The notes below the pieces were generated by a model, which saw nothing but the letters and a program-made list of their open reading frames with translations, was not told the origin of the DNA and ran no database searches. This document shows, piece after piece, positions 1 through 64,000 of a stretch of 64,000 bases of DNA. Origin of the DNA: Peptoniphilus genitalis (GTDB lineage: Bacteria > Bacillota > Clostridia > Tissierellales > Peptoniphilaceae); NCBI RefSeq assembly GCF_023614525.1, contig NZ_CP097885.1, forward strand, positions 1,548,501-1,612,500, read 5' to 3'. Position numbers and translations under genes: made by a program. The number at the start of each line of letters is the position of its first letter. Within the stretch, counting starts at the first letter, position 1.

Positions 1-54
1 GAAAACGAAGTGGCTATAGATATTTTGTACCAAAAAATTAAATCTTTGGTATAA
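1..54 (+). CDS. 3' end of an unidentified gene
   Basis: Frame 1 is open from the window edge to a TAA at 52-54 and encodes the last 17 residues of a protein ending in KIKSLV. It lies just upstream of the infC promoter. The piece is too short to identify, and a chance open frame cannot be excluded. Confidence 0.35.
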   Translation, partial: ENEVAIDILYQKIKSLV

Positions 55-60
55 AAGTGT

Positions 61-89
61 TTGACAAGAGATAACCTATGTGTTATCAT
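61..89 (+). promoter_or_regulatory. Promoter of the infC-rpmI-rplT operon
   Basis: TTGACA at 61-66, a 17-nt spacer and TATCAT at 84-89, preceded by TGT (extended -10). GATAAC at 70-75 and GTTATC at 82-87 form an inverted repeat across the -10 region. Transcription should start near 96. Confidence 0.8.
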
Positions 90-95
90 TGTCTT

Positions 96-206
96 TGTTA
101 TTAAAGAAGAAGTCCGCTTCTCACCTAATGGCTCAGTCATTTAGGTTATTTGAAAATTACGATGAATTTGCGGGCATCTTTTTAGGTGCCCGCTTTTTTA
201 ATTTAC
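96..206 (+). promoter_or_regulatory. L20-type leader with attenuator
   Basis: A structured leader of about 110 nt separates the promoter from the infC ribosome-binding site. Its 3' half is an intrinsic terminator, GCGGGCA (170-176) / TGCCCGC (187-193) followed by six T. In low-GC Gram-positives this operon is autoregulated by L20 binding its leader and causing premature termination. Position and terminator fit that family; the aptamer fold itself was not modelled. Confidence 0.75.
170..199 (+). terminator. Leader terminator (attenuator) before infC
   Basis: A perfect 7-bp GC-rich stem, 170-176 with 187-193, and a T-run at 194-199. It ends 21 nt before the infC start codon, so it acts inside the leader and not at an operon end. 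Confidence 0.85.
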
Positions 207-220
207 GGAGGTGCTTAGAA

Positions 221-748
221 ATTAAAGAACTTCAAATCAATGAAGAGATAAGAGAAAAGGAAGTCAGATTAGTAGATGATGAGGGCAATCAACTTGGCGT
301 TGTGTCCAGAAATCAAGCCATCGACTTGGCTACAACTAAAAAACTTGACCTAGTGAACGTTGCGCCAAACGCAAAACCACCAGTATGTCGTATAATGGAC
401 TATGGTAAATACAGATACGAGCAAGAGAAAAAAGAAAAAGAAGCTAGAAAAAAGCAAAAAGTTATCAATGTTAAGGAACTAAGATTTAGTCCAAACATTG
501 AAGACCATGACTTGAATACTAAAGCCAATAGAGCTATTGATTTCTTAAAAAACGGTGATAGAGTTAAGGTTTCAGTTAGATTTAGAGGTAGAGAGATGGG
601 TCATACTGATCTTGGTAGAGAAGTTCTCGACAAGTTTTATGATTTAATTTCTGAGTATGGAGTTGTGGACAAAAAACCCAAAATGGAAGGAAGAAGTTTA
701 GTTATGTTCCTTTCAGAAAGAAAAGACAGCGACAAGTCTGATAATTAA
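221..748 (+). CDS. infC: Translation initiation factor IF-3
   Basis: IF-3 (175 aa) binds the 30S subunit, blocks premature 50S joining and monitors start-codon choice. The N-domain begins [16 protein letters not shown], and the linker and C-domain carry [14 protein letters not shown] and [10 protein letters not shown]. The start taken is ATT at 221: a GGAGG lies nine bases upstream and IF-3 homology begins exactly there. The frame stays open upstream to an ATG at 80, but that stretch runs through the leader terminator. The rare AUU start is known from infC in other bacteria, where it allows IF-3 to limit its own synthesis. rpmI follows after 11 nt. Confidence 0.95.
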
Positions 749-759
749 GGAGGATTTTT

Positions 760-951
760 ATGGCAAAGATGAAAACTCACAGAGCTTCCGCGAAGAGGTT
801 TAAGAGAACAGGTTCTGGAAAGCTTAAGAGATTTTACGCTTTTAAAGGACATTTAACAGGTAAGAAAACTGCTAAGAGACTAAGAAAACTTAGAAAGAGC
901 AGTACGGTTTCTAAAGGTGATCAAAGAAGAATTGATCGCATGATCCCTTAA
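760..951 (+). CDS. rpmI: 50S ribosomal protein L35
   Basis: A 63-aa, very basic protein with the L35 signature [21 protein letters not shown] at its N-terminus. It is a small structural protein of the large subunit. It has a strong AGGAGG and lies between infC and rplT, the usual order, with 11 and 12 nt gaps. It should be co-transcribed and co-regulated by the L20-sensing leader upstream. Confidence 0.97.
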
Positions 952-963
952 TAGGAGGTAAAA

Positions 964-1314
964 ATGGCTAGAGTAAAAAGAGGCGTTAACGCTAAAAAAA
1001 GACATAAGAATATACTAAAGCAATCCAAGGGATATTTTGGTGCTAAATCAAAATTATTTAGAACTGCTAACCAAGCTGTTATGAAATCTCTTAACTATGC
1101 TTACATTGGTAGAAAACAAAGAAAAAGAGATTTTAGAAAACTTTGGATTACAAGAATTAATGCAGCTGCAAGAATTAATGGCATGAGCTATTCAAAATTC
1201 ATTAGCGGTCTTAAGAAAGCTAACATCACTATTAATAGAAAGATGCTTTCTGAAATGGCAATTAATGATCCAGCTGGCTTTGCAAAACTAGTTGAAATTG
1301 CAAAAGAACAATAA
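964..1314 (+). CDS. rplT: 50S ribosomal protein L20
   Basis: A 116-aa protein of normal length for L20. The basic N-terminal extension ([23 protein letters not shown]) binds 23S rRNA during early assembly, and the globular C-domain follows ([16 protein letters not shown]). L20 is also the presumed regulator of this operon through the leader at 96-206. It is the last gene of the unit, with a terminator directly after it. Confidence 0.97.
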
Positions 1315-1318
1315 ATTA

Positions 1319-1344
1319 TTGCTCCCTTTTGGGAGCATTTTTTG
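1319..1344 (+). terminator. Terminator of the infC operon
   Basis: GCTCCC (1321-1326), a TTTT loop and GGGAGC (1331-1336), followed by ATTTTTTG. Confidence 0.85.
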
Positions 1345-1382
1345 TATAATAAGTTTTAGTAAATTTATTTAATGAGGAAATT

Positions 1383-2711
1383 ATGATTAGAAAATTAAAA
1401 AAGAATCCACCCCTCATGGTCTGCCTTTCATTTTTTGGCTTGATCCTATTTGGGGCAATTTTATTAAACCTTCCTCTTGCTTCGGCAGATGGAAATTCCA
1501 TTGGATTTTTAAATGCCCTTTTCACATCAACATCAGCTTCTTGTGTGACGGGACTTATTGTTGCCAACACCGCCACCCAATGGACAGTTTTTGGCAAACT
1601 TGTAATTATAACTTTGATACAAATTGGTGGACTGGGAACCATGGTTTTCTTGTCTCTTATTGCCCTTGCATTTAATAAAAAAATTGGAATCACTCAGAGA
1701 AGAATTATAAAGGAACAAACTAATGCTGATACAAGCAAGGGGATCATTAGACTTGTTATCTACATTATTAAGTTTTCTTTAAGTGTGGAACTTATTGGGG
1801 CAGTCTTACTTGCAACAAGATTCATTCCAGACTTTGGTTTGGAAAGGGGAATTTTATTTTCTCTCTTCCATGCAGTGTCAGCCTTTTGTAACGCAGGTTT
1901 TGATATTATAGGCAACTCCCTTGTAGACTATGTAGACAACATAACTGTTAATCTTGTCATAGCCTTTCTAATAATTTTTGGTGGTCTTGGCTTTACAGTT
2001 TATCTTGATATATACAAGAAGAGGAAGTTTAGGAACTTGACCCTCCACTCCAAGGTTGTTATATCAATTACAAGCATCCTAATTCTAGTGGGAAGTCTTG
2101 CCTTCTTTATCTTAGAGCACAAGGGTGGTTCTATGGAAGGCTTGAGCTTAAAGGGAAAAATTTTGGCCTCCTTCTTCATGTCAGCTACATCTAGAACTGC
2201 AGGATTTAACACTATCGACATTGGCAAGATGCAAGAGGGTTCTGTTATTGTAACTATAATACTTATGTTTATTGGTGCATCGCCAGCTTCCACTGGTGGC
2301 GGTATTAAGACAACAACTTTTGGGGTCTTGTTATTCTCAACCCTATCTGTTTTAAGGGGAAATGATGAAACAGAAATTTTTCACAAGACAATTTCTCGTG
2401 AAGCCCTCTTAAAGAGCCTTTGTATATTTACATTGGGATCTTTCTTGGTAATTTTTTCATCACTTTGGATAACAATTATTGAAAATGGAAAATTCTTATA
2501 CCTTGATATCCTTTATGAAATTGTATCGGCCCTTGGCACAGTGGGAGTTACTAGGGGAATCACTCCAAACTTAAGTCCTCTTTCAAAGCTAATCTTAATA
2601 GTTTTGATGTATATAGGTAGAGTTGGAGCAGCCACTCTTGGCATAAGTATTTTAAATAGAAAAAATAAGAAGCACACAAGATATTCTTATGGAAAAATTA
2701 TAGTGGGGTAA
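1383..2711 (+). CDS. ktrB: Potassium uptake channel subunit KtrB/TrkH
   Basis: A 442-aa polytopic membrane protein of the Trk/Ktr/HKT superfamily, which carries K+ (often coupled to Na+) through four pore repeats. Selectivity-filter-like segments are visible as TSASCVTGLIV, SAFCNAGFDIIGNS, ATSRTAGFNTIDI and SALGTVGVTRGI. The length is typical of KtrB. The start has GAGGAAATT directly upstream. The regulatory partner KtrA begins 3 nt after the stop, so the pair forms one membrane complex from one mRNA. I prefer ktrB to trkH because the partner has a single RCK unit. Confidence 0.92.
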   Translation: MIRKLKKNPPLMVCLSFFGLILFGAILLNLPLASADGNSIGFLNALFTSTSASCVTGLIVANTATQWTVFGKLVIITLIQIGGLGTMVFLSLIALAFNKKIGITQRRIIKEQTNADTSKGIIRLVIYIIKFSLSVELIGAVLLATRFIPDFGLERGILFSLFHAVSAFCNAGFDIIGNSLVDYVDNITVNLVIAFLIIFGGLGFTVYLDIYKKRKFRNLTLHSKVVISITSILILVGSLAFFILEHKGGSMEGLSLKGKILASFFMSATSRTAGFNTIDIGKMQEGSVIVTIILMFIGASPASTGGGIKTTTFGVLLFSTLSVLRGNDETEIFHKTISREALLKSLCIFTLGSFLVIFSSLWITIIENGKFLYLDILYEIVSALGTVGVTRGITPNLSPLSKLILIVLMYIGRVGAATLGISILNRKNKKHTRYSYGKIIVG

Positions 2712-2714
2712 ATT

Positions 2715-3365
2715 ATGAAGACATTTATTGTATTTGGCTGTGGGAGATTTGGTTCAACTGTAGCCACTAGATTATACGATTTGAAAAACGATGTTGTAGT
2801 TGTGGACTCAGATCATGAAAAAATTGATTTAATTAACGACAATGTTACTGAGGCAATTGTTTGTGATCTTGAAGATGAAAAGGCATTAGGAGAGCTTGCC
2901 CTAAATAATTATGACGTGGCAATAGTTGCCATTGGTGAAAGTCTTGAGCCAGCAGTTATGGCAGTCCTTGCATCAAAGGAAGCAGGAATTGAAAGAGTTA
3001 TTGCCAAGGCAACATCTGATAAGTTTGGAAAAATTTTATTAAAGTGTGGGGCTGACAAGATCATCTTTCCAGAAAGAGATATTGGATACAGACTTGCAAA
3101 TAATCTTTCCAACGACAACTTGTTAAACTCAGATGAAATTTCCAAGGGCTACAGCTTTTATGACTTCAAGGCACCTGTCAAGATGAATGGAAAGGGACTT
3201 ACTGAGCTTGGACTAAGGGAGGACTACAACTTCAATATCTTAATGGTAAAGAGGAATGGAGAAAATTATGTAAATCCAAACTCTGATTTTAAGATTAAGG
3301 AAGAGGACATCTTAACAGTTGTGGGTTCAGACAAGGACATCAAAAGGTTTATAGAAGAAAACTAA
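2715..3365 (+). CDS. ktrA: Potassium uptake regulatory subunit KtrA (RCK domain)
   Basis: A 216-aa cytoplasmic gating subunit. The N-terminal RCK_N Rossmann domain has the nucleotide-binding loop FGCGRFGSTVA (about residues 7-17) and an acidic residue after beta-2 (VVDSD). A small RCK_C domain occupies about residues 145-216. KtrA forms an octameric ring that binds ATP/ADP or NAD(H) and opens KtrB. It is downstream of ktrB and ends at a terminator, so the unit is two genes. Confidence 0.92.
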   Translation: MKTFIVFGCGRFGSTVATRLYDLKNDVVVVDSDHEKIDLINDNVTEAIVCDLEDEKALGELALNNYDVAIVAIGESLEPAVMAVLASKEAGIERVIAKATSDKFGKILLKCGADKIIFPERDIGYRLANNLSNDNLLNSDEISKGYSFYDFKAPVKMNGKGLTELGLREDYNFNILMVKRNGENYVNPNSDFKIKEEDILTVVGSDKDIKRFIEEN

Positions 3366-3391
3366 AAATTTATAAATAAAAATAAAAGTAA

Positions 3392-3428
3392 AAGGACTAA
3401 GTTGTCTAAGACCTAGTCCTTATTTTTT
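3392..3428. terminator. Bidirectional terminator between ktrA and the 57-aa membrane proteins
   Basis: AAGGACTA (3392-3399) pairs with TAGTCCTT (3414-3421), followed by ATTTTTT. The other strand also has a T-rich run after the stem, so it can serve both converging units. Confidence 0.85.
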
Positions 3429-3436
3429 GCAAATTT

Positions 3437-3610
3437 TTATATAAATTTTTTTAAGACAAATTCATATAGAAGGATTAACACAGCTATGAGGTTAAATATA
3501 AAAGAAAGTTTTTTTCTAAGTTTTTCATTTTTTATAATTTTTGTGTATCCAAATAAAAAGTATCCAATCAGAGCAGTAAAATAGATAATTATTTCAAGAT
3601 ACATATTCAT
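3437..3610 (-). CDS. Small two-helix membrane protein, copy A (57 aa)
   Basis: Function not recognised. Two hydrophobic segments (about residues 5-20 and 37-51) flank a basic loop, YTKIIKNEKLRKK. The ATG at 3610 is chosen because GGGAG lies eight bases upstream; an in-frame ATG at 3625 overlaps that site. The protein aligns without gaps over its full 57 residues with the product of 3638-3811 (27 identities counted by eye), so the two are tandem paralogs. It is the second gene of a two-gene minus-strand unit, 27 nt after copy B. It could be a membrane-complex accessory subunit or stress peptide; nothing in the sequence decides. Confidence 0.7.
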   Translation of the reverse strand: MNMYLEIIIYFTALIGYFLFGYTKIIKNEKLRKKLSFIFNLIAVLILLYEFVLKKFI

Positions 3611-3637
3611 AAAACCATCTCCCATTTTTGCGAAATT

Positions 3638-3811
3638 TTATACAAATAATCTTATTACAAAATAACATAAAAGTATGAGCCAAGCTATGACATGACAAGT
3701 AATATTGACTCTCTTTCTTATTTTTTCATTTTTAATAATTCTTGTGTACTCAGTTAAAAAATATCCTGCCAAGCAAATAAAATAAAGGGGAACTATTGTA
3801 AGATAAAACAT
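3638..3811 (-). CDS. Small two-helix membrane protein, copy B (57 aa)
   Basis: Function not recognised. It has the same architecture as its neighbour: hydrophobic helix, loop YTRIIKNEKIRKR, hydrophobic helix. The open frame runs further upstream to 4018, but the start chosen is ATG 3811: GGTGA sits just before it and similarity to copy A begins exactly there, giving an identical length of 57 residues. The shared GYFLxxYTxIIKNEKxRK block in the loop is the most conserved part. A minus-strand promoter-like sequence lies at 3831-3860. Confidence 0.7.
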   Translation of the reverse strand: MFYLTIVPLYFICLAGYFLTEYTRIIKNEKIRKRVNITCHVIAWLILLCYFVIRLFV

Positions 3812-3830
3812 AAAATCACCACTTGTTTTA

Positions 3831-3860
3831 ATTTTATCACGAAAAACTATTAGAGTACAA
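3831..3860 (-). promoter_or_regulatory. Likely promoter of the 57-aa membrane protein pair
   Basis: On the minus strand: TTGTAC (3860-3855), an 18-nt spacer and TAAAAT (3836-3831), with TGA before the -10. It lies 20 nt upstream of the copy B start. Confidence 0.55.
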
Positions 3861-3881
3861 AAAATTATAAAAATCCTCTTG

Positions 3882-3910
3882 TTTACATATTTATATTTAT
3901 AAACTACAAT
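3882..3910 (+). promoter_or_regulatory. Promoter of the YerB-like lipoprotein gene
   Basis: TTTACA (3882-3887), a 17-nt spacer and TACAAT (3905-3910), 43 nt before the ATG. It is divergent from the promoter at 3831-3860. Confidence 0.7.
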
Positions 3911-3953
3911 TATCTTAATATATAAAAGAAATTTAAGAGAAAGAGGAGAGACA

Positions 3954-5048
3954 ATGAAAAAATTAAAAAAACTTTTACTTGTGGGCCTAGTAGCTACAAG
4001 TCTAGTTGCTTGTGGCAAGACGACGGAAAATAAAAACCAAGCTCCAGAAGTTAAGGAGCCAGAAAAAATAGTTTACTACACACCACTTACTCATGAAGAG
4101 AGAGACAATGAGGACCAAGCAAAGAAAAAAATCTTTGCAGTTATGCTTGATAACCACGACGACGCAAGACCTCAAGCACAAATCTCCAAGGCCGACATAA
4201 TCTATGAGTACAGGGTTGAGGGCGAGTTCACAAGATACATGGCACTCTTCCAAAGTAATTTCCCAGAAAATGTGGGACCAGTTCGTTCTGCAAGACCTTA
4301 CTTTGTTCAAACTGCCAAGGAGTACAATGCAATCTATGCCCACTGGGGTGGTTCAGTTGCAGGACTTGAAGAAGTTAAAAAGAGAAATGTAGTGGACCTT
4401 GACGGGATTGCCCTTGAAGGAATTGTATTCCACAGAAATAAAAATGTTGGCAAGCGTGCACCCCACAATGGCTACATCTCACTTCCAGAACTTGAAAAAT
4501 ACCTAGTGGAAAAGGGAGTTGACGTAAATGACAACACTGCATCCCTTAACTTCTACGACAAGGAAGCAAATATAGAAGGTCTTGATGTGGGAGAAATAAC
4601 ACTAAACTTCAACAATAGGTACAAGACAAACTTTATCTATGACGAAGCTACTGGAAAGTATAAATATATCCGTCAAGGTCAACCAGTAATTGACGAGGCA
4701 ACAGGTCAAGAGTTTGACACAGACAACCTAGTAGTTTTATTCCAAAAGGGAGTAGTTGCTGGACCTAAGGGAACTTTAAAGATGGCAAATATAGGTACTG
4801 GCCAAGGACTTCTTCTTCAAAAGGGAAAACTTGCACCAATAAATTGGGAAAAGGAAAATGAAGATGCAAGGACAATCTTAAAATATCCTGATGGAACTGA
4901 AGTTAAATTCTACCCAGGCAGAACTTTCTTCTCCATAGTTGATGAAGAAAAGGATGCTGTCTACCAAGTTCCAGAAACTGAAAATCAAGCAGGGGAAGGT
5001 AATGCTACAGAAAACCATGACCCAGCAAAAGTTAATAGCCAAAAATAA
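3954..5048 (+). CDS. YerB-like lipoprotein (DUF3048)
   Basis: A 364-aa secreted lipoprotein. The signal peptide KKLKKLLLVGLVATSLVACGK ends in the lipobox LVAC, with the acylated cysteine near residue 20. The body matches the DUF3048/YerB family: FAVMLDNHDDARPQAQISKADIIYE, then GPVRSARPYF and APHNGY, and a C-terminal domain with a GTL-x-N and YPDGTEVKFYPGRTFF pattern. Family function is unknown; B. subtilis YerB is the reference. An extracytoplasmic, membrane-anchored role is inferred. It has its own promoter and a GAGGAGAG ribosome-binding site. Confidence 0.88.
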   Translation: MKKLKKLLLVGLVATSLVACGKTTENKNQAPEVKEPEKIVYYTPLTHEERDNEDQAKKKIFAVMLDNHDDARPQAQISKADIIYEYRVEGEFTRYMALFQSNFPENVGPVRSARPYFVQTAKEYNAIYAHWGGSVAGLEEVKKRNVVDLDGIALEGIVFHRNKNVGKRAPHNGYISLPELEKYLVEKGVDVNDNTASLNFYDKEANIEGLDVGEITLNFNNRYKTNFIYDEATGKYKYIRQGQPVIDEATGQEFDTDNLVVLFQKGVVAGPKGTLKMANIGTGQGLLLQKGKLAPINWEKENEDARTILKYPDGTEVKFYPGRTFFSIVDEEKDAVYQVPETENQAGEGNATENHDPAKVNSQK

Positions 5049-5094
5049 AATTAAAAAAAAATCTTTTGGGTAAGTAAGACTTAGAGGTGATTTT

Positions 5095-5595
5095 ATGATT
5101 AACATGACAAAAATCGACTATGTAATAAATATAACTGGAGCGTCCTATGACATTGTAAGAAAGGCACTTTTAGATAGCGACGGCGACGTTGATGTTGCAA
5201 TCTCTTATATAAGAGAAGGTAAGTATGACGTCAACATCGAGCCTTCAAAGGTTTATGAAAATGAGAAAGAAAAAGAATCTGACTCTCACGGAGAAAGAAA
5301 ATCTAGCAAAGGCTATGTTGACGATGTAATCAAGTATCTCGACGAAATCCTTGAAGCCGTAAAGGAAATCTGGAGAAAGGGAAATGCCAGCAGGTTATTG
5401 GTGGAAAATAAGGGCGAAACTGTCCTATCACTTTCACTGACAACATCTGCTATTGGCATGCTTTTAGCCCTTCCAGCATCACTACTTGGTCTATCTGCAG
5501 CCTACATCTATGACTATTCCTTTAAGATCATCATGGACAATGGAGAAGTAATTGATGTCAAGGAATATCTAAAGGATAAGAGCAAATTTTTATAA
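5095..5595 (+). CDS. UBA-like/DUF4342 protein
   Basis: A 166-aa protein. Residues 5-40 resemble a TS-N/UBA fold (IDYVINITGASYDIVRKALLDSDGDVDVAISYI). A charged linker follows, then a DUF4342 region with the marker WRKGNASRLLVENKGETVLSL (about 107-127) and a hydrophobic hairpin (about 131-155) that may insert in the membrane. The N-domain type is also found in EF-Ts and NAC. Function is unknown; a chaperone or membrane-associated role is speculative. AGAGGTGA precedes the start. Confidence 0.8.
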   Translation: MINMTKIDYVINITGASYDIVRKALLDSDGDVDVAISYIREGKYDVNIEPSKVYENEKEKESDSHGERKSSKGYVDDVIKYLDEILEAVKEIWRKGNASRLLVENKGETVLSLSLTTSAIGMLLALPASLLGLSAAYIYDYSFKIIMDNGEVIDVKEYLKDKSKFL

Positions 5596-5622
5596 AACTT
5601 ATTAAAATTTATTAAAGTTAAG

Positions 5623-5644
5623 AGCCCCTCGGGGCTTTTTTCTT
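5623..5644 (+). terminator. Terminator after the DUF4342 gene
   Basis: AGCCCC TC GGGGCT stem followed by a T-run (5635-5641). Confidence 0.85.
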
Positions 5645-5661
5645 TAAAAATGAGGGAAAAA

Positions 5662-6408
5662 ATGATAATTACAAGTAAAAATAACAATACATACAAATTT
5701 TTAAAGGGACTTTTGGAGAAAAAGCACAGACAAGAAAGCAAGCTCTTCATGGTGGAGAAGCCTGTGGTCATTGAAGAGGCTGAGGGAATTGAAATTAAAT
5801 ATCTTGCCCTTAGTGAGTCTGCCTACAGGTCAAATAAATTTGAAAATATTATAAAAAATGTAGACCAAGACAAGGTTTTTGTCTTTTCCGACAATATTTT
5901 CAAAAATCTTTGCGACGCAGTTACATCTCCTGGCATCATAGCCTACTACTCCTACCTTCACAGGGACTTTGACAGGACTTCTGGAAAATATTTGTATCTT
6001 GACGACATAAGGGAGCCAGGCAATCTTGGGGGAATAATTCGTTCTGCTGATGCCCTGGGACTTGACGGTCTTATAATTTCTCCCGAGTCTTGCGACCTTT
6101 ACAATCCAAAGACAGTTAGGTCCTCCATGTCCTCTATCTTTAGGCTCCCAATTTACTTTATGGCTCGAGAAGACTTGGTTAACTTAGACTTTAATATACT
6201 TGCAACTTCACTGGAAAATTCCACTTCAACAAGGGACTATGACTTCAAGGACAAGGACATAGTTGTAATTGGCAACGAAGCCAAGGGAGTTTCGGACTTT
6301 ATAATGTCCCATGCTAAGGACTTTTTAAATATCCCAATTTCTCCCAAGGTTGACTCCCTTAATGCCAATGTTGCAGCATCAATTATAATTTACGAGATGA
6401 TGAAATGA
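5662..6408 (+). CDS. TrmH/SpoU-family RNA 2'-O-methyltransferase
   Basis: 248 aa from ATG 5662, which follows GAGGG by five bases; an in-frame ATG at 5650 is the alternative. The N-terminal domain is a substrate-binding L30e-like fold. The C-terminal SPOUT domain carries all three SpoU motifs: LDDIREPGNLGGIIRSADALG, VIGNEAKGVS and IPISPKVDSLNANVAASI. It methylates ribose in rRNA or tRNA using SAM; the target base cannot be read from sequence. The next gene overlaps by 4 nt. Confidence 0.9.
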   Translation: MIITSKNNNTYKFLKGLLEKKHRQESKLFMVEKPVVIEEAEGIEIKYLALSESAYRSNKFENIIKNVDQDKVFVFSDNIFKNLCDAVTSPGIIAYYSYLHRDFDRTSGKYLYLDDIREPGNLGGIIRSADALGLDGLIISPESCDLYNPKTVRSSMSSIFRLPIYFMAREDLVNLDFNILATSLENSTSTRDYDFKDKDIVVIGNEAKGVSDFIMSHAKDFLNIPISPKVDSLNANVAASIIIYEMMK

Positions 6409-7094
6409 CCTATGTATTAGTGGCAGAAAACTTTCCAGAAGAGTCTGCAGAAAAATTAAAAGAATATGGGGAAGTGGTGAGGACCAAGGCAAACGCAAGG
6501 GTCTTAAGGGGACTTGATACCCACCCAGACATCTTGGTCCATCCACTTCCTTGTGGAGATTTAGTGGTAGATAGGGATAATCTTGACTATTATAAAGAGA
6601 TTTTTAAGAACAAAAAAGTTATTCCATCTCATTTATCTTTGTCAGGGAAATATCCAGGAGATATCCATTTAAATGCCTTTGCCTTTAAAAAGATTTTCAT
6701 CCACAACTTAAAGCACACCGACCAAGCCATCCTAGATTATTACAAGAAGGCTGGCTACGAACTGGTGAATATCAAGCAGGGCTATGCCAAGTGCTCCTGC
6801 CTTGTAAGCGAGGACTTTGTCATCACAAGTGATGGTGGAATTTATGAAAGCCTAAGGGACTTTATCCCAATTTATAAAATAGACCATGGGCAAATTAAAC
6901 TCCAAAACTTCAACTACGGTTTTATTGGTGGAGCGACTGGAGTCTTGGGCAAAAAAATATTCTTCACAGGCGATTTTTCTCATCATTCATCCTATGAAGA
7001 AATTTTAAAAATTATTAATAAGTATAGTTATGAAATTGAAATTTTGTCAAAAGACCCCATAGAAGACTATGGAACAATATTTTTTATAATATAA
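6405..7094 (+). CDS. DUF6873-family protein (GME-like fold)
   Basis: A 229-aa cytoplasmic protein overlapping the SpoU methylase by 4 nt. It resembles the DUF6873 family, which has been assigned a guanidino-modifying-enzyme-like fold. Visible family features are HPLPCGDLVVDRDN, the segment KQGYAKCSCLVSEDFVITSDGG with a possible reactive cysteine, and the C-terminal NYGFIGGATGVLGKKIFFTGD. No reaction is established for the family. The assignment rests on remembered family motifs. Confidence 0.72.
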   Translation: MTYVLVAENFPEESAEKLKEYGEVVRTKANARVLRGLDTHPDILVHPLPCGDLVVDRDNLDYYKEIFKNKKVIPSHLSLSGKYPGDIHLNAFAFKKIFIHNLKHTDQAILDYYKKAGYELVNIKQGYAKCSCLVSEDFVITSDGGIYESLRDFIPIYKIDHGQIKLQNFNYGFIGGATGVLGKKIFFTGDFSHHSSYEEILKIINKYSYEIEILSKDPIEDYGTIFFII

Positions 7095-7097
7095 TTT

Positions 7098-7122
7098 AAA
7101 CTCCTCTTAGGGAGTTTTTTTA
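7098..7122. terminator. Bidirectional terminator
   Basis: AAACTCC / GGAGTTT stem with T-runs on both strands. It lies between the DUF6873 gene and the converging membrane-protein gene, and overlaps the 3' end of the latter. Confidence 0.75.
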
Positions 7123-7445
7123 TTTCTCTTTAATAAATAAAGGGACAAGACTAAACCAAGTACAAAAAATATAATTGAAGTGAAAGAGTAGTCCACAAGC
7201 TTGAAAAAATAAATAATGAAGAAGTTATTGTAGAGGATTGGGATGAGGAAAAAATATAAAAAATAAAAACTTCTATTTTTATAAATTAAGGGCAAAGAAA
7301 TCAAAAGTGGCAAGACAAAGGAGCTGAGCCCATAAGAATTTATAAAGACAAAAAATCCATAAAAATTATCTTCTAAGACAGGCAGAATTGGTATTGATCC
7401 TATAAGTATTATTAAAATCAAAATATATTTTAATTTATTTTTCAT
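7107..7445 (-). CDS. Hypothetical four-helix membrane protein
   Basis: 112 aa, not recognised. Four hydrophobic stretches cover most of the protein, ending in the basic tail LLKRNKKTP. The start is ATG 7445, with GGAGG five bases upstream; an in-frame ATG at 7457 overlaps that site. Aromatic-rich, low-complexity helices (YFLYFFLIPILYNNFF) make family assignment by eye unreliable. It stands alone on the minus strand between two plus-strand units. Confidence 0.65.
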   Translation of the reverse strand: MKNKLKYILILIILIGSIPILPVLEDNFYGFFVFINSYGLSSFVLPLLISLPLIYKNRSFYFLYFFLIPILYNNFFIIYFFKLVDYSFTSIIFFVLGLVLSLYLLKRNKKTP

Positions 7446-7569
7446 ACTTGCCTCCAATTTATTTTTCTCCTTTAATTATATCAAAAAAAAAGAAAAATCT
7501 TGTTTTAAATAAATTCCTCTGGGTAATATATAAGAGCGAGAGAATTGATAAATTCTCTTATAATTATTC

Positions 7570-7598
7570 TTGAACATATAAGACCTTTGTGTTATTAT
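7570..7598 (+). promoter_or_regulatory. Promoter of the thrS T-box transcript
   Basis: TTGAAC (7570-7575), a 17-nt spacer and TATTAT (7593-7598). Transcription should start near 7605, at the base of T-box stem I. Confidence 0.75.
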
Positions 7599-7604
7599 AG
7601 AAAC

Positions 7605-7810
7605 AATTTTAAAAGAGACTTTGATAAGAAGAGTAGAATCTATAAAATTCTTAGAGAGGAAATGGCTGGTGTAAATTTCCAATTTTATATTTTTGAAAAC
7701 TAACTTGGAGTCCCATAGCAAACTATGGCGTAAGGACGCGTTAAGTCCCTAGAGTTTAATTAAGGTGGAACCACGGTCATCGTCCTTTGGGATGGTGGCT
7801 TTTTTTATTA
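7605..7810 (+). promoter_or_regulatory. T-box leader (threonine)
   Basis: A tRNA-sensing leader of about 200 nt. Stem I features are visible: GATAAGAAGAGTA near the 5' base and AGAGAGGAAATGGCTGGTG at the distal end. The T-box proper AAGGTGGAACCACGG lies at 7762-7776. Its TGGA can pair with a UCCA 3' end, consistent with a U73 discriminator. A candidate specifier ACT (Thr) followed by A occurs near 7700 in GAAAACTAACTTGG. The terminator that competes with the antiterminator spans about 7770-7806. Uncharged tRNA-Thr would allow read-through into thrS. Confidence 0.9.
7770..7808 (+). terminator. T-box terminator
   Basis: The ACCAC...GTCATC-GTCC arm pairs with GGGATGGTGG, followed by seven T. 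Its 5' arm shares the T-box bases needed by the antiterminator. Confidence 0.8.
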
Positions 7811-7830
7811 TTAATTTTTAGGAGGATAAA

Positions 7831-9741
7831 ATGATTATAAAATACCCAGACGGATCACAAAAAGAATATGAAAAAGGAGTTAAGGTATCTCAAATTACTG
7901 GAGATATCTCAGAAGGTCTTTTGAGACAATCTCTTGGAGCAGTAGTTAACGGTGAAATCCTAGGCCTTGACGACAAGGTTTATGAAGATGCTGACTTCAA
8001 GGTTGTAAAATTTGAAGACAAGGAAGGCAAGCAAATTTTCTGGCACACTGCATCTCACATCATGGCTTATGCAATTCAAGAACTTTACCCAGATACAAAA
8101 TTTGCCATTGGACCTTCAACTGAAACAGGCTTCTACTATGACCTTGACCTTGAACACAGATTTGTAGAAGAAGACTTTAAGGCAATTGAAGACAAGATGA
8201 AGGAAATTGCAAAGAAGGATCTTCCAGTAGAAAGAATTGAAATTTCAAGAGAAGAAGCTCTTAAATATTTCAAAGAAAAGGGACAAGACTACAAGGTTGA
8301 ACTAATAAATGACCTTCCAGCAGATGAAAAAATCACAATGTATAAGATTGGCGACTTCCTTGACCTTTGCAAGGGACCTCACCTTCTTTCAACTAAAAAA
8401 ATCAAGGCTATTAAACTTCTTTCAATAGCAGGTGCTTATTGGAGAGGTGACTCTAACAATAAGATGCTACAAAGACTTTACGGTATTGCCTTTGAAAAAC
8501 AATCACAACTAGAAGAATATATCACAAGACGTGAAGAAGCTGAAAAGAGAGACCACAGAAAACTTGGTAAGGAACTTGATCTCTTTAGCATGCACGAAGA
8601 AGGACCTGGCTTCCCATTCTTCCACCCAAATGGAATGATTTTAAGAAACAACCTATTAAACTGGTGGAGGGGAGTTCTTGAAGAAAATGGTTATGGAGAA
8701 ATCCTAACACCAATTATCCTAAACGAAGCCCTATGGCACAGATCAGGTCACTGGGACCACTACAAGGACAACATGTACTTCACAAAGATTGATGACGGCG
8801 ACTACGCAGTTAAACCAATGAACTGCCCTGGCTCAATCCTTGTTTACAATTCAAACAACCACTCTTATAGGGACCTTCCTATTAGACTTGCTGAATATGG
8901 TATAGTTCACAGACACGAACTTTCTGGAGCCCTACACGGTCTATTTAGGGTAAGAACATTTACTCAAGACGATGCTCACGTTTATTGCTTGTTCTCACAA
9001 GTTAAAGACGAAGTATTTAAGATGATTGACCTTGCAGACTACCTATACTCAACATTTGGATTTAAGTATTCAATAGAACTTTCAACAAGACCAGATGACT
9101 ATATGGGAGAACTTGACGCTTGGAATCTTGCAGAAAAAAGCCTAGAAGAAGCCCTAGAAGAAAAGAATCTTCCATACACAATTAACGAAGGCGACGGAGC
9201 ATTCTACGGCCCTAAGATTGACTTCCACCTAGAAGATGCTATTGGTAGAACTTGGCAATGTGGTACAATCCAACTTGACTTCCAACTTCCAGAAAACTTT
9301 GACTTAACTTATGTTGATGAAAACGGAGAAAGAAAGAGACCAGTTATGCTTCACAGGGCCTTGCTTGGATCAGTTGAAAGATTTATGGGTATCCTAATCG
9401 AACACTTTGCTGGTAAATTCCCACTATGGTTATCTCCAGTACAAGTTGAAGTTATCCCAGTATCAGACAAGTTTAAAGACTTTGCTGAGTCTATTGCAGA
9501 TAAACTTCACGCAGCAGGACTTAGGGTTCACCTTGACGGACGTGCTGAAAAAGTTGGTTACAAGATTAGAGAAGCACAAGTTAAGAAGATCAACTACATG
9601 CTAGTTATTGGTGAAAAAGAAGAAACTTCTGGCAAACTTTCAGTAAGAAAGAGAAATGGAGAAGAAGTTCAAGATGTTGATGTAGATGAATTTATCGCAT
9701 CACTTAAAGAAGAAATTAAAAACAAGACAATCACTGACTAA
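7831..9741 (+). CDS. thrS: Threonyl-tRNA synthetase
   Basis: A 636-aa class II synthetase that charges tRNA-Thr. Order: TGS domain (1-60), second additional editing domain with HTASHIMAYA (about residues 73-82) and the CKGPHL motif, catalytic core with class II motifs (FRVRTFTQDDAHVYC; GSVERFMGILIEH) and the zinc-site motif MNCPGS, then an anticodon-binding domain (about 540-636). The editing-domain histidines are intact, so serine editing is likely. The gene follows a T-box leader and has GGAGG before ATG. It ends at its own terminator, making a single-gene unit. Confidence 0.98.
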   Translation: MIIKYPDGSQKEYEKGVKVSQITGDISEGLLRQSLGAVVNGEILGLDDKVYEDADFKVVKFEDKEGKQIFWHTASHIMAYAIQELYPDTKFAIGPSTETGFYYDLDLEHRFVEEDFKAIEDKMKEIAKKDLPVERIEISREEALKYFKEKGQDYKVELINDLPADEKITMYKIGDFLDLCKGPHLLSTKKIKAIKLLSIAGAYWRGDSNNKMLQRLYGIAFEKQSQLEEYITRREEAEKRDHRKLGKELDLFSMHEEGPGFPFFHPNGMILRNNLLNWWRGVLEENGYGEILTPIILNEALWHRSGHWDHYKDNMYFTKIDDGDYAVKPMNCPGSILVYNSNNHSYRDLPIRLAEYGIVHRHELSGALHGLFRVRTFTQDDAHVYCLFSQVKDEVFKMIDLADYLYSTFGFKYSIELSTRPDDYMGELDAWNLAEKSLEEALEEKNLPYTINEGDGAFYGPKIDFHLEDAIGRTWQCGTIQLDFQLPENFDLTYVDENGERKRPVMLHRALLGSVERFMGILIEHFAGKFPLWLSPVQVEVIPVSDKFKDFAESIADKLHAAGLRVHLDGRAEKVGYKIREAQVKKINYMLVIGEKEETSGKLSVRKRNGEEVQDVDVDEFIASLKEEIKNKTITD

Positions 9742-9774
9742 CTTGTACTTGAAAAAAATAAAATATAAAATCTT

Positions 9775-9801
9775 GGCAGGTCTAAAGGGCCTGCTATTTT
9801 T
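9775..9801 (+). terminator. thrS terminator
   Basis: GCAGG (9776-9780) pairs with CCTGC (9790-9794), then TATTTTTG. Confidence 0.8.
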
Positions 9802-9813
9802 GTGGAAATTTTT

Positions 9814-10029
9814 ATAAGTTAATAATTTTTTATAAAGCCAGAGACTTTTATGGATAAGTGAGATATTATAAAGTCATAAGGATTCATAAAGTCATAAAAT
9901 TTTATGAAGTCCTAAAGACTTGCAAGGTCATGGATTTTTACAAGCTTATAAAGATTCATAAAGTCGTAAAATATTATGAGGACATAAAAATTAATAAAGC
10001 CATAAATATTTATAAAATTTCTTTACAAA
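9814..10029. repeat. 18-nt-period degenerate array A
   Basis: About twelve tandem units in exact 18-nt register, unit starts 9814, 9832, 9850 and so on to 10012. Best units read ATAAAGTCATAAAATTTT. Conservation is partial but there is no insertion or deletion. It fills the gap between thrS and the rplU promoter, whose -35 overlaps the last unit. In one frame it translates into a hexapeptide pattern (YKVIKF-like), a by-product of the period. Confidence 0.85.
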
Positions 10030-10050
10030 GCTTGGTCCTTGTGATAGAAT
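10022..10050 (+). promoter_or_regulatory. Promoter of rplU-prp-rpmA
   Basis: TTTACA (10022-10027), a 17-nt spacer ending in TGA, and TAGAAT (10045-10050). Confidence 0.8.
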
Positions 10051-10056
10051 ACATTG

Positions 10057-10124
10057 ATGTAACCGCACAGAATAGGTTTTAAACTTCGGTACCTAGGATG
10101 GCGAGTCTTGTAATGAGGAGGTGC
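10057..10124 (+). promoter_or_regulatory. L21 leader
   Basis: The region between the promoter and the rplU ribosome-binding site carries conserved-looking blocks of the Firmicute L21 leader: GTAACCGCAC, TTTAAACTTCGG, CTAGGATGGCGAGTC and TTGTAATGAGGAGGTG. By family analogy this RNA mediates autoregulation of the L21-L27 operon. Assigned from position and remembered consensus. Confidence 0.7.
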
Positions 10125-10129
10125 TACAA

Positions 10130-10435
10130 ATGTACGCAATTATTGAAACAGGCGGAAAACAATACACTGTTGAAGCTGGTGACAAACTTAGAGTTGAAAA
10201 ATTAGATGCAAATGAAGGCGACGTTGTAACTTTTGACAAGGTTGTTTTTGTATCTGGTGACGAGCCAAAAGTTGGTACTCCATACGTTGAGGGTGCTAAG
10301 GTTGAAGCTAAGGTATTAGCTCAAGCTAAGGCTAAAAAAGTTATCGTATATAAATACAAATCTAAGAAAAACGAAAGAAAGAAAAACGGACACCGTCAAC
10401 CATACACTTTAGTTGAAATTTCAGGTATTAACTAA
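10130..10435 (+). CDS. rplU: 50S ribosomal protein L21
   Basis: 101 aa; begins [20 protein letters not shown] and contains [22 protein letters not shown], both diagnostic of L21. The start is ATG 10130 with GAGGAGGTG upstream; an upstream in-frame GTG lies inside that site. It is a large-subunit protein near the exit of the assembly pathway and is paired with L27. The stop codon overlaps the prp start by one base. Confidence 0.97.
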
Positions 10436-10773
10436 TGACTAGGATTGACCTTTACAAAAAGGGCGATTATTACTATGGATTTAAGTCTTGTGGTCACGCA
10501 GAGGGAGAATTTGACAAACTTGTCTGCTCCAGCATATCCACTCTCACTCAAACCCTATACTTTACCTTAATAGATAAGTTGGGATTAAATGAAAGTGACA
10601 TTAGAGACTCACAGGGCGACGGAATGTTAAAAATAGAAATTTTAAAAAGTGATATTTTTAAAAGAAATGATATTCAAACTTGTTTTGAATTTATGATTAA
10701 AGGGATAGAACTCATTGATGAGACCTATCCAGGATATTTGACACTAAAGAAGGTGGAGGTGCAAAATGATTAA
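10435..10773 (+). CDS. prp: Ribosomal-processing cysteine protease Prp
   Basis: 112 aa. Prp removes the N-terminal extension of L27 in Firmicutes. The catalytic pair is visible as His21 (CGHAEG) and Cys31 (VCSSIS). It sits between rplU and rpmA as usual and overlaps both: one base with rplU and eight with rpmA. Its substrate next door carries the expected cleavable extension. Length fits the family (about 105-115 aa). Confidence 0.95.
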
Positions 10774-11065
10774 ATTTGATTTATTGCTTTTTTCTTCAAA
10801 AAAGGGAGCAGGTTCTTCTAAGAACGGTCGTGACTCAAACTCAAAGAGACTTGGAGTTAAGAGAGGCGACGGACAATTTGTTCTAGCAGGTAACATTATC
10901 GTTAGACAAAGAGGGACTAAAATCCATCCAGGTGAAAATGTAATGAGAGGGTCAGATGACACTTTATTTGCAACAGCTGATGGAATTTTAAGATTCACAA
11001 CTAAGGGCAAAGGCGGAAAGAAATTCGCTAATGTTTACCAAGAAGAAAAAGTTGAATTAGCATAA
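10766..11065 (+). CDS. rpmA: 50S ribosomal protein L27, with cleavable N-terminal extension
   Basis: 99 aa. The mature L27 core is [20 protein letters not shown], with [21 protein letters not shown] following. It is preceded by a nine-residue extension MIKFDLLLF that matches the Prp-cleaved leader of Firmicute L27, with cleavage expected after Phe9. The mature N-terminus reaches the peptidyl-transferase centre, so processing should be essential. RBS GGAGGTG is inside prp. Confidence 0.97.
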
Positions 11066-11069
11066 AGAT

Positions 11070-11101
11070 AAAGCAAGGGAAACCTTGCTTTTATTTTTTT
11101 G
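11070..11101 (+). terminator. Terminator of rplU-prp-rpmA
   Basis: AAGCAAGG (11071-11078), GAAA loop and CCTTGCTT (11083-11090), then TTATTTTTTT. Confidence 0.9.
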
Positions 11102-11120
11102 TACGCTTCAGCATGAATAA

Positions 11121-11141
11121 ACCACCAGCTATGCTGGTGGT
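11121..11141 (+). repeat. IS left-end hairpin
   Basis: Perfect 9-bp stem ACCACCAGC / GCTGGTGGT with a TAT loop. It is the presumed TnpA recognition hairpin of the left end. Confidence 0.8.
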
Positions 11142-11172
11142 AGAAAAATAAAGCTTTAGCTTAAAGCAAAAA

Positions 11173-11259
11173 ACCTCCCGTGATAAACTATTAATGTTAC
11201 TGGCAGTAGCATAAATAGAAAAGGGAGGTATCCTAAAATGGATAAAAATAGTTTATCAC
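11173..11259 (+). promoter_or_regulatory. tnpA translational-control leader with crossing pairings
   Basis: ACCTCCC (11173-11179) is complementary to the ribosome-binding site GGGAGGT (11223-11229). The adjoining 13 nt (11180-11192) are perfectly complementary to 11247-11259 inside the coding region. The two pairings cross, so they form a pseudoknot or exclude each other. Sequestration of the ribosome-binding site in the 5' UTR is known to repress IS200 transposase. Confidence 0.7.
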
Positions 11260-11720
11260 ATACATCCTGGAATTGTAAGTATCACGTAGTATTTGCTCCA
11301 AAATATAGAAGACAAGTAATTTATGGAAGGTTAAAACAAGATATAGGAAAAATATTAAGGGATTTATGTGACAGAAAAGGAATAAATATAATAGAAGCAG
11401 AATGCTGTCCAGACCATATTCATATGTTGTTGGAAATTCCACCGAAATACAGCAAATCTCAAACAATGGGATATTTAAAAGGGAAAAGTAGTCTAATAAT
11501 ATTTGATAGGCATGCAAATTTAAAATACAAATATGGGAATAGACACTTTTGGTGTAGAGGATATTACGTAGATACAGCAGGAAAGAATGCGAAAAAGATA
11601 CAAGAATATATAAAAAATCAATTAAAAGAAGATTACATGGCAGATCGAATAAGCATAAAGGAATTTGTAGACCTGTTCACGGGTGAGCAAGTAAACAAAA
11701 GCAAAAATAAGGTGCTTTAG
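11238..11720 (+). CDS. tnpA: IS200/IS605 family transposase TnpA
   Basis: A 160-aa Y1 HUH transposase. The HUH motif is His60-Ile-His62 (CCPDHIHML). The catalytic tyrosine is Tyr124 within KIQEYIKNQ, with Gln128 completing the motif. It cuts and joins single-stranded DNA at the end hairpins as a dimer. The N-terminal strand WNCKYHVVFAPKYRR is typical. The gene looks intact and possibly active. GGGAGGT precedes ATG but is complementary to upstream sequence, so expression is probably low. Confidence 0.95.
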   Translation: MDKNSLSHTSWNCKYHVVFAPKYRRQVIYGRLKQDIGKILRDLCDRKGINIIEAECCPDHIHMLLEIPPKYSKSQTMGYLKGKSSLIIFDRHANLKYKYGNRHFWCRGYYVDTAGKNAKKIQEYIKNQLKEDYMADRISIKEFVDLFTGEQVNKSKNKVL

Positions 11721-11783
11721 CACCAGCTGTGAAAATTGGTGCACGAGAAAGAAAGTTCAAAGCATGGAATGCTGCCGGTAACA

Positions 11784-11798
11784 GCCCCTTATAGGGGC
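11784..11798 (+). repeat. GC-rich hairpin in the IS right end
   Basis: GCCCC-TTATA-GGGGC perfect stem between tnpA and the right-end hairpin. It has no T-run, so it is a structural element and not a normal terminator. A second small stem, GGTGC (11711-11715) / GCACC (11720-11724), overlaps the tnpA stop codon. Confidence 0.6.
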
Positions 11799-11805
11799 AA
11801 AACAA

Positions 11806-11826
11806 ACCACCGGCTTAGCCGGTGGT
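11806..11826 (+). repeat. IS right-end hairpin
   Basis: Perfect 9-bp stem ACCACCGGC / GCCGGTGGT with a TTA loop, closely matching the left-end hairpin. Confidence 0.8.
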
Positions 11827-11870
11827 TATGATTAAGAGTAAAGTCTATTTTTCACAAAGATTTTACATAT

Positions 11871-11924
11871 TTGACATAAGGTTCAAGTTTTCACTACAAT
11901 TCTGTGCTAATTCTGTGATATAAT
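11871..11924 (+). promoter_or_regulatory. Promoter region of the obgE operon
   Basis: TTGACA (11871-11876), an 18-nt spacer and TACAAT (11895-11900). A second extended -10, TGA-TATAAT (11916-11924), lies downstream. The word AATTCTGTG occurs twice, at 11898 and 11909. Two overlapping promoters are possible. Confidence 0.6.
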
Positions 11925-11945
11925 TTTAGAAGATGCGAGGTAAAA

Positions 11946-13214
11946 ATGTTTATAGATATAGCTAAAATAAAATTAAAAGCCGGAAAAGGTGGAGATGGCG
12001 CTGTCGCTTGGCGAAGAGAAAAATTCGAACCAGCAGGAGGACCAGCTGGCGGCGACGGAGGCAGAGGTGGCAATGTAATTGTAATGACAGACTCTGGACT
12101 TCACACTTTGATGGACTTTAGATACAAGAGAGAATACAAGGCCGAAAACGGACAAAACGGCATGAGCAAATTAAAATTTGGAAAAGACGGAGAAGATATT
12201 GTCCTAAAGGTACCAGTGGGAACCCTAATTAGGGACGCTAATACCAATGGGGTTATCTACGACCTAAAGGAAAATGGCATGGCTGTAACTGTCTGCAAGG
12301 GTGGACGTGGCGGCATGGGTAATGCCAGGTTCAAGACTTCCACTAGACAGGCGCCAGCCTTTGCCCAAGCAGGCAACATGGGAGAAGAAAGAGAGATAAT
12401 CTTGGAACTTAAACTCCTTGCCGATGTGGGACTTGTTGGTTTCCCTAACGTAGGTAAGTCAACCCTACTTTCCATAGTTACATCTGCCACACCAAAGATT
12501 GCCAACTATCACTTTACAACCCTCTCTCCAAACCTTGGCGTTGTGAAAATTGATGAGGGCGAATCCTTTGTTATAGCAGACATACCTGGACTTATTGAGG
12601 GAGCATCAGAAGGAATTGGTCTCGGAGACGAATTCCTAAAACACGTTGAGAGGACAGGCATCCTCATCCACGTCCTTGATGTTTCTGGATCAGAGTACAG
12701 GGACCCAGTGGAAGACTTCTACAAGATCAATGAAGAACTTGTGAGATACAATGAAAAGCTGGGAGAAAAGAAGCAAATTATTTTTGCCAACAAGACTGAT
12801 GTCCCAGGTGCAGAAGAAAATCTTGAGAAATTAAGAGAAGAGCTTGGGGACAAGTATGAAATAATTGCGGGTTCCTGTGCCACAACAGAAAATGTAGACA
12901 AGCTAATGAAGGAAACTTATAGACAACTTCAAGAAGTGGACTACACAGATTATGAAACCTACGACATAGAACACGTAGAAGAAGTTAAGAGAGAAGAAGG
13001 CATCAGGGTCTTCAAGGAACAAGGAGAATACTTTGTTGAAGGACCTTACATTGACAAACTCCTTCGCTCTACAAACTTCGATGATTACGATTCACTTAAA
13101 TACTTCCAAGAAAACCTTAGAAAGAATAAGGTTGTAGAAAAACTTGAAGAACTTGGAGCCCACGACGGCTGCTCAGTATTTATTGGCGAATACGAATTTG
13201 AATTTTTTGAATAA
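11946..13214 (+). CDS. obgE: Obg-family GTPase
   Basis: A 422-aa GTPase needed for 50S assembly and linked to (p)ppGpp control. The glycine-rich Obg domain spans 1-160 (AGKGGDGAVAWRREKF). The G domain follows with G1 GFPNVGKST, G3 DIPGLIEGA and G4 NKTD. The C-terminal OCT domain (about 340-422) is present, as usual in Firmicutes. It starts at ATG with GAGGT upstream. In many Firmicutes obg follows rplU-prp-rpmA directly; here an IS element sits between. yhbY follows after 12 nt. Confidence 0.97.
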   Translation: MFIDIAKIKLKAGKGGDGAVAWRREKFEPAGGPAGGDGGRGGNVIVMTDSGLHTLMDFRYKREYKAENGQNGMSKLKFGKDGEDIVLKVPVGTLIRDANTNGVIYDLKENGMAVTVCKGGRGGMGNARFKTSTRQAPAFAQAGNMGEEREIILELKLLADVGLVGFPNVGKSTLLSIVTSATPKIANYHFTTLSPNLGVVKIDEGESFVIADIPGLIEGASEGIGLGDEFLKHVERTGILIHVLDVSGSEYRDPVEDFYKINEELVRYNEKLGEKKQIIFANKTDVPGAEENLEKLREELGDKYEIIAGSCATTENVDKLMKETYRQLQEVDYTDYETYDIEHVEEVKREEGIRVFKEQGEYFVEGPYIDKLLRSTNFDDYDSLKYFQENLRKNKVVEKLEELGAHDGCSVFIGEYEFEFFE

Positions 13215-13226
13215 GCAGGTGATATA

Positions 13227-13514
13227 ATGTTAACAGGAAAAGAGAGATCCTATTTAAAGAGCCTTGCCCACAACATGGACCCACTTATCCAACTGGGAAA
13301 AGACGGAATCAATGAAGGCTTTTTAAGTCAAATAGATAAACTATTAGAAGACCACGAAATTGTAAAAATCAATGTCCTACAAAATGCACCAGTGGAAGTT
13401 GACGAAATTGTCGATGACATCCTTGATGCAACAGGAGCAGAATTTGTCCAAAAAATTGGCAAGAAGCTTACAATTTATAGGGAATCTAAAGAAAATAAAA
13501 AAATAGAATTATAA
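13227..13514 (+). CDS. yhbY: YhbY-family RNA-binding protein (CRM domain)
   Basis: A 95-aa single CRM domain that binds pre-50S rRNA. It begins LTGKERSYLKSLAHNMDPLIQLGKDGIN with the conserved GxxG-type loop, and ends with the strand QKIGKKLTIYR. The position between obg and nadD is standard in Firmicutes and fits a role in ribosome assembly. The stop overlaps the nadD start by one base. Confidence 0.93.
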   Translation: MLTGKERSYLKSLAHNMDPLIQLGKDGINEGFLSQIDKLLEDHEIVKINVLQNAPVEVDEIVDDILDATGAEFVQKIGKKLTIYRESKENKKIEL

Positions 13515-14122
13515 TGAAAAAGTACGGAATTTTTGGAGGCAGCTTTAACCCCATCCACTATGGTCACCTCATGATATGCGAGTATATCAAGGAGGAAATG
13601 GGCCTGGACAAGGTAATCTTTATACCAACAGGCAACCCACCCCACAAGGAACTTGAGCTTTCAGCAGAAGACAGGTACGAGATGGTGCGACTTGCCATTT
13701 CTCCAAACCCAGATTTTGAAATATCAGACATAGAGACCACTAGGGTCAAGAAGTCCTACACAGTGGACACTATTAGGGAACTAAAAAAAATCTACAAGGA
13801 AGAAAAATTATATTTCCTCATAGGCTTGGACTCCCTCTTCCAACTTAAGACATGGATGAAGATAGGGGACCTATCCCAAGAGATAGAATTTGTAGTTGCC
13901 CTAAGACCAGGCTATCTTGATAAAGAAGAAGTAAATAAGGAGATAGACTTTTTAAGAGAGAACTTTGGGACAAAAATAAATCTTATTAAGACCCCTCTCT
14001 ATGAAATTTCTTCCACTGACTTGAGAGATAGGATTCGTGAGGGCAAGTCTCTAAGATATTTAATTCCAAAAAAAGTTCTAGATTATATAGAAGAAAGTGG
14101 GTTTTACAAAGTTGACCTATAA
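13514..14122 (+). CDS. nadD: Nicotinate-nucleotide adenylyltransferase
   Basis: 202 aa; makes deamido-NAD from nicotinate mononucleotide and ATP. The nucleotidyl-transferase motif GGSFNPIHYGHL is at residues 7-18, and the C-terminal ISSTDLRDRIREGKS carries the second ATP-binding motif. It overlaps yhbY by one base and yqeK by about 10-26 nt, the standard Firmicute order. No specific regulation is seen. Confidence 0.96.
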   Translation: MKKYGIFGGSFNPIHYGHLMICEYIKEEMGLDKVIFIPTGNPPHKELELSAEDRYEMVRLAISPNPDFEISDIETTRVKKSYTVDTIRELKKIYKEEKLYFLIGLDSLFQLKTWMKIGDLSQEIEFVVALRPGYLDKEEVNKEIDFLRENFGTKINLIKTPLYEISSTDLRDRIREGKSLRYLIPKKVLDYIEESGFYKVDL

Positions 14123-14684
14123 TTTAAAAAAATATGAAAAAGAAATACGTGATAGGATAGGAGAAAAAAGATTTCTCCACACTTTAAGGGTGAGAGACAC
14201 TGCAATAGAACTTGCAAAAATTCATAATGTTGACCTAGAAAGTGCAGAAGTAGCAGGATTTTTACACGACTGTGCTAAGATAAGAGATCATGAAAAGCTA
14301 ATGAAGGCAGTAAAGGAAAATAAACTTCTCCTAACAAAGGAGATGATTAAGGCACCACAAATCATCCACTCCTATCTTGGAGCCCTCTATGCAAGAGAAC
14401 TTTATGGCATAGAAGATGAGGACATCCTAAATGCCATCACCTATCACACAACAGGCAGGGCAAATATGTCAGACCTAGAAAAAATAATTTTCTTGGCAGA
14501 CTACATCGAGCCCATGAGAAACTTTGATGGGGTGGAAAAGGCAAGAGAGCTTGCAAAGAAAGACCTTGACGCAGCCATGTATTTCGCCCTAAATAACACA
14601 TTAAAATTTTTAGTTGAACACGACACTTACATAGTGCCAACGACAGTGACAGCTAGAAATTATTATAAGGAGTTGAATCCTTGA
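14097..14684 (+). CDS. yqeK: YqeK-type HD hydrolase (Ap4A hydrolase family)
   Basis: 195 aa from GTG 14097, but a TTG at 14112 is an equal candidate; neither has a convincing ribosome-binding site. The HD-domain residues are clear: HTLRVRDTAIELA, then FLHDCAK and SYLGALYA. YqeK proteins cleave diadenosine tetraphosphate symmetrically to ADP, using a di-iron HD centre. The gene overlaps nadD and its stop overlaps the LCP start, so translation is probably coupled. Confidence 0.9.
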   Translation: MGFTKLTYNLKKYEKEIRDRIGEKRFLHTLRVRDTAIELAKIHNVDLESAEVAGFLHDCAKIRDHEKLMKAVKENKLLLTKEMIKAPQIIHSYLGALYARELYGIEDEDILNAITYHTTGRANMSDLEKIIFLADYIEPMRNFDGVEKARELAKKDLDAAMYFALNNTLKFLVEHDTYIVPTTVTARNYYKELNP

Positions 14685-15559
14685 AAACTTTTTTTAAAGC
14701 CTTTTTTACAACAATAATATTAATACTAATACTTGCCCTTGCAGGAGTAGCAGGCTACTTCTACTTTTTTGAAGGCGAAGATGCAAATAAGCTTGACCAA
14801 GGCGGCGAAGACCTACAATTCTTGATGTTGGGAGTAGACTCCCTTGATGCAAAAAAAGCAGACAACGCAAGGTCTGACACAATAATGGTAGTAAACCTAG
14901 ACGGCAAGACTGGAAAAGTAAATATAATTTCAATCCCAAGAGATACCTACACAAAGATAAAGGGATATAAAAAGACAAAGATCAACCACTCCTTCAAGTA
15001 TGGAGGAAGCGAGCTTACCCTTGACACAGTGAACAAACTTCTTGGAACAGATATAAAATATTACGTCACAGTGGACTACAGGTTTGTGGAAGATGTGGTA
15101 AATAAAATTGGCGGAGTAGAAGTTGATGTCCCAATAGATATGAAGTACCAGGACCCAACAGCAGACCCACCACTAACAATAGACATAAAGGCAGGCAGAC
15201 AAAATCTAAAGGGTTACGATGCCATAGGATTTTTGAGATTTAGGAAGGGTTATAAGGACGCAGACCTTGGAAGAGTAAAGGCACAACAACAATTTATGTC
15301 AGCCATCCTATCCAAGATGAAAGAACCAAAAACCCTAGTCAAGGCACCACTATTACTTTCATCCTATGTTTCCTACACAGAAAACAACATCCCTGTAAAG
15401 AAACTTATAAAAATCGCAGCAAAAATGCGTCACGTGACAAGTGAAGACATAGTGACCAACACCCTACCGGGAGCTCCAAAATACATGGGAGGAGTGTCCT
15501 ACTTCATACCAAATGACAACAAAATACAAGTAATGTTATTGGAAAATAATTTTAAATAG
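14681..15559 (+). CDS. LytR-CpsA-Psr (LCP) family ligase
   Basis: 292 aa from TTG 14681 (AAGGAG seven bases before). One N-terminal membrane anchor (about residues 5-28) precedes an extracellular LCP domain: FLMLGVDSLDAKKADNARSDTIMVV with the conserved Arg-Ser-Asp, ISIPRDTYTKI, and later GFLRFRKGYKDADLGRVKAQQQF. LCP enzymes transfer undecaprenyl-linked glycopolymers such as teichoic acids or capsule to peptidoglycan. Which polymer is used cannot be told here. Confidence 0.93.
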   Translation: MKTFFKAFFTTIILILILALAGVAGYFYFFEGEDANKLDQGGEDLQFLMLGVDSLDAKKADNARSDTIMVVNLDGKTGKVNIISIPRDTYTKIKGYKKTKINHSFKYGGSELTLDTVNKLLGTDIKYYVTVDYRFVEDVVNKIGGVEVDVPIDMKYQDPTADPPLTIDIKAGRQNLKGYDAIGFLRFRKGYKDADLGRVKAQQQFMSAILSKMKEPKTLVKAPLLLSSYVSYTENNIPVKKLIKIAAKMRHVTSEDIVTNTLPGAPKYMGGVSYFIPNDNKIQVMLLENNFK

Positions 15560-15567
15560 GAGGTAAA

Positions 15568-15912
15568 ATGACAACTCAAGAAAAATTAGATATCATAGTA
15601 AAATCTTGTGAAGACAAAAAGGGAATCGACATCAAGGTCCTAGACATCCAAGGTATGACATCAATCGCAGACTACTTCGTAATAGTAAGTGGTAACTCAT
15701 CAACACAAGTTGATGCCCTAGCAAGAGAAATCGACGAGAAACTATCTGAAAAGGGAGAAGGACCACAAAACCAAGAAGGCAAAAACTCATCAAGGTGGAT
15801 AATCTTAGACTTTGGCGATATAATAGTACACGTATTCCACAAGGACGAGAGAGAATACTACAATCTAGAAAGATTGTGGGAAGAAAACCAAGAAACAAAA
15901 GAGGAGGAGTAA
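15568..15912 (+). CDS. rsfS: Ribosomal silencing factor RsfS
   Basis: 114 aa. RsfS binds L14 and blocks subunit joining under nutrient stress. Family motifs are VLDIQGMTSIADYFVIVSGNSSTQV and RWIILDFGDIIVHVFHKDEREYYNLERLW. AGGAGG before ATG. The nadD-yqeK-LCP-rsfS order is typical of Clostridia. ridA begins one base after the stop. Confidence 0.95.
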   Translation: MTTQEKLDIIVKSCEDKKGIDIKVLDIQGMTSIADYFVIVSGNSSTQVDALAREIDEKLSEKGEGPQNQEGKNSSRWIILDFGDIIVHVFHKDEREYYNLERLWEENQETKEEE

Positions 15913-15913
15913 A

Positions 15914-16291
15914 ATGGTAAAAACATTACACACAGATAAGGCACCAGGAGCAGTGGGACCTTATTCACAAGCAACAGAAGTTAACGGATTTATATTTACA
16001 TCAGGACAACTTCCACTAGTTCCAGAAACAGGTGAACTAATCACTGATGACATCAAAAAAGCAACAGCAAGAAGTCTTGACAACATCAAGGCAATCCTAG
16101 AAGAAGCAGGCTCAAGCCTAGACAAAGTTGTAAAAGTTAACATCTTCCTAGACGATGTAAATGACTTTGCAGCAGTAAACGAAGTATATTCAGAATACTT
16201 TACAAACCACAAACCAGCAAGATCTTGCGTAGAAGTAGCAAAGCTACCAAAGGGTGGCCTTCTAGAAATCGAAGCAATAGCAGTAAAATAA
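15914..16291 (+). CDS. ridA: RidA-family enamine/imine deaminase
   Basis: 125 aa. RidA hydrolyses reactive enamines such as 2-aminoacrylate released by PLP enzymes. The active-site Arg is in the usual C-terminal motif NHKPARSCVEVAKLPKGGLLEIEAIA; the N-terminal block AVGPYSQATEVNGFIFTSGQLP is also conserved. Last gene of the obgE unit, with GAGGAGGAG upstream and a terminator after it. Confidence 0.95.
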   Translation: MVKTLHTDKAPGAVGPYSQATEVNGFIFTSGQLPLVPETGELITDDIKKATARSLDNIKAILEEAGSSLDKVVKVNIFLDDVNDFAAVNEVYSEYFTNHKPARSCVEVAKLPKGGLLEIEAIAVK

Positions 16292-16298
16292 TTTCTAA

Positions 16299-16326
16299 AA
16301 AGGACCCGAGAGGGTTCTTTTTTTTA
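16299..16326 (+). terminator. Terminator of the obgE-ridA operon
   Basis: AGGACCC-GAGA-GGGTTCT stem followed by a T-run of seven or more. Confidence 0.85.
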
Positions 16327-16346
16327 ACAAAGAGGTAGACCTAGAA

Positions 16347-16616
16347 ATGAAAGAAATAAATGTTAACGAGATAGATAGGGTTGTGGACCCCATAATTATA
16401 GACGTGAGAGAAGACTACGAGCTAGAAGAAACGGGCACCATAAAGGGAGCCATCCACATCCCCATGAATGAAGTTCCAAATAGGCTTAACAACATCCCAA
16501 AAGACAGAGAAATCTATATCCTTTGCAGGTCAGGAGTAAGATCCTACAACGTGGCAAAATATCTAAACCAAATAGGTTATGAGGCCATAAACCTAGACGG
16601 CGGCATAATAAATTAA
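16347..16616 (+). CDS. Single-domain rhodanese
   Basis: 89 aa. The active-site loop is Cys60-Arg-Ser-Gly-Val-Arg, as in PspE/GlpE-like sulfurtransferases, and IIIDVREDYEL and GAIHIPMNEVP are the CH2A/B motifs. It handles sulfane sulfur from thiosulfate or persulfides; the physiological donor is unknown. The gene stands alone after the ridA terminator with a GAGGT eleven bases before the start. Read-through from ridA is possible. Confidence 0.92.
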   Translation: MKEINVNEIDRVVDPIIIDVREDYELEETGTIKGAIHIPMNEVPNRLNNIPKDREIYILCRSGVRSYNVAKYLNQIGYEAINLDGGIIN

Positions 16617-16621
16617 AAGGG

Positions 16622-16641
16622 CGACTTAGTTAAGTAAGTCG
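16622..16641 (+). repeat. Perfect inverted repeat after the rhodanese gene
   Basis: CGACTTA (16622-16628), a 6-nt loop and TAAGTCG (16635-16641), with no T-run. It is a separate structure from the terminator 35 nt downstream and may be an RNA-stability hairpin or protein site. Confidence 0.5.
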
Positions 16642-16674
16642 TGGAGAATTACAAGCTAATAGAAAATAAAAATA

Positions 16675-16707
16675 TATCCCACAGGAGAAATCTTGTGGGA
16701 TTTTTTA
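16675..16707 (+). terminator. Terminator after the rhodanese gene
   Basis: ATCCCACA (16676-16683) pairs with TGTGGGAT (16694-16701), then a T-run. Confidence 0.88.
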
Positions 16708-16901
16708 ACTTATGACTGTTTATTAAGTGATAAGTTGTTGCAAGATAGGATTTTTTAATAAACTCACATTATCTTATGAAGTTGTAGCTTTCCAGCAATT
16801 CATAACATACTATAAAGTTATAAGACCTTACAAAGTTATTAGATATTACAAGGTAATAAGGAATTAAAAAGTTGTAAGATGCTGCTAAGTCATAGTTAAA
16901 A
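16704..16901. repeat. 18-nt-period degenerate array B
   Basis: About eleven units in exact 18-nt register, starts 16704, 16722, and so on to 16884. The clearest are ATAAAGTTATAAGACCTT at 16812 and ACAAAGTTATTAGATATT at 16830. It starts right after the rhodanese terminator and lies upstream of the giant surface-protein gene. The remaining gap to 17354 is AT-rich leader and promoter DNA with no other gene seen. Confidence 0.8.
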
Positions 16902-17171
16902 AAATTATTTTGGGTAAAGATGCTAATGATAATCTTAAAAAATTAAATAAACTTCTATTAACTATATTAAAAAATAAAACATAGAAAAAAACTCTAAAAG
17001 GAATTTTTTATTTATATCAAGCTTTCTGTAAATCTAATTTTATAAAAATGAAGAGATTTTTTATAAGTTGATAAAAATTATAGAATTTTTAACTTAAAGG
17101 TTTTGAAAAATAAACGTTATCAATATTATCAACGTAAATTTTTTTAATTCTCTTTATTTACTATATTGTTG

Positions 17172-17180
17172 TGCTATAAT
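17172..17180 (+). promoter_or_regulatory. Extended -10 promoter of the surface-protein gene
   Basis: TGC-TATAAT at 17172-17180; no good -35 at the right distance. It would give a 5' UTR of about 170 nt. Upstream, TTATCAA occurs twice in GTTATCAATATTATCAACG (about 17116-17134), a possible regulator site that I could not assign. Confidence 0.5.
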
Positions 17181-17354
17181 TATTTATTAAGAATAGAAGA
17201 CCATAAAAGTATTTAGTCTATTCAATTAACAGTTCATAAAAATTATTAATTATGAAAAAACTCTTTGGAGGGAGATGGATAAGTAGCAATATATAAGTAA
17301 AATATAAACTAAAAACTTAAAAGAAGTAACTAATCTATAATGAAAGGAGAAATA

Positions 17355-20300
17355 ATGGATAATAAGAGGAAAAAGTTTAACACCAATAGGGTCGCAGCCT
17401 ATGCTCTATCAGGTGTAATGTTAGCAAGCGTTATACCATATAACGTATTTGCTACTAATATGACAGGTACAGAAAAGGCAACTATAGAAGCAGCAGATAA
17501 ACTTGGTATTTCATCACCTAAAATTAATGGAGCTGTAAGAGCTGAAAATACTGATGCTTTATCAAGTGCAACCTACTACAACAAAGCAAACTGGGAAAAC
17601 AAAATCAAAGACAAGTCACGTTGGCCTGTTGGCGACAAACAAAGACTTGTAAGAGTTACTACATCAGACCCAGTCGAAATGAACGACATCGATTACGACG
17701 GGAACTTTGTCGATGCCAACGGCAGGACTGTTCTTAGAATGGTTTACAAGGAAAAGGGTGCAGCAGCAACTGCTGTTTGGTACAGAGCTATATTTAACTT
17801 CGGAGACCTTGATCAATACATCGACTACGACAAGTCCTACATGGTTGGAGTTAATACTCTTGGCAACGAAGCTAAAAAGGGCAATCTAGAGCCCTTTAAT
17901 GACCGTAAGGAAAGAATTGTCGACCTAGGTGTATTGAGAGGGGACTTAACAAACCAAAGAAAGAACCTTCCTATTAACCTTGTATTAAAAGAAGGCGTAA
18001 CAATTAAAGACTTAGGTCAAAAGAACTACATCGTTCAAATGAGACTTGCTGACAAAAAGGGTGAAAGGATCTATGCTTATGCTCCAAAGGGTACATCCAT
18101 GGACTATTCCACTTATACCAAGACAACATCAGTTTCTCTTGAAGATAAGGTGAACAGACTATTTATTAAGGGTGGCTACCAATCAGATGGCAAGAATGCA
18201 ACGGCTCAAGAATTTGTTATGTCCGAATTTATTGCCAATCCAGAGCAATACAAGGACGAAAAGAATCTTGGTATAATCAGGACTCAATATACAGGTCAAA
18301 GAGCTGGAAATGCCGCTTCACCTACAACTGGTGGACAACCAATTGCCTTTACCCAAGCCTTTGATGCTAATCTTCTTAAGTATTTGAAGGCAGATGACAA
18401 AGGCAATGTAGCTTATGTTAACGTTCTTGAAAATACAAGACTTAAGTCAAAATGGTCTAAAAATGTTGGTTTTAAGAAAGACGACTTTAATATAACAAAA
18501 GATGGTAAGCTTGCCTACCTGGTTATTGGTACTCATGACTTCCAAAAAGATGGAGTTAAAAAGGTTGAAATACCAAAACATGACCAACACACTATGATTC
18601 AAGGGTACTACATCACAGCCATTGACTATGTTGTTGACAAATCAAAATTTGAAGATACCTTTGCAGGTAGAGATGAATTGAGCGGCGGTAATAAGACTAG
18701 AAAGCTTAATTACTCAATGATATCTGGCTGGACTAATCCAAATACAGAAGGCTGGGTTGTCTATGAAAAAGAATATAAAGACGGTTATGTAGCTAATGAA
18801 GGCGAATCTTTTATAATAGACACAACTACTGACCCTGCAGACAAGCAAATCATGCTTCAAATCGGTAACGATGATGCCGTCATTAGAAAGCAACAAGGAT
18901 ACTATTCTTACTATATAACTTCTGATAAGGGTATTGAAACCATCGAAAGATATGCAGATGGTATCTATAAGTTTGACCTTAGAGAAGGTGCTACTGTAAA
19001 ACCTGGAGACAAGATAAAAGTTTACATGCCATATGCAAAAGACCATGACAAGCCTGTAAACTTCCTTGAAATCCACAACGGAACAAAGCTAAATGAAGGT
19101 GGAGCAACATTAAAATTACAAAAAGATAGAAATATCAATATGCACCTTTATAAGGAAGGTAAAAAAGGTTACTACATTCTAAAATACACACTTGCAGACG
19201 GAACCAAAGCTGAAAAGAAATTTGAACCTAAAGGATTCTGGAGCTTTGACAATAAAGACAAGGTTATGGATGGAGGTTCAAATTTAGTAACATTATCAAC
19301 AGGTGGTAACTTCTATATCAACACAAAGAAATTAAAACCAGGTGAAGATATAATTGTAGAATCCTATGATGAAAAGGGCACTAAATTAGAAGATCAAACA
19401 TCTTGGTTCAAATATAGAGAACTAACAAAAGCTCAAGATACTGTTAAGGAACTTACATGGACTGACTCCTCAGACAAATCATCAATCCTTTCTATAAACA
19501 AGTCACTTTACACTCCATACCAAGTGCTATTTACAAATGACTATGCAGATGGAACAGATGACTTCTACAAGGATCCAAAGGTATTGCCAGCAAGCAATGA
19601 TGACTTTAAGAAGGACACAAAAGAATTTGTCGGCTACACTAAGTATGACGGTGGTAAGGTAAGAACACTTTACGAAGAAGGTAAAACTGGCAAGCTTTAT
19701 GCAAAAGTTGAAGCTGACGAAAACGAATATGATAAAGATGGTAATTTAGTTGGCAAGGATGTAAGTAAGAAGATTACTATTCCGAAGTCTGATATCTTTG
19801 ACGCTCAGTTTGCAGGAGATAGCAAAGAATATACTGCTTATGAATATAAGGTTGACTTAACAAAGATGCTTCCTTATCATTCAGATGATAAAACTGAAAC
19901 AAAACTAACTTTATTAAAGGATATGAAGTTTGTTTCAACAGCATCAGACGGATCATCACTACCATCTGACCTTTACGAAACAAGAGTTAGGGCAAGAGTA
20001 TTGTTTGATGCAAATACTGGTAAATTGACAGAAGGCGATAAACAAGTTGATAAAGTTGTTAAGATAGCACCAGATAACGTTGATTTCTTCGACCAAAAAG
20101 ACTACAAACCTAATGGTTTTGAAGGTGCAAATGTTAAAAAAGACACTGGTGATAAATTCCCAGAAGCACCAAAACTAGAAGGAAAGAACTTCTTAGGTTG
20201 GGTTACTGAAGAAGGTAAAAAAGCTTTAGGCGACAAGGCAGTTGTTACAGCTGATGACTTTAATAAACTAGCAAAAGAACAAGTCTTTACTAACGAAACA

Positions 20301-23300
20301 CCAATAACAAAACATTTAGTTGTTTACGCTGTTTATTCAGAAGATGTAGCAGTTACTTTTGATGCAAATCAAGGTAAGTTTGGTGATGGTAAGGACACAA
20401 CTAATGTTAAAGTTGAAGGTGGAAATGTAACAAAACCAGCTGACCCAACAAGAGTTGGATATAAATTCTTAGGTTGGGCAGCAACAAAAGATGCAAAAGA
20501 AGCTGATGCTAATATTCTAAATGATGTAACATCACCAAAGACTGTATATGCAGTTTGGGAAAAGACTGCTGAAGAATTAACATTAAATAATCCAACACCT
20601 GTTGAAGTAAAAGACACTAAGAATTTAACTTCAGATGAAAAAGGCAAAGTAGCAGATGCTGTGATTGCAGCTAACCCAACTCTAACAAAAGCTGAAATTA
20701 CAGTTGCAGATGACGGTACAGTTACAGTAAAAACTAAAGATGGCAAGACTGGAACTTTGACACCAGATAAAACTGTAAAACAAAAAGAAGTTCAAAATAA
20801 CTTCAACCCACCAAAAGAACCAGTTAAGGTTGTTGATAAAACAAAACTAACACCTGAAGAAAAACAAGCTGTTAAAAATGCTATTAAGGAAGCTAACTCA
20901 GACAGAAACTTCAAGGATGAAGATATTACAGTAAATGATGACGGATCTGTAAAAATTAACCAAGCTGGTAAGGTAGGTTCATTTACACCTGATCAAACAG
21001 TTGTACAAAAAGATACAATTCTTGATTTGACTGCTCCAGATAAGACTGAAGTAAAAGATATAACAAACTTAACACAAACAGAAAGAGATAAAGTTGCTGC
21101 AGCAGTTAAAGAAGCAAATAAAACTAAGTTAAGCAACGATGCAGTAGTTACTGTTGACGATAAGGGTAATGTAACAGTTACAGATGGTACTAAAACTGGT
21201 AAATTAGAAGGAAAAGACACAGTAAAACCATTTGATAGAGCTGGCAAAACATTAAACGACCCAGCAATAACACCAGTAGGAAATCTTGAAAAACTTAATG
21301 AAACTGAAAAAACAAAAGTAAGAGATGCAGTTAAAGCAGCAAACCCAGACCTTGGATTCGCAGATAACGAAATCCAAGTTGCAGATGATGGTACAGTAAC
21401 AGTACCTATGGGCAAAAACTCTGATGACACAACAAAAACTCAAGAGATCCCAGCATCTAAAACAGTTAGACAAGTAACAGATGCTGATAAGATTATTCCA
21501 TTAAATGTACCAGAAAAAACAAAAGTTGCAGATAAGACAAACTTAACACAAGAAGAAAAGGATAAAGTTAAAGAAGCTGTTAAGAAAGCAAATCCAGATT
21601 TACCAGCAGATGCAAAAATAACTGTAGGAAATGATGGTTCAGTTACAGTAGTATCTGGCGAAGGCGAAAACCAAAAAGTTGGAGAACTTTCACAAGCAGA
21701 TACAGTTGAAGAAATGGCGATTAAAGCTCCAGCAGAACCAGTTAAAGTAGCTGACCCATCTAACCTAACAGAACCTGAAAAGAAAGCTGTTGAAGATGCA
21801 GTTAAGAAAGCAAATCCAAACTTACCAGAAGGTGCAACAATCGAAGTAGGTAAAGACGGAACAGTAACTGTAAAAGACAAAGATGGCAAAGAACTTGGAA
21901 AATTAACTCCAGATAAGACAGTTAAGAAAGCTGATGAAGCAGGAACAGTAGTAGCTCCAGCAGAACCAGTTAAAGTAGCTGACCCATCTAACCTAACAGA
22001 ACCTGAAAAGAAAGCTGTTGAAGATGCAGTTAAGAAAGCAAATCCAGACCTACCAAAAGATGCAACAATCGAAGTAGGTAAAGACGGAACAGTAACTGTA
22101 AAAGACAAAGATGGCAAAGAACTTGGAAAATTAACTCCAGATAAGACAGTTAAGAAAGCTGATGAAGCAGGAACAGTAGTAGCTCCAGCAGAACCAGTTA
22201 AAGTAGCTGACCCATCTAACCTAACAGAACCTGAAAAGAAAGCTGTTGAAGATGCAGTTAAGAAAGCAAATCCAGACCTACCAAAAGATGCGAAAGTAAC
22301 TGTAGGTAATGACGGAACAGTAACTGTAACAGACAAAGATGGAAAAGAACTTGGAAAATTAACTCCAGATAAGACAGTTAAGAAAGCTGATGAAGCAGGA
22401 ACAGTAGTAGCTCCAGCAGAACCAGTTAAAGTAGCTGACCCATCTAACCTAACAGAACCTGAAAAGAAAGCTGTTGAAGATGCAGTTAAGAAAGCAAATC
22501 CAGACCTACCAAAAGATGCGAAAGTAACTGTAGGTAATGACGGAACAGTAACTGTAACAGACAAAGATGGAAAAGAACTTGGAAAATTAACTCCAGATAA
22601 GACAGTTAAGAAAGCTGATGAAGCAGGAACAGTAGTAGCTCCAGCAGAACCAGTTAAAGTAGCTGACCCATCTAACCTAACAGAACCTGAAAAGAAAGCT
22701 GTTGAAGATGCAGTTAAGAAAGCAAATCCAGACCTACCAAAAGATGCAACAATCGAAGTAGGTAAAGACGGAACAGTAACTGTAAAAGACAAAGATGGCA
22801 AAGAACTTGGAAAATTAACTCCAGATAAGACAGTTAAGAAAGCTGATGAAGCAGGAACAGTAGTAGCTCCAGCAGAACCAGTTAAAGTAGCTGACCCATC
22901 TAACCTAACAGAACCTGAAAAGAAAGCTGTTGAAGATGCAGTTAAGAAAGCAAATCCAGACCTACCAAAAGATGCGAAAGTAACTGTAGGTAATGACGGA
23001 ACAGTAACTGTAACAGACAAAGATGGAAAAGAACTTGGAAAATTAACTCCAGATAAGACAGTTAAGAAAGCTGATGAAGCAGGAACAGTAGTAGCTCCAG
23101 CAGAACCAGTTAAAGTAGCTGACCCATCTAACCTAACAGAACCTGAAAAGAAAGCTGTTGAAGATGCAGTTAAGAAAGCAAATCCAGACCTACCAAAAGA
23201 TGCGAAAGTAACTGTAGGTAATGACGGAACAGTAACTGTAACAGACAAAGATGGAAAAGAACTTGGAAAATTAACTCCAGATAAGACAGTTAAGAAAGCT

Positions 23301-24590
23301 GATGAAGCAGGAACAGTAGTAGCTCCAGCAGAACCAGTTAAAGTAGCTGACCCATCTAACCTAACAGAACCTGAAAAGAAAGCTGTTGAAGATGCAGTTA
23401 AGAAAGCAAATCCAGACCTACCAAAAGATGCGAAAGTAACTGTAGGTAATGACGGAACAGTAACTGTAACAGACAAAGATGGAAAAGAACTTGGAAAATT
23501 AACTCCAGATAAGACAGTTAAGAAAGCTGATGAAGCAGGAACAGTAGTAGCTCCAGCAGAACCAGTTAAAGTAGCTGACCCATCTAACCTAACAGAACCT
23601 GAAAAGAAAGCTGTTGAAGATGCAGTTAAGAAAGCAAATCCAGACCTACCAAAAGATGCGAAAGTAACTGTAGGTAATGACGGAACAGTAACTGTAACAG
23701 ACAAAGATGGAAAAGAAATTGGTAAATTAACACCAAAACAAACTGTTAAGGCAGCTGATACTACTCCAGACAATGGAAAGAAGACTCTTCTTCCAACTGA
23801 TGATTACCAAGATACTGGTATAAAAGCAGGAGATGGCGTTGACTCAAATGATATTAGTGCCATTGATGAAGATGGAAGTTATGTACCTGTATATGTAGAT
23901 AATAATGGAAACATTATTGTTAAACCTGGTAAGGATGTTGATGGACCTATTAAGGTTACAATAAATAAGGACGGAAAAGAAAGAGTTATCTTCATAGACA
24001 TCCTTGGACACTCTATGGGACATGATGATAATGGATACAGACCAGGATACTTTGATGGATCATATAACATCCCTGGAATTAGATACAGAGACCACAAGAC
24101 TCCAACTCATCCAGTGACTGTTACAGTTCCAGAAAAGACTGAAACTGGTGTGAAAGTTCGTGACACTTTGTGGTATATATTCCACATCAACGAGTTTGAA
24201 TACGAAGTTGTTAGAAACGGAGTTGTAACTAAGAGATTAATGGACGTAACTCCAGTTCTACAAAATAACAGAACAATGCTACCACTTAGATATGTAGCTG
24301 AAGCACTTCAAGCAGATGTTAAGTGGGATGCAAAGACAAGAACTGCAACATTCACAAAAGATGGTTTGACAGCATCAATCCAAATCGACAGTGATGAAAT
24401 AGTTCTTTCTAACGGCAAGACTGTTAAGATGGACTCTAAGCCACTTAATATCAACGACAGAATCCTAGTTTCTGTTACTAACGTAGCCAATGTATTTGGT
24501 TTAACTAACGGAAATACTAAAGACAAGGCTGATCAAGATATTGAATGGGAACAAAAAGATAAGAGTGCAACAATTTATATTAGAAGATAA
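17355..24590 (+). CDS. Giant secreted repeat protein with C-terminal copper-amine-oxidase-N-like domain
   Basis: 2411 aa from ATG 17355, chosen because AAAGGAG lies five bases upstream; an in-frame ATG at 17340 contains that site. A signal peptide spans about 1-33. A non-repetitive N-terminal region follows (to about 875). Two InlB-B-like (Listeria-Bacteroides) repeats come next, around 880-960 and 1000-1070 (FDANxGKF ... GYKFLGW). Fourteen helix-strand repeats span about 1077-2139, with core LTxxEKxxVxxAVxxANPxL then DGTVTV. The C-terminus (about 2270-2411) is copper-amine-oxidase-N-like: NNRTMLPLRYVAEAL, VKWDAKTRTATFTKDG. No LPXTG or membrane tail, so anchoring is probably non-covalent. An adhesin-like role is inferred. 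Confidence 0.9.
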   Translation: MDNKRKKFNTNRVAAYALSGVMLASVIPYNVFATNMTGTEKATIEAADKLGISSPKINGAVRAENTDALSSATYYNKANWENKIKDKSRWPVGDKQRLVRVTTSDPVEMNDIDYDGNFVDANGRTVLRMVYKEKGAAATAVWYRAIFNFGDLDQYIDYDKSYMVGVNTLGNEAKKGNLEPFNDRKERIVDLGVLRGDLTNQRKNLPINLVLKEGVTIKDLGQKNYIVQMRLADKKGERIYAYAPKGTSMDYSTYTKTTSVSLEDKVNRLFIKGGYQSDGKNATAQEFVMSEFIANPEQYKDEKNLGIIRTQYTGQRAGNAASPTTGGQPIAFTQAFDANLLKYLKADDKGNVAYVNVLENTRLKSKWSKNVGFKKDDFNITKDGKLAYLVIGTHDFQKDGVKKVEIPKHDQHTMIQGYYITAIDYVVDKSKFEDTFAGRDELSGGNKTRKLNYSMISGWTNPNTEGWVVYEKEYKDGYVANEGESFIIDTTTDPADKQIMLQIGNDDAVIRKQQGYYSYYITSDKGIETIERYADGIYKFDLREGATVKPGDKIKVYMPYAKDHDKPVNFLEIHNGTKLNEGGATLKLQKDRNINMHLYKEGKKGYYILKYTLADGTKAEKKFEPKGFWSFDNKDKVMDGGSNLVTLSTGGNFYINTKKLKPGEDIIVESYDEKGTKLEDQTSWFKYRELTKAQDTVKELTWTDSSDKSSILSINKSLYTPYQVLFTNDYADGTDDFYKDPKVLPASNDDFKKDTKEFVGYTKYDGGKVRTLYEEGKTGKLYAKVEADENEYDKDGNLVGKDVSKKITIPKSDIFDAQFAGDSKEYTAYEYKVDLTKMLPYHSDDKTETKLTLLKDMKFVSTASDGSSLPSDLYETRVRARVLFDANTGKLTEGDKQVDKVVKIAPDNVDFFDQKDYKPNGFEGANVKKDTGDKFPEAPKLEGKNFLGWVTEEGKKALGDKAVVTADDFNKLAKEQVFTNETPITKHLVVYAVYSEDVAVTFDANQGKFGDGKDTTNVKVEGGNVTKPADPTRVGYKFLGWAATKDAKEADANILNDVTSPKTVYAVWEKTAEELTLNNPTPVEVKDTKNLTSDEKGKVADAVIAANPTLTKAEITVADDGTVTVKTKDGKTGTLTPDKTVKQKEVQNNFNPPKEPVKVVDKTKLTPEEKQAVKNAIKEANSDRNFKDEDITVNDDGSVKINQAGKVGSFTPDQTVVQKDTILDLTAPDKTEVKDITNLTQTERDKVAAAVKEANKTKLSNDAVVTVDDKGNVTVTDGTKTGKLEGKDTVKPFDRAGKTLNDPAITPVGNLEKLNETEKTKVRDAVKAANPDLGFADNEIQVADDGTVTVPMGKNSDDTTKTQEIPASKTVRQVTDADKIIPLNVPEKTKVADKTNLTQEEKDKVKEAVKKANPDLPADAKITVGNDGSVTVVSGEGENQKVGELSQADTVEEMAIKAPAEPVKVADPSNLTEPEKKAVEDAVKKANPNLPEGATIEVGKDGTVTVKDKDGKELGKLTPDKTVKKADEAGTVVAPAEPVKVADPSNLTEPEKKAVEDAVKKANPDLPKDATIEVGKDGTVTVKDKDGKELGKLTPDKTVKKADEAGTVVAPAEPVKVADPSNLTEPEKKAVEDAVKKANPDLPKDAKVTVGNDGTVTVTDKDGKELGKLTPDKTVKKADEAGTVVAPAEPVKVADPSNLTEPEKKAVEDAVKKANPDLPKDAKVTVGNDGTVTVTDKDGKELGKLTPDKTVKKADEAGTVVAPAEPVKVADPSNLTEPEKKAVEDAVKKANPDLPKDATIEVGKDGTVTVKDKDGKELGKLTPDKTVKKADEAGTVVAPAEPVKVADPSNLTEPEKKAVEDAVKKANPDLPKDAKVTVGNDGTVTVTDKDGKELGKLTPDKTVKKADEAGTVVAPAEPVKVADPSNLTEPEKKAVEDAVKKANPDLPKDAKVTVGNDGTVTVTDKDGKELGKLTPDKTVKKADEAGTVVAPAEPVKVADPSNLTEPEKKAVEDAVKKANPDLPKDAKVTVGNDGTVTVTDKDGKELGKLTPDKTVKKADEAGTVVAPAEPVKVADPSNLTEPEKKAVEDAVKKANPDLPKDAKVTVGNDGTVTVTDKDGKEIGKLTPKQTVKAADTTPDNGKKTLLPTDDYQDTGIKAGDGVDSNDISAIDEDGSYVPVYVDNNGNIIVKPGKDVDGPIKVTINKDGKERVIFIDILGHSMGHDDNGYRPGYFDGSYNIPGIRYRDHKTPTHPVTVTVPEKTETGVKVRDTLWYIFHINEFEYEVVRNGVVTKRLMDVTPVLQNNRTMLPLRYVAEALQADVKWDAKTRTATFTKDGLTASIQIDSDEIVLSNGKTVKMDSKPLNINDRILVSVTNVANVFGLTNGNTKDKADQDIEWEQKDKSATIYIRR
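20585..21725 (+). repeat. Five divergent copies of the surface-protein repeat
   Basis: Coding repeats of about 75-80 aa each, sharing NLTxxEKxKVxxAVxxANP and a DGTVTV strand but diverged in sequence. They begin NPTPVEV, PPKEPVKV, APDKTEV, NDPAITPV and NVPEKTKV. They lie directly before the near-identical block, so they look like an older layer of the same expansion. Confidence 0.85.
21726..23770 (+). repeat. Nine near-identical 228-bp coding repeats
   Basis: Unit starts are 21726, 21954, 22182, 22410, 22638, 22866, 23094, 23322 and 23550, each 228 bp (76 codons) beginning APAEPVKVADPSNLTEPEKK. Two versions alternate: type 1 has ATIEVGKDGTVTVKDKDG (copies 1, 2, 5) and type 2 has AKVTVGNDGTVTVTDKDG (copies 3, 4, 6-9). 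The last copy diverges after KEIGKLTPKQTV. DNA identity is high enough for slippage or unequal recombination, so copy number probably varies between strains. Confidence 0.95.
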
Positions 24591-24605
24591 GTTGTTAATA
24601 ATTAA

Positions 24606-24634
24606 GAGGAACCCTCAGGGGTTCTTCTTTTTTT
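24606..24634 (+). terminator. Terminator of the surface-protein gene
   Basis: GAACCC (24609-24614) pairs with GGGTTC (24619-24624), then TTCTTTTTTT. Confidence 0.85.
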
Positions 24635-24671
24635 ATGCTTATTTAGTCAAATTATTTCACAAACAAGTCCT

Positions 24672-24887
24672 ATGATCTGGCAAGTAAATATGAAGTCATA
24701 ACAAACTATGATGCAATAACAAACCATAAAGTCATAAATAACTATGAAGTAATAAGGAACTACAAAGTCATAAGGGATTAGTACTTTATAAAATTTTATA
24801 AAGTTGTAAAAATATATGAACTTATGAGAATTTATGAAGTTGTAAAAATTTATGAACTTGTGAAAATTTATAAAGTTGTAATAATTT
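24672..24887. repeat. 18-nt-period degenerate array C
   Basis: About twelve units in exact 18-nt register from 24672. Good units: ATAAAGTCATAAATAACT at 24726, ATGAAGTTGTAAAAATTT at 24834, ATAAAGTTGTAATAATTT at 24870. With array B it brackets the surface-protein gene. The rest of this gap (24591-25014) holds only the terminator and the prfB promoter. Confidence 0.88.
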
Positions 24888-24977
24888 ATAATTCAAATTA
24901 AAATAGTTCTAATCAATACATTAAGTCAAATTTTATTCCCATATTACAACAAAATATTAGTGTGATTATAGCAACTG

Positions 24978-24986
24978 TGTTATACT
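24978..24986 (+). promoter_or_regulatory. Extended -10 promoter of prfB
   Basis: TGT-TATACT at 24978-24986, 29 nt before the prfB ATG. No strong -35 is seen. Confidence 0.5.
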
Positions 24987-25014
24987 AAAATAAGCAATAC
25001 AAAGGAGGATTTTT

Positions 25015-26130
25015 ATGGAGCAAAATATCTATTTAGATAAGGAGCGCCTGGAAAATTCCAAGCTTACTACTAAGTCTCTTGGCGAATCTCTTGAGATTGA
25101 TTCTCTTAAGGAGAAAGTTGTTGAGCTAAACAAAAAACAAATGGAACCAGGTTTTTGGGACGACAATGATAGCGCTCAAAAAGTTATACGTGAAACTAAT
25201 TCATACCAAAGAAAGATAGATCAATACGACAAGTTAATTGACTTGATTACTGACGCAGAGGACCTTATTGCCCTTATGGAAATCGAGGATGACTACTCTT
25301 CTTACTCTGACTTCCAAGATCTCGTTGATGAGATTGAAAAGGACACTGCTGAATTTAAATTAAATACTTTATTAAATGGCGAGTACGATTCTCACGATGC
25401 AATTCTTTCCATCCACGCTGGTGCTGGTGGAACTGAGGCACAAGATTGGGCTAGCATGCTTCTAAGGATGTACACTAGGTACGCTGAGAACAAGGGCTTC
25501 AAGGTTGAAACTCTTGACCTCTTAAAGGAAGATGAGGCTGGCATTAAGTCTGTTACTCTTAAAATTTCTGGAGACAATGCCTATGGTTACCTCAAAGGAG
25601 AAAAGGGAGTTCACAGACTTGTTAGGATTTCGCCTTTTGACTCCAATAAGAGAAGACACACTTCCTTCTCATCTGTGGATGTCTTCCCAGAAATTGATGA
25701 CGACACAGAAGTTGAAATCAAGGATGAAGAGTTAAAGATTGACACTTACAGGTCATCTGGTGCCGGTGGACAACACGTTAACACTACTGACTCAGCTGTT
25801 AGAATCACTCACATTCCTACAGGCATTGTAGTTCAATGTCAAAATGAACGTAGCCAGATTCAAAACAGGGAAAAGGCAATGAACATGTTAAAGGCAAAAC
25901 TTGTTGCCCTTGCTGAAGAAGAAAAGAAGGAAAAAATCGAGGACCTTCAAGGTAACTATTCACAAATTGCTTGGGGTTCACAAATTAGGTCTTATGTATT
26001 CCAACCTTACACTATGGTCAAGGACCACAGGACTAATGTAGATGTTGGTGACGTGGAAAAGGTAATGGACGGGGATTTAGATATCTTTATTAACGCCTAC
26101 TTACAAGATAAGGCGACTGGAGAAAGCTGA
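25015..26130 (+). CDS. prfB: Peptide chain release factor 2
   Basis: 371 aa; releases peptides at UGA and UAA. The anticodon-like tripeptide is SPF (RISPFDSNKRRH) and the catalytic GGQ is in SSGAGGQHVNTTDSAVR. Unlike most bacterial prfB genes it is one continuous frame: at the usual frameshift position (SLGESLEIDSL) the DNA reads CTTGAG instead of CTT-TGA-C, so the autoregulatory frameshift is absent. AGGAGG before ATG. pyrF follows after 7 nt. Confidence 0.97.
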   Translation: MEQNIYLDKERLENSKLTTKSLGESLEIDSLKEKVVELNKKQMEPGFWDDNDSAQKVIRETNSYQRKIDQYDKLIDLITDAEDLIALMEIEDDYSSYSDFQDLVDEIEKDTAEFKLNTLLNGEYDSHDAILSIHAGAGGTEAQDWASMLLRMYTRYAENKGFKVETLDLLKEDEAGIKSVTLKISGDNAYGYLKGEKGVHRLVRISPFDSNKRRHTSFSSVDVFPEIDDDTEVEIKDEELKIDTYRSSGAGGQHVNTTDSAVRITHIPTGIVVQCQNERSQIQNREKAMNMLKAKLVALAEEEKKEKIEDLQGNYSQIAWGSQIRSYVFQPYTMVKDHRTNVDVGDVEKVMDGDLDIFINAYLQDKATGES

Positions 26131-26137
26131 GGTTAAT

Positions 26138-26842
26138 ATGGCAAAGGATGTAATTATTGCACTAGATTTTCCAAGTGGAGATAAGGCTCTTGATTTTTTA
26201 AAGGTCTTTAAGGATGAAAAAGTCTATGTAAAGGTTGGGATGGAACTTTTCTACAAGGAAGGTCCAAGTATTATTAGGGAAATTAAAAAGCTTGGTCACA
26301 AGATTTTCTTGGATTTAAAAATTCACGACATTCCAAACACTTGTAAGGGAGCCACAAATTCCCTTATTGCTCTTGATGTTGACATGATTAATTACCACAT
26401 TGCTGGGGGCAAGAAGATGTTAAGCGATGCCAGCGAAATTGTTAAAAAGGAAAAGAGCGACCTTATTACTCTTGGGGTTACTATGCTTACTTCTACTGAT
26501 GAAGATGTCATGCACAGGGAACTTCAAATTGACAAGGACAAGTCCCTTGATGAGGTTGTTCTTGCCTATGCAAATATTGCTAAGGAAGCCAACCTAAGTG
26601 GTATTGTTTGTTCTGCCCTTGAAGTGCCAAAGATTAAGGAAAACTTGGGCAAGGACTTTATAACAGTTACTCCAGGTATCAGGAAGGTAAAAAATACTGA
26701 TGACCAAAAGAGGGTTGTAACTCCTAGCGAGGCAAGGGAGCTTGGTTCTGACTACATTGTTGTGGGAAGACCAATCACTAAGGCAGAAGACCCACTAAAG
26801 GAATATAGAGAAATCAAAAAAGACTTTTTAGGAGGAAAATAA
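26138..26842 (+). CDS. pyrF: Orotidine 5'-phosphate decarboxylase
   Basis: 234 aa, TIM-barrel type 1 enzyme making UMP from OMP. The catalytic Asp-Lys block is IFLDLKIHDIPNTCKGA, with the phosphate-binding C-terminal GSDYIVVGRPITKA. Its stop overlaps the pyrE start by one base, giving the last two steps of UMP synthesis as a pair. The rest of the pyr pathway is not in this window, and no PyrR attenuator is evident upstream. Confidence 0.96.
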   Translation: MAKDVIIALDFPSGDKALDFLKVFKDEKVYVKVGMELFYKEGPSIIREIKKLGHKIFLDLKIHDIPNTCKGATNSLIALDVDMINYHIAGGKKMLSDASEIVKKEKSDLITLGVTMLTSTDEDVMHRELQIDKDKSLDEVVLAYANIAKEANLSGIVCSALEVPKIKENLGKDFITVTPGIRKVKNTDDQKRVVTPSEARELGSDYIVVGRPITKAEDPLKEYREIKKDFLGGK

Positions 26843-27471
26843 TGCGAGAAATTGCAAAGATTTTATTAAAATTAAAGGCTGTTACTCTTTCGCCAGAAGA
26901 TCCTTACACTTGGGCATCTGGCATAAAATCTCCAATCTACTGCGACAACAGGCTAACTCTTTCTTATCCAGAAGATAGAAGCACAGTAGAAAAGGGTCTA
27001 GTTGATTTAATTAAGGATCAATATCCAGAAGTTCAATATATTATGGGGACTGCAACAGCAGGTATCCCTCACGCAGCTATTATTGCCGATAAGATGGGTC
27101 TTCCTATGGGCTTTGTAAGATCTTCCAACAAGGACCACGGCAAGCAAAATAAAATTGAAGGTGCAAAAATTGAAGGAGCAAAAGTTGTAGTTATCGAAGA
27201 CTTATTCTCAACTGGTGGCTCATCAATTGAAGCTGCAAAGGCCCTTGAAGAAGTAGGTTATGAAGTCCTTGGCATCGTGAGTATCTTCACTTATAATATG
27301 AAAAATGCTGAAGAAAACTTTAAGGAAGCTGGCTTTAAACACCACTCACTTACAAACTTTGATGAATTAATAGAAGTTGCACATGAAATGGACTATATAA
27401 AAGAAAGTGAAATCGAAAAGTTAAAATTATTTAGGGACAATCCAAAGGATTCTTCCTGGATGAATGCATAA
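26842..27471 (+). CDS. pyrE: Orotate phosphoribosyltransferase
   Basis: 209 aa; makes OMP from orotate and PRPP. The PRPP loop is VVVIEDLFSTGGSSIEA (about 114-130). The N-terminal ALxSPYTW-like segment reads TLSPEDPYTWASGIKSPIYCDNR and the flexible loop RSSNKDHGKQNKIEG. It overlaps pyrF and has GGAGG upstream. Length is typical. Confidence 0.96.
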   Translation: MREIAKILLKLKAVTLSPEDPYTWASGIKSPIYCDNRLTLSYPEDRSTVEKGLVDLIKDQYPEVQYIMGTATAGIPHAAIIADKMGLPMGFVRSSNKDHGKQNKIEGAKIEGAKVVVIEDLFSTGGSSIEAAKALEEVGYEVLGIVSIFTYNMKNAEENFKEAGFKHHSLTNFDELIEVAHEMDYIKESEIEKLKLFRDNPKDSSWMNA

Positions 27472-27533
27472 TTCTCTTTTTGGGTAAAGAAGACAAGTAA
27501 GGGAAATGCAAATTTTAACTTAGGGGGAGAAAT

Positions 27534-27914
27534 TTGAATTATTATAGAACTTTGAGAAAGCTATGGCCCTATGCTAACCAAGTTTTTAAGAATAAAGATA
27601 GACTTAATAGGGTGATTCATGAGTCTACAGCCACTACAAGTAAAGTGGATTTATTTAAAAAGATTTCACGTGAGCTCATGCTTGCACTTGGTCTTGTTAT
27701 GGATTATTCCAAAGGTAATTATAGGGGAGTAAAAAAGAAAGACATAATCTTAATTGTGGCAGGATTTTTATATCTTTTAAACCCCGCAGATATAATTCCT
27801 GACTTTGTTTTGTTCTTTGGATTCTTTGACGACTTAAGCGTTCTAACTTATATAGTTAAAAAGTTAGACAAGGAATTGGAAAAGTATGATGTCTGGAAAA
27901 ATTCTAGAGAGTGA
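27534..27914 (+). CDS. YkvA-family membrane protein (DUF1232)
   Basis: 126 aa from TTG 27534, with GGGGGAGA upstream. The DUF1232 core is clear: KDIILIVAGFLYLLNPADIIPDFVLFFGFFDDLSVL, a hydrophobic hairpin with the conserved NPxDxIPD and DD motifs. Function is unknown; a membrane location is likely. The mpg gene starts inside its 3' end. Confidence 0.88.
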   Translation: MNYYRTLRKLWPYANQVFKNKDRLNRVIHESTATTSKVDLFKKISRELMLALGLVMDYSKGNYRGVKKKDIILIVAGFLYLLNPADIIPDFVLFFGFFDDLSVLTYIVKKLDKELEKYDVWKNSRE

Positions 27915-28506
27915 TTTTTTTAAGAGAGACACAGTTGAAGTTGCAAAATCTTTAATAGGCAAGAAAATTATCAGAAATATTTCTGGTAATTTTTTCTGTG
28001 CAAAAATAGTTGAGACTGAGGCCTATCTTGGACTTGAGGACAGGGCATGTCACTCCTATGGAGGAAAAATAACTGAAAGGAACAAGACACTTTATCTTCC
28101 TGGTGGTCATATCTACGTTTACTTGATCTATGGGATGTACGACCTCTTAAATATTGTGACAAGGGACGAGGACCATCCAGAGGCTGTATTAATTCGTGGA
28201 GTTGAGCCTCTTGACAACTTAGATGGGATTGCAAAAAATCGCTTTGGCAAGTCCTATGAAGAACTCTCAAACTATCAAAGAAAAAATTTGACCAATGGAC
28301 CAGGCAAGTTATCCAAAGGACTTGCTATTGATAGGTCCCTTAATGGAAGGATTTTGTCAGAGGACTATCTCTACATAGGAGAGGGAGAAGATGTTCCTGA
28401 AAGAGACCTTGTAATCACTAAGAGAATTGGAATTGATTACGCAGGCGAGGATGCAAAGCTTCCCTTGAGGTTTTATCTTAGAGACAACCCCTATGTATCT
28501 CAATAA
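27886..28506 (+). CDS. mpg: 3-methyladenine DNA glycosylase (AAG/MPG family)
   Basis: 206 aa; removes alkylated or deaminated purines. Family motifs: KIVETEAYLGLEDRACHSYGGKITERN with the catalytic Glu, HIYVYLIYGMYDLLNIV, and NGPGKLSKGLAID. It overlaps the YkvA gene by 29 nt. Two adjacent ATGs (27886, 27889) are possible starts. The AAG fold is distinct from the HhH AlkA family. Confidence 0.93.
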   Translation: MMSGKILESDFFKRDTVEVAKSLIGKKIIRNISGNFFCAKIVETEAYLGLEDRACHSYGGKITERNKTLYLPGGHIYVYLIYGMYDLLNIVTRDEDHPEAVLIRGVEPLDNLDGIAKNRFGKSYEELSNYQRKNLTNGPGKLSKGLAIDRSLNGRILSEDYLYIGEGEDVPERDLVITKRIGIDYAGEDAKLPLRFYLRDNPYVSQ

Positions 28507-28563
28507 ATGATATAGATTTTTGTTAAGTTATCCTTTATAATAGGTTAACATAAAGGTGATAAT

Positions 28564-29388
28564 ATGATTAGTATAAAAAATTTGTCTTTTAAGTACGACT
28601 ACGAAGATGAAAATGCAATTCAGATTTTAAAAGATATAAATTTAGAAATAAAAGAGGGCGAGTTTGTTGCCTTGCTAGGTCACAATGGGTCTGGCAAGTC
28701 TACCCTTGCCAAGTTAATAAATGGTCTCCTCTTGCCAGGCCAGGGCGACGTCCTTGTTGATGGAATTAACACCAAGAGCGAGGAAGAAATCTGGGACATA
28801 AGAAGGACTGCAGGTATGGTTTTTCAAAATCCTGACAACCAATTAGTTGCGACAATTGTTGAAGATGAAGTTGCCTTTGGACCAGAAAATATGGGCGTAG
28901 AACCCAGTGAAATAAGAAGAAGAGTTGATAGAGCCTTAGAAGATGTTGGGATGGCAGACTACAAGAAGAATGCGCCCCACCTTCTTTCTGGTGGACAAAA
29001 GCAAAGAGTAGCTATAGCTGGCATCCTTGCCATGTCTCCTAAGTATATAATTCTTGATGAGCCAACTGCCATGCTTGACCCAAGCGGCAGGAGGGAAGTA
29101 ATGGATACCCTTATTAAGCTCAACAAAGAGGAAGGCAAGACAATTATTTTAATAACCCACTACATGGAAGAGGCTGCCATAAGCGACAGGGTTGTAGTAA
29201 TGGAAGATGGCAGCATGGTCCTAAGTGGTACTCCAAGAGAAGTATTTTCTCAAGTTGATAAGATTAAGGGACTGGGCCTAGATGTTCCCCAAGTAACAGA
29301 ACTTGCCTACGAACTCAAGAAAGATGGACTAGAAATTTCTACGGAAGTTTTAAATATAGAAGAAATGGTGAAGGAAATATGTCACTAA
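28564..29388 (+). CDS. ecfA1: Energy-coupling factor transporter ATPase EcfA1
   Basis: A 274-aa ABC ATPase of the shared ECF module, which powers vitamin-binding S components. Walker [14 protein letters not shown]-loop [20 protein letters not shown], signature [14 protein letters not shown], Walker [13 protein letters not shown], switch His [14 protein letters not shown] at 28536-28541 is a weak promoter candidate. The start overlaps nothing upstream; its 3' end overlaps ecfA2 by 10 nt. Confidence 0.96.
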
Positions 29389-30245
29389 TAGAAATTAACA
29401 ACTTAAGTCATATCTATAGCCCAGGCCTTCCCTTTGAGAAAAAGGCTGTGGATGACATAAGCCTAAAGATAGAAGAGAATGAATTTATTGGCCTTATTGG
29501 GCACACAGGTTCAGGCAAGTCAACTTTCATCCAACATCTTAATGGACTTCTAAAGCCATCATCAGGTGAAATAATTATTGATGGAACTAGGGTGGATAAG
29601 TCAGGATCAAACTTAACTGACTTGAGGAAAAAAGTCGGTCTAGTCTTCCAATATCCAGAGTATCAACTTTTTGAAGAAACCATTGAAAGGGATATTGCCT
29701 TTGGACCAAGAAACTTAGACATAAGTGAAGAAGAAGTCCAAGAAAGAGTCAAGGCTTCTATGGAGTCCGTTGGTCTCGATTACGAAACCTATAAGGACAA
29801 GTCACCCTTTGAACTTTCTGGTGGACTCAAGAGAAGGGTAGCCATAGCAGGTGTCCTTGCCATGGAGCCCAAGGTTTTAATTTTAGATGAGCCAACAGCA
29901 GGTCTTGACCCAAGAGGTCGTGACGAAATCCTAAGTGAAATAAAAAGTATTCACGAAAATAGAAAGATCACAGTAATTTTAGTTTCCCACTCCATGGAGG
30001 ACGTGGCAAAAATTGCTGAGAGAATTATTGTCTTCGACAAGGGAAAGGTCTTTTTAGATGGAGAGCCAAGGGAAATCTTTAGAAATGAAGACAAGCTACT
30101 TGGAGTTGGACTTGGCATTCCACAAATCACATCTCTTATGAGGACTTTAAAGAAGAAGGGTCTGGACATCAACGAAGATGCTATCACTGTGGAAGAGGCC
30201 AAGGAGTCTCTAAAAAAATATTTGAGAGGTGCTTCTAATGTTTAA
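29379..30245 (+). CDS. ecfA2: Energy-coupling factor transporter ATPase EcfA2
   Basis: A 288-aa partner ATPase. Walker [14 protein letters not shown]-loop [20 protein letters not shown], Walker [19 protein letters not shown], switch His VSHSMED. The signature reads [15 protein letters not shown]: the usual Gln of LSGGQ is Leu. It overlaps ecfA1 (10 nt) and ecfT (8 nt), so the three subunits are translationally coupled. Confidence 0.96.
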
Positions 30246-31035
30246 AGATATAACAATTGGCCAATATTTTCCTGGCGAAAGCGCCGTCCACAAGTATGAT
30301 CCAAAATTAAAAATGGTAACAATGATTTTATTTATATGTTCACTATTTTTTATAAAATCAGTTTTCATGTATGTGCCAGTAGTCTTATACTTGCTCCTTA
30401 TAATATTAAATGCCAAGTTACCCCTTGGAATGGTCCTAAGGGGTCTAAAGCCACTTAAGTGGATTATCCTCGTTACTTTTATAATTAATTTGTTTTTCAC
30501 ACCAGGGGACCCAATTTACACTTTTAAATTTTTGAAAATCTCTCAAGAGGGAATGGACCTTGCAGTCTTCATGGGTATTAGACTTGTCCTCTTAGTTCTT
30601 GGAACAAGTTTATTAACTTACACAACTTCTCCAATTGAATTAACTGATGGGATTGAATCACTTTTGAGGCCCTTTAGGAAGATTGGAGTGCCAAGTCACG
30701 AGATCGCCATGATGATGACAATTGCCCTTAGGTTTATCCCGACCCTTATAGAAGAGACTGATAAGATTATGAAGGCTCAAATGGCAAGAGGGGCAGACTT
30801 TGAATCGGGAAATATTATTAAACGTGCAAAGAATTTAGTTCCACTTCTTGTGCCACTTTTTATTAACTCCTTTAGGAGGGCAGAAGAACTTGCCACTGCC
30901 ATGGAAGCAAGATGCTACAGGGGTGGAGATGGAAGGACTAAGATGAATGCTTCGAAGATTGTGGGTAAGGATGTGCTAATTTTTCTTGGCAACCTAATCT
31001 TCTTTGGAATAATAGTTGTGGTTTCTAAGCTATGA
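30238..31035 (+). CDS. ecfT: Energy-coupling factor transporter transmembrane protein EcfT
   Basis: 265 aa from ATG 30238 (GAGAGGTG upstream; an in-frame GTG at 30229 lies in that site). Several membrane helices and the two cytoplasmic coupling motifs: Ala-Arg-Gly in [13 protein letters not shown] and Ala-Arg-Cys in [14 protein letters not shown]. It scaffolds the ATPases and swaps S components. It overlaps truA by 4 nt. Confidence 0.96.
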
Positions 31036-31766
31036 AAAATATTTTAATAAAAATAAATTACGACGGGACTAACTTTCACGGCTTTCAACTTCAACCAAAT
31101 GATAGGACTGTGGGAGGAGAACTAAATCTTGGAATAGAAAAAACTGTCAAACACCCAGTGAAAATTTTTTACGCAGGTAGAACTGACAGGGGAGTTCACG
31201 CTGAGGGGCAATATGCAAATTTTTATTCCGACACTACAATTGACATCGGAAATCTCCCCAAGGTTTTAAATTTTAACCTGCCAGAAGATGTCTCAGTTGT
31301 TGATGCCAAATATGTTCCCGATGATTTCCACGCAAGATTCGATGCAAAGCTAAAAAAGTATCGCTATGTGGTTTACAGGTCGAGGTACAGGCATGCTCTC
31401 TTACGCAATCGTGCCTATGAATATCCCTATGATGTTGACCCAGCTAGGATGAGGGAGGCACTTGCATCTTTAATAGGAGAGCACGACTTTAATTCCTTTA
31501 TGGGACGAGGTGCCATAGTCAAAGACTCCATTAGGACCATTGAGCGAATTGATGTAATTGAAGATGGAGACTTTTTGTATTTTGACTTTGTGGCAAAGAG
31601 CTTTTTAAAAAACATGATAAGAATTGTAACGGGAACTGTCCTTGAGATAGGACGGGGCCAGAGAGAAATTGAATATATGAAGGAAGCCTTGGAGAAAAAA
31701 TCTCGCAAGGCCGCTGGACCAACAGCACCTGCCTGCGGACTATACTTGTTAGATGTCAAGTATTAG
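31032..31766 (+). CDS. truA: tRNA pseudouridine(38-40) synthase
   Basis: 244 aa. The catalytic Asp is in AGRTDRGVHAEGQ, with the conserved YDGTNFHGFQ at the N-terminus and RFDAKLKKYRYV. It modifies the tRNA anticodon stem. ecfA1-ecfA2-ecfT-truA is a common Firmicute order, but rplM-rpsI, which often follow, are absent. Only a weak hairpin with a T-run (about 31768-31786) marks the end. Confidence 0.96.
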   Translation: MKNILIKINYDGTNFHGFQLQPNDRTVGGELNLGIEKTVKHPVKIFYAGRTDRGVHAEGQYANFYSDTTIDIGNLPKVLNFNLPEDVSVVDAKYVPDDFHARFDAKLKKYRYVVYRSRYRHALLRNRAYEYPYDVDPARMREALASLIGEHDFNSFMGRGAIVKDSIRTIERIDVIEDGDFLYFDFVAKSFLKNMIRIVTGTVLEIGRGQREIEYMKEALEKKSRKAAGPTAPACGLYLLDVKY

Positions 31767-31789
31767 GTCCTCGGGCTTTTTTTATTTTT

Positions 31790-31915
31790 ATGACCTTGTA
31801 GAGTTTAATTCCTTTATAAAGATTTATGACTTGATATTTTCTTACAACTTCATAAGCTTTCACGACTTTATAAATTTTTACAAAGTCATAAAGATCTATG
31901 GCTTAATCCTTTCTC
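31790..31915. repeat. 18-nt-period degenerate array D
   Basis: Seven units in exact 18-nt register, starts 31790 to 31898. Most read as the reverse complement of the array A consensus (ATGACTTGATATTTTCTT, ACGACTTTATAAATTTTT). It lies between truA and the yqhY promoter; nothing else is seen in that gap. Confidence 0.75.
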
Positions 31916-32019
31916 AAAAAGCTAGGGTTTTCTATTAAGTCACAATAAATTAATTTTTTATTCACAGACAATTATACTTTTAAATATCTTATTAAAAAAG
32001 TCATGCAAAGTGCAATAAA

Positions 32020-32048
32020 TTGATAATATGAGAAGTATTTGGTATAAT
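32020..32048 (+). promoter_or_regulatory. Promoter of the yqhY-nusB operon
   Basis: TTGATA (32020-32025), a 17-nt spacer and TATAAT (32043-32048). It may drive the long operon that runs on to the FAD oxidoreductase near 44.8 kb. Confidence 0.85.
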
Positions 32049-32075
32049 TATTTTAGTTAATTTGGAGGTGTAATA

Positions 32076-32462
32076 GTGGATAATAAATATCTTGTTAATG
32101 GTAATGAGGCAGAGGGTAAAGTTAAGATTTCTGAAGATGTTATCGCTACAGTTGCATCAGTTGCAGCTGAAAGTGTTGACGGCGTTGTTAAGGTTGGATC
32201 TAACTTCAAGTCTCAAGTTACTGACATTTTAAATACAAAAAATTTCAATAGGGGCGTCAGAGTTAATATTGGCGAAAGAGAAACTATTGTAGATGTATAT
32301 ATTACTATTGAATATGGAATAAAAATTGTTGAAGTATCTGAAAAGGTGCAAGAAGAAGTTAAAGAAGCTATTGAAAATATGACAGACTTTGATGTTGTAG
32401 AAGTGAATGTTCACATCTCCGGCATTGCTGTAAAAAATTCTGAAAAGACTGTTGTCAAATGA
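32076..32462 (+). CDS. yqhY: Asp23/Gls24-family protein YqhY
   Basis: 128 aa from GTG 32076 with GGAGGTG upstream. Asp23-family features: GKVKISEDVIATVASVAAESVDGV near the start, an ITIEYGIKI strand and VNVHISGIAV at the end. YqhY homologues sit beside the acetyl-CoA carboxylase or nusB genes in Firmicutes and influence lipid or envelope homeostasis, by a mechanism not settled. The 3' end overlaps nusB by 4 nt. Confidence 0.93.
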   Translation: MDNKYLVNGNEAEGKVKISEDVIATVASVAAESVDGVVKVGSNFKSQVTDILNTKNFNRGVRVNIGERETIVDVYITIEYGIKIVEVSEKVQEEVKEAIENMTDFDVVEVNVHISGIAVKNSEKTVVK

Positions 32463-32857
32463 GTAGGAAGAGAGCAAGAATAGGGGCCATGCAGGCCCTC
32501 TTCTCCATGGACGTAAATGATGACTTTTCCACTGACAAACTAGATCTTTTTATGGAAAATCATGAATTCCAAGGGGACGAAGTTGACTATATCAAGAGGA
32601 CTGTGCCAGACATTTTGGACAAGCTTGATCTAGTTGATGAGACAATAGAGAAGAATTTAAAGGGTTGGACTATGGCAAGACTTGCCAAGGTTGACAGGCA
32701 AATCCTCAGGATTGCTGTCTACGAATTTCTCTACAAGGATGATATTCCTGAAGAGGTTTCTATTAATGAAGCTGTTGAGATTGCAAGACTTTATAGTTCT
32801 GACGAAGCACCTAAATTTATAAACGGAATTTTGGGAACAATTTACAGGAGTTTTTAA
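32459..32857 (+). CDS. nusB: Transcription antitermination protein NusB
   Basis: 132 aa, all-helical. RKRARIGAMQALFSMD at the start and LRIAVYEFLYKDDIPEEVSINEAVEIARLYSSDEAPKFINGILG at the end are diagnostic. With NusE/S10 it binds boxA and supports rRNA transcription. It overlaps yqhY and lies one base before xseA, the common yqhY-nusB-xseA-xseB-ispA order. Confidence 0.96.
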   Translation: MSRKRARIGAMQALFSMDVNDDFSTDKLDLFMENHEFQGDEVDYIKRTVPDILDKLDLVDETIEKNLKGWTMARLAKVDRQILRIAVYEFLYKDDIPEEVSINEAVEIARLYSSDEAPKFINGILGTIYRSF

Positions 32858-32858
32858 T

Positions 32859-34310
32859 TTGGCAAAGTCTGCTTTTAATGTAAGTGAACTGAATAATTAC
32901 ATCAAAAAGCTAATTTCTATGGACTATATCCTAAGGGATATTAACATAACTGGAGAGATTACAAATTTAAATTTTCACAAGAATGGAAATATATATTTTT
33001 CTCTTAAGGATAAGTTTGCCCGCATTGATGCCATGGCTAGCCAAGAGGATATAAAAATTAATTTATTCGATGGCGCCAAGGTTATGGCAAAGGGAACTGT
33101 CACTTACTATGAAAGGAGTGGCAGAGTTTTTTTATATATTAGCCAAATGGACCTTGATGGCAAGGGTAACCTCTATCAGGAGTATCTGGACTTAAAGGAA
33201 AAGCTCACTAAAGAAGGACTTTTTGACCCAAGACACAAGAAGAGCCTGAAGAAGTATCCATCAAGGATTGGGCTTATTACATCAACTAGCGGTGCAGCCA
33301 TAAAGGATGTTATAAATATTTTTAGGAAGAGGAATAGGACTTGTGACATTTTAGTTTATCCAAGTCTTGTTCAGGGAGCCTATGCTGCAGAGTCTTTGAT
33401 TGCTGGTGTGAAATATTTTAACGAGGAAGAGCCAGTTGACACCATTATAATTGCTAGAGGTGGGGGAAGCTTTGAGGACCTTTTCGTTTTTAATGACGAG
33501 GGTCTTGCAAGGGAAATTTTTGCCTCAAAAATCCCAGTGATTTCTGCTGTGGGCCATGAGGTGGACTACACAATTTGCGACTTTGTGGCAGATATGAGGG
33601 CGGCAACACCAACTAATGCGGCAGAGCTTGTGACCCTTAGTGAAGATGAAATTCTTTCTGAACTTGAAAAGAAGAAGTCTCAGCTTAATAATCTAATGGA
33701 GAGAAGACTTGATTACAATCGCCTAAGACTCCTAAACTTATACAAAAACATATCTATAAAAAATCAAATCTATAAGATTAATGAAAGGACTAGGGACCTA
33801 CTAAGGGCTCATGCCCTTTTAAATTCTGCCATGAAAAAAATTATTGAGGGTCATGAGTATGATCTTCAAGAGAAAAGATTTTATTTGGGGAATTTTAAGC
33901 TCAAGGAGTCCAAAGAAATCGAAAATTATTCTTATAGGCTAAAAAATATTTCTGTAAATATAAATTCTAGGCTTAATAAGGACATTGAGATCCTAAATTT
34001 TGATAAAAAACTATTAAATTATTATTTTAAATCCTATGTTAATGACAATCATAGAAAATTTAAGCCTTTTGAAAAGTTTTTTGCCACTTACGACCTAAGT
34101 CTTAGGTTAAAGAATGAGAGAAACAGATTAAATCTCTTGAAGTTGGGACTTGATTCAGCCTTTGAAAAGATAAATAAGGTTGAAATCTTAGGAGCAGATG
34201 GTAAGAGTCTTAAGTCCGCAAGAGATGCAAGTCTTGGAGATATTATTTCTCTCAAGTTTAAGGATGGCAAGCTAGAATCCAAGGTTCAAAAGGTGGAAGT
34301 GAGGGATTAA
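32859..34310 (+). CDS. xseA: Exodeoxyribonuclease VII large subunit
   Basis: 483 aa from TTG 32859 (CAGGAG upstream). The N-terminal OB fold has VSELNNYIKKLISMDYILRDINITGEITN. The catalytic region contains GLITSTSGAAIKDV, IIIARGGGSFEDLFVFNDE and ISAVGHEVDYTICDFVADMRAATPTNAAEL. A long coiled coil (about 265-430) binds XseB. xseB starts immediately after the stop. Confidence 0.96.
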   Translation: MAKSAFNVSELNNYIKKLISMDYILRDINITGEITNLNFHKNGNIYFSLKDKFARIDAMASQEDIKINLFDGAKVMAKGTVTYYERSGRVFLYISQMDLDGKGNLYQEYLDLKEKLTKEGLFDPRHKKSLKKYPSRIGLITSTSGAAIKDVINIFRKRNRTCDILVYPSLVQGAYAAESLIAGVKYFNEEEPVDTIIIARGGGSFEDLFVFNDEGLAREIFASKIPVISAVGHEVDYTICDFVADMRAATPTNAAELVTLSEDEILSELEKKKSQLNNLMERRLDYNRLRLLNLYKNISIKNQIYKINERTRDLLRAHALLNSAMKKIIEGHEYDLQEKRFYLGNFKLKESKEIENYSYRLKNISVNINSRLNKDIEILNFDKKLLNYYFKSYVNDNHRKFKPFEKFFATYDLSLRLKNERNRLNLLKLGLDSAFEKINKVEILGADGKSLKSARDASLGDIISLKFKDGKLESKVQKVEVRD

Positions 34311-34535
34311 ATGGAAAGAGATTATGAAAGTTCCTTTAGGGAGCTTGAAAATATAATAAGGGAACTTGAGTCTAAGGACATTAGTCTTGAAGATTCCATT
34401 AAAAAATACGAAAAGGGAATTGAACTTTACAAGTACTTGAACAATACCCTAAAGGCCTATGAGGGCAAGATTAAAACTATTGCAGAAGAAAATTCTGAAT
34501 TTATTGAGGACAAAAAAGATGAGAGATTTAGATAA
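34311..34535 (+). CDS. xseB: Exodeoxyribonuclease VII small subunit
   Basis: 74 aa; SSFRELENIIRELESKDISLEDSIKKYEKGIELYK is the XseB helical hairpin. It is immediately after xseA, and its last 17 nt overlap the ispA start. It is the regulatory subunit that coats the XseA coiled coil. Confidence 0.95.
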   Translation: MERDYESSFRELENIIRELESKDISLEDSIKKYEKGIELYKYLNNTLKAYEGKIKTIAEENSEFIEDKKDERFR

Positions 34536-35376
34536 TTTACTAGAAAAATTTAATAATTATTTGAGCTCCCTACTTGAGTATGACAACAGCCCACAACACA
34601 AGGTTATTGACTCTATGAAGTACTCCCTCTTTTCTGGTGGCAAGAGGATAAGGCCTCTTCTTTCTCTTATAACTTTTTGTGAATTTTCTGAAGATTCTTT
34701 AGACAAGATTCTTCCCTTTGCAGCTGCAATTGAAATGATACACACTTATTCACTTATTCACGACGACCTTCCAGCTATGGATGACGATGACTTTAGAAGG
34801 GAAAAGCCAACAAACCACAAGGTTTACTCTGAGGGGATTGCAATCTTAGCAGGTGATGGACTCTTAAACATGTCTATGGAAATCCTCTTGAGACATATCG
34901 AAAATATTGAAGATCCTGAGGATCTAAAGCGTGCCATGAGGGCAATGAAATACATCTACAATGCCACAGGTGTAAATGGAATGATTGGTGGTCAAACAAT
35001 TGATATAAGTAGGGACGTTGCTGATTACACAGAAGATGACTGTGAAAATATGTACAAGTTAAAGACTGGAGCCCTTATTAAGGCTTCTGTTGTAGTTGGT
35101 GGTATCATAGCAGGTCTTGACCCAGATAATATCACTAAGCTTGCAAGGTTTGGCGAGTCCATAGGTATTGCCTACCAATTTGAAGATGACCTCTTAGATG
35201 AAGAAAAGGATCCTGACAGTGGCGAGATTAATATGCTTCTCTTTAAGGACAAGGAAGACCTTCAAAATGAAATTATAGACTTAACTAATGGGGCCTATGA
35301 AGCTCTTGATGGTCTTGAACTTAAGGAAGATGTACTGAAGAATTTTGCAGCAAAACTTGTAAATAGGAGTAAGTAA
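34519..35376 (+). CDS. ispA: Farnesyl/geranylgeranyl diphosphate synthase (IspA-type)
   Basis: 285 aa from ATG 34519, with GAGGA eight bases upstream; the frame is open further upstream into xseB but homology begins here. The first Asp-rich motif is Asp82-Asp83-Leu-Pro-Ala-Met-Asp88, and the second is FEDDLLDEEKD. It condenses IPP with allylic diphosphates and fits with ispH at 46 kb. tlyA starts within its stop codon. Chain length was not predicted. Confidence 0.93.
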   Translation: MRDLDNLLEKFNNYLSSLLEYDNSPQHKVIDSMKYSLFSGGKRIRPLLSLITFCEFSEDSLDKILPFAAAIEMIHTYSLIHDDLPAMDDDDFRREKPTNHKVYSEGIAILAGDGLLNMSMEILLRHIENIEDPEDLKRAMRAMKYIYNATGVNGMIGGQTIDISRDVADYTEDDCENMYKLKTGALIKASVVVGGIIAGLDPDNITKLARFGESIGIAYQFEDDLLDEEKDPDSGEINMLLFKDKEDLQNEIIDLTNGAYEALDGLELKEDVLKNFAAKLVNRSK

Positions 35377-36176
35377 TGGCAAAAAAACGAGCAGATGTCT
35401 TATTAGTTGAAAAGGGCCTAATTGATTCAAGGGAAAAGGCCAAGAGGCTAATAATGGAAGGCAAAGTTTTTATAGGAACAGACAGGGTGGACAAGCCTGG
35501 GACCCAACTAAAGGAAGATGAAAAAATCTACATCAAGGGTCTTGAAGACTCCTTTGTGTCTCGTGGTGGTCACAAGCTTGAGAAGATGATCGATGATTAT
35601 GAAATTGATCTTACTGATGCAGTTTGTGTTGACATTGGAGCTTCAACGGGAGGCTTTACTCACTGCATGCTAAAGCATGGGGCAAAAAAAGTTTATGCCA
35701 TAGATGTTGGCTACAACCAACTTGACTACAAGCTAAGGATGGACGATAGAGTTGTCTCTCTTGAGAGGACCAACATAAGATATTTTGACAAGGATATAAT
35801 AGAAGAAGATGTTTCCTTTATTTCTATTGATGTTTCCTTTATTTCACTTGAACTTGTTCTTCCTGTTGCCAAGGACATCTTGGGTCCTCAAGGTGAAATT
35901 GTCGCTCTTGTTAAGCCACAATTTGAAGCGGGCAAGGGAAAAGTTGGCAAGGGTGGAATTGTAAGAGACAAAAAAGTACATATTGAAGTAATAGAAAAAA
36001 TAATTGACCTTGCAGGAGAGCTAGGATTTAATATCAAGGCTTTAACAAATTCTCCAATTAAGGGGACAAGTGGCAACATAGAATTTTTAATTTACTTGTC
36101 AAATTATGGAGAAGCTTCTGAGACTTTTGATGCCAAGGAAATTGTAAACAAGGCTTATGAAAATTTAAATGATTAG
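35376..36176 (+). CDS. tlyA: TlyA-family rRNA 2'-O-methyltransferase / hemolysin A homolog
   Basis: 266 aa. An S4 RNA-binding domain (1-62: KRADVLLVEKGLIDSREKAKRLIMEGKV) is followed by an FtsJ-like SAM domain (VCVDIGASTGGFTHCMLKHGAKKVYAIDVGYNQL). The K-D-K-E-type residues appear in FISIDVSFISLE and LVKPQFEAGK. TlyA methylates ribose in 16S and 23S rRNA. The hemolysin label is historical. Its place between ispA and recN is common in Clostridia; no argR gene is present between tlyA and recN. Confidence 0.93.
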   Translation: MAKKRADVLLVEKGLIDSREKAKRLIMEGKVFIGTDRVDKPGTQLKEDEKIYIKGLEDSFVSRGGHKLEKMIDDYEIDLTDAVCVDIGASTGGFTHCMLKHGAKKVYAIDVGYNQLDYKLRMDDRVVSLERTNIRYFDKDIIEEDVSFISIDVSFISLELVLPVAKDILGPQGEIVALVKPQFEAGKGKVGKGGIVRDKKVHIEVIEKIIDLAGELGFNIKALTNSPIKGTSGNIEFLIYLSNYGEASETFDAKEIVNKAYENLND

Positions 36177-36183
36177 GTGAAAT

Positions 36184-37845
36184 ATGCTTTTAGAGTTAAA
36201 TATCGAAAATTTTGCAATAATTGAAAATATGAAAATTGAATTTGAACCTGGTCTTAATGTCTTAACTGGAGAGACAGGTTCTGGTAAGTCAATAATCATA
36301 GATTCTCTTGGACTTGTTCTTGGTCAAAGGGCCAACAAGGACATTATAAAAAAGGGGAAGGACAGGGCCTTTATTGAGGCTGTTTTTTCGTCTTATGATG
36401 AGGAAACCAAGGACCTTCTTCTTGAATATGGCATTGAGTCAGGGGACCTAGTAGTTGTTTCAAAAGAAATTCGTGAAAAGGGTCCTACTATTACTAGGGT
36501 CAACAACAGGACAGTGACATCGCAAATCCTTTCAAAGATTTCAAGTCATCTAATCGATATTTTTGCTCAGCATGAATCCATTTCCCTTATGGATAACAAA
36601 AACCAGTTAAAATTAATTGATGACTTTTCTGGTAAGGACCAAGGTCAACTTCTTAGTAACTTAAAGGACCTTGTTCATGAGATAAATTCTTTAAAAAATG
36701 AGTACCATGATAAGTCTACTATGGAACAAAGTAAGGATAGGGAGATAGACCTGCTTGAATATCAAATAAAAGAAATTGAAGACGCTGGTCTAAGTGACTA
36801 CGACGACGAAGAGCTTTATGATGACTTTAACGTCCTTAACAATATGACAGATACTTTGATAAAATTATCTGAAGCCAAGTCCCTAATCAATGAAGGCTAC
36901 GAGACGTCTTCTCTTGAAGACATCTTAGACAAGGTAATTGCCAATGTAGTTGAAGTAACAAGATACAACAAGGACTTAAAGGAAGTCGAAGAAAACCTAG
37001 AAGACATAAGATTTAGGATTTCCGACATTGCCAAGGACCTCGACAGGTATGTAAGCTCTAGTGAAGTTGACGAAGAAAGACTTCAATTTTTAAGGGAAAG
37101 AATAGACCTTGTAAACAATTTAAAATTAAAGTATGGAAATAATGTAAAGACCATAAATTCTTTTTATGAAGAGATTAGTGAAAGACTTAGGTTTTTACAA
37201 AATTTTGAAGACAATTTAAATAAACTCTTAAAGAAAATTGAAGAGAAAGAAGCTGAAGCCACAGTTCTTGCAGAGAAGATTAGTCAAAACAGGAAAAAGA
37301 CTTCAGAAATTCTTGAGAAAAAAGTTGAAGAAGAGATCAACAAGTTAAATATAAAGGACGCAAAATTTAAAATTGAAATAAAAGAAAAAGAACTTTCTTT
37401 TGATGGGATTGACAAGATTGAATTCTTAATTGCACCAAACCTTGGTCAAGACCTTATGCCAATGGCAAAGGTTGCATCTGGTGGTGAAATGTCAAGAATT
37501 ATGCTTGGTTTCAAGTCCATAATTGCAGAAAAGGACAACATTCCAACTCTTGTCTTTGATGAAATAGATACGGGTATAAGTGGAAAGACAGCTCAGATAG
37601 TTGGCAATAAGATAAATGAAGTTTCAAAGGATAGACAAGTTATAGTAATTTCTCACTTGCCACAAATTGTTGCCCTTGCGGACACGCACTTTGCAATAAA
37701 AAAAGATGTGGTTAACAATAGCACAATTTCTACAATTGACAAATTAAGCTACGACGAGAGAGTTAATGAAGTTGCTAGATTAATTGGCGGAATGAATGTA
37801 AGTGAAATTGCAATTGAAACGGCAAAGGAAATGATTGGTGATTAA
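36184..37845 (+). CDS. recN: DNA repair protein RecN
   Basis: 553-aa SMC-like ATPase of double-strand-break repair. Walker A GETGSGKSIIIDSLGLVLG (about 31-49), long central coiled coils, then the signature VASGGEMSRIMLG and Walker B PTLVFDEIDTGISGKTA. Full length. AGGTGA before ATG. The NUDIX gene starts directly after its stop. Confidence 0.96.
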   Translation: MLLELNIENFAIIENMKIEFEPGLNVLTGETGSGKSIIIDSLGLVLGQRANKDIIKKGKDRAFIEAVFSSYDEETKDLLLEYGIESGDLVVVSKEIREKGPTITRVNNRTVTSQILSKISSHLIDIFAQHESISLMDNKNQLKLIDDFSGKDQGQLLSNLKDLVHEINSLKNEYHDKSTMEQSKDREIDLLEYQIKEIEDAGLSDYDDEELYDDFNVLNNMTDTLIKLSEAKSLINEGYETSSLEDILDKVIANVVEVTRYNKDLKEVEENLEDIRFRISDIAKDLDRYVSSSEVDEERLQFLRERIDLVNNLKLKYGNNVKTINSFYEEISERLRFLQNFEDNLNKLLKKIEEKEAEATVLAEKISQNRKKTSEILEKKVEEEINKLNIKDAKFKIEIKEKELSFDGIDKIEFLIAPNLGQDLMPMAKVASGGEMSRIMLGFKSIIAEKDNIPTLVFDEIDTGISGKTAQIVGNKINEVSKDRQVIVISHLPQIVALADTHFAIKKDVVNNSTISTIDKLSYDERVNEVARLIGGMNVSEIAIETAKEMIGD

Positions 37846-38397
37846 ATGACAAATTCAAATTATGAAGAAAGAACTATGAAATCTACAAAGATTTTTGACG
37901 GTAAGGTCCTGCAACTTAGGGTGGATACTGTTGAGATGGAGGGACAAAAGTACACTAAGAGAGAGATAGTGGAAAGACATCCATCTGTAGGCATAGTTGC
38001 CATAACTGAAGATGATGAAATTGTTCTTATAAAACAATATAGGAAGGCCATTGACAAAGAGATTTATGAAATCCCAGCAGGAATGGTTGATTTTGGAGAG
38101 GAACCTCAAAAGGCTGCCTTGAGAGAGCTTAAGGAAGAAACTGGTTACGAGGCCAAAAAGTCTGACTATCTTGCAGAAATTTATTCTTCACCAGGTTTTA
38201 CAAATGAAAAATTATTTATTTTTTATGCAGAGGACTTAAGTCTTGGCGACCAAGACCTTGATGAGTTTGAGCACCTTTCTGTTGAAAAGATAAAATTTGA
38301 TGAGGCTCTTAAACTTGTTAATTTAGGCGAGATAAACGACTCAAAGAGTGTGGCAGGCATTCTTTACTACAATAACTTTAGGAGGAATAATGAATAA
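37846..38397 (+). CDS. NUDIX hydrolase (ADP-ribose pyrophosphatase-like)
   Basis: 183 aa. The Nudix box is complete: GMVDFGEEPQKAALRELKEETGYE. The N-terminal strands and the QYRKAIDKEIYEIPAG segment match ADP-ribose diphosphatases, so ADP-ribose is the probable substrate. An internal ATG in EERTMKSTK is an alternative start. It overlaps the phosphorylase gene by 8 nt. Confidence 0.9.
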   Translation: MTNSNYEERTMKSTKIFDGKVLQLRVDTVEMEGQKYTKREIVERHPSVGIVAITEDDEIVLIKQYRKAIDKEIYEIPAGMVDFGEEPQKAALRELKEETGYEAKKSDYLAEIYSSPGFTNEKLFIFYAEDLSLGDQDLDEFEHLSVEKIKFDEALKLVNLGEINDSKSVAGILYYNNFRRNNE

Positions 38398-39190
38398 ATC
38401 CATTGACTATATAAAAGAAAAAATTAAAAACCAACCTGAGATTGGTATTGTACTTGGATCAGGCCTAGGCGACTTTGCCGATGCCATTGAAGATAAAGTT
38501 GAAATTCCTTACACAGAAATTCCTGGTTTTCCAGTTTCAACAGTTAAGGGACACGATGGAAAACTAATTTTTGGTCACATAAATTCTAAGGAAGTTTGCG
38601 TAATGAAGGGAAGAATCCACTATTACGAAGGCTACGACATCAAGGAAGTTGTCTATCCAATAGAAGTTCTTGCAGGCCTTGGAATTAAAACTATAATTCT
38701 AACAAATGCAGCAGGTGGAGTTAACACTGACTTTGAACCAGCAGACCTTATGATTATCACGGACCACATCAACCTAATGGGCAAGAACCCACTTATTGGA
38801 CCTAACGATGAAGACCTTGGACCAAGATTCCCTGATATGACAGACCTTTATAACAAAGAACTTGTTGAGATCGCAGAAAATTCTGCAAAAAAACTTGGCA
38901 TAGACATTAAAGAGGGAGTTTACATGTACTTCACTGGACCTTCTTATGAAACTGCAGCTGAAGTAAGGATGGCAAGAATCCTTGGAGCAGATGCTGTTGG
39001 CATGAGTACAGTTCCAGAAGCAATTATTGCAAGACACAGGGGCTTAAAGATTTTAGGTATTTCAACGATTACGAACATGTCTACAGGTATTCTTGACACT
39101 CCACTTGATCACACAGAAGTTGTTGAAGTTGGGAAAGAAGTTGCAGGCAAGTTTAAAGAACTATTAAAAGAAATAATTGAGGAAATTTAA
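38390..39190 (+). CDS. punA: Purine-nucleoside phosphorylase
   Basis: 266 aa from ATG 38390 with AGGAGG four bases upstream. The trimeric class motifs are GIVLGSGLGDFAD, GRIHYYEGY, TNAAGGVN, MYFTGPSYETAAEVR and GADAVGMSTVPE with the Asn in STITNMSTG. It splits (deoxy)inosine and guanosine. With pdp next door it forms a nucleoside-salvage pair. Confidence 0.94.
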   Translation: MNKSIDYIKEKIKNQPEIGIVLGSGLGDFADAIEDKVEIPYTEIPGFPVSTVKGHDGKLIFGHINSKEVCVMKGRIHYYEGYDIKEVVYPIEVLAGLGIKTIILTNAAGGVNTDFEPADLMIITDHINLMGKNPLIGPNDEDLGPRFPDMTDLYNKELVEIAENSAKKLGIDIKEGVYMYFTGPSYETAAEVRMARILGADAVGMSTVPEAIIARHRGLKILGISTITNMSTGILDTPLDHTEVVEVGKEVAGKFKELLKEIIEEI

Positions 39191-40491
39191 TGAACTTTTT
39201 AGATATTATTCAAAAGAAAAAAGAAAATAAAGTTTTAAATCAAAGTGAAATAGAATTTTTTATAGAAAATTATGTAAAGGGAGAGATTCCTGACTACCAA
39301 GTTTCTGCCTTTTTAATGGCAATTTATTTTAATAAGTTAAACTTAGATGAAACTTATTATCTTACAAAGGCCATGATTGACTCAGGAGAAACTGTGGACT
39401 TATCAGAAGTTCCTGGTTCAAAAGTTGACAAGCACTCAACAGGTGGAGTTGGCGACACAGTTACCCTTGTCCTTGGACCCCTACTTGCATCAGTGGGACT
39501 TGTCTTTGCCAAGATGAGTGGAAGGGGACTTGGTCATACAGGAGGAACTCTTGACAAGCTTGAAGCAATTCCTGGATTTAACATAAATATTGGCGGAAGA
39601 GATTTTATTGAAATCCTAAAAAAATCCAACATTGCAGTAATTGGTCAAACAGAAAATATTGTTCCAGCAGATAAGCTTTTATATGCTCTAAGAGATGCAA
39701 CAGCGACTGTAGATAATGTTAGCTTAATAGCATCTTCTATCCTTTCAAAGAAAATTGCACTGGGAACAGATGCCCTAGTTCTTGATGTTAAGGTTGGAAA
39801 TGGTGCCTTTATGAAGGACCTTCCATCAGCAGTAGAACTATCAAAGCTAATGGTTGAACTTGGCAAAAAATTTGGAAGAAACACTAAGGCAATTATCACT
39901 AGCATGGAAGAGCCTCTTGGCGATGCCATAGGTAATAGCCTAGAGGTTATTGAGGCAATAAACATCCTAAAGGGCAAGAAGGAAGGTCACTTAAAGGATA
40001 TTGCTCTAAGAATTGGTGCCAAGTTAATGCTAATGGAAGGCATTTCATCTTCTGAAGAAGAGGCAATAAAAGTTCTTGAAGGAAAGATAAGTGATGGATC
40101 TGCTGCCCTAAAATTCAAAGAAATGGTTGAGCTTCAAGGTGGAGACAAGACTTACATTGATGACACAGATAAATTTAAAAAATCTTCAATAATAAAAGAA
40201 ATTTATGCAGAAGAGTCTGGCTACGTTAAATCCATTGAGGCAATTGAAATTGGAATTGCATCAAGAGACTTGGGAGCTGGAAGACATAAGAAGGGAGATG
40301 TCCTTGACTTAAGTGCAGGAATTTATCTTCACAAAAAAATTGGCGACCTTGTAGAAAAGGGCGACAAGCTTGCTACAATTTACACAGAAAAAGAAAATGA
40401 AGTTGAGGGAGCGATCCAAAGAATCAAGGCTGCCTATGCTTTTTCTGATAAGAAGGAAGATTATAAATTAGTTTTAGAAGGGATTGATTGA
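39190..40491 (+). CDS. pdp: Pyrimidine-nucleoside phosphorylase
   Basis: 433 aa. The phosphate-binding segment is KVDKHSTGGVGDTVTLVL, with the conserved KMSGRGLGHTGGTLDKLE and the C-terminal domain ASRDLGAGRHKKGD. It phosphorolyses uridine, thymidine and deoxyuridine. It overlaps the purine phosphorylase by one base. The family also contains thymidine phosphorylase; the split from DeoA is not certain by eye. Confidence 0.94.
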   Translation: MNFLDIIQKKKENKVLNQSEIEFFIENYVKGEIPDYQVSAFLMAIYFNKLNLDETYYLTKAMIDSGETVDLSEVPGSKVDKHSTGGVGDTVTLVLGPLLASVGLVFAKMSGRGLGHTGGTLDKLEAIPGFNINIGGRDFIEILKKSNIAVIGQTENIVPADKLLYALRDATATVDNVSLIASSILSKKIALGTDALVLDVKVGNGAFMKDLPSAVELSKLMVELGKKFGRNTKAIITSMEEPLGDAIGNSLEVIEAINILKGKKEGHLKDIALRIGAKLMLMEGISSSEEEAIKVLEGKISDGSAALKFKEMVELQGGDKTYIDDTDKFKKSSIIKEIYAEESGYVKSIEAIEIGIASRDLGAGRHKKGDVLDLSAGIYLHKKIGDLVEKGDKLATIYTEKENEVEGAIQRIKAAYAFSDKKEDYKLVLEGID

Positions 40492-40492
40492 A

Positions 40493-41125
40493 ATGAATAA
40501 CTTAGATATTGTATCAATATTAATAAACATTATTGCCCTAATGGTGGCAATAATTCCTCACGAGATAGCTCACGGCTATGTGGCCTATCTCTGTGGAGAT
40601 ACAACTGCAAAGGATGACGGAAGACTTAGCTTAAACCCACTGCATCACATTGACCCTGTGGGTTTAATTTCTATGGTCATTTTTAGGTTTGGTTGGGCAA
40701 AGGCTGTGCCTATTAACCCTTATAGGTTTAAGGGAAATAGAAAAGTCGCATCACTTTTAGTTTCTCTTGCAGGAGTCTTTACTAACTTTGTACTTGGACT
40801 TATATCAGGGATAATTTTAGTTTACTTAAACTACAAGTCATCTGCCTTGGTGCCACTTTTCACATCAATCTTTTGGTACAATATTATGCTTGGCGTCTTT
40901 AACCTTGTGCCCCTTCCACCACTTGATGGGTCAAAGGTCTTGGCGACATTTTTGCCAGAAAATTTGGAATACAAGTTTTATAGGTACGAAAAATATTTTT
41001 ACTTTGTATTAGTCATAATGATTTTTTCTGGACTTGTTGACAAATTTATTGGGCCAATTGTCTATGGAATAATCAATGGAATTATTTCTTTGGGAATTAA
41101 TTTATGGAATACAATATTGTTTTAA
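40493..41125 (+). CDS. Site-2-protease-like M50 membrane metalloprotease
   Basis: 210 aa from ATG 40493; an in-frame TTG at 40484 is an alternative. The zinc motif is His23-Glu-Ile-Ala-His27 in the first membrane helix, with the third ligand in PLPPLDGSK. It belongs to the minimal rseP/SpoIVFB-like YwhC group without a PDZ domain. The substrate is unknown. It overlaps scpA by 22 nt, a frequent neighbour in Clostridia. Confidence 0.92.
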   Translation: MNNLDIVSILINIIALMVAIIPHEIAHGYVAYLCGDTTAKDDGRLSLNPLHHIDPVGLISMVIFRFGWAKAVPINPYRFKGNRKVASLLVSLAGVFTNFVLGLISGIILVYLNYKSSALVPLFTSIFWYNIMLGVFNLVPLPPLDGSKVLATFLPENLEYKFYRYEKYFYFVLVIMIFSGLVDKFIGPIVYGIINGIISLGINLWNTILF

Positions 41126-41850
41126 AAACTTATGAAGGTCCAATGGATCTTCTTTTAGATTTAATAAAAGAAAATGAAATAGATATTTACGACATACCAA
41201 TTTTTAAAATTACTGAAGAATTTTTAAAATACATTGAGAACATGAAGAAGTTAAACCTAACTCTCACTTCAGATTTTATTTTAATGGCTTCAACTCTTTT
41301 AGAGATAAAGTCCAAGATGCTTCTACCTAAGAAGGAGGACCTAGATGAAGAGGTCGAAGAGGAAGAAGACCCAAGGCAGGACTTGGTGGAAAGTCTCTTG
41401 GAGTATAAGAGGTACAAGGAAGCTTCAGAAATTTTAAAAGTTCAAGAAGAGTATGAGTCTAAGTCCTTTTACAAGCTTAGGACAGAAATTTTTTCCATGA
41501 ACGAAATAGACTTCTTAAAGGATTCTAACGTGGATAAGCTTTCTCTTGCCTTTTTTAACATCTTAAAAAGATACAAGGACAAGGAAGTAGTTGGGATTGA
41601 AAGGGAGTACTTCAAGGTTGAAGATGCTGCCAGAAAGATTAAACTTGCCCTTCACAAGAATAAGGAAATAAAATTTAGCGAACTCTTAGTAGATATAGTT
41701 TACAAGGTGGATGTCATAACTTATTTTTTGGGCATGTTGGAACTAATTAAGAACGAGTACATCCTTGCAGAACAAAGCGATAATTTTGCAGATATTTTAA
41801 TTAAAGAGAGAGAATACAATGGACAGGAACAGGCTGAAATCAATAATTGA
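41104..41850 (+). CDS. scpA: Segregation and condensation protein A
   Basis: 248-aa kleisin of the SMC condensin. N-domain YEGPMDLLLDLIKENEIDIYDIPI binds the SMC neck, and the C-terminal winged helix (about 170-240) contacts the SMC head. It overlaps scpB by 32 nt. The smc gene is not in this window. Confidence 0.95.
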   Translation: MEYNIVLKTYEGPMDLLLDLIKENEIDIYDIPIFKITEEFLKYIENMKKLNLTLTSDFILMASTLLEIKSKMLLPKKEDLDEEVEEEEDPRQDLVESLLEYKRYKEASEILKVQEEYESKSFYKLRTEIFSMNEIDFLKDSNVDKLSLAFFNILKRYKDKEVVGIEREYFKVEDAARKIKLALHKNKEIKFSELLVDIVYKVDVITYFLGMLELIKNEYILAEQSDNFADILIKEREYNGQEQAEINN

Positions 41851-42346
41851 ATCAATTCTTTTCATCTGGGGCGACCCCATAAGTTTAGAGGACCTTGCAT
41901 CAAGCTTAGAACTTAGGAAGGACTACGCAAGGGAAATCCTCTTAGAGATGAAGGAAAATTATAAAAATGAAACGTCAGGACTAAGACTTAGGGAAGTTGA
42001 TGGGAAGTTTCAACTGGGAACTAAGCAAGAAAATGAACCCTATTTAAAAAATTTGATCCAAGAAAAAAATGAAAAAAATCTTTCAAAACCTGCCCTTGAA
42101 ACTCTTTCTATTATTGCCTACAAGCAGCCAGTGACAAAGTTAGAGGTAGAGGAACTAAGGGGAGTTAATTGCGACTCAACTATTAAGGGACTTTTGGATT
42201 TTGATTTAATAGAAGTTTCTGGCAAATTAGATAGGATTGGTCATCCTAATCTTTATTCCACAACAGAAAAATTTTTACAAAAATTTGGCATGGAAAACTT
42301 GGAAGAGCTGCCTGACTTAAAGGAATTAGAGGAGGAATCTAATTGA
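41819..42346 (+). CDS. scpB: Segregation and condensation protein B
   Basis: 175 aa, two winged-helix domains that dimerise on ScpA. Motifs: KSIIESILFIWGDPISLEDLA and LSIIAYKQPVTKLEVEELRGVNCDSTIKGLL. It overlaps scpA (32 nt) and rluB (4 nt), the standard scpA-scpB-rluB order. Confidence 0.95.
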   Translation: MDRNRLKSIIESILFIWGDPISLEDLASSLELRKDYAREILLEMKENYKNETSGLRLREVDGKFQLGTKQENEPYLKNLIQEKNEKNLSKPALETLSIIAYKQPVTKLEVEELRGVNCDSTIKGLLDFDLIEVSGKLDRIGHPNLYSTTEKFLQKFGMENLEELPDLKELEEESN

Positions 42347-43050
42347 GATTACAAAAATACATGGCTCACTGTGGAGCTGCATCGAGAAGAAAGTGCGAAG
42401 AGTTTATAAAGGAAGGACTTGTTAAGGTCAACGACAAGCTAGTGACAGAACTTGGAACAAAAATTGATCCCAATGTTGACAGGGTCTACCTTGATGGAAA
42501 AAGGCTAACACTTGAAGGCAAAAAAGTTTATATGATTTTAAATAAACCCATTGGAGTTGTAACATCTGCATCTGATGAAAAGGATAGGCCAACAGTAACA
42601 GACCTTGTGCCAGATGACTACAGGGTCTATCCAGTGGGAAGACTTGACATTGACACAACAGGTCTAGTCTTTCTTACAAATGATGGTCAACTTGCTAATA
42701 TTATGATGCACCCAAGATATAAAATTGGGAAAAAATATATTGTAACTGTTGATGGAACTCCTAATGCTCGCGAGCTTTCTATCTTGAGAGAGGGACTTAA
42801 CATTAGGGACTTAAAAACTTCTCCAGCAAATGTAAAGATTTTAAAATCCTTTAAACAAGATTCTATTATAGAAATTGAAATTTTTGAAGGACAAAACCAT
42901 CAAGTGAAGAGGATGTTTGATTACATTGGCCACAAGGTTAAGAAGCTAAAGAGAATTTCCATGGGGGAAATTCAACTCTTAGACCTTGAACCAGGGAACT
43001 ACAGATATCTTAGTGAAAAAGAAGTTAAGTATCTAAAGGGATTAAAATGA
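42343..43050 (+). CDS. rluB: 23S rRNA pseudouridine synthase (RluB family)
   Basis: 235 aa from TTG 42343 (GAGGAGG upstream). An S4 domain (1-60) precedes the RsuA/RluB catalytic domain with GRLDIDTTGLVFLTNDGQ, where the Asp is catalytic, and GQNHQVKRMFDYIGHKV. It probably makes pseudouridine 2605 (E. coli numbering) near the peptidyl-transferase centre; the RsuA or RluE target cannot be excluded by eye. It overlaps mnmM by 4 nt. Confidence 0.93.
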   Translation: MRLQKYMAHCGAASRRKCEEFIKEGLVKVNDKLVTELGTKIDPNVDRVYLDGKRLTLEGKKVYMILNKPIGVVTSASDEKDRPTVTDLVPDDYRVYPVGRLDIDTTGLVFLTNDGQLANIMMHPRYKIGKKYIVTVDGTPNARELSILREGLNIRDLKTSPANVKILKSFKQDSIIEIEIFEGQNHQVKRMFDYIGHKVKKLKRISMGEIQLLDLEPGNYRYLSEKEVKYLKGLK

Positions 43051-43601
43051 TAGTAAAGGAAAAGTATTTTGAGATAGTGGATGAAGCCCTATCTCATAAT
43101 TTTTTAGGAAAAATTGCAGTTGATGCAACTGTGGGCAAGGGCAATGATACCTTAAAACTCTTAAAGGCTGTTGGCAAAGATGGATTTGTCTATGGTTTTG
43201 ATGTCCAAGAAGAGGCCTTAAGTAAGGCAAGAGACTTGTTAAAAGCCTATGACAATTATGAATTATTTTTAGATTCTCACGCAAACATAGACAGGCTTGA
43301 AAGTTTTGACCTTGTTATTTATAATCTTGGTTTTTTGCCAGGGTCTGATAAAAAAATTACAACCTTAAGGGAGTCAACTCTTGAGTCTTTAAAAAAAGCC
43401 ACAGAAAAAATAAATGAAGCTGGAATAATAATTGTGGTTTCATACCTGGGTCACGAAAACTCTCTTGAAGAGAGAGAAGGTGTGGATGAATTCCTAAAGT
43501 CTCTTGATCAAAAAATCTTTAAGGTAGAGAAGAGAGAATTTTATAATCAAGAACACAATCCACCCATTGTTTACTTAATTGAGAAGAAGGTGACGAGATG
43601 A
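43047..43601 (+). CDS. mnmM: tRNA mnm5s2U34 methyltransferase MnmM (YtqB family)
   Basis: 184 aa, Rossmann SAM-dependent methylase. AVDATVGKGNDTLKLLKAVG is the SAM loop, IYNLGFLPGSDKKITT the family motif and the C-terminal NPPIVYLIEKK a further mark. The YtqB family was shown to complete mnm5s2U34 in Gram-positive tRNAs that lack MnmC. It overlaps rluB and the FAD oxidoreductase gene. Confidence 0.88.
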   Translation: MIVKEKYFEIVDEALSHNFLGKIAVDATVGKGNDTLKLLKAVGKDGFVYGFDVQEEALSKARDLLKAYDNYELFLDSHANIDRLESFDLVIYNLGFLPGSDKKITTLRESTLESLKKATEKINEAGIIIVVSYLGHENSLEEREGVDEFLKSLDQKIFKVEKREFYNQEHNPPIVYLIEKKVTR

Positions 43602-44788
43602 GAATAGGAATTATAGGAGGAGGACCTGCTGGCATGATGTGTGCCATTAAGGCAGGAGAAAATCATGAAGTTGTCCTCTTTGAAAAAAATGAAAAGCTTG
43701 GGAAAAAATTATTTATAACAGGCAAGGGAAGGTGCAACTTAACAAACTATGTAGACGAGAAAGAATTTATGAAAAATCTTGTGAGGAACCCTTCCTTTAT
43801 GTTCTCGTCAATCTATTCTTTTTCTCCCTTCACAACTTACTATTACTTTGAAGACCTAGGTCTACCCCTAAAGGTTGAGAGAGGAGACAGGGTCTTCCCA
43901 GCAAGTGATAAGTCATCAGATGTTATAAGGACCTACGAAAAAAAGTTAAGACAAGTGGGCGTTGAAGTGAGACTTAATACAGAAGTGAGGTCTATAAAAA
44001 AAGATGGAGAGGTCTTCATCTTAAATGACAATGAAAAATTTGATAAACTTGTCATTGCAACGGGAGGGGTTTCTTATAAACTCACGGGTTCCACTGGGGA
44101 CGGCTATAGGTTTGGAAAAGAATTTGGTCACAAGCTCGTTGAGCCTAAGCCAGGGCTAATTGGTATTAACCTTTCAAATAATTTTGACTTGGCAGGTCTT
44201 AGCCTAAAGAATGTTGAGTTAAGAGTTGAAAAAGATAAGAAAGTTATCTCAAGAGAGTTTGGGGAAATGCTCTTCACTCACAGGGGAATATCTGGTCCAA
44301 TTGTCCTCACAACTTCAAGTAAAATTAATAGGACGGAGGACTTTGATCTATACTTGGACTTAAAGCCTGCGCTTACGAGTGACAAGTTAGACAAGAGAAT
44401 CTTGAGAGACTTTGATGAAAACCAAAATAAAAATTTAGAAAATGTTATGAAAAATCTCCTTCCAAGAGATTTGATTCCTTATGTTCTTGATGAAGCAAAA
44501 ACTTACGGTGACAAGAAGGTAAATCAAATTACGAAAGAAGAGAGAGAAGGGCTTGTTAAAACAATTAAAAATTTTAAATTAAGATTTGATAGCTTAGACG
44601 ACATCAACAGGGCAATAGTAACTAGTGGTGGAATCGACGTCAAAGATCTTGACCCAAAGACTATGGAGTCAAAGCTTGTTAAAGGCCTATACTTTATTGG
44701 CGAAGTCATAGATGTTGATGGACTAACTGGCGGATATAATATTCAAGTTGCAAACTCAACTGGTTACTCCTGCGGCATCAATCTCTAA
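43598..44788 (+). CDS. FAD-dependent oxidoreductase, HI0933/BaiN-like family
   Basis: 396 aa. FAD loop GIIGGGPAGMMCAIKAGE (residues 3-20), GKKLFITGKGRCNLTN, ATGGVSYKLTGSTGDGY and the C-terminal GEVIDVDGLTGGYNIQVANSTGY identify the HI0933 group, an abundant flavoprotein family with few known substrates. Some members were named aminoacetone oxidase or BaiN. It is the last gene before the cmk leader hairpin. Confidence 0.9.
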   Translation: MRIGIIGGGPAGMMCAIKAGENHEVVLFEKNEKLGKKLFITGKGRCNLTNYVDEKEFMKNLVRNPSFMFSSIYSFSPFTTYYYFEDLGLPLKVERGDRVFPASDKSSDVIRTYEKKLRQVGVEVRLNTEVRSIKKDGEVFILNDNEKFDKLVIATGGVSYKLTGSTGDGYRFGKEFGHKLVEPKPGLIGINLSNNFDLAGLSLKNVELRVEKDKKVISREFGEMLFTHRGISGPIVLTTSSKINRTEDFDLYLDLKPALTSDKLDKRILRDFDENQNKNLENVMKNLLPRDLIPYVLDEAKTYGDKKVNQITKEEREGLVKTIKNFKLRFDSLDDINRAIVTSGGIDVKDLDPKTMESKLVKGLYFIGEVIDVDGLTGGYNIQVANSTGYSCGINL

Positions 44789-44833
44789 GCCTTTACTTAT
44801 TTTCAAAAATAAAATATAATAAATAATGATAAG

Positions 44834-44863
44834 AGTCACTACAGAAAGTAGTGATTTTTTTTG
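44834..44863 (+). terminator. Intrinsic terminator or attenuator directly before cmk
   Basis: TCACTAC (44836-44842), AGAAA loop and GTAGTGA (44848-44854), then eight T that run directly into the cmk GGAGG. A TATAAT lies just upstream (about 44815), so it may be a leader attenuator as well as an operon end. Confidence 0.75.
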
Positions 44864-44872
44864 GAGGTAAAA

Positions 44873-45493
44873 ATGAAAATTGCAATAGATGGACCAGCAG
44901 GCTCTGGTAAAAGTTCCCTTGCAAAGGAAATTGCAAAGAGACTTGGCGTCCTATACGTGGATACAGGAGCAATGTATAGGGCAATCACCCTTAAACTTTT
45001 AAAGGAAGATGAATCTTCTTACGAAGAAATTCTTAAAAATACAAAAATATCTTTTGATGGAGATAAAATATTTCTTGATGGAAGAGATGTCTCAAAGGAA
45101 ATAAGAGAAAATGAAATTTCCAACAAGACTTCAGAGATGTCCAAGAAGAAAATCATTAGGGACTATCTTGTGAAGATGCAAAGAGAAATTGCATCTGACA
45201 AGGACGTTGTCATGGAGGGAAGAGACATTGGATCAGTTGTCCTAAAGGATGCTGAGTACAAATTTTTCTTAACTGCTGATGTAGAGACTCGTGCCATGAG
45301 AAGATACAAGCAAATTGATGACGACAAGGTTAGCTTTGAGGAAATATTAGAGGACTTAAAGGTGAGAGACTACAATGACTCTCACAGAGCAAACTCTCCC
45401 CTAATTCAAACAGAAGATGCAATATTAATTGACAGTACAGACTTAAATGCTGAAGAGACAATTGAAAAAATAATATCTTATATAAAAAGGTGA
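44873..45493 (+). CDS. cmk: Cytidylate kinase
   Basis: 206 aa from ATG 44873 (GGAGG five bases before; an upstream in-frame TTG is inside the T-run). P-loop AIDGPAGSGKSSLAKEIAKRLG, then DTGAMYRAIT and VVMEGRDIGSVVL. It phosphorylates CMP and dCMP. It heads the cmk-plsC-ispH/S1 unit. Confidence 0.96.
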   Translation: MKIAIDGPAGSGKSSLAKEIAKRLGVLYVDTGAMYRAITLKLLKEDESSYEEILKNTKISFDGDKIFLDGRDVSKEIRENEISNKTSEMSKKKIIRDYLVKMQREIASDKDVVMEGRDIGSVVLKDAEYKFFLTADVETRAMRRYKQIDDDKVSFEEILEDLKVRDYNDSHRANSPLIQTEDAILIDSTDLNAEETIEKIISYIKR

Positions 45494-45496
45494 TTT

Positions 45497-46087
45497 ATGT
45501 TTTATTTTGCTGTTAGAAATTTTGTGGGATTTTTCATAAGACACATTTATAGAATTGAGGTCTTAGGAAGTGAAAACATTCCACAAGATAGTGAAAGATT
45601 AATAGTTTGTGGCAACCACAAGTGCAACCTAGATCCTGTAGCCATATCGGCAGTTTTTGATAGACAAATTTTTTGGATGGCAAAGAAGGAACTCTTTAAA
45701 AATAAATTAATAGGTGGATTCCTATCTAAGCTGGGAGCCTTTCCCATTGATAGGGAGGGTAATGACCTGGCAGCCATAAAGAAGGCACTAAAAATTTTGA
45801 AAAATGAAAAGGTCCTAGGAATTTTTCCTGAAGGAACTAGGATGAAGGAAGTTGACTACAGTAGAATAAAATCAGGCATTGCCCTAATTGCACAAAAGAC
45901 AAACTCGAGAGTCCTTCCAGTTTATATTGAGGGAGACTACAAACCCTTTAGGAAGACTAGGATTCACTTTAGGAAGCCTGTAATGATTAATAAGGAAATA
46001 AAATATTCTCCAGAAGAACTTGAAAATATTTCCCAAGACATAATGAGAATAGTGTATGGTGATGAAGTTAAATGGAAATTATTGTAG
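45497..46087 (+). CDS. plsC: 1-acyl-glycerol-3-phosphate acyltransferase
   Basis: 196 aa. The acyltransferase HX4D box is NHKCNLDP, with GAFPIDREGNDLAAIKKAL and FPEGTRMKE as the phosphate-binding motifs. A hydrophobic N-terminal segment attaches it to the membrane. It forms phosphatidic acid. The overlap with ispH (16 nt) and the cmk-plsC-ispH-rpsA order are typical of Clostridia. Confidence 0.94.
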   Translation: MFYFAVRNFVGFFIRHIYRIEVLGSENIPQDSERLIVCGNHKCNLDPVAISAVFDRQIFWMAKKELFKNKLIGGFLSKLGAFPIDREGNDLAAIKKALKILKNEKVLGIFPEGTRMKEVDYSRIKSGIALIAQKTNSRVLPVYIEGDYKPFRKTRIHFRKPVMINKEIKYSPEELENISQDIMRIVYGDEVKWKLL

Positions 46088-48147
46088 CTGACAAGTATGG
46101 ATTTTGTGGCGGAGTAAAAAGAGCTGTTAAGATGGCCTTTGATAATGCAGATGAGGGAGTCTACTCCTATGGAGATCTTGTTCACAACGAAAGAGTTGTA
46201 AAGGAACTTGCTGACTTGGGAGTAGTGACAATTGACAAGACAAATGTAGAAGACTCAAAGGTTATAATAAGAAGTCACGGAGTCCATAAAAAGATTTTAG
46301 ATGATCTAGAAGAAAAAAATAATGAAATAATAAATTGTGTCTGCCCTAAGGTAGAAAAAGTTTATAATATAGTAGATAATTTCTATAAAAAAGGTTATAA
46401 TGTAGTAATTGTTGGGAATGAAGAACACCCTGAGGTGGTGGGAATTAATTCTCGATGCAATGACTCTGCAACAATTATTTCCAATTTGGAAGATATAAAA
46501 ATTCCAGAGGGAAAGATAGTTATAGTCTCACAAACTACAAACAAGGTAGATTTTTTCGAAAAAGCAACAAATCTTATAAAAGATATTTCAAAAGATGAAG
46601 TTTTAGTTTATAATACTATATGTAATGCAACTTTCGAGAGACAAGAGAGTGTTAGATATTTATCGAAAAAAGTTGACGCCCTAATTGTTTTAGGCGGCAA
46701 AAAATCTTCAAACACAAAAAAACTTGCAGAAATTGCAAAATTAAATTGTAAAAATGTATTTTTAATTCAGTCCATTAGAGATATTGATTTAAATATATTT
46801 AAAAAATTTAATAAAATAGGTATTACCGCCGGAGCATCCACACCGGAATCGGTAATCAAGGAGGCTGTTAGTAGGATGGAAAATTTTGACAAAGGTGAGA
46901 TGATGGAAGCCATCGAAAATTCTTTTAAAAGAATTAGACGTGGTGAAGTAGTAACTGGAGAAGTTTTATATATAACTGATTCAGAAGTAATGGTAAATCT
47001 TGGATACAGATCAGATGGTATCATTTCAAGAGATGAACTTGCAGGAGGACCTGATGTAAATCCTCAAGATCTTTATGAACAAGGTCAAGAAATTGACGTT
47101 TACGTTCTAAAGATGGACGATGGAGACGGCAATGTTGTTCTTTCAACAAAAAGAGTTGCTGACATGAAGGTTTGGGATGAAGTTGAAGAACTTTATAACA
47201 ACAAAGAAAACATAAAAGTAACTGTTAAGAACCAAGTTAAAGGTGGACTAACTGCAGATTTCAGAGGACTTAATGCATTTATACCTGCATCTCATGTTTC
47301 TGTTAGATTCCAAAAAGATTTAAGCAAATTCATTGGAGAAGAATTCGAAACTGAAATTATCGACTTTGATAAGAGAAAGAGAAGAATTGTTCTTTCAAGA
47401 AAGAATGTACTTCAAGAAGAATTAGACAAGGTTCGTGACGAAGTATATGACAAGCTTAAAGAAGGAGACATTATCGAAGGAACTGTACAAAGATTAACTA
47501 ACTTTGGTGCATTCGTAGATGTTGGAGGAGTAGATGGACTTATCCATATCTCTGAACTTTCTTGGAACAGAGTTAAACACCCTTCAGATGTAGTAGCACC
47601 TGGAGATGTAGTTAAGGTACAAGTTCTTAATGTAGATAAAGAAAAGAATAGAATCGCACTTGGACTAAAACAAACTATGGAAAAACCATGGGATGTATTT
47701 ACTAATGAAGTTAAAGTTGGCGACGTTGTTAAGGGTAAGGTTGTAAACCTTCTTGACTTCGGTGCTTTCGTAAGACTTGAACAAGGCGTTGATGGTCTAC
47801 TTCACGTTTCTCAAATCTCAAGAGAACACGTTGAAAAACCACAAGATAAACTTTCTATTGGTGAAGAAGTTACAGTTAAGGTAACTGACATTGATGAAGA
47901 AAATCAAAAGATTTCTCTTTCAATCAAGGCTCTAATTGAACCTGAAGAAAAAGAAGAAGGCGAAGAAGCAAAACCAAAGGAAAGAAAACCTAGAAGAGAA
48001 AGAAAAGCTCCAAAGAGAGAAAAGAAAATTGAAGAACCTAAACAAGATGACTTCAACATGACTATTGGAGAAATGCTAGGACTTAACTTCTCAGATGCAA
48101 ATCTTGATGCTGATCTAGTTGATGAAGAAAATACAGATCAAGAATAA
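46072..48147 (+). CDS. ispH: Fused HMBPP reductase IspH and S1 RNA-binding protein
   Basis: A 691-aa bifunctional fusion. Residues 1-283 are IspH, the last enzyme of the MEP isoprenoid pathway: Cys in YGFCGGVKRAV, CVCPKV and YNTICNATFERQ bind the Fe-S cluster, with RSHGVHKK, EHPEVVGI and AGASTPESVI. From about 298 to 621 come four S1 domains (the third and fourth with TNFGAFVDVGGVDGLIHISE and LDFGAFVRLEQGVDGLLHVS). A charged tail, about 622-691, ends it. The fusion is known in Clostridia-related groups. It starts inside plsC. Confidence 0.96.
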   Translation: MEIIVADKYGFCGGVKRAVKMAFDNADEGVYSYGDLVHNERVVKELADLGVVTIDKTNVEDSKVIIRSHGVHKKILDDLEEKNNEIINCVCPKVEKVYNIVDNFYKKGYNVVIVGNEEHPEVVGINSRCNDSATIISNLEDIKIPEGKIVIVSQTTNKVDFFEKATNLIKDISKDEVLVYNTICNATFERQESVRYLSKKVDALIVLGGKKSSNTKKLAEIAKLNCKNVFLIQSIRDIDLNIFKKFNKIGITAGASTPESVIKEAVSRMENFDKGEMMEAIENSFKRIRRGEVVTGEVLYITDSEVMVNLGYRSDGIISRDELAGGPDVNPQDLYEQGQEIDVYVLKMDDGDGNVVLSTKRVADMKVWDEVEELYNNKENIKVTVKNQVKGGLTADFRGLNAFIPASHVSVRFQKDLSKFIGEEFETEIIDFDKRKRRIVLSRKNVLQEELDKVRDEVYDKLKEGDIIEGTVQRLTNFGAFVDVGGVDGLIHISELSWNRVKHPSDVVAPGDVVKVQVLNVDKEKNRIALGLKQTMEKPWDVFTNEVKVGDVVKGKVVNLLDFGAFVRLEQGVDGLLHVSQISREHVEKPQDKLSIGEEVTVKVTDIDEENQKISLSIKALIEPEEKEEGEEAKPKERKPRRERKAPKREKKIEEPKQDDFNMTIGEMLGLNFSDANLDADLVDEENTDQE

Positions 48148-48173
48148 TAATTCTTATTTGAATTTTAAATATC

Positions 48174-48202
48174 AAGAGACTCGCAAGCCGGGTCTCTTTT
48201 TT
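48174..48202 (+). terminator. Terminator after ispH-S1
   Basis: AGAGAC (48175-48180) pairs with GTCTCT (48192-48197) around an 11-nt loop, followed by a T-run. Confidence 0.8.
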
Positions 48203-48264
48203 CTTGCAAAAAAACTGAAAAGGCAATTAAAAAGTTTTAAAAATATTTATAATTGTCATATCAC

Positions 48265-48292
48265 TTGAAAACCTTTGCTTCTATGATATAAT
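48265..48292 (+). promoter_or_regulatory. Promoter of the 35-aa peptide gene
   Basis: TTGAAA (48265-48270), a 16-nt spacer ending TGA, and TATAAT (48287-48292): -35, extended -10 and consensus -10 are all present. Confidence 0.85.
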
Positions 48293-48318
48293 CAAATAAA
48301 GTATATAAGGAGGTAATT

Positions 48319-48426
48319 ATGAATAAGAAAAGATTAACTTTGATTGTGCTCTTACTTATTGGTCTTCTAATGCCATCAAGTTTATTGGCAAAAAGTTTTT
48401 CTGATTTAATTTACAATATGGCTTAG
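48319..48426 (+). CDS. Short secreted/membrane peptide (35 aa), unrecognised
   Basis: An orphan gene of 36 codons. AAGGAGG sits five bases before ATG 48319. The product is a classic signal-peptide shape: basic MNKKR, hydrophobic core LTLIVLLLIGLLMPSSLLA, then KSFSDLIYNMA. Cleavage after Ala24 would free an 11-residue peptide. A consensus promoter lies 26 nt upstream, and the terminator stem starts within the last codons, so the transcript (about 150 nt) encodes only this peptide. It could be a peptide signal, a small membrane peptide or a toxin; no receptor, transporter or antisense RNA is seen nearby. Confidence 0.75.
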   Translation: MNKKRLTLIVLLLIGLLMPSSLLAKSFSDLIYNMA

Positions 48427-48447
48427 GAGACTGAGCCATATTTTTTA
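48415..48447 (+). terminator. Terminator overlapping the 35-aa peptide stop codon
   Basis: AATATGGCT (48415-48423) pairs perfectly with AGCCATATT (48434-48442), followed by T. The stop codon TAG (48424-48426) is at the base of the loop. The upstream stem arm is coding. Confidence 0.85.
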
Positions 48448-48586
48448 TGCCTCGTAAGTGAAAAAATTTTTTCATCTTTAATTTAAAATTTTCAGAAGCT
48501 ATCTCCTTGAAGAACTAAAAAATTATGAGCTAGGTTTATAAAAATTTATAAAATAACACGTTAGACAAATAAATTGTTAAATTAAA

Positions 48587-48595
48587 TGTTATAAT
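48587..48595 (+). promoter_or_regulatory. Extended -10 promoter abutting the lipoprotein start
   Basis: TGT-TATAAT ends 6 nt before ATG 48602, so transcription would start at or next to the initiation codon. No good -35 and no ribosome-binding site are seen. The gap upstream (48448-48586) holds no gene; two possible decayed 18-nt units lie near 48507-48542. Confidence 0.6.
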
Positions 48596-48601
48596 GGTCT
48601 T

Positions 48602-49207
48602 ATGAGATACATAATTTTTTTACTTATTTTTTTGACAGGCTGCAGGAGTAGCGAAGCTAAAATTTTAGACAAGGCAGTCCATAATAATCTTTCTGCAGAA
48701 ATTATTTCTCTTGATGGGGAATATGGAAGTGAATTAAAAATTAAAAATAGGGACAGAGAATTTTCTATTGATGTAAGTGACATAAGACCTTGGAAGCTTG
48801 ATTTTTGTAATGTGGATGGAGGTGAGATGGAGCTTGCACTTGGCGTTTATAAAAAGACGCCCTTTGATCAAAAATTTGACAGGAGGTGCTTCTTATATAA
48901 CATTGACCTTAAAAACAAAAAGCTAAGACCAAAACTTAGAATTTCAAGATTATACAATCCCATTACAGATTTTAACTTGTGCGACCTTGATGGGGATGGT
49001 TATGACGAAATTATTTCCATAGAAAAAAACCTTGATGGCAATTATTTATTTGGTGTATATGACTGGACTAATTTTGCTGTCGAAAGAAATCATGGGAGTG
49101 AAGTCTTAAAAGACCAGCCAAAATTTTTAAACAAGGAGAAAAAAGTTGAGATAGATGGAAGCGAGAGAGAATTATATTTAGAAGGAGATGAAGTAAAATG
49201 GAAGTAA
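48602..49207 (+). CDS. Lipoprotein with VCBS/FG-GAP-like calcium motif
   Basis: 201 aa. A very short signal peptide with lipobox LTGC (MRYIIFLLIFLTGCR) anchors it outside the membrane. Two propeller-like strands repeat the pattern: DFCNVDGGEMELALGVYKK and NLCDLDGDGYDEIISIEKN. The second holds the DxDGDGxDE calcium-type motif of FG-GAP/VCBS repeats. Two such units are too few for a full propeller. It overlaps the DUF3160 gene by 10 nt, suggesting they work together. No family name is certain. Confidence 0.7.
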   Translation: MRYIIFLLIFLTGCRSSEAKILDKAVHNNLSAEIISLDGEYGSELKIKNRDREFSIDVSDIRPWKLDFCNVDGGEMELALGVYKKTPFDQKFDRRCFLYNIDLKNKKLRPKLRISRLYNPITDFNLCDLDGDGYDEIISIEKNLDGNYLFGVYDWTNFAVERNHGSEVLKDQPKFLNKEKKVEIDGSERELYLEGDEVKWK

Positions 49208-51441
49208 AGAAGAAAATAATTTTAACGTCACTTGTAGCGCTTTTGCTTTTGGCTGGCTGTAAAAATGATAAGGGAGTCTTGCCAGAAAAGGAAGCTGCAA
49301 AGATTGAACTTCAAGACACAAAATTTTTAGATGAAATGGAAAATAAAACCACTTATATTGATTACAAGCTTTCCGAATTCACACCAAGCCTTAAAGATTA
49401 TAAGATTGCTGAAGATTTTTCCAATGTAGTAAATTTTTCTGAATTTGGAGATTTTACTCAAAAACAAAAAGAAATGCTAATAAAAAATGGATTCGTAATT
49501 ACTAAGCCAAAAAATTTAGAAAACAATAAATACAGTGAAGATCCATGGAATTATGAATTCGACCAAATTCACCAAATTTATGAAGACAACGAATATAAAA
49601 TCTTAGCAAGTTTTGTCACAACTGATTCAGTAACTCACATCTTCCACATTTTTTACGATGGATTTTTGAGAAATTTGGAAAAGGATGAGCTCTATCCAAA
49701 ATCTCTTGAACTAAATAAAAACTTGCTTGCAGAAAATATAAATCTTTTAAGTGAAATAAAAAATGAAAAATTAAAAGAAATTCAAAATAGAAATATTGCC
49801 TTTATAGCCACTGGACTTAAGCTTTTGGGAAGTGAGCCTGAAAATTTACCTGAAGAAGCTAAGAAGATTTATGAAGAAGAGATAAAAAAAGCAAGCTCAG
49901 AAGAAATTACTTCTTCAGCTATAAGTGGAAGAGATGTAGATTTTTCACAACTTAAACCTAGGGGCCACTACACTAGAAGTGAAGAATTAAAAAAATATTT
50001 CTCAGGCACAATGTACTTTGGTCAAGTTGGACTTTTTATAGAGAATGAAGGAAAGCCTGATGAAGACAGTGTTTTGCAAGGACTACTTTTAACTCATTCA
50101 ATTTATAAAAATCCTGAAATTTTAAAAACTTGGGAAGATTTAGTTGAGCCAATTGACTTTATGGTGGAGTCTGCTGATGACCTTTCTATAAGAGAATTTG
50201 CAAGGACTCTTTATGGTGTTTACGGAAAAGATTTTGATATTAACAAACTAGATGATAATAAAAATTTAAGCAAAGTTTACACAGTCTTGAAGTCCTATCC
50301 AGATCCACAAGTTGCAGGTTTTATGGGCAAGTCCTTTAGGTATATGCCACAAAGAGCTGTAATGGATAGCGTATTGATGCAAAATGTTGTGGATATTGCA
50401 GGTCCAAACCACCCATCTGATAGGCCAATTTATTCTGGCCTAGACCTTATGGCTTCCTTTGGAAATGAAAAGGCGAGAGAAATATTAGATAAGGATCCTT
50501 ACAATTCTCACTGGGATAAGTACAAGGAAAGAACTGACGAAAATATTTCTATTGTGAAGAAGATGGAAGATTTAGACTGGCAAAAAAATATGTATCGTGG
50601 TTGGCTTTGGATGCTAAAGTCCTATGATCAAAAATTTGGAGAGGGCTATCCAATGTTTATGAAAAATGATGCTTGGGAAAGAAAGGACCTAGTATCTGCC
50701 CTTGGTTCTTTTGCAGAACTAAAACACGACACAGTGCTCTATGGCAAGGCAGTCATGGCTGAAATGGGTGGCGGAGGAGATTTTGAAATCCCAAAATCCT
50801 ACGTTGAACCAAATGTTGAGCTTTATGAAAAATTAAATTGGCTTCTTGAGTTTACAAAGGTCAATTTAAAAAATCGAGACATGTTAAGTGAAAAGTATGA
50901 AGAAAAATTAAATAACTTCCAAGCCATGGTTGTAAAGTTTAGAGATATCTCTATTAAGGAACTTCAAAATGAGCCTCTTACTGAAGAAGAAATTATTGAT
51001 TTACTTAACATTGGTGGAGAAATGGAAAGAATAATGGTTGACTTCGTTGAATCTTCTGATGAAAATAATATTTCTTATTGGTATGAAATCCAAAATGCAA
51101 CTGACAGGAGGATGCCAGTAGTAGTTGACCTAATGAGAGTAGTTGAGAACAGCGTGGGTCTTCCTAAAGACGAAATCTCTCACATAGGAACAGGTAAGCC
51201 AATGGAAATTTTTGTAATCTATCCTCACCAAGATAAACTTTACATGGGCAGGGGAGGAACCTTCTCTTATTACGAATTTCTAAATAAGGAAAGACTTACT
51301 GACGAAGATTGGCAAAAGATGGTTTACAATGATGCAAGAGATTTTCCAAAATGGTATAAGGACCTTGTGACAGAAGAAAAGAAAGCAATAGAATTTCATA
51401 GTTATGGACCAGATTATGAAGAAAGCATGTATAAAGAGTAG
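49198..51441 (+). CDS. DUF3160 lipoprotein
   Basis: 747 aa, signal peptide with lipobox LAGC (acylated Cys near residue 21). The body matches DUF3160: FDQIHQIYEDNEYKILASFVTTDSVTHIFHIFYDGFLRNLE near 120-160, ISYWYEIQNATDRRMPVVVDLM and VIYPHQDKLYMGRGGTFSYYEF near the C-terminus. The family is extracytoplasmic and of unknown function, found in clostridial and archaeal surface proteomes. AAGGAGATG lies upstream inside the preceding lipoprotein gene. It is the end of a two-gene surface unit. Confidence 0.85.
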   Translation: MEVKKKIILTSLVALLLLAGCKNDKGVLPEKEAAKIELQDTKFLDEMENKTTYIDYKLSEFTPSLKDYKIAEDFSNVVNFSEFGDFTQKQKEMLIKNGFVITKPKNLENNKYSEDPWNYEFDQIHQIYEDNEYKILASFVTTDSVTHIFHIFYDGFLRNLEKDELYPKSLELNKNLLAENINLLSEIKNEKLKEIQNRNIAFIATGLKLLGSEPENLPEEAKKIYEEEIKKASSEEITSSAISGRDVDFSQLKPRGHYTRSEELKKYFSGTMYFGQVGLFIENEGKPDEDSVLQGLLLTHSIYKNPEILKTWEDLVEPIDFMVESADDLSIREFARTLYGVYGKDFDINKLDDNKNLSKVYTVLKSYPDPQVAGFMGKSFRYMPQRAVMDSVLMQNVVDIAGPNHPSDRPIYSGLDLMASFGNEKAREILDKDPYNSHWDKYKERTDENISIVKKMEDLDWQKNMYRGWLWMLKSYDQKFGEGYPMFMKNDAWERKDLVSALGSFAELKHDTVLYGKAVMAEMGGGGDFEIPKSYVEPNVELYEKLNWLLEFTKVNLKNRDMLSEKYEEKLNNFQAMVVKFRDISIKELQNEPLTEEEIIDLLNIGGEMERIMVDFVESSDENNISYWYEIQNATDRRMPVVVDLMRVVENSVGLPKDEISHIGTGKPMEIFVIYPHQDKLYMGRGGTFSYYEFLNKERLTDEDWQKMVYNDARDFPKWYKDLVTEEKKAIEFHSYGPDYEESMYKE

Positions 51442-51444
51442 TTA

Positions 51445-51469
51445 AAGAGGGCTAGCCCCTCTTTTTTTC
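51445..51469 (+). terminator. Terminator after the DUF3160 gene
   Basis: AGAGGG / CCCTCT stem around CTAGC, then seven T. Confidence 0.8.
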
Positions 51470-51499
51470 TTGCAAATTTTTAAATTTGAAATTACTATG

Positions 51500-51508
51500 T
51501 GTTATAAT
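51500..51508 (+). promoter_or_regulatory. Extended -10 promoter of the nitroreductase-tsa unit
   Basis: TGT-TATAAT, 16 nt before the nitroreductase start. No convincing -35. Confidence 0.55.
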
Positions 51509-51524
51509 ACTTTGAGGTGATGAT

Positions 51525-52058
51525 ATGCTTTTAGATTTAGTTGAAAAGAGAAGAAGTATAAGAAAATTTACTGATGAAAAAGTTTCTGAAGAAGACTTGA
51601 GAGAAATCTTAACTATTGCACTTCATGCCCCAACGGCAAAAAACAGAAACCCAGTTAGATATATAATTATTAGAGATAAAAAAAGATTGGAAGAGCTTTC
51701 CAATTACAAGGTAAACAGTGCCAAGTTCTTGGCCGGTGCTGATGTGGCTATTGCTGTTGTAACAGATAGTGAGGTTGCACCAAACACCAACCACCAAGAT
51801 GCATCTATTGCTGCAACATATATTTTACTTGCTGCTGCTGACTTGGACCTTGGAGCAACTTGGGCAAATGTTGTTGATGCCAAGCACGAAAGTGGAATTT
51901 CTTCCCAAGACTTCTTGCACAAGTTCTTTGACCTTGAAGACAAGTTTGATGTTGAGTGCATAATAGGCATAGGTCATCCAGCAGAAGAAAAGTCAGAGAA
52001 AGTTCCCTTTGAATATTCTGAAAATGTATTTGAGGATTTACATGATAAGCTTAAATAA
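51525..52058 (+). CDS. Nitroreductase-family FMN protein
   Basis: 177 aa. KRRSIRKFTDEKVSEEDL near the start is the FMN-binding motif, and HAPTAKNRNPVRYIII follows; the C-terminal part has IIGIGHPAEEK. It uses NAD(P)H to reduce quinones, flavins or nitro compounds. It overlaps tsaE, so it is part of the tsaE-tsaB-rimI-tsaD operon; no functional tie is obvious. Confidence 0.92.
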   Translation: MLLDLVEKRRSIRKFTDEKVSEEDLREILTIALHAPTAKNRNPVRYIIIRDKKRLEELSNYKVNSAKFLAGADVAIAVVTDSEVAPNTNHQDASIAATYILLAAADLDLGATWANVVDAKHESGISSQDFLHKFFDLEDKFDVECIIGIGHPAEEKSEKVPFEYSENVFEDLHDKLK

Positions 52059-52500
52059 TTTAAATGAAACAGAAAAATTTGGAATCTTTCTTGGAGAAAA
52101 CTTAAATCCAGGAGATGTTGTCTGCCTCAATGGTGACTTGGGATCAGGTAAGACAACCCTAACTAAATCTATTGCCAAGGGACTTGGGATCGATGACTAT
52201 GTTACTAGTCCAACCTTTACAATCGTTAATGAATATTATGGCAAGACTGACCTTTACCACATCGACACCTATAGGTTAGATGAGAAAATTGATGTGGACT
52301 ATCTTGGCTTTGATGAATATTTTTATTCTGATGGAGTTACTATAGTTGAGTGGGCAGAAAAAATTAGGGATGCCCTGCCAGAGGAATACATGGAGATAAA
52401 TATTAAGTCCCATGATGATAAGAGGGACCTAGAGATAAATTATCTTGGAAATAGATTTGATAAATTGAAGGAGAAATTAGATGAAAGTTTTGGGAATTGA
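52042..52500 (+). CDS. tsaE: tRNA threonylcarbamoyladenosine biosynthesis protein TsaE
   Basis: 152 aa from ATG 52042 with GAGGA five bases upstream; the longer upstream frame lies inside the nitroreductase gene. P-loop LNGDLGSGKTTLTKSIAKGLG, YVTSPTFTIVNEY and YHIDTYRLD are conserved. The ATPase drives TsaB-TsaD turnover in t6A37 synthesis. It overlaps tsaB by 20 nt. Confidence 0.95.
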   Translation: MISLNNLNETEKFGIFLGENLNPGDVVCLNGDLGSGKTTLTKSIAKGLGIDDYVTSPTFTIVNEYYGKTDLYHIDTYRLDEKIDVDYLGFDEYFYSDGVTIVEWAEKIRDALPEEYMEINIKSHDDKRDLEINYLGNRFDKLKEKLDESFGN

Positions 52501-53155
52501 TACTTCCACAAGGACAACTGCTATTGGACTAATTGAAGATGATGAGGTCCTAGCTGAATACAACTTAAGAGGTCGCGTTTCTCATTCAGAATCTGTGACA
52601 GATATGATTGAAGAGATTTTCAAAAAATTTGAATTTTCTTTAGATGACATTGACTTAATTGCTGTTGGCATAGGACCAGGATCCTTTACGGGACTTAGGA
52701 TTGGAATCACTATTGCCAAGGTCTTGGCATTTTCACTTAATAAGGACTTAGTTGGAGTTTCATCTCTTATTGCCAATGGGATGTCAGACTACGGCAAGGT
52801 AGCAACTATTGTTGATGCAAGACGTGGAAATGTCTACGGATCTATAATTGATAATAAAGAAGAGCCAGAAGTTCTATTCGAAGACTCTCTCTTGCCCTTT
52901 GAAAAATTTAAGGAAGACTTAAACAAGTATGATGAGGTCACTCTTGTGGGGCTTGATGCAGAAAAGTTTTTGGGAGAAATCCCCCAAGGGAAATTATCCA
53001 AGAACAAGGGAATGAGGGGGACAAATATTGCAAGGCTAGGTCTAATAGAATTTAAAAAGAAGGGACCTGCAGATGTCTTTAATCTTGTCCCAAATTATTT
53101 AAAATTATCACAGGCAGAGGCCCAGTATGAAAAGAATCACGAGACTGGCAAATAA
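52481..53155 (+). CDS. tsaB: tRNA threonylcarbamoyladenosine biosynthesis protein TsaB
   Basis: 224 aa, ASKHA-fold partner of TsaD. GIDTSTRTTAIGL starts it and IAVGIGPGSFTGLRIGITIAKVLA is the family hallmark. It lies between tsaE and rimI with overlaps of 20 and 29 nt. Confidence 0.95.
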   Translation: MKVLGIDTSTRTTAIGLIEDDEVLAEYNLRGRVSHSESVTDMIEEIFKKFEFSLDDIDLIAVGIGPGSFTGLRIGITIAKVLAFSLNKDLVGVSSLIANGMSDYGKVATIVDARRGNVYGSIIDNKEEPEVLFEDSLLPFEKFKEDLNKYDEVTLVGLDAEKFLGEIPQGKLSKNKGMRGTNIARLGLIEFKKKGPADVFNLVPNYLKLSQAEAQYEKNHETGK

Positions 53156-53561
53156 GTCTGATATAGATAGGATTCACGACCTTGAAGTCGAGAACTTCGA
53201 GAACCCCTGGTCAAAAAAATCTATTGAGAACGCCATAGTTTTTGATGAACTATCAGATATTTTAGTTGTAGAAACTGATGGCGACTTAGGAGGTTTCATT
53301 TCTTTTATGAGGATTTATGATGAGATCCACATAGGGAATGTTGCTGTTGGGAAGAAGTATCGTGGGCAAAAATTTGCAAATGACCTCTTTGAAGGTCTTA
53401 TAGATCTTGCAGACAAGGGATCCTACAAGATAACCCTAGAAGTTGAAAACTCAAATAGGGTTGCCTTTAATTTGTATAAAAAGTTTGGATTTATTATCCA
53501 AGGAATGAGAAAAAATTATTATGGCATCGACAGGGATGCCTATATAATGTGGAGGGAGTGA
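53127..53561 (+). CDS. rimI: Ribosomal-protein-alanine N-acetyltransferase RimI
   Basis: 144-aa GNAT protein. Acetyl-CoA site VAVGKKYRGQKFANDLFEGL, then LEVENSNRVAFNLYKKFGFIIQGMRKNYY. RimI acetylates the N-terminus of S18 in E. coli; the substrate here is by analogy. The place between tsaB and tsaD is the standard one. Confidence 0.93.
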   Translation: MKRITRLANKSDIDRIHDLEVENFENPWSKKSIENAIVFDELSDILVVETDGDLGGFISFMRIYDEIHIGNVAVGKKYRGQKFANDLFEGLIDLADKGSYKITLEVENSNRVAFNLYKKFGFIIQGMRKNYYGIDRDAYIMWRE

Positions 53562-53565
53562 TGAG

Positions 53566-54564
53566 ATGAAAGTTTTAGCAGTGGAATCCTCTTGCGACGA
53601 AACTTCCGTTGCTGTAGTTGAAGACGGACGAAAAGTTTATTCCAATGTAATTGCATCACAAATTGATACACACAAAAAATTTGGTGGAGTAGTGCCTGAG
53701 ATTGCATCGAGACAACACGTTGAGGCAATTAACACAGTATTAAAAGAAGGACTTGATGAAGCAGGTGTGGATCTTAAGGATATAGATATTATTGCAGCCA
53801 CAAAGGGACCGGGACTTATTGGGGCCCTTCTAGTTGGTCTAAGTGCAGGAAAGACTCTTGCCCTTGCAACTAATAAGCCCTTTGTTGGAGTTAACCACAT
53901 AGTGGGACACGTTTGTGCAAACTATATTTCCTTTAAAGAATTGGAACCACCCTTTATTGGTTTAATAATTTCTGGTGGTCACACTTATTTAATCGAAGTC
54001 AAAGACTATGTTGACTTTACACTTCATGGAAGGACTGTTGACGATGCAGTGGGAGAAGCCTTTGACAAGGTTGCTAGGGCCATGGGCATTGGTTACCCAG
54101 GTGGACCTATAGTGGATAAGCTTGCCAAGGAAGGCAAGGAGACCATAGACTTCCCAAGAGTTATGATCAAGGAAGACAATTACAACTTTTCTTTTTCAGG
54201 ACTTAAGACTGCAGTCCTAAATTATTTAAACTCAACTAAGCTTCGTGGAGAAGAAATTGTTAAAGAAGATGTTTGTAAGTCCTTCCAAGAGGCAGTTGTT
54301 GATGTCCTACTTGAAAAGTCCTTTAGACTTGCGAAAGAAAAGAGTATGGATAAAATTGTCCTTTGCGGTGGAGTTTCAGCAAATTCTAGGATAAGAGAAG
54401 CCTTTGAAGAAAGGGGCAAGGAAGAAGATATTAAAATCTTCTATCCTGAACTCAAGCTTTGCACAGACAACGCAGCTATGATTGCTTCAGCAGCCTACTA
54501 TGAATACATGGCTGGCAAGCTTGATGAAGAAAATTTCGCAAACCCAAATTTAGGTTTGGAATAA
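53566..54564 (+). CDS. tsaD: tRNA N6-threonylcarbamoyladenosine transferase TsaD
   Basis: 332 aa. The metal-binding His pair is in VNHIVGHVCANY, with ESSCDETSVAVVEDGR at the N-terminus, SGGHTYLIEV and the C-terminal GGVSANSRIREAF. It transfers threonylcarbamoyl to A37 of ANN-decoding tRNAs. Last gene of the t6A operon, followed by a terminator. Confidence 0.97.
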   Translation: MKVLAVESSCDETSVAVVEDGRKVYSNVIASQIDTHKKFGGVVPEIASRQHVEAINTVLKEGLDEAGVDLKDIDIIAATKGPGLIGALLVGLSAGKTLALATNKPFVGVNHIVGHVCANYISFKELEPPFIGLIISGGHTYLIEVKDYVDFTLHGRTVDDAVGEAFDKVARAMGIGYPGGPIVDKLAKEGKETIDFPRVMIKEDNYNFSFSGLKTAVLNYLNSTKLRGEEIVKEDVCKSFQEAVVDVLLEKSFRLAKEKSMDKIVLCGGVSANSRIREAFEERGKEEDIKIFYPELKLCTDNAAMIASAAYYEYMAGKLDEENFANPNLGLE

Positions 54565-54576
54565 GTTATTTATTAA

Positions 54577-54623
54577 AAATCTAAGTCTATGAATAAAAAA
54601 TATTTCATGGCTTAGATTTTTTT
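54577..54623 (+). terminator. Terminator of the tsa operon
   Basis: AAATCTAAG (54577-54585) pairs with CTTAGATTT (54611-54619), extended inward by CTATGAA / TTCATG, then T. Confidence 0.85.
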
Positions 54624-54803
54624 ATTTAGTAGTAAAAGTTTACAAGCTTATACTTTTGTAAAAAGAAGTAAATTTATGTGAAGTTATAGACTTTTATAAA
54701 GTTACAAGATTTTATGAAGTTATTACTTCTTATAAAGTTAAAAGATTTTATGAAGTCATAATTTTTTACAAGTTGATGAAAACTTGTGGAGTAAAAAATA
54801 AAA
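54624..54803. repeat. 18-nt-period degenerate array E
   Basis: About nine to ten units in exact 18-nt register, starts 54624 or 54642 to 54786. Clear units: ATAAAGTTACAAGATTTT (54696), ATAAAGTTAAAAGATTTT (54732), ATGAAGTCATAATTTTTT (54750). It fills the gap between the tsa terminator and the converging oleate-hydratase-like gene. Confidence 0.85.
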
Positions 54804-54825
54804 AAGTGCATTTCTGCACTTAATT

Positions 54826-56343
54826 TTATAAAGAATTAATAAATTTTAAAATTTCCATCTTAGAAAGACTATTTTCAAAAATTTCTAGGTGGTCAATGCC
54901 CATGAGTTCGTGGGCACTTTTTATGCCCTTTTTTACCAACTTTTCAATAGAATAAAGTTCGCCAAAGTCAGAAGCCTTTGATGAAAGGAAAATTAAATTT
55001 GAAATTTGATTTAGGTTTTTCTTGTAAACTTCTCCAGGGAGCTTTTTGTAATTTTCCATCATAGAGATAGAAACAGATTTTAAATTAAACCTAAGCTCGC
55101 CAAAGTCATCTTCAAGTCCAAAGAGTTTAATAAGTTCGAAGAAAAAATCTTCGCCATTGAGGGCCTTAAAGACATCGCCAATAAAAATTGAATTTTTGTT
55201 GGGATTTAAGACCTTTAGGATAATCCTATTGCCAAGAATCTTTGCAGAAATCCCAGACTTAGTCTTGAAAATAAAAAAGTCACTGTCCCTTAAATTATTT
55301 TTAATTTTATCTGTGAAGATTGGGTCAGAGAATTCAAAGTTCACATATAAGATACCTGAGTCAGAAGTCTTGCCTTGAATCTCCTTGTAAATGTTATTGC
55401 TAGAAATTTTTTTGCCAAAATAATAGGTGTTTAAAATATTCTCTGGCACGCTTTCTGTGTTGCCAAGATAAAGATTGTCCAAGTAAGTTGGGGATTCAAT
55501 GGAAATAATATCCTTTAAATCTGTGTAAACTTCTTCAACATGTTCATCTTTTTCAAAAACAAGCTTATCCACGTGAGTTTCGGTAGAAGAAAATTCAAGG
55601 AACTTGTAACCATCTAAAAACTTAACGCCCAGGTCTTCCAAGTAGCCTCGTAACCTTTCATAAATCATATTGGAGTCCAAGCTGAAGTAAGAGCCTGAGC
55701 CAATATAATCAAGAAGAGCTTCCTTTAATTCACTAACTGGAGAAGTGGCTTTCAAGTTGTAGATGCTTGCTAAGTAGTAGTAAAAATTTGAATTCAAAAA
55801 GTCTGAAAACAGAAAGTACTTCTCAATACTTGATTCACTTTCAAAATCAAGGGGAGAAAGCATTAACTTGTAGATTTTCTTCTTGCTAACTTCATCAAGC
55901 TCATCAACATCATAGGATGAATTCATTGACAAGTCCATTATTCTTGGACTTTCTTTTTTTGTCATCTTTTCATTTAATTCAAGAATTTCTTCTTCAGTCA
56001 TTATATTTTTTAAAATTTCAAAAGTGTTTTTAAAGTTGTATTGGGAAAATCTGTTGTCAAAGTTTATATAAGTATTTTCTCCGTGAGAGATATTTGCAAA
56101 CTCATTAAAGCCCTTTGTATAAATATTTATATTTTTTGGATCTAAGTTTGCGTGATTAATAAGTCCATAGGCAAGAGCAAGGTTGCCAAAACCATCGCCT
56201 AATAAATATGCAAGAGAGCCTTCGTCACGATTTGGCATTAAGACCTTTACCTCGTCATCAGAAACTCTTTTTGCAGCAAGGATGGCTGCAGAAATTGTTG
56301 CAGCTGCAAGAGCTAATTTTTTGATGTCATCTTTTCTTGACAT
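54826..56343 (-). CDS. Degenerate oleate-hydratase (MCRA)-like protein
   Basis: 505 aa, start ATG 56343 with AGGTGA upstream. A hydrophobic segment (about 10-24) opens it. Oleate-hydratase/myosin-cross-reactive-antigen features remain: SIEKYFLFSDFLNSNFYYYLASIY (about 172-195), SELKEALLDYI, LNGEDFFFELIKLFGLED, and a C-terminal NLIFLSSKASDFGELYSIEKLVKKGIKSAHELMGI. But the FAD loop GxGxxG reads Gly49-Asp-Gly51-Phe-Gly-Asn54, the acidic FAD residue after beta-2 is missing, and the RGGREM-like loop is lost. It is also shorter than typical family members. It probably lacks FAD and hydratase activity; its role is unknown. Assignment is by remembered motifs. Confidence 0.7.
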   Translation of the reverse strand: MSRKDDIKKLALAAATISAAILAAKRVSDDEVKVLMPNRDEGSLAYLLGDGFGNLALAYGLINHANLDPKNINIYTKGFNEFANISHGENTYINFDNRFSQYNFKNTFEILKNIMTEEEILELNEKMTKKESPRIMDLSMNSSYDVDELDEVSKKKIYKLMLSPLDFESESSIEKYFLFSDFLNSNFYYYLASIYNLKATSPVSELKEALLDYIGSGSYFSLDSNMIYERLRGYLEDLGVKFLDGYKFLEFSSTETHVDKLVFEKDEHVEEVYTDLKDIISIESPTYLDNLYLGNTESVPENILNTYYFGKKISSNNIYKEIQGKTSDSGILYVNFEFSDPIFTDKIKNNLRDSDFFIFKTKSGISAKILGNRIILKVLNPNKNSIFIGDVFKALNGEDFFFELIKLFGLEDDFGELRFNLKSVSISMMENYKKLPGEVYKKNLNQISNLIFLSSKASDFGELYSIEKLVKKGIKSAHELMGIDHLEIFENSLSKMEILKFINSL

Positions 56344-56371
56344 AATTTCACCTCAAGTAGACTTTACCCAA

Positions 56372-56400
56372 TATATAGCCACTTAATTCTAGTTTGTTAA
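56372..56400 (-). promoter_or_regulatory. Minus-strand promoter of the oleate-hydratase-like gene
   Basis: On the minus strand: TTAACA (56400-56395), a 17-nt spacer and TATATA (56377-56372), 28 nt before the ATG. Its -35 overlaps the -35 of the divergent promoter. Confidence 0.65.
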
Positions 56401-56422
56401 ATTGTTTTCTAACAAGTATAAT
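56394..56422 (+). promoter_or_regulatory. Promoter of the M16 peptidase gene
   Basis: TTGTTA (56394-56399), a 17-nt spacer and TATAAT (56417-56422). An in-frame ATG at 56421 falls in the -10, which rules it out as a start from this promoter. Confidence 0.75.
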
Positions 56423-56441
56423 GGAGCTTGGAGGGATTAAC

Positions 56442-59333
56442 TTGAATAAATATAAATTAATCGAAGAGAAATATATAGACGAGGTTGCATCTAAGTGCAA
56501 GGTCTATACTCATATAAAGACAGGAGCAAGAGTCTTAACTCTTGAAAACAATGACGACAACAAGGCCTTTGGTATTGGATTTAGGACGCCACCTGTAAGG
56601 GGCAATGGTGTCTGTCATATCGTTGAGCACTGCGTACTTTCTGGTTCAAGAAAGTTTAAGACTAAAGAGCCTTTTATGGACCTAATTAAGTCATCGCTAC
56701 AAACTTTTTTAAATGCCATGACTTTTCCAGACAAGACAATTTATCCAGTTTCATCAAGAAATGAAAAGGACTTTTACAACTTGATGGACGTTTACCTTGA
56801 TGCAGTTTTCCATCCAGCAATTTATGAAGAAGAAAAAATCTTTCTTCAAGAGGGCTGGCACTATGAATTAAAGGACAAGGATGATGACTTAAAATACAAC
56901 GGAGTTGTCTACAACGAAATGAAGGGAGTTTACTCTTCATCAGAAAATATTGTGTCAGATGCCATGGTCTTTGCCCTTCATGAGGACTCATCCTATGGAG
57001 TTGACTCTGGTGGAGATCCTAAACTTATTCCTAGCCTAAGCTACCAAGAATTTAAGGACTATCACCAAAAATACTACCACCCATCAAACTCCTACATCTA
57101 TCTTTATGGAAATCAAAATATGGAAGAAGCCTTAGACTTCATTGACAAAAATTATTTGCAAGACTTTGACAAGGCTGAAATCAATTCAGAAATTATCTTA
57201 AATGATGAAATAAAAGAAACTAAGGATGTGGAAATTACATTTTCTGCATCAAAGGAAGAAATGAAGGACAAGATTGACTACCTATCCAAGGGTTGGACAA
57301 TTGGTTATGCCGACTCCAAGATGGATGTCTTTATGCGTGACTTCTTGGCAGAACTTTTAATTGAAGCTCAAGGAGGGCCACTAAGAAAGGCAATTCTAGA
57401 TGCAGGTCTTGCTGAAGATGTATATTCAGAAACTTCATCTTCACTTCCTCTAGACCTATCAATAGTTTTAAAAAATACTGACGCAGATAAGAAAGATGAA
57501 TTTTTAAAAGTTTTAAAGGACACTTTAGAAAAACTTGTTGAAGAGGGAATCGACAAGGACCTACTTGAAGCAACTTTAAATAAATTTGAATTTATCTTTA
57601 GAGAGGGTGGAGGAACTCAAAAGGCAATAATCTATTATATTAGGGCTCTAAACTCATGGCTTTACGACCAATCACCACTTGACGCCCTCTACTACAACGA
57701 TGTTTTAGAAGTAGTTAAGGAAAAACTTGATGATGGTTTTGTAGAAAATTACATCAAGGAAAAACTTATAGACAACGAGTATTCTGTAAATCTTCTTGCA
57801 AGACCAGAGCTAAATAAAAATGACAAGGAAGAAGAGTCCTTAAGAAAAGAATTAGAAGACCTCAAGGCAAAAATGTCAGAGGAAGAAATTGATGAAATTG
57901 TAAAAAAATCAAGAGACCTTGAAGATTATCAAAATGCTGAAGACTCAAAGGAAAACAAGGACACAATTCCTTCCCTAGACTTATCTGATATAGACGAAAA
58001 AGTAACTCGTTACCCAGTGGAAGAAGACAAAATTGGAGATGTGATTTATTTAAAATCAAATCAAGAGACAAATGGAATTGTCTACACAAGTCTATCTCAT
58101 GACATCTCTTTTATAGAAAAAGGAGAGATGGAGACAATGTCCCTTCTACTTTCATTAATTGGACTAATTGATACAGAAAATTACACTTATGAAGAATTAA
58201 ATAACGAAATTTACAAGGCGACTGGTGGAATTTCCTTTAACCCAGCTGTATATGTTGATGCAAAGGACAAGGAAAAATATGTCCTAAGGATGAACATAAA
58301 GATGAAGTCAACTGCAGATAAGTTTGGACGAGGCCTTGAAATTATTGATGAAATAATGAAGAGGTCAATCCTCGATTCCAAAAAGAGGGTTAGGGAACTT
58401 CTAAATATTTTAAAATCAAGAATTGAATCCACAATGTTACAAAATGGCCACCAATTTATAATTTCAATTTTAAAATCCTACTATTCAAGAGTTGCAGACA
58501 TTCAATCCCACATTGGAGGACTAAATTATTATAAGTTCATGAGAGATTTTGTTGAAAACTTTGAAGATAAGTGGGAAGATTTTGAAAAAGAAGCAGAAAA
58601 AATTTATGAAAAACTTTTTGTTAGAGACAACTTAATTATTACAACTACAGGAAACCTAGCTGATTTAGATAGACTTAAGCCTGAGCTAGAAAAATATATT
58701 AAGTCTTTAGAAGTTAAAAACATAAAGCCAGCAGATTATGAATTTAAAAGAGAAAATAAAAATGAGGGGCTTTATACAACTTCAAATGTTGTCTACGTAT
58801 CAAAGGGTTATGACCTTGAAGACTTGGGATTAAAATACAGTGGAGACCTAACAGTACTCGCAAACATTTTAAACTCATCCTTCCTTCACAACGAAATTAG
58901 GGCCAAGGGCGGAGCCTATGGTGGAGGTATTTCTATTGGAAGGTCTGGCGACATGGCGACTTACTCTTATAGGGATCCAAATTTAAAAAACACAGTTAAG
59001 GTTTACGACTCTATTGGAAACTTTGTAGAAAATTTAAAGATGGAAGATGAGGACTTAAAGAACTTTATCATTGGATCAATGAACTCCTTTGACCCACTAC
59101 TTTCTCCAGAACAAATTGGAGATATTAACCTATCAAGATTTATAACAGGACTTACAATAGAAGACTTAGAAAAATCTAAGAAGGAAGCTCTTGAAACAAA
59201 CTTGGAAAGATTAAATACCTATGGAAAATTCTTTGATGAAGCCATGAAGATAAATTACCTTGCTGCCTTTGGTAGTGAAAGCATAATTAGGGATGGGGCT
59301 GACCTCTTTAAGGAAATAAAATCCATTAAGTGA
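56442..59333 (+). CDS. M16-family (presequence-protease-like) metallopeptidase
   Basis: 963 aa from TTG 56442, with GGAGGG six bases upstream; longer in-frame ATGs lie in or before the promoter. The inverted zinc motif is His59-Ile-Val-Glu62-His63 (GNGVCHIVEHCVLSGS), with the third ligand region YNEMKGVYSS. Four M16 modules are expected: two halves joined by the acidic hinge around 475-525 (KAKMSEEEIDEIVKKSRDLEDYQ), with an inactive C-terminal half (SSFLHNEIRAKGGAYGGG). The M16C group degrades oligopeptides in a closed chamber. It has no signal peptide, so it is cytoplasmic. The inositol phosphatase gene follows after 10 nt. Confidence 0.92.
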   Translation: MNKYKLIEEKYIDEVASKCKVYTHIKTGARVLTLENNDDNKAFGIGFRTPPVRGNGVCHIVEHCVLSGSRKFKTKEPFMDLIKSSLQTFLNAMTFPDKTIYPVSSRNEKDFYNLMDVYLDAVFHPAIYEEEKIFLQEGWHYELKDKDDDLKYNGVVYNEMKGVYSSSENIVSDAMVFALHEDSSYGVDSGGDPKLIPSLSYQEFKDYHQKYYHPSNSYIYLYGNQNMEEALDFIDKNYLQDFDKAEINSEIILNDEIKETKDVEITFSASKEEMKDKIDYLSKGWTIGYADSKMDVFMRDFLAELLIEAQGGPLRKAILDAGLAEDVYSETSSSLPLDLSIVLKNTDADKKDEFLKVLKDTLEKLVEEGIDKDLLEATLNKFEFIFREGGGTQKAIIYYIRALNSWLYDQSPLDALYYNDVLEVVKEKLDDGFVENYIKEKLIDNEYSVNLLARPELNKNDKEEESLRKELEDLKAKMSEEEIDEIVKKSRDLEDYQNAEDSKENKDTIPSLDLSDIDEKVTRYPVEEDKIGDVIYLKSNQETNGIVYTSLSHDISFIEKGEMETMSLLLSLIGLIDTENYTYEELNNEIYKATGGISFNPAVYVDAKDKEKYVLRMNIKMKSTADKFGRGLEIIDEIMKRSILDSKKRVRELLNILKSRIESTMLQNGHQFIISILKSYYSRVADIQSHIGGLNYYKFMRDFVENFEDKWEDFEKEAEKIYEKLFVRDNLIITTTGNLADLDRLKPELEKYIKSLEVKNIKPADYEFKRENKNEGLYTTSNVVYVSKGYDLEDLGLKYSGDLTVLANILNSSFLHNEIRAKGGAYGGGISIGRSGDMATYSYRDPNLKNTVKVYDSIGNFVENLKMEDEDLKNFIIGSMNSFDPLLSPEQIGDINLSRFITGLTIEDLEKSKKEALETNLERLNTYGKFFDEAMKINYLAAFGSESIIRDGADLFKEIKSIK

Positions 59334-59343
59334 TTGGTGAACT

Positions 59344-60123
59344 ATGATTAATTACGAAGACATATTAAGTGAAATTGAAAGGCTAATGAAGGAAGCTTCA
59401 AAAATTTTCTTTGACTTAGACCCACAAAATAATTTTGAGATGAAGGGGAGGAATGACTTTGTAACAGAAGTCGACTTCAAGGTCCAAGAAGTTTTAGAGG
59501 GAGAACTTTTAAAACTAATAGAAGGATCTAACCTCTTGGCAGAAGAAAAGGGAAAGTCAAGTGCAGAGATAAAAGACTACACTTGGGTCCTTGATCCCGT
59601 TGATGGAACAAGCAACTTAGTCCATGGATTTCAACACTCAGTTATTAGCTTGGCACTGATTGAAAAATCAGAAATTGTCATAGGTGCAGTTTACGAACCC
59701 TATAGAGATGAATTTTTTTCAGCAATAAAAGGTCAGGGCTCAAGACTAAATGGTAAAGTCATTAGAGTTTCTCATAACGAAGAACTTGCCAACTCTCTTA
59801 TTGGTGTTGGAACTGGTGGAGGAAGATTGGGAAGAATTGACGAGACCTTTGAGATGATGAGATTTATTTACGAGAATACAAATGGCATAAGAAGAATTGG
59901 GACTGCAGCCCTTGAGATGTGCTACTCGGCTTGCGGAAGGTACGACGCCTTTATAGAAGACGACCTAAATCTTTGGGACTACGCAGCAGGGACCTTAATA
60001 GTTAGAGAAGCTGGCGGACAAGTCATCAATATGCATGGAGAAGAAGTCAAGATAGAAAGAAGAGGCGGAATAATATCTGGCTCCAAAAAAATTGTTGATG
60101 AATTAAAAAGATTTACCTATTAA
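59344..60123 (+). CDS. suhB: Inositol-monophosphatase-family phosphatase
   Basis: 259 aa, Mg2+- and Li+-sensitive fold. Metal ligands are in LLAEEKG, WVLDPVDGTSNLVHGF and LWDYAAGTLIVREAGG. The substrate could be inositol-1-phosphate, other sugar phosphates or a nucleotide such as pAp. It follows the M16 gene closely. The suhB symbol marks the family only. Confidence 0.88.
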   Translation: MINYEDILSEIERLMKEASKIFFDLDPQNNFEMKGRNDFVTEVDFKVQEVLEGELLKLIEGSNLLAEEKGKSSAEIKDYTWVLDPVDGTSNLVHGFQHSVISLALIEKSEIVIGAVYEPYRDEFFSAIKGQGSRLNGKVIRVSHNEELANSLIGVGTGGGRLGRIDETFEMMRFIYENTNGIRRIGTAALEMCYSACGRYDAFIEDDLNLWDYAAGTLIVREAGGQVINMHGEEVKIERRGGIISGSKKIVDELKRFTY

Positions 60124-60159
60124 GTTAAAAAATAAAATTTATAAGATCAAAAAACTTTT

Positions 60160-60191
60160 AAGGCAGGATGAAATTTCATCCTGTCTTTTTA
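60160..60191 (+). terminator. Terminator after the inositol phosphatase gene
   Basis: Perfect GACAGGATGAAA / TTTCATCCTGTC-type stem, 60162-60185, then a T-run. Confidence 0.88.
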
Positions 60192-60300
60192 GATGAAAAT
60201 CTTTATAAAAATTACATTTTCTAAAAGAAAAATTTACAAGAAATTTACAATTGAAGTTTAAGATTATTGTGAAGACTTATGAGGAAGGATGAGGTTATTT

Positions 60301-61218
60301 ATGAGAGACGCAATAGTGGATATTGGCTCCAACACAATTAGGTTAATTGTCTTTGATGTAGAAGAGAATTCTATAGATTATAAAAAAGTATTAAACAAGA
60401 AGTACACCGTTGGACTTATAACTTATGTTCATGATGGAGAACTTTCTAGAAAGGGAATTAAGAAACTTATAAAAACTCTTGATAGCGTAAAAAAAATTGT
60501 AGAAGAACTAAAGGTTGAAACTTTTTCTCCCTTTGCAACAGCATCCCTTAGGAATTTAGATAACTTAGAAGAAGTCTTATCTATGGTCAAGGAAGAACTT
60601 GACATAGATATTGATGTCTTGGACCAAGTTGAAGAAGCCTTCCTTGGTAATGTTGGAATAAGAAGTGAGATAGATATAGAGGAGGGCGTGTCTATAGATA
60701 TTGGTGGCGCCAGCACCGAAGTGGTTTATTTTGATAAAGAAGGACCTAAGGAGTTTTTAAACCTAAATACTGGATCTCTTTTACTTTATAAGGATAATGT
60801 ATCGAGAATTTTGCCTAAGAAAAAAGAAATGCGTACTATTAAAAAAGCAGTCCTTCGTGAAATTAATTCTAATAATTTTTCTAGTAAAAGTAACAAGTTT
60901 ATTGGTATTGGTGGATCCATAAGAACTACAGGTAAAATTATAGAAGATCTTTGGGGAGGGGATGAAAAATCTTTTAGCTTGGAAGACCTAGATAAGTTAA
61001 TAGAATTAATTAAAGATAAAAACACAGACATTATAAGGTCTATTATTAGTATCAATCCTGCAAGAATCCACACCACAGTTCCTGGTATAATTATATTAAG
61101 GACTCTTATGGAAAAACTTAATATAAAAGAGATACAAGTTTCAGCAAAGGGGCTAAGAGAAGGTTATTTGATTTATAAAGTATTGGAAGGTAATAATGAA
61201 ATCACATTTTCAAAATAG
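60301..61218 (+). CDS. ppx: Exopolyphosphatase / Ppx-GppA phosphatase
   Basis: 305 aa from ATG 60301, with GAGG seven bases upstream; an in-frame ATG at 60289 is too close to its own site. ASKHA fold: VDIGSNTIRLIVFD (phosphate-1), FATASLRN, VSIDIGGASTEVVYF (phosphate-2). It degrades polyphosphate or pppGpp. It overlaps ppk by 23 nt, so the enzymes for making and breaking polyphosphate share an mRNA. Shorter than E. coli Ppx because the C-terminal HD domain is absent. Confidence 0.94.
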   Translation: MRDAIVDIGSNTIRLIVFDVEENSIDYKKVLNKKYTVGLITYVHDGELSRKGIKKLIKTLDSVKKIVEELKVETFSPFATASLRNLDNLEEVLSMVKEELDIDIDVLDQVEEAFLGNVGIRSEIDIEEGVSIDIGGASTEVVYFDKEGPKEFLNLNTGSLLLYKDNVSRILPKKKEMRTIKKAVLREINSNNFSSKSNKFIGIGGSIRTTGKIIEDLWGGDEKSFSLEDLDKLIELIKDKNTDIIRSIISINPARIHTTVPGIIILRTLMEKLNIKEIQVSAKGLREGYLIYKVLEGNNEITFSK

Positions 61219-63340
61219 AGAATTATCCTGGATAAGATTTAATGAAAGAGTACTTTTAGAGGCAACTGAAGATGAAGTTCCAGACCTGGAGAAATTAAAA
61301 TTTATTAGTATTTTTATTTCAAACTTAGATGAATTCTTCATGGTTAGGGTTGGTTCTCTTCATGACCTATCTTCTTTGAAAAAAGAAGTGAAGGACAATA
61401 AGACGGGAATGAACGCAGAGGAACAAATCCAAGCAATCTTAAAGTCTCTTCCAAAAATTTATGAAGAAAAGGACGAAATTTTTAATAAAGTAAGTGAAAG
61501 CTTAGAAAAGTCCAATATAAGACAGTTGAAGTATAAGAACCTAGACAAAAAGCAAAAAGATTTTGTAAAAGACTTTTACGTGAAGAGAATTGACCAACTT
61601 GTATCACCACAAATAGTTGATTTAAATCATCCTTTTCCCTTTTTAGAAAATACAAAACTTTATGCAATAGCTCAATTGGAAAAAGACAAGGAAAAAGTAT
61701 TTGGAATAGTGCCAGTTAGAAACACTTACCCAAAATATTTAGTTCTTCCAGGAGAAAACTTTGAGTATATCTTGATGGAAGAAATAATTCTAAATGAAAT
61801 TGAAGAGATTTTTAAGGACTATGAAGTCTTATCTAAAAATATTATAAAGGTGACAAGGAATACTGACTTTGTTGACGATAGGGACACCTGGGAAGAGTTT
61901 GACGATTATACTGAGTATATGAAGACAATCTTAAAGAAGAGGAAGAGATTAAATGTTGTTAGATTGGAATCAGAAGGAAGCCTCAATAGGGCAAGTCTTA
62001 AGTTCCTCTTGAAGAAGTTAGAGTTAGAAGAAGCTGCTTACTTCTCTTCAGTATCTCCTCTCAACATGAAGTATGTTTTTGATTTAATTGATGACATTCC
62101 CAAGGCAATAAAAACTGGCCTATTGTACAAGGAATTTAGGCAATACAATCCTTGCGACTATTCATGGAGTGTAACAGAAGATATAAGAACTAAAGACAGA
62201 ATCCTTTCTTATCCTTATGACAGCATGGATACTTTTATAGCTTTATTAAAGGAAGCTGCAAAAGATCCAGAATGTAAGTCAATAAAGATAACAATTTATA
62301 GATTGGCAAAGAATTCAAAAGTTGTGAGATACTTAACAGAGGCTGCACAAAACGGAAAAGAAGTAACAGTTTTTGTCGAGATAAAGGCAAGGTTTGATGA
62401 AGAATCAAATATAAACTATGCTAATCTTCTTTATGAAGAAGGCTGTAATATCATCTATGGCTTTAACAAGTACAAGATGCATTCCAAAATTTGTCTAATA
62501 ACTTATAGGGACAACTTGACTGGAAACTTAAATTATATTACACAAATTGGTACGGGAAATTATAACGAATCCACTGCCAAGCAGTACACTGACTTTGCAC
62601 TAATGACTGCCAATCCAGAAATTGGTCTTGATGCAACAGATTTCTTTAAAAATATGTCAATTGGAAATTTAGATGGTAAGTATAAGCATCTCTTGCAGTC
62701 GCCAACCTCTCTAAAGTCAGGACTTATGAATCTAGTAGAAAGGGAGATTCAAAAGGGAGAAGATGGTTACATCTTTTGCAAATTTAACTCTCTAACAGAT
62801 AAGGATTTTATAGAAAAATTTGTTGAAGCTTCTCAAAAGGGAGTCATGGTGGATTTAATTATAAGAGGGACATCTTGTCTTCTTCCTGGAATAGAAGGTC
62901 AAAGTGAAAATATAAGAATTAGGTCTATTGTTGGAAGATTTTTGGAGCACCCAAGAGTCTATGTCTTTGGAAAGGACAAAAAAGATATCTACATTTCCTC
63001 TGCTGATCTCATGACAAGAAACACTGAAAAGAGAGTAGAGATTGCCACACCAGTCTTAGATGAAGAAATAAGACATAGAATAATAAAATATCTTGAAATA
63101 CAAATGCAAGACAATGTTGGTGCAAGACTAATGAATAGTGATGGAGAATATGAAAAAATAGAAATTGAGAATGAAAAGATTTCATCGCAAAATTATTTTA
63201 TTAGTGAAGCAGAAGATAAAATTATTGCATCAGTGGATAGCAAGAAAGAAAATACTGAAGAAAATAATCTGAAGAGAAAGAATAAAGAAAAAAAACATGG
63301 ATTATTTTTAAATAAATTATTAAAGATCTTTAAGAAATAA
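61196..63340 (+). CDS. ppk1: Polyphosphate kinase 1
   Basis: 714 aa. N-domain NRELSWIRFNERVLLEA; the catalytic core holds the autophosphorylated His in KYKMHSKICLI, the arginine-rich SIKITIYRLAKNSKV and the second PLD-like half with IRIRSIVGRFLEHPRVYVFG and YISSADLMTRNTEKRVE. It reversibly makes polyphosphate from ATP. The lysine-rich tail after about 670 is not part of the family core. AAGG precedes ATG within ppx. Confidence 0.96.
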   Translation: MKSHFQNRELSWIRFNERVLLEATEDEVPDLEKLKFISIFISNLDEFFMVRVGSLHDLSSLKKEVKDNKTGMNAEEQIQAILKSLPKIYEEKDEIFNKVSESLEKSNIRQLKYKNLDKKQKDFVKDFYVKRIDQLVSPQIVDLNHPFPFLENTKLYAIAQLEKDKEKVFGIVPVRNTYPKYLVLPGENFEYILMEEIILNEIEEIFKDYEVLSKNIIKVTRNTDFVDDRDTWEEFDDYTEYMKTILKKRKRLNVVRLESEGSLNRASLKFLLKKLELEEAAYFSSVSPLNMKYVFDLIDDIPKAIKTGLLYKEFRQYNPCDYSWSVTEDIRTKDRILSYPYDSMDTFIALLKEAAKDPECKSIKITIYRLAKNSKVVRYLTEAAQNGKEVTVFVEIKARFDEESNINYANLLYEEGCNIIYGFNKYKMHSKICLITYRDNLTGNLNYITQIGTGNYNESTAKQYTDFALMTANPEIGLDATDFFKNMSIGNLDGKYKHLLQSPTSLKSGLMNLVEREIQKGEDGYIFCKFNSLTDKDFIEKFVEASQKGVMVDLIIRGTSCLLPGIEGQSENIRIRSIVGRFLEHPRVYVFGKDKKDIYISSADLMTRNTEKRVEIATPVLDEEIRHRIIKYLEIQMQDNVGARLMNSDGEYEKIEIENEKISSQNYFISEAEDKIIASVDSKKENTEENNLKRKNKEKKHGLFLNKLLKIFKK

Positions 63341-63431
63341 AATTTAATTTAAAAACATTTTTTACTTTTGATTAAGTAATATAAAGCTTAAATTCATAAT
63401 TTTTAAATTTAAGTCAAGTTTATAAAAACTA

Positions 63432-63460
63432 TTGACAATTAAAAATTAAATTGTTACTAT
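63432..63460 (+). promoter_or_regulatory. Promoter of purC
   Basis: TTGACA (63432-63437), a 17-nt spacer ending TGT, and TACTAT (63455-63460). The gap before it (63341-63431) is AT-rich with no gene. Confidence 0.8.
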
Positions 63461-63465
63461 CTAAG

Positions 63466-63618
63466 AGTACGAGAGCTCTTATCATGAGTGAAAGTGTGCC
63501 TAGGGATCCGGGCTTTGCCAAGGACCGAGCGGTACGGGTACTTTTATTAAAGTATCACACCTTAGGGAAAAAAGCCCAGAGGGGTAGGTTTTACGAAATC
63601 TGCCTCTTTGGGCTTTAT
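63466..63618 (+). promoter_or_regulatory. ykkC-family riboswitch, PRPP type
   Basis: Conserved ykkC blocks are visible: AGTGAAAGTGTGCCTAGGGATCCG (63488-63511), then CAAGGACCGAGCGGTACGGGTAC (63520-63542), and GGGAAAAAAGCCC (63565-63577). The 3' part overlaps a long terminator stem. Because purC lies downstream, the ligand is most likely PRPP (subtype 2b) and not guanidine or ppGpp. Binding would favour antitermination and purine synthesis when PRPP is high. Confidence 0.85.
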
Positions 63619-63620
63619 TT
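63571..63620 (+). terminator. Riboswitch expression-platform terminator
   Basis: AAAGCCCA-GAGG (63571-63582) pairs with CCTC-TTTGGGCTTT (63603-63616), then ATTTAATTT. The T-run is weak but the stem is long. The 5' arm overlaps the aptamer. Confidence 0.7.
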
Positions 63621-63638
63621 AATTTACTGGAGGAAATT

Positions 63639-64000
63639 ATGAAAACTATTTACCAAGGAAAAACTAAGAATGTATTAGAAGACAACGGAAGATGTTACCT
63701 ACAATTCAAGGATGACATGACAGGAACTGACGGAGTTTTTGATACTGGTGGAAACCAAGTAGCTGGTAGTATTGAAGGTGCAGGTAAAGAATGTCTAAAG
63801 GTTACTAAATACTTCTTTGAAAAAATCAACGAAGCAGGAATTAACACTCACTACATTTCTTCTGACCTTGACAATAATTTAATGGAAGTAAAAAGAGCAA
63901 GTGTATTTGGTAAAGGTCTTGAAGTTATTACAAGATTTAAGGCTGTTGGATCTTTCTACAGAAGATATGGTCTTTATGTAGAAGAAGGTGCTGACCTTCC
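63639..64000 (+). CDS. purC: SAICAR synthase PurC, 5' part
   Basis: The first 120 codons are present; the gene runs off the window. [17 protein letters not shown], then the C-terminal [19 protein letters not shown] block, with [11 protein letters not shown] between, fits phosphoribosylaminoimidazole-succinocarboxamide synthase. GGAGG lies five bases before ATG 63639. It is the first gene after a PRPP-type riboswitch, so a purine operon probably continues downstream. Confidence 0.9.

What the first reader, a model, noticed from the sequence alone, without database searches (positions are those of the whole stretch)
9814..10029. Intergenic 18-nt-period degenerate tandem arrays (array A and four relatives)
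Five gaps (9814-10029, 16704-16901, 24672-24887, 31790-31915, 54624-54803) carry 7-12 units in exact 18-nt register, with no insertion or deletion although bases vary. The consensus reads about A(T/C)(A/G)AAGT(C/T)(A/G)TAARATTTT. All lie between transcription units and outside genes. Array D reads mostly as the opposite strand. A fixed period with loose sequence suggests something selects spacing, or slow decay of a replicating repeat. 18 bp is six codons, so open frames with hexapeptide patterns appear, but no strong start supports translation. I know of no described element matching this.
Basis: partly seen in the sequence, partly recalled or inferred. Interest (0 to 1): 0.78.

Follow-up and report, generated by a model that had tools for sequence, protein, structure and literature searches.

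The report
Intergenic 18-bp dyad-site arrays in Peptoniphilus
Between the genes of a small group of human-associated Peptoniphilus bacteria lie dozens of short DNA arrays that repeat a loose mirror-image motif every 18 letters and seem to be missing from the part of the chromosome that is copied last, which suggests landing strips for an unknown DNA-binding protein that marks or organises the chromosome.

Summary
All five arrays beat 1000 of 1000 shuffles at lag 18 and are the five strongest lag-18 places in the window. They belong to a genome-wide family: at least 47 strong arrays, about 500 units, 0.46% of the genome, nearly all intergenic. Of 130 family genomes searched, 4 have it, all Peptoniphilus: this species, G003 (P. 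vaginalis), G012 (P. harei), and one array in G002. The unit is a dyad-symmetric, degenerate 14-bp core TTAYRA-NN-TYRTAA plus a 4-nt spacer with little preferred sequence but nearly fixed length. Half-sites do not covary, which speaks against a selected hairpin. Between arrays the spacers are randomised while the core persists; that argues for selection on core and spacing rather than slow decay. In three related species the catalogued arrays avoid 360-410 kb around the replication terminus, as Noc and SlmA sites do. Best reading: tandem sites for an unidentified dimeric DNA-binding protein that coats DNA in 18-bp steps and marks the chromosome. Binding symmetry is well supported; protein and role are inferred. 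The catalogue is not exhaustive.

The parts
9806..10016 (+). Array A: about 11-12 units of TTAYRANNTYRTAA+4 nt, between the thrS terminator and the promoter/L21 leader of the next gene (taken as rplU from that leader)
   Evidence: array detected in 3 of 14 Peptoniphilus genomes at this locus, not in the other 11
16707..16895 (+). Array B: about 10 units, between a rhodanese-domain gene and a 2416-aa aRib surface-protein gene
24665..24891 (+). Array C: about 12 units, two blocks with different spacer families, between the aRib protein gene and a peptide chain release factor gene
31765..31952 (-). Array D: about 7-10 units, motif majority on the minus strand, between a tRNA pseudouridine synthase gene and an Asp23-family gene
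   Evidence: orthologous array in G003
54628..54792 (+). Array E: about 9 units, in a convergent gap between a TsaD-family gene and an MCRA-family gene
   Evidence: orthologous array in G003
9775..9802 (+). Terminator-like hairpin with T-run that ends just before array A
   Evidence: read from sequence
16678..16706 (+). Terminator-like hairpin with T-run abutting array B
   Evidence: read from sequence
24605..24634 (+). Terminator-like hairpin with T-run before array C
   Evidence: read from sequence
54578..54626 (+). Terminator-like hairpin with T-run abutting array E
   Evidence: read from sequence

Best explanation
Each array is a row of about 5-17 closely packed binding sites for one dimeric DNA-binding protein. 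SHOWN: the core TTAYRA-NN-TYRTAA is two-fold symmetric even in its tolerated variation (T/C with A/G), sits in an 18-bp register, recurs at about 50 mostly intergenic places, and in the catalogue is avoided around the replication terminus in three related species. INFERRED: a protein dimer reads each 14-bp dyad; the 4-bp gap lets neighbouring dimers touch, so that they coat 100-300 bp cooperatively. That would explain why single sites may be degenerate while their spacing is kept. INFERRED further: because the arrays lie mostly in gaps between terminator and promoter, over the chromosome except the terminus, the bound arrays act as chromosome marks, in the manner of the Noc and SlmA nucleoid-occlusion sites or of a nucleoid-organising protein, rather than as operators for the neighbouring genes.
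For: Dyad symmetry: the PWM correlates 0.89, 0.91 and 0.84 with its own reverse complement at one offset, against a median of 0.14-0.22 over all 18 offsets, in three species. No excess complementarity between half-sites, so the symmetry is not base-pairing. The spacer is near background in sequence but nearly fixed in length. Core identity is nearly the same within (0.58-0.63 at lags 1-4) and between arrays (0.573) while spacer similarity is lost between arrays. Between G000 and G003 orthologs the core changes less than the spacer, 0.157 vs 0.218, p = 2e-4. Small indel:substitution ratio lower than in flanks. The annotated neighbours in the window are unrelated genes, mostly housekeeping; gaps are tandem, divergent and convergent. 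Terminus: the array-free segment contains the GC-skew flip in G000, G003 and G012, and 10 stretches of 20 kb sampled in each hold no intergenic array; P about 1e-4 under uniform placement in G000. Noc: about 70 sites, 14-bp palindrome; SlmA: 24-52 sites; both under-represented in Ter (PMC4726725, passages read).
Against: No binding protein was identified. No ParB/Noc paralog follows the arrays: each of 14 Peptoniphilus genomes has one strong ParB, and the weaker further hits occur with and without arrays. The arrays change faster than the flanking intergenic DNA (core 0.157 vs 0.100), so any per-site constraint is weak. The core-spacer difference is not significant in 2 of 3 species pairs (p = 0.10, 0.48). 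The three species share many orthologous arrays, so terminus avoidance is not three independent results, and it rests on capped searches plus sampled stretches; my stretches outside the terminus were chosen to have no hits and so give no contrast. Most of the genus lacks the arrays, so whatever they do is dispensable there. RNA folds of the arrays are somewhat more stable than shuffles.
Confidence: 0.45

Rival explanations
1. BIME-like topological insulator: the arrays are bound by gyrase, HU or another universal nucleoid protein between transcription units and absorb supercoils or separate neighbouring promoters; the clade specificity lies in the DNA, not in a special protein.
For: 36 of 44 gene 3' ends facing strong arrays have a terminator-like hairpin before the array, and 45 of 48 start codons facing arrays lie 80 bp or more away (no baseline computed). 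YR steps in the core are flexible DNA (general knowledge). BIMEs hold regularly spaced extragenic repeats bound by several proteins (PMC2817692, passages).
Against: A universal nucleoid protein would not be expected to demand a symmetric 14-bp core with a near-exact 18-bp register. 18 bp is not a multiple of the helical repeat. The terminus avoidance is not obviously predicted.
Confidence: 0.25
2. Neutral or selfish minisatellite: units multiply by slippage and recombination and decay by mutation, and the register is only what is left of duplication.
For: Clear duplication history: lag-2 units are more alike than lag-1; near-identical units (>=17/18) occur in 12 (adjacent) or 15 (lag 2) of 114 arrays; of 16 gaps of 17 nt or more inside G000-G003 array alignments, 9 are multiples of 18 and 5 more are within 1 nt of one. 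The arrays evolve faster than their flanks.
Against: Different arrays have unrelated spacers but the same core; the core is dyad-symmetric in its variation; indels are scarce relative to substitutions; the arrays keep almost wholly out of genes and, in the catalogue, out of the terminus region.
Confidence: 0.15
3. RNA-level element: transcribed arrays fold into hairpins that terminate or stabilise transcripts.
For: Predicted RNA folds are on average more stable than dinucleotide shuffles (mean z -2.0 over 62 strands of 31 arrays); the arrays often follow terminators; 4 of the strong arrays hold a terminator-like hairpin inside.
Against: Half-site pairs are no more complementary than independence predicts, and positions 4-11 are less so. 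Arrays also sit in divergent gaps and past terminators, in both orientations. The fold stability may follow from any near-palindromic repeat.
Confidence: 0.07
4. Clustered operators of a regulator controlling the adjacent genes.
For: Dyad sites of transcription-factor size; arrays sit upstream of many genes; 75 exact 14-mer sites in the genome against 2 for the reversed control pattern.
Against: About 50 arrays of about 10 sites each, in the window beside unrelated genes and also in a convergent gap. Presence of the array varies between close relatives at otherwise conserved promoters (3 loci looked at). Of 40 exact sites scanned, 15 are coding and 12 isolated intergenic, several of these plain AT-rich palindromes.
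Confidence: 0.08

Closest known systems
Noc binding sites (B. subtilis) and SlmA binding sites (E. coli)
   Same: Dispersed palindromic protein-binding sites; a 14-bp palindrome for Noc; a few dozen loci; under-represented around the terminus (PMC4726725, passages).
   Different: Here the sites come as tandem 18-bp arrays; the sequence is AT-rich and degenerate; no Noc-type ParB paralog follows the arrays; the binding protein is unknown.
REP/BIME elements
   Same: Extragenic, many copies, palindromic, regularly spaced in clusters, suggested role in chromosome organisation (PMC2817692, passages).
   Different: The dyad here shows no pairing constraint; the unit is 18 bp with a 4-nt free spacer rather than a 20-40 bp palindromic repeat (REP length from the abstract of PMC3733652 in the listing).
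Iteron arrays of plasmid centromeres (parC/ParR, omega repressor heptads) (recalled, no call)
   Same: Tandem short sites at a fixed pitch, coated cooperatively by a dimeric protein.
   Different: Those are one or a few loci per replicon; here there are about 50 chromosomal loci with a degenerate 14-bp dyad.
Intergenic minisatellites/VNTRs (recalled)
   Same: Tandem units; unit number differs between species.
   Different: Spacer randomised and core kept; symmetric variation; about 50 dispersed loci share one core.

Membership tests
Nucleoid-occlusion sites (Noc/SlmA) | Palindromic site (14 bp for Noc) recognised by the protein | tested here: met
   Dyad-symmetric 14-bp core; the sequence is not Noc's (recalled), and protein binding itself was not tested
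Nucleoid-occlusion sites (Noc/SlmA) | Under-represented around the terminus | tested here: met
   Array-free 360-410 kb containing the skew flip in three related species; species not independent, catalogue capped
Nucleoid-occlusion sites (Noc/SlmA) | Cognate Noc (ParB paralog) encoded in the genome | tested here: not met
   One strong ParB_N hit per genome in all 14; the weaker further hits do not track the arrays. SlmA (TetR family) not tested
Nucleoid-occlusion sites (Noc/SlmA) | Bound protein inhibits division over the nucleoid | not testable with these tools
   needs experiments
REP/BIME | Palindrome that forms a hairpin | tested here: not met
   No excess of complementary half-sites in 1021 distinct units; but whole-array RNA folds are somewhat more stable than shuffles
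REP/BIME | Associated RAYT (TnpA_REP) transposase | not tested
REP/BIME | Extragenic, high copy, regularly spaced | tested here: met
Neutral minisatellite | All positions of the unit decay alike | tested here: not met
   Core identity kept and spacer identity at composition level between arrays; ortholog rates differ significantly in 1 of 3 pairs
CRISPR array | Near-identical repeats separated by unique spacers, with cas genes | tested here: not met
   Degenerate units with 4-nt gaps; at G002's one array locus a CRISPR-type repeat array and cas1 lie beside it
Rfam families | Match to a covariance model | tested here: not met
   Only a T-box and an L21 leader in the window, neither inside an array

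The most novel reading that the evidence does not exclude
A clade-specific chromosome-marking system: about 50 arrays of tandem 18-bp dyad sites, about 500 sites in all, form protein filaments at quiet gaps over the whole chromosome except the terminus region, doing by a multi-site filament and an unrelated protein what Noc or SlmA do at their sites (or an equivalent segregation or compaction task).
Probability: 0.3. Interest if true: 0.85.

Novelty: new variant of a known kind. Interest (0 to 1): 0.68.

Why it matters
If right, a group of human-associated anaerobic cocci carries a chromosome-scale DNA mark that I found described nowhere in my searches, and whose code (dyad plus near-exact 18-bp pitch) can be read from sequence. 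It makes a direct test possible: pull the protein out with the array. It would also show how a genome-wide binding system arises in one clade while near relatives live without it. Even if the function proves to be insulation or a selfish repeat, the presence and absence of arrays at the same gaps in sister species is a clear natural experiment.

Tried and rejected
Protein coding: 9 of 46 strong arrays have one frame free of stops throughout (36 of 920 shuffles do), so the unit does favour an open frame; but 37 of 46 have a stop in every frame, and ortholog substitution rates by position modulo 3 are flat at 0.177, 0.169, 0.165. A weak short open frame is called inside the array of L008 and another inside its G003 ortholog L069; I take these as by-products of the repeat. 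RNA/cruciform hairpin: disfavoured by the lack of half-site covariation, although RNA fold energies are lower than shuffles. Helically phased DNA bending: 18 bp is not a multiple of about 10.5, so not pursued. Oriented element: array orientation is not significantly tied to gene direction (20 vs 12, 15 vs 8, 9 vs 7) or to replication direction (27 vs 19). Noc paralog: none that follows the arrays. Carriage by phages or plasmids: no exact-pattern hit in viral contigs; array C alone, by blastn, no match in plasmids or phages. Mobile insertion with a clean footprint: not seen at the three loci aligned (rplU, L041, L012); at L012 the alignment suggests that the array replaces an AT-rich stretch that G003, G012 and G002 share. 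Isolated exact 14-mers as regulator sites: in the 28 loci scanned (20 fetched around such sites, 8 held earlier), 15 of 40 exact sites were coding, 13 in arrays and 12 isolated intergenic; this led to one strong array missed before (726,490-726,733) and no clear regulator. Literature searches gave nothing on such arrays (listings only).

Limits: the profile search scored only 150 of 3699 first-look candidates in this genome and 44 per genome in the family search, so weak arrays are missed. Of the 20 spaced 20-kb stretches of this genome (chosen without hits), two held short segments inside called genes and a third held one cut at a stretch end at about 709,960-710,000 after retraining (not followed, it may be the edge of an array). 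About 178 kb of the 378-kb terminus gap was covered only by the pattern and profile searches. In G012 I fetched by my count 28 of about 34 hit clusters; in G003 all of about 39. In seven genomes (G010, G002, G013, G006, G004, G007, G001) the rplU locus was stored in the other orientation, so the gap text printed for those is the wrong one; the array scan reads both strands. Functions of genes beside arrays were looked up only in the window and at G002 and G013. Fisher and Spearman tests treat aligned sites as independent, which overstates their strength.

Full report
OBSERVATION. The five arrays are real. Lag-18 identity in A-E is 0.535, 0.522, 0.697, 0.546 and 0.531 against shuffle means of 0.31-0.34; no shuffle of 1000 reached any of them, and a scan of the whole window ranks these five first. 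Lag 36 is stronger still in all five. A cyclic 18-state HMM with insert, delete and background states, trained on the five, decodes exactly five arrays in 64 kb without an inserted base. Dinucleotide shuffles of array regions give no hit in 276 trials, 108 kb.

GENOME-WIDE FAMILY. The window is bases 1,548,501-1,612,500 of a single 1,917,962-base contig. A two-unit pattern with up to 3 mismatches hits 31 times in this genome, 57 in G003, 39 in G012, 2 in G002, 1 in G013 and 0 in the other 36 of 41 genomes searched; the reversed control pattern gives one hit in all, in G035. A sequence-only profile gives 134 matches at E<=0.1 in this genome, with 150 of 3699 candidates scored. The HMM on the fetched stretches gives 50 segments and about 498 units. 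Retrained with the sampled stretches it gives 53 segments, 46 of at least 40 bits. Four of the 53 overlap a called gene by more than 40 bp: two weak ones lie inside genes and are probably noise, one strong array overlaps a gene end by 64 bp, and one carries a weak short frame of its own; one further weak segment is cut at a stretch end. One more strong array (87 bits) came to light later. The 46 segments of at least 50 bits cover 8.7 kb, 0.46% of the genome.

DISTRIBUTION. An exact two-unit pattern over 84,980 species genomes hits 6 stretches, all of Peptoniphilus vaginalis (5) or P. harei (1) (records of the window's own genome may be left out there). In 130 family genomes the profile hits 4: G000, G003, G012 and, with one array, G002. 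G013's single pattern hit decodes to a weak 49-bp segment. G000, G003 and G012 form one clade (support 1.000) with G002/G013 as sister (0.999) on two gene fragments. Viral contigs have no exact pattern hit; array C has no blastn match in plasmids or phages.

ANATOMY OF THE UNIT. The 18 positions are TTAYRA-NN-TYRTAA plus four. In G000 the information per position is 0.27-0.98 bit in the core and 0.28, 0.07, 0.06, 0.11 bit in the spacer; G003 and G012 give similar matrices. The matrix resembles its own reverse complement about the core centre (r = 0.89, 0.91, 0.84; median over offsets 0.14-0.22), including the shared T/C and A/G tolerance. A count without any model, on units of A-E cut at a fixed 18, agrees in the main: mean pairwise identity by column 0.37-1.00 in the core with peaks at positions 6 and 12, and 0.38-0.53 in the spacer. 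In 1021 distinct units the two half-sites vary independently: complementary pairs 0.614, 0.717, 0.600, 0.464, 0.310 and 0.804 observed, against 0.618, 0.712, 0.596, 0.501, 0.335 and 0.796 expected. The symmetry is therefore not pairing; a dimer reading double-stranded DNA is the simplest cause. Against this, RNA folds of 31 arrays are somewhat more stable than shuffles, mean z -2.0.

SELECTION OR DECAY. Core identity is 0.58-0.63 between units 1-4 apart within arrays and 0.573 between arrays; spacer identity is 0.45-0.53 within and 0.375 between, where composition alone gives 0.389. Spacers thus carry local duplication history and nothing shared, whereas the core is common. Small indels are rare: 13, 22 and 16 events in about 513, 401 and 314 units, though the HMM finds only arrays that hold register. 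Between orthologous arrays (27 matched pairs, G000-G003) substitution per site is 0.063 in coding, 0.100 in flanking intergenic, 0.157 in core and 0.218 in spacer. Core versus spacer is significant in that pair (p = 2e-4) and not in the other two (p = 0.10, 0.48); information per position and ortholog rate correlate negatively (rho -0.56, -0.59, -0.30; p = 0.016, 0.009, 0.23). Small indels per substitution are 21:520 in arrays against 51:513 in flanks (p = 6e-4); the other pairs give p = 0.006 and 0.24. Per base the indel rate is only modestly lower (about 0.007 vs 0.010); the ratio is lower chiefly because arrays have more substitutions. Against my reading: the arrays evolve faster than their flanks, so single sites are weakly held; a redundant row of sites would behave so, but this is an inference.

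DYNAMICS. Twenty-seven arrays of G000 pair automatically with a G003 array by both flanks, 18 with a G012 array; flanks of G000-G003 pairs matched on both sides are mostly 88-95% identical. Of 16 gaps of 17 nt or more inside G000-G003 array alignments, 14 are within 1 nt of a multiple of 18; in the two pairs with G012 the fit is looser. At thrS-rplU the array is found in 3 of 14 genomes and not in 11; G008 and G009 keep a terminator and the promoter without it. At the L041 locus 2 of 14 and at the L012 locus 1 of 14 have it. At L012 the alignment suggests that the array takes the place of an AT-rich stretch shared by G003, G012 and G002. Since its units are already diverse, I infer that it came by recombination from another lineage rather than by fresh duplication.

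PLACE. Strong arrays lie in tandem (32), divergent (8) and convergent (6) gaps in G000. Of 44 gene 3' ends facing strong arrays, 36 have a terminator-like hairpin before the array; of 48 start codons facing arrays, 45 lie 80 bp or more away (no baseline computed). In the window the neighbours are thrS, a gene with an L21 leader (hence rplU), a rhodanese-domain gene, an aRib surface protein, a release factor, a tRNA pseudouridine synthase, an Asp23-family, a TsaD-family and an MCRA-family gene. Orientation follows neither genes nor replication significantly.

TERMINUS. dnaA is at 957,957. Of 47 arrays (>=35 bits) none lies farther than 789 kb from it, of 959 kb possible; counts in ten equal distance bins are 3 7 5 4 8 5 7 7 1 0; P = 1e-4 if uniform. 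The GC skew of the sampled stretches changes sign between 40 and 60 kb, inside the array-free gap from 1748 kb through the start of the contig's numbering to 208 kb. In G012 the skew flips at 1300-1320 kb inside the gap 1156-1563 kb, and in G003 at 420-435 kb of C1 inside a gap of about 214-580 kb. Ten 20-kb stretches in each of the three gaps hold no intergenic array, although they hold 20, 20 and 21 intergenic regions of 200 bp or more; one short segment inside a gene was seen in G000 and one in G003. My ten stretches outside the gap were chosen without hits, so they are no contrast; the contrast is the catalogue. Because the species share arrays this counts as one observation seen three times. 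Noc and SlmA sites show the same avoidance (PMC4726725, passages). A Noc-type paralog that tracks the arrays was looked for and not found.

MECHANISM. I commit to an unidentified dimeric protein that reads each 14-bp dyad and coats the array in 18-bp steps, marking the chromosome outside the terminus. Binding symmetry and spacing: likely (about 0.75 by my judgement). Chromosome-scale role: about 0.4. The main rival is a BIME-like insulator bound by general nucleoid proteins.

LITERATURE. Searches (listings) brought nothing on such arrays in Peptoniphilus or elsewhere; the RepRanger paper (PMC12306157, term search of its text) does not mention Peptoniphilus. The library lacks most subscription papers. 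Remarks on iterons, VNTRs and DNA flexibility are from memory.

Noticed in passing
17340-24590: 2416-aa surface protein with 14 aRib stretches; an internal 228-bp repeat (21725-23735, 8.8 copies, 97% matches) suggests length variation; it is flanked by arrays B and C.
   Followed up: partly
21440-23773 (-): 777-aa open frame antisense to the 228-bp repeats, probably open only because the repeat is.
   Followed up: no
7612-7790 and 10051-10118: T-box leader before thrS and an L21 leader before the next operon.
   Followed up: no
L101:1147-3156: The only array found in G002 lies just after a CRISPR-type repeat array (cas1 upstream) and before a class II tRNA synthetase gene with an editing domain (proS-like); G003 and G012 have an array with cross-matching flanks, so it may have travelled with the CRISPR locus.
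   Followed up: partly
L033 and L015, also L091, L107, L108, L118, L119: Several arrays sit in gaps whose flanks are themselves paralogous repeats, cross-matching between loci on both strands; an FMN riboswitch lies at L033:489-601.
   Followed up: no
L064 (G000:C1:1110001-1130000): Only 52% of bases in called genes and higher GC (0.397); possibly an rRNA cluster, not checked.
   Followed up: no
L213:1491-1734 (G000:C1:726490-726733): A strong array (87 bits) missed by the capped profile search, found through exact 14-mer sites.
   Followed up: partly
L061:19960-20000 (G000:C1, about 709,960-710,000): A weak array segment cut at the end of a fetched stretch; it may be the edge of an uncatalogued array.
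   Followed up: no
L008:2914-3147 (-) and L069:2949-3134 (+): Short weak open frames called inside orthologous arrays of G000 and G003, probably a by-product of the 18-bp repeat.
   Followed up: partly
L101:5038-5259: A 73-aa PC4-domain gene directly after the synthetase gene beside the array of G002.
   Followed up: no
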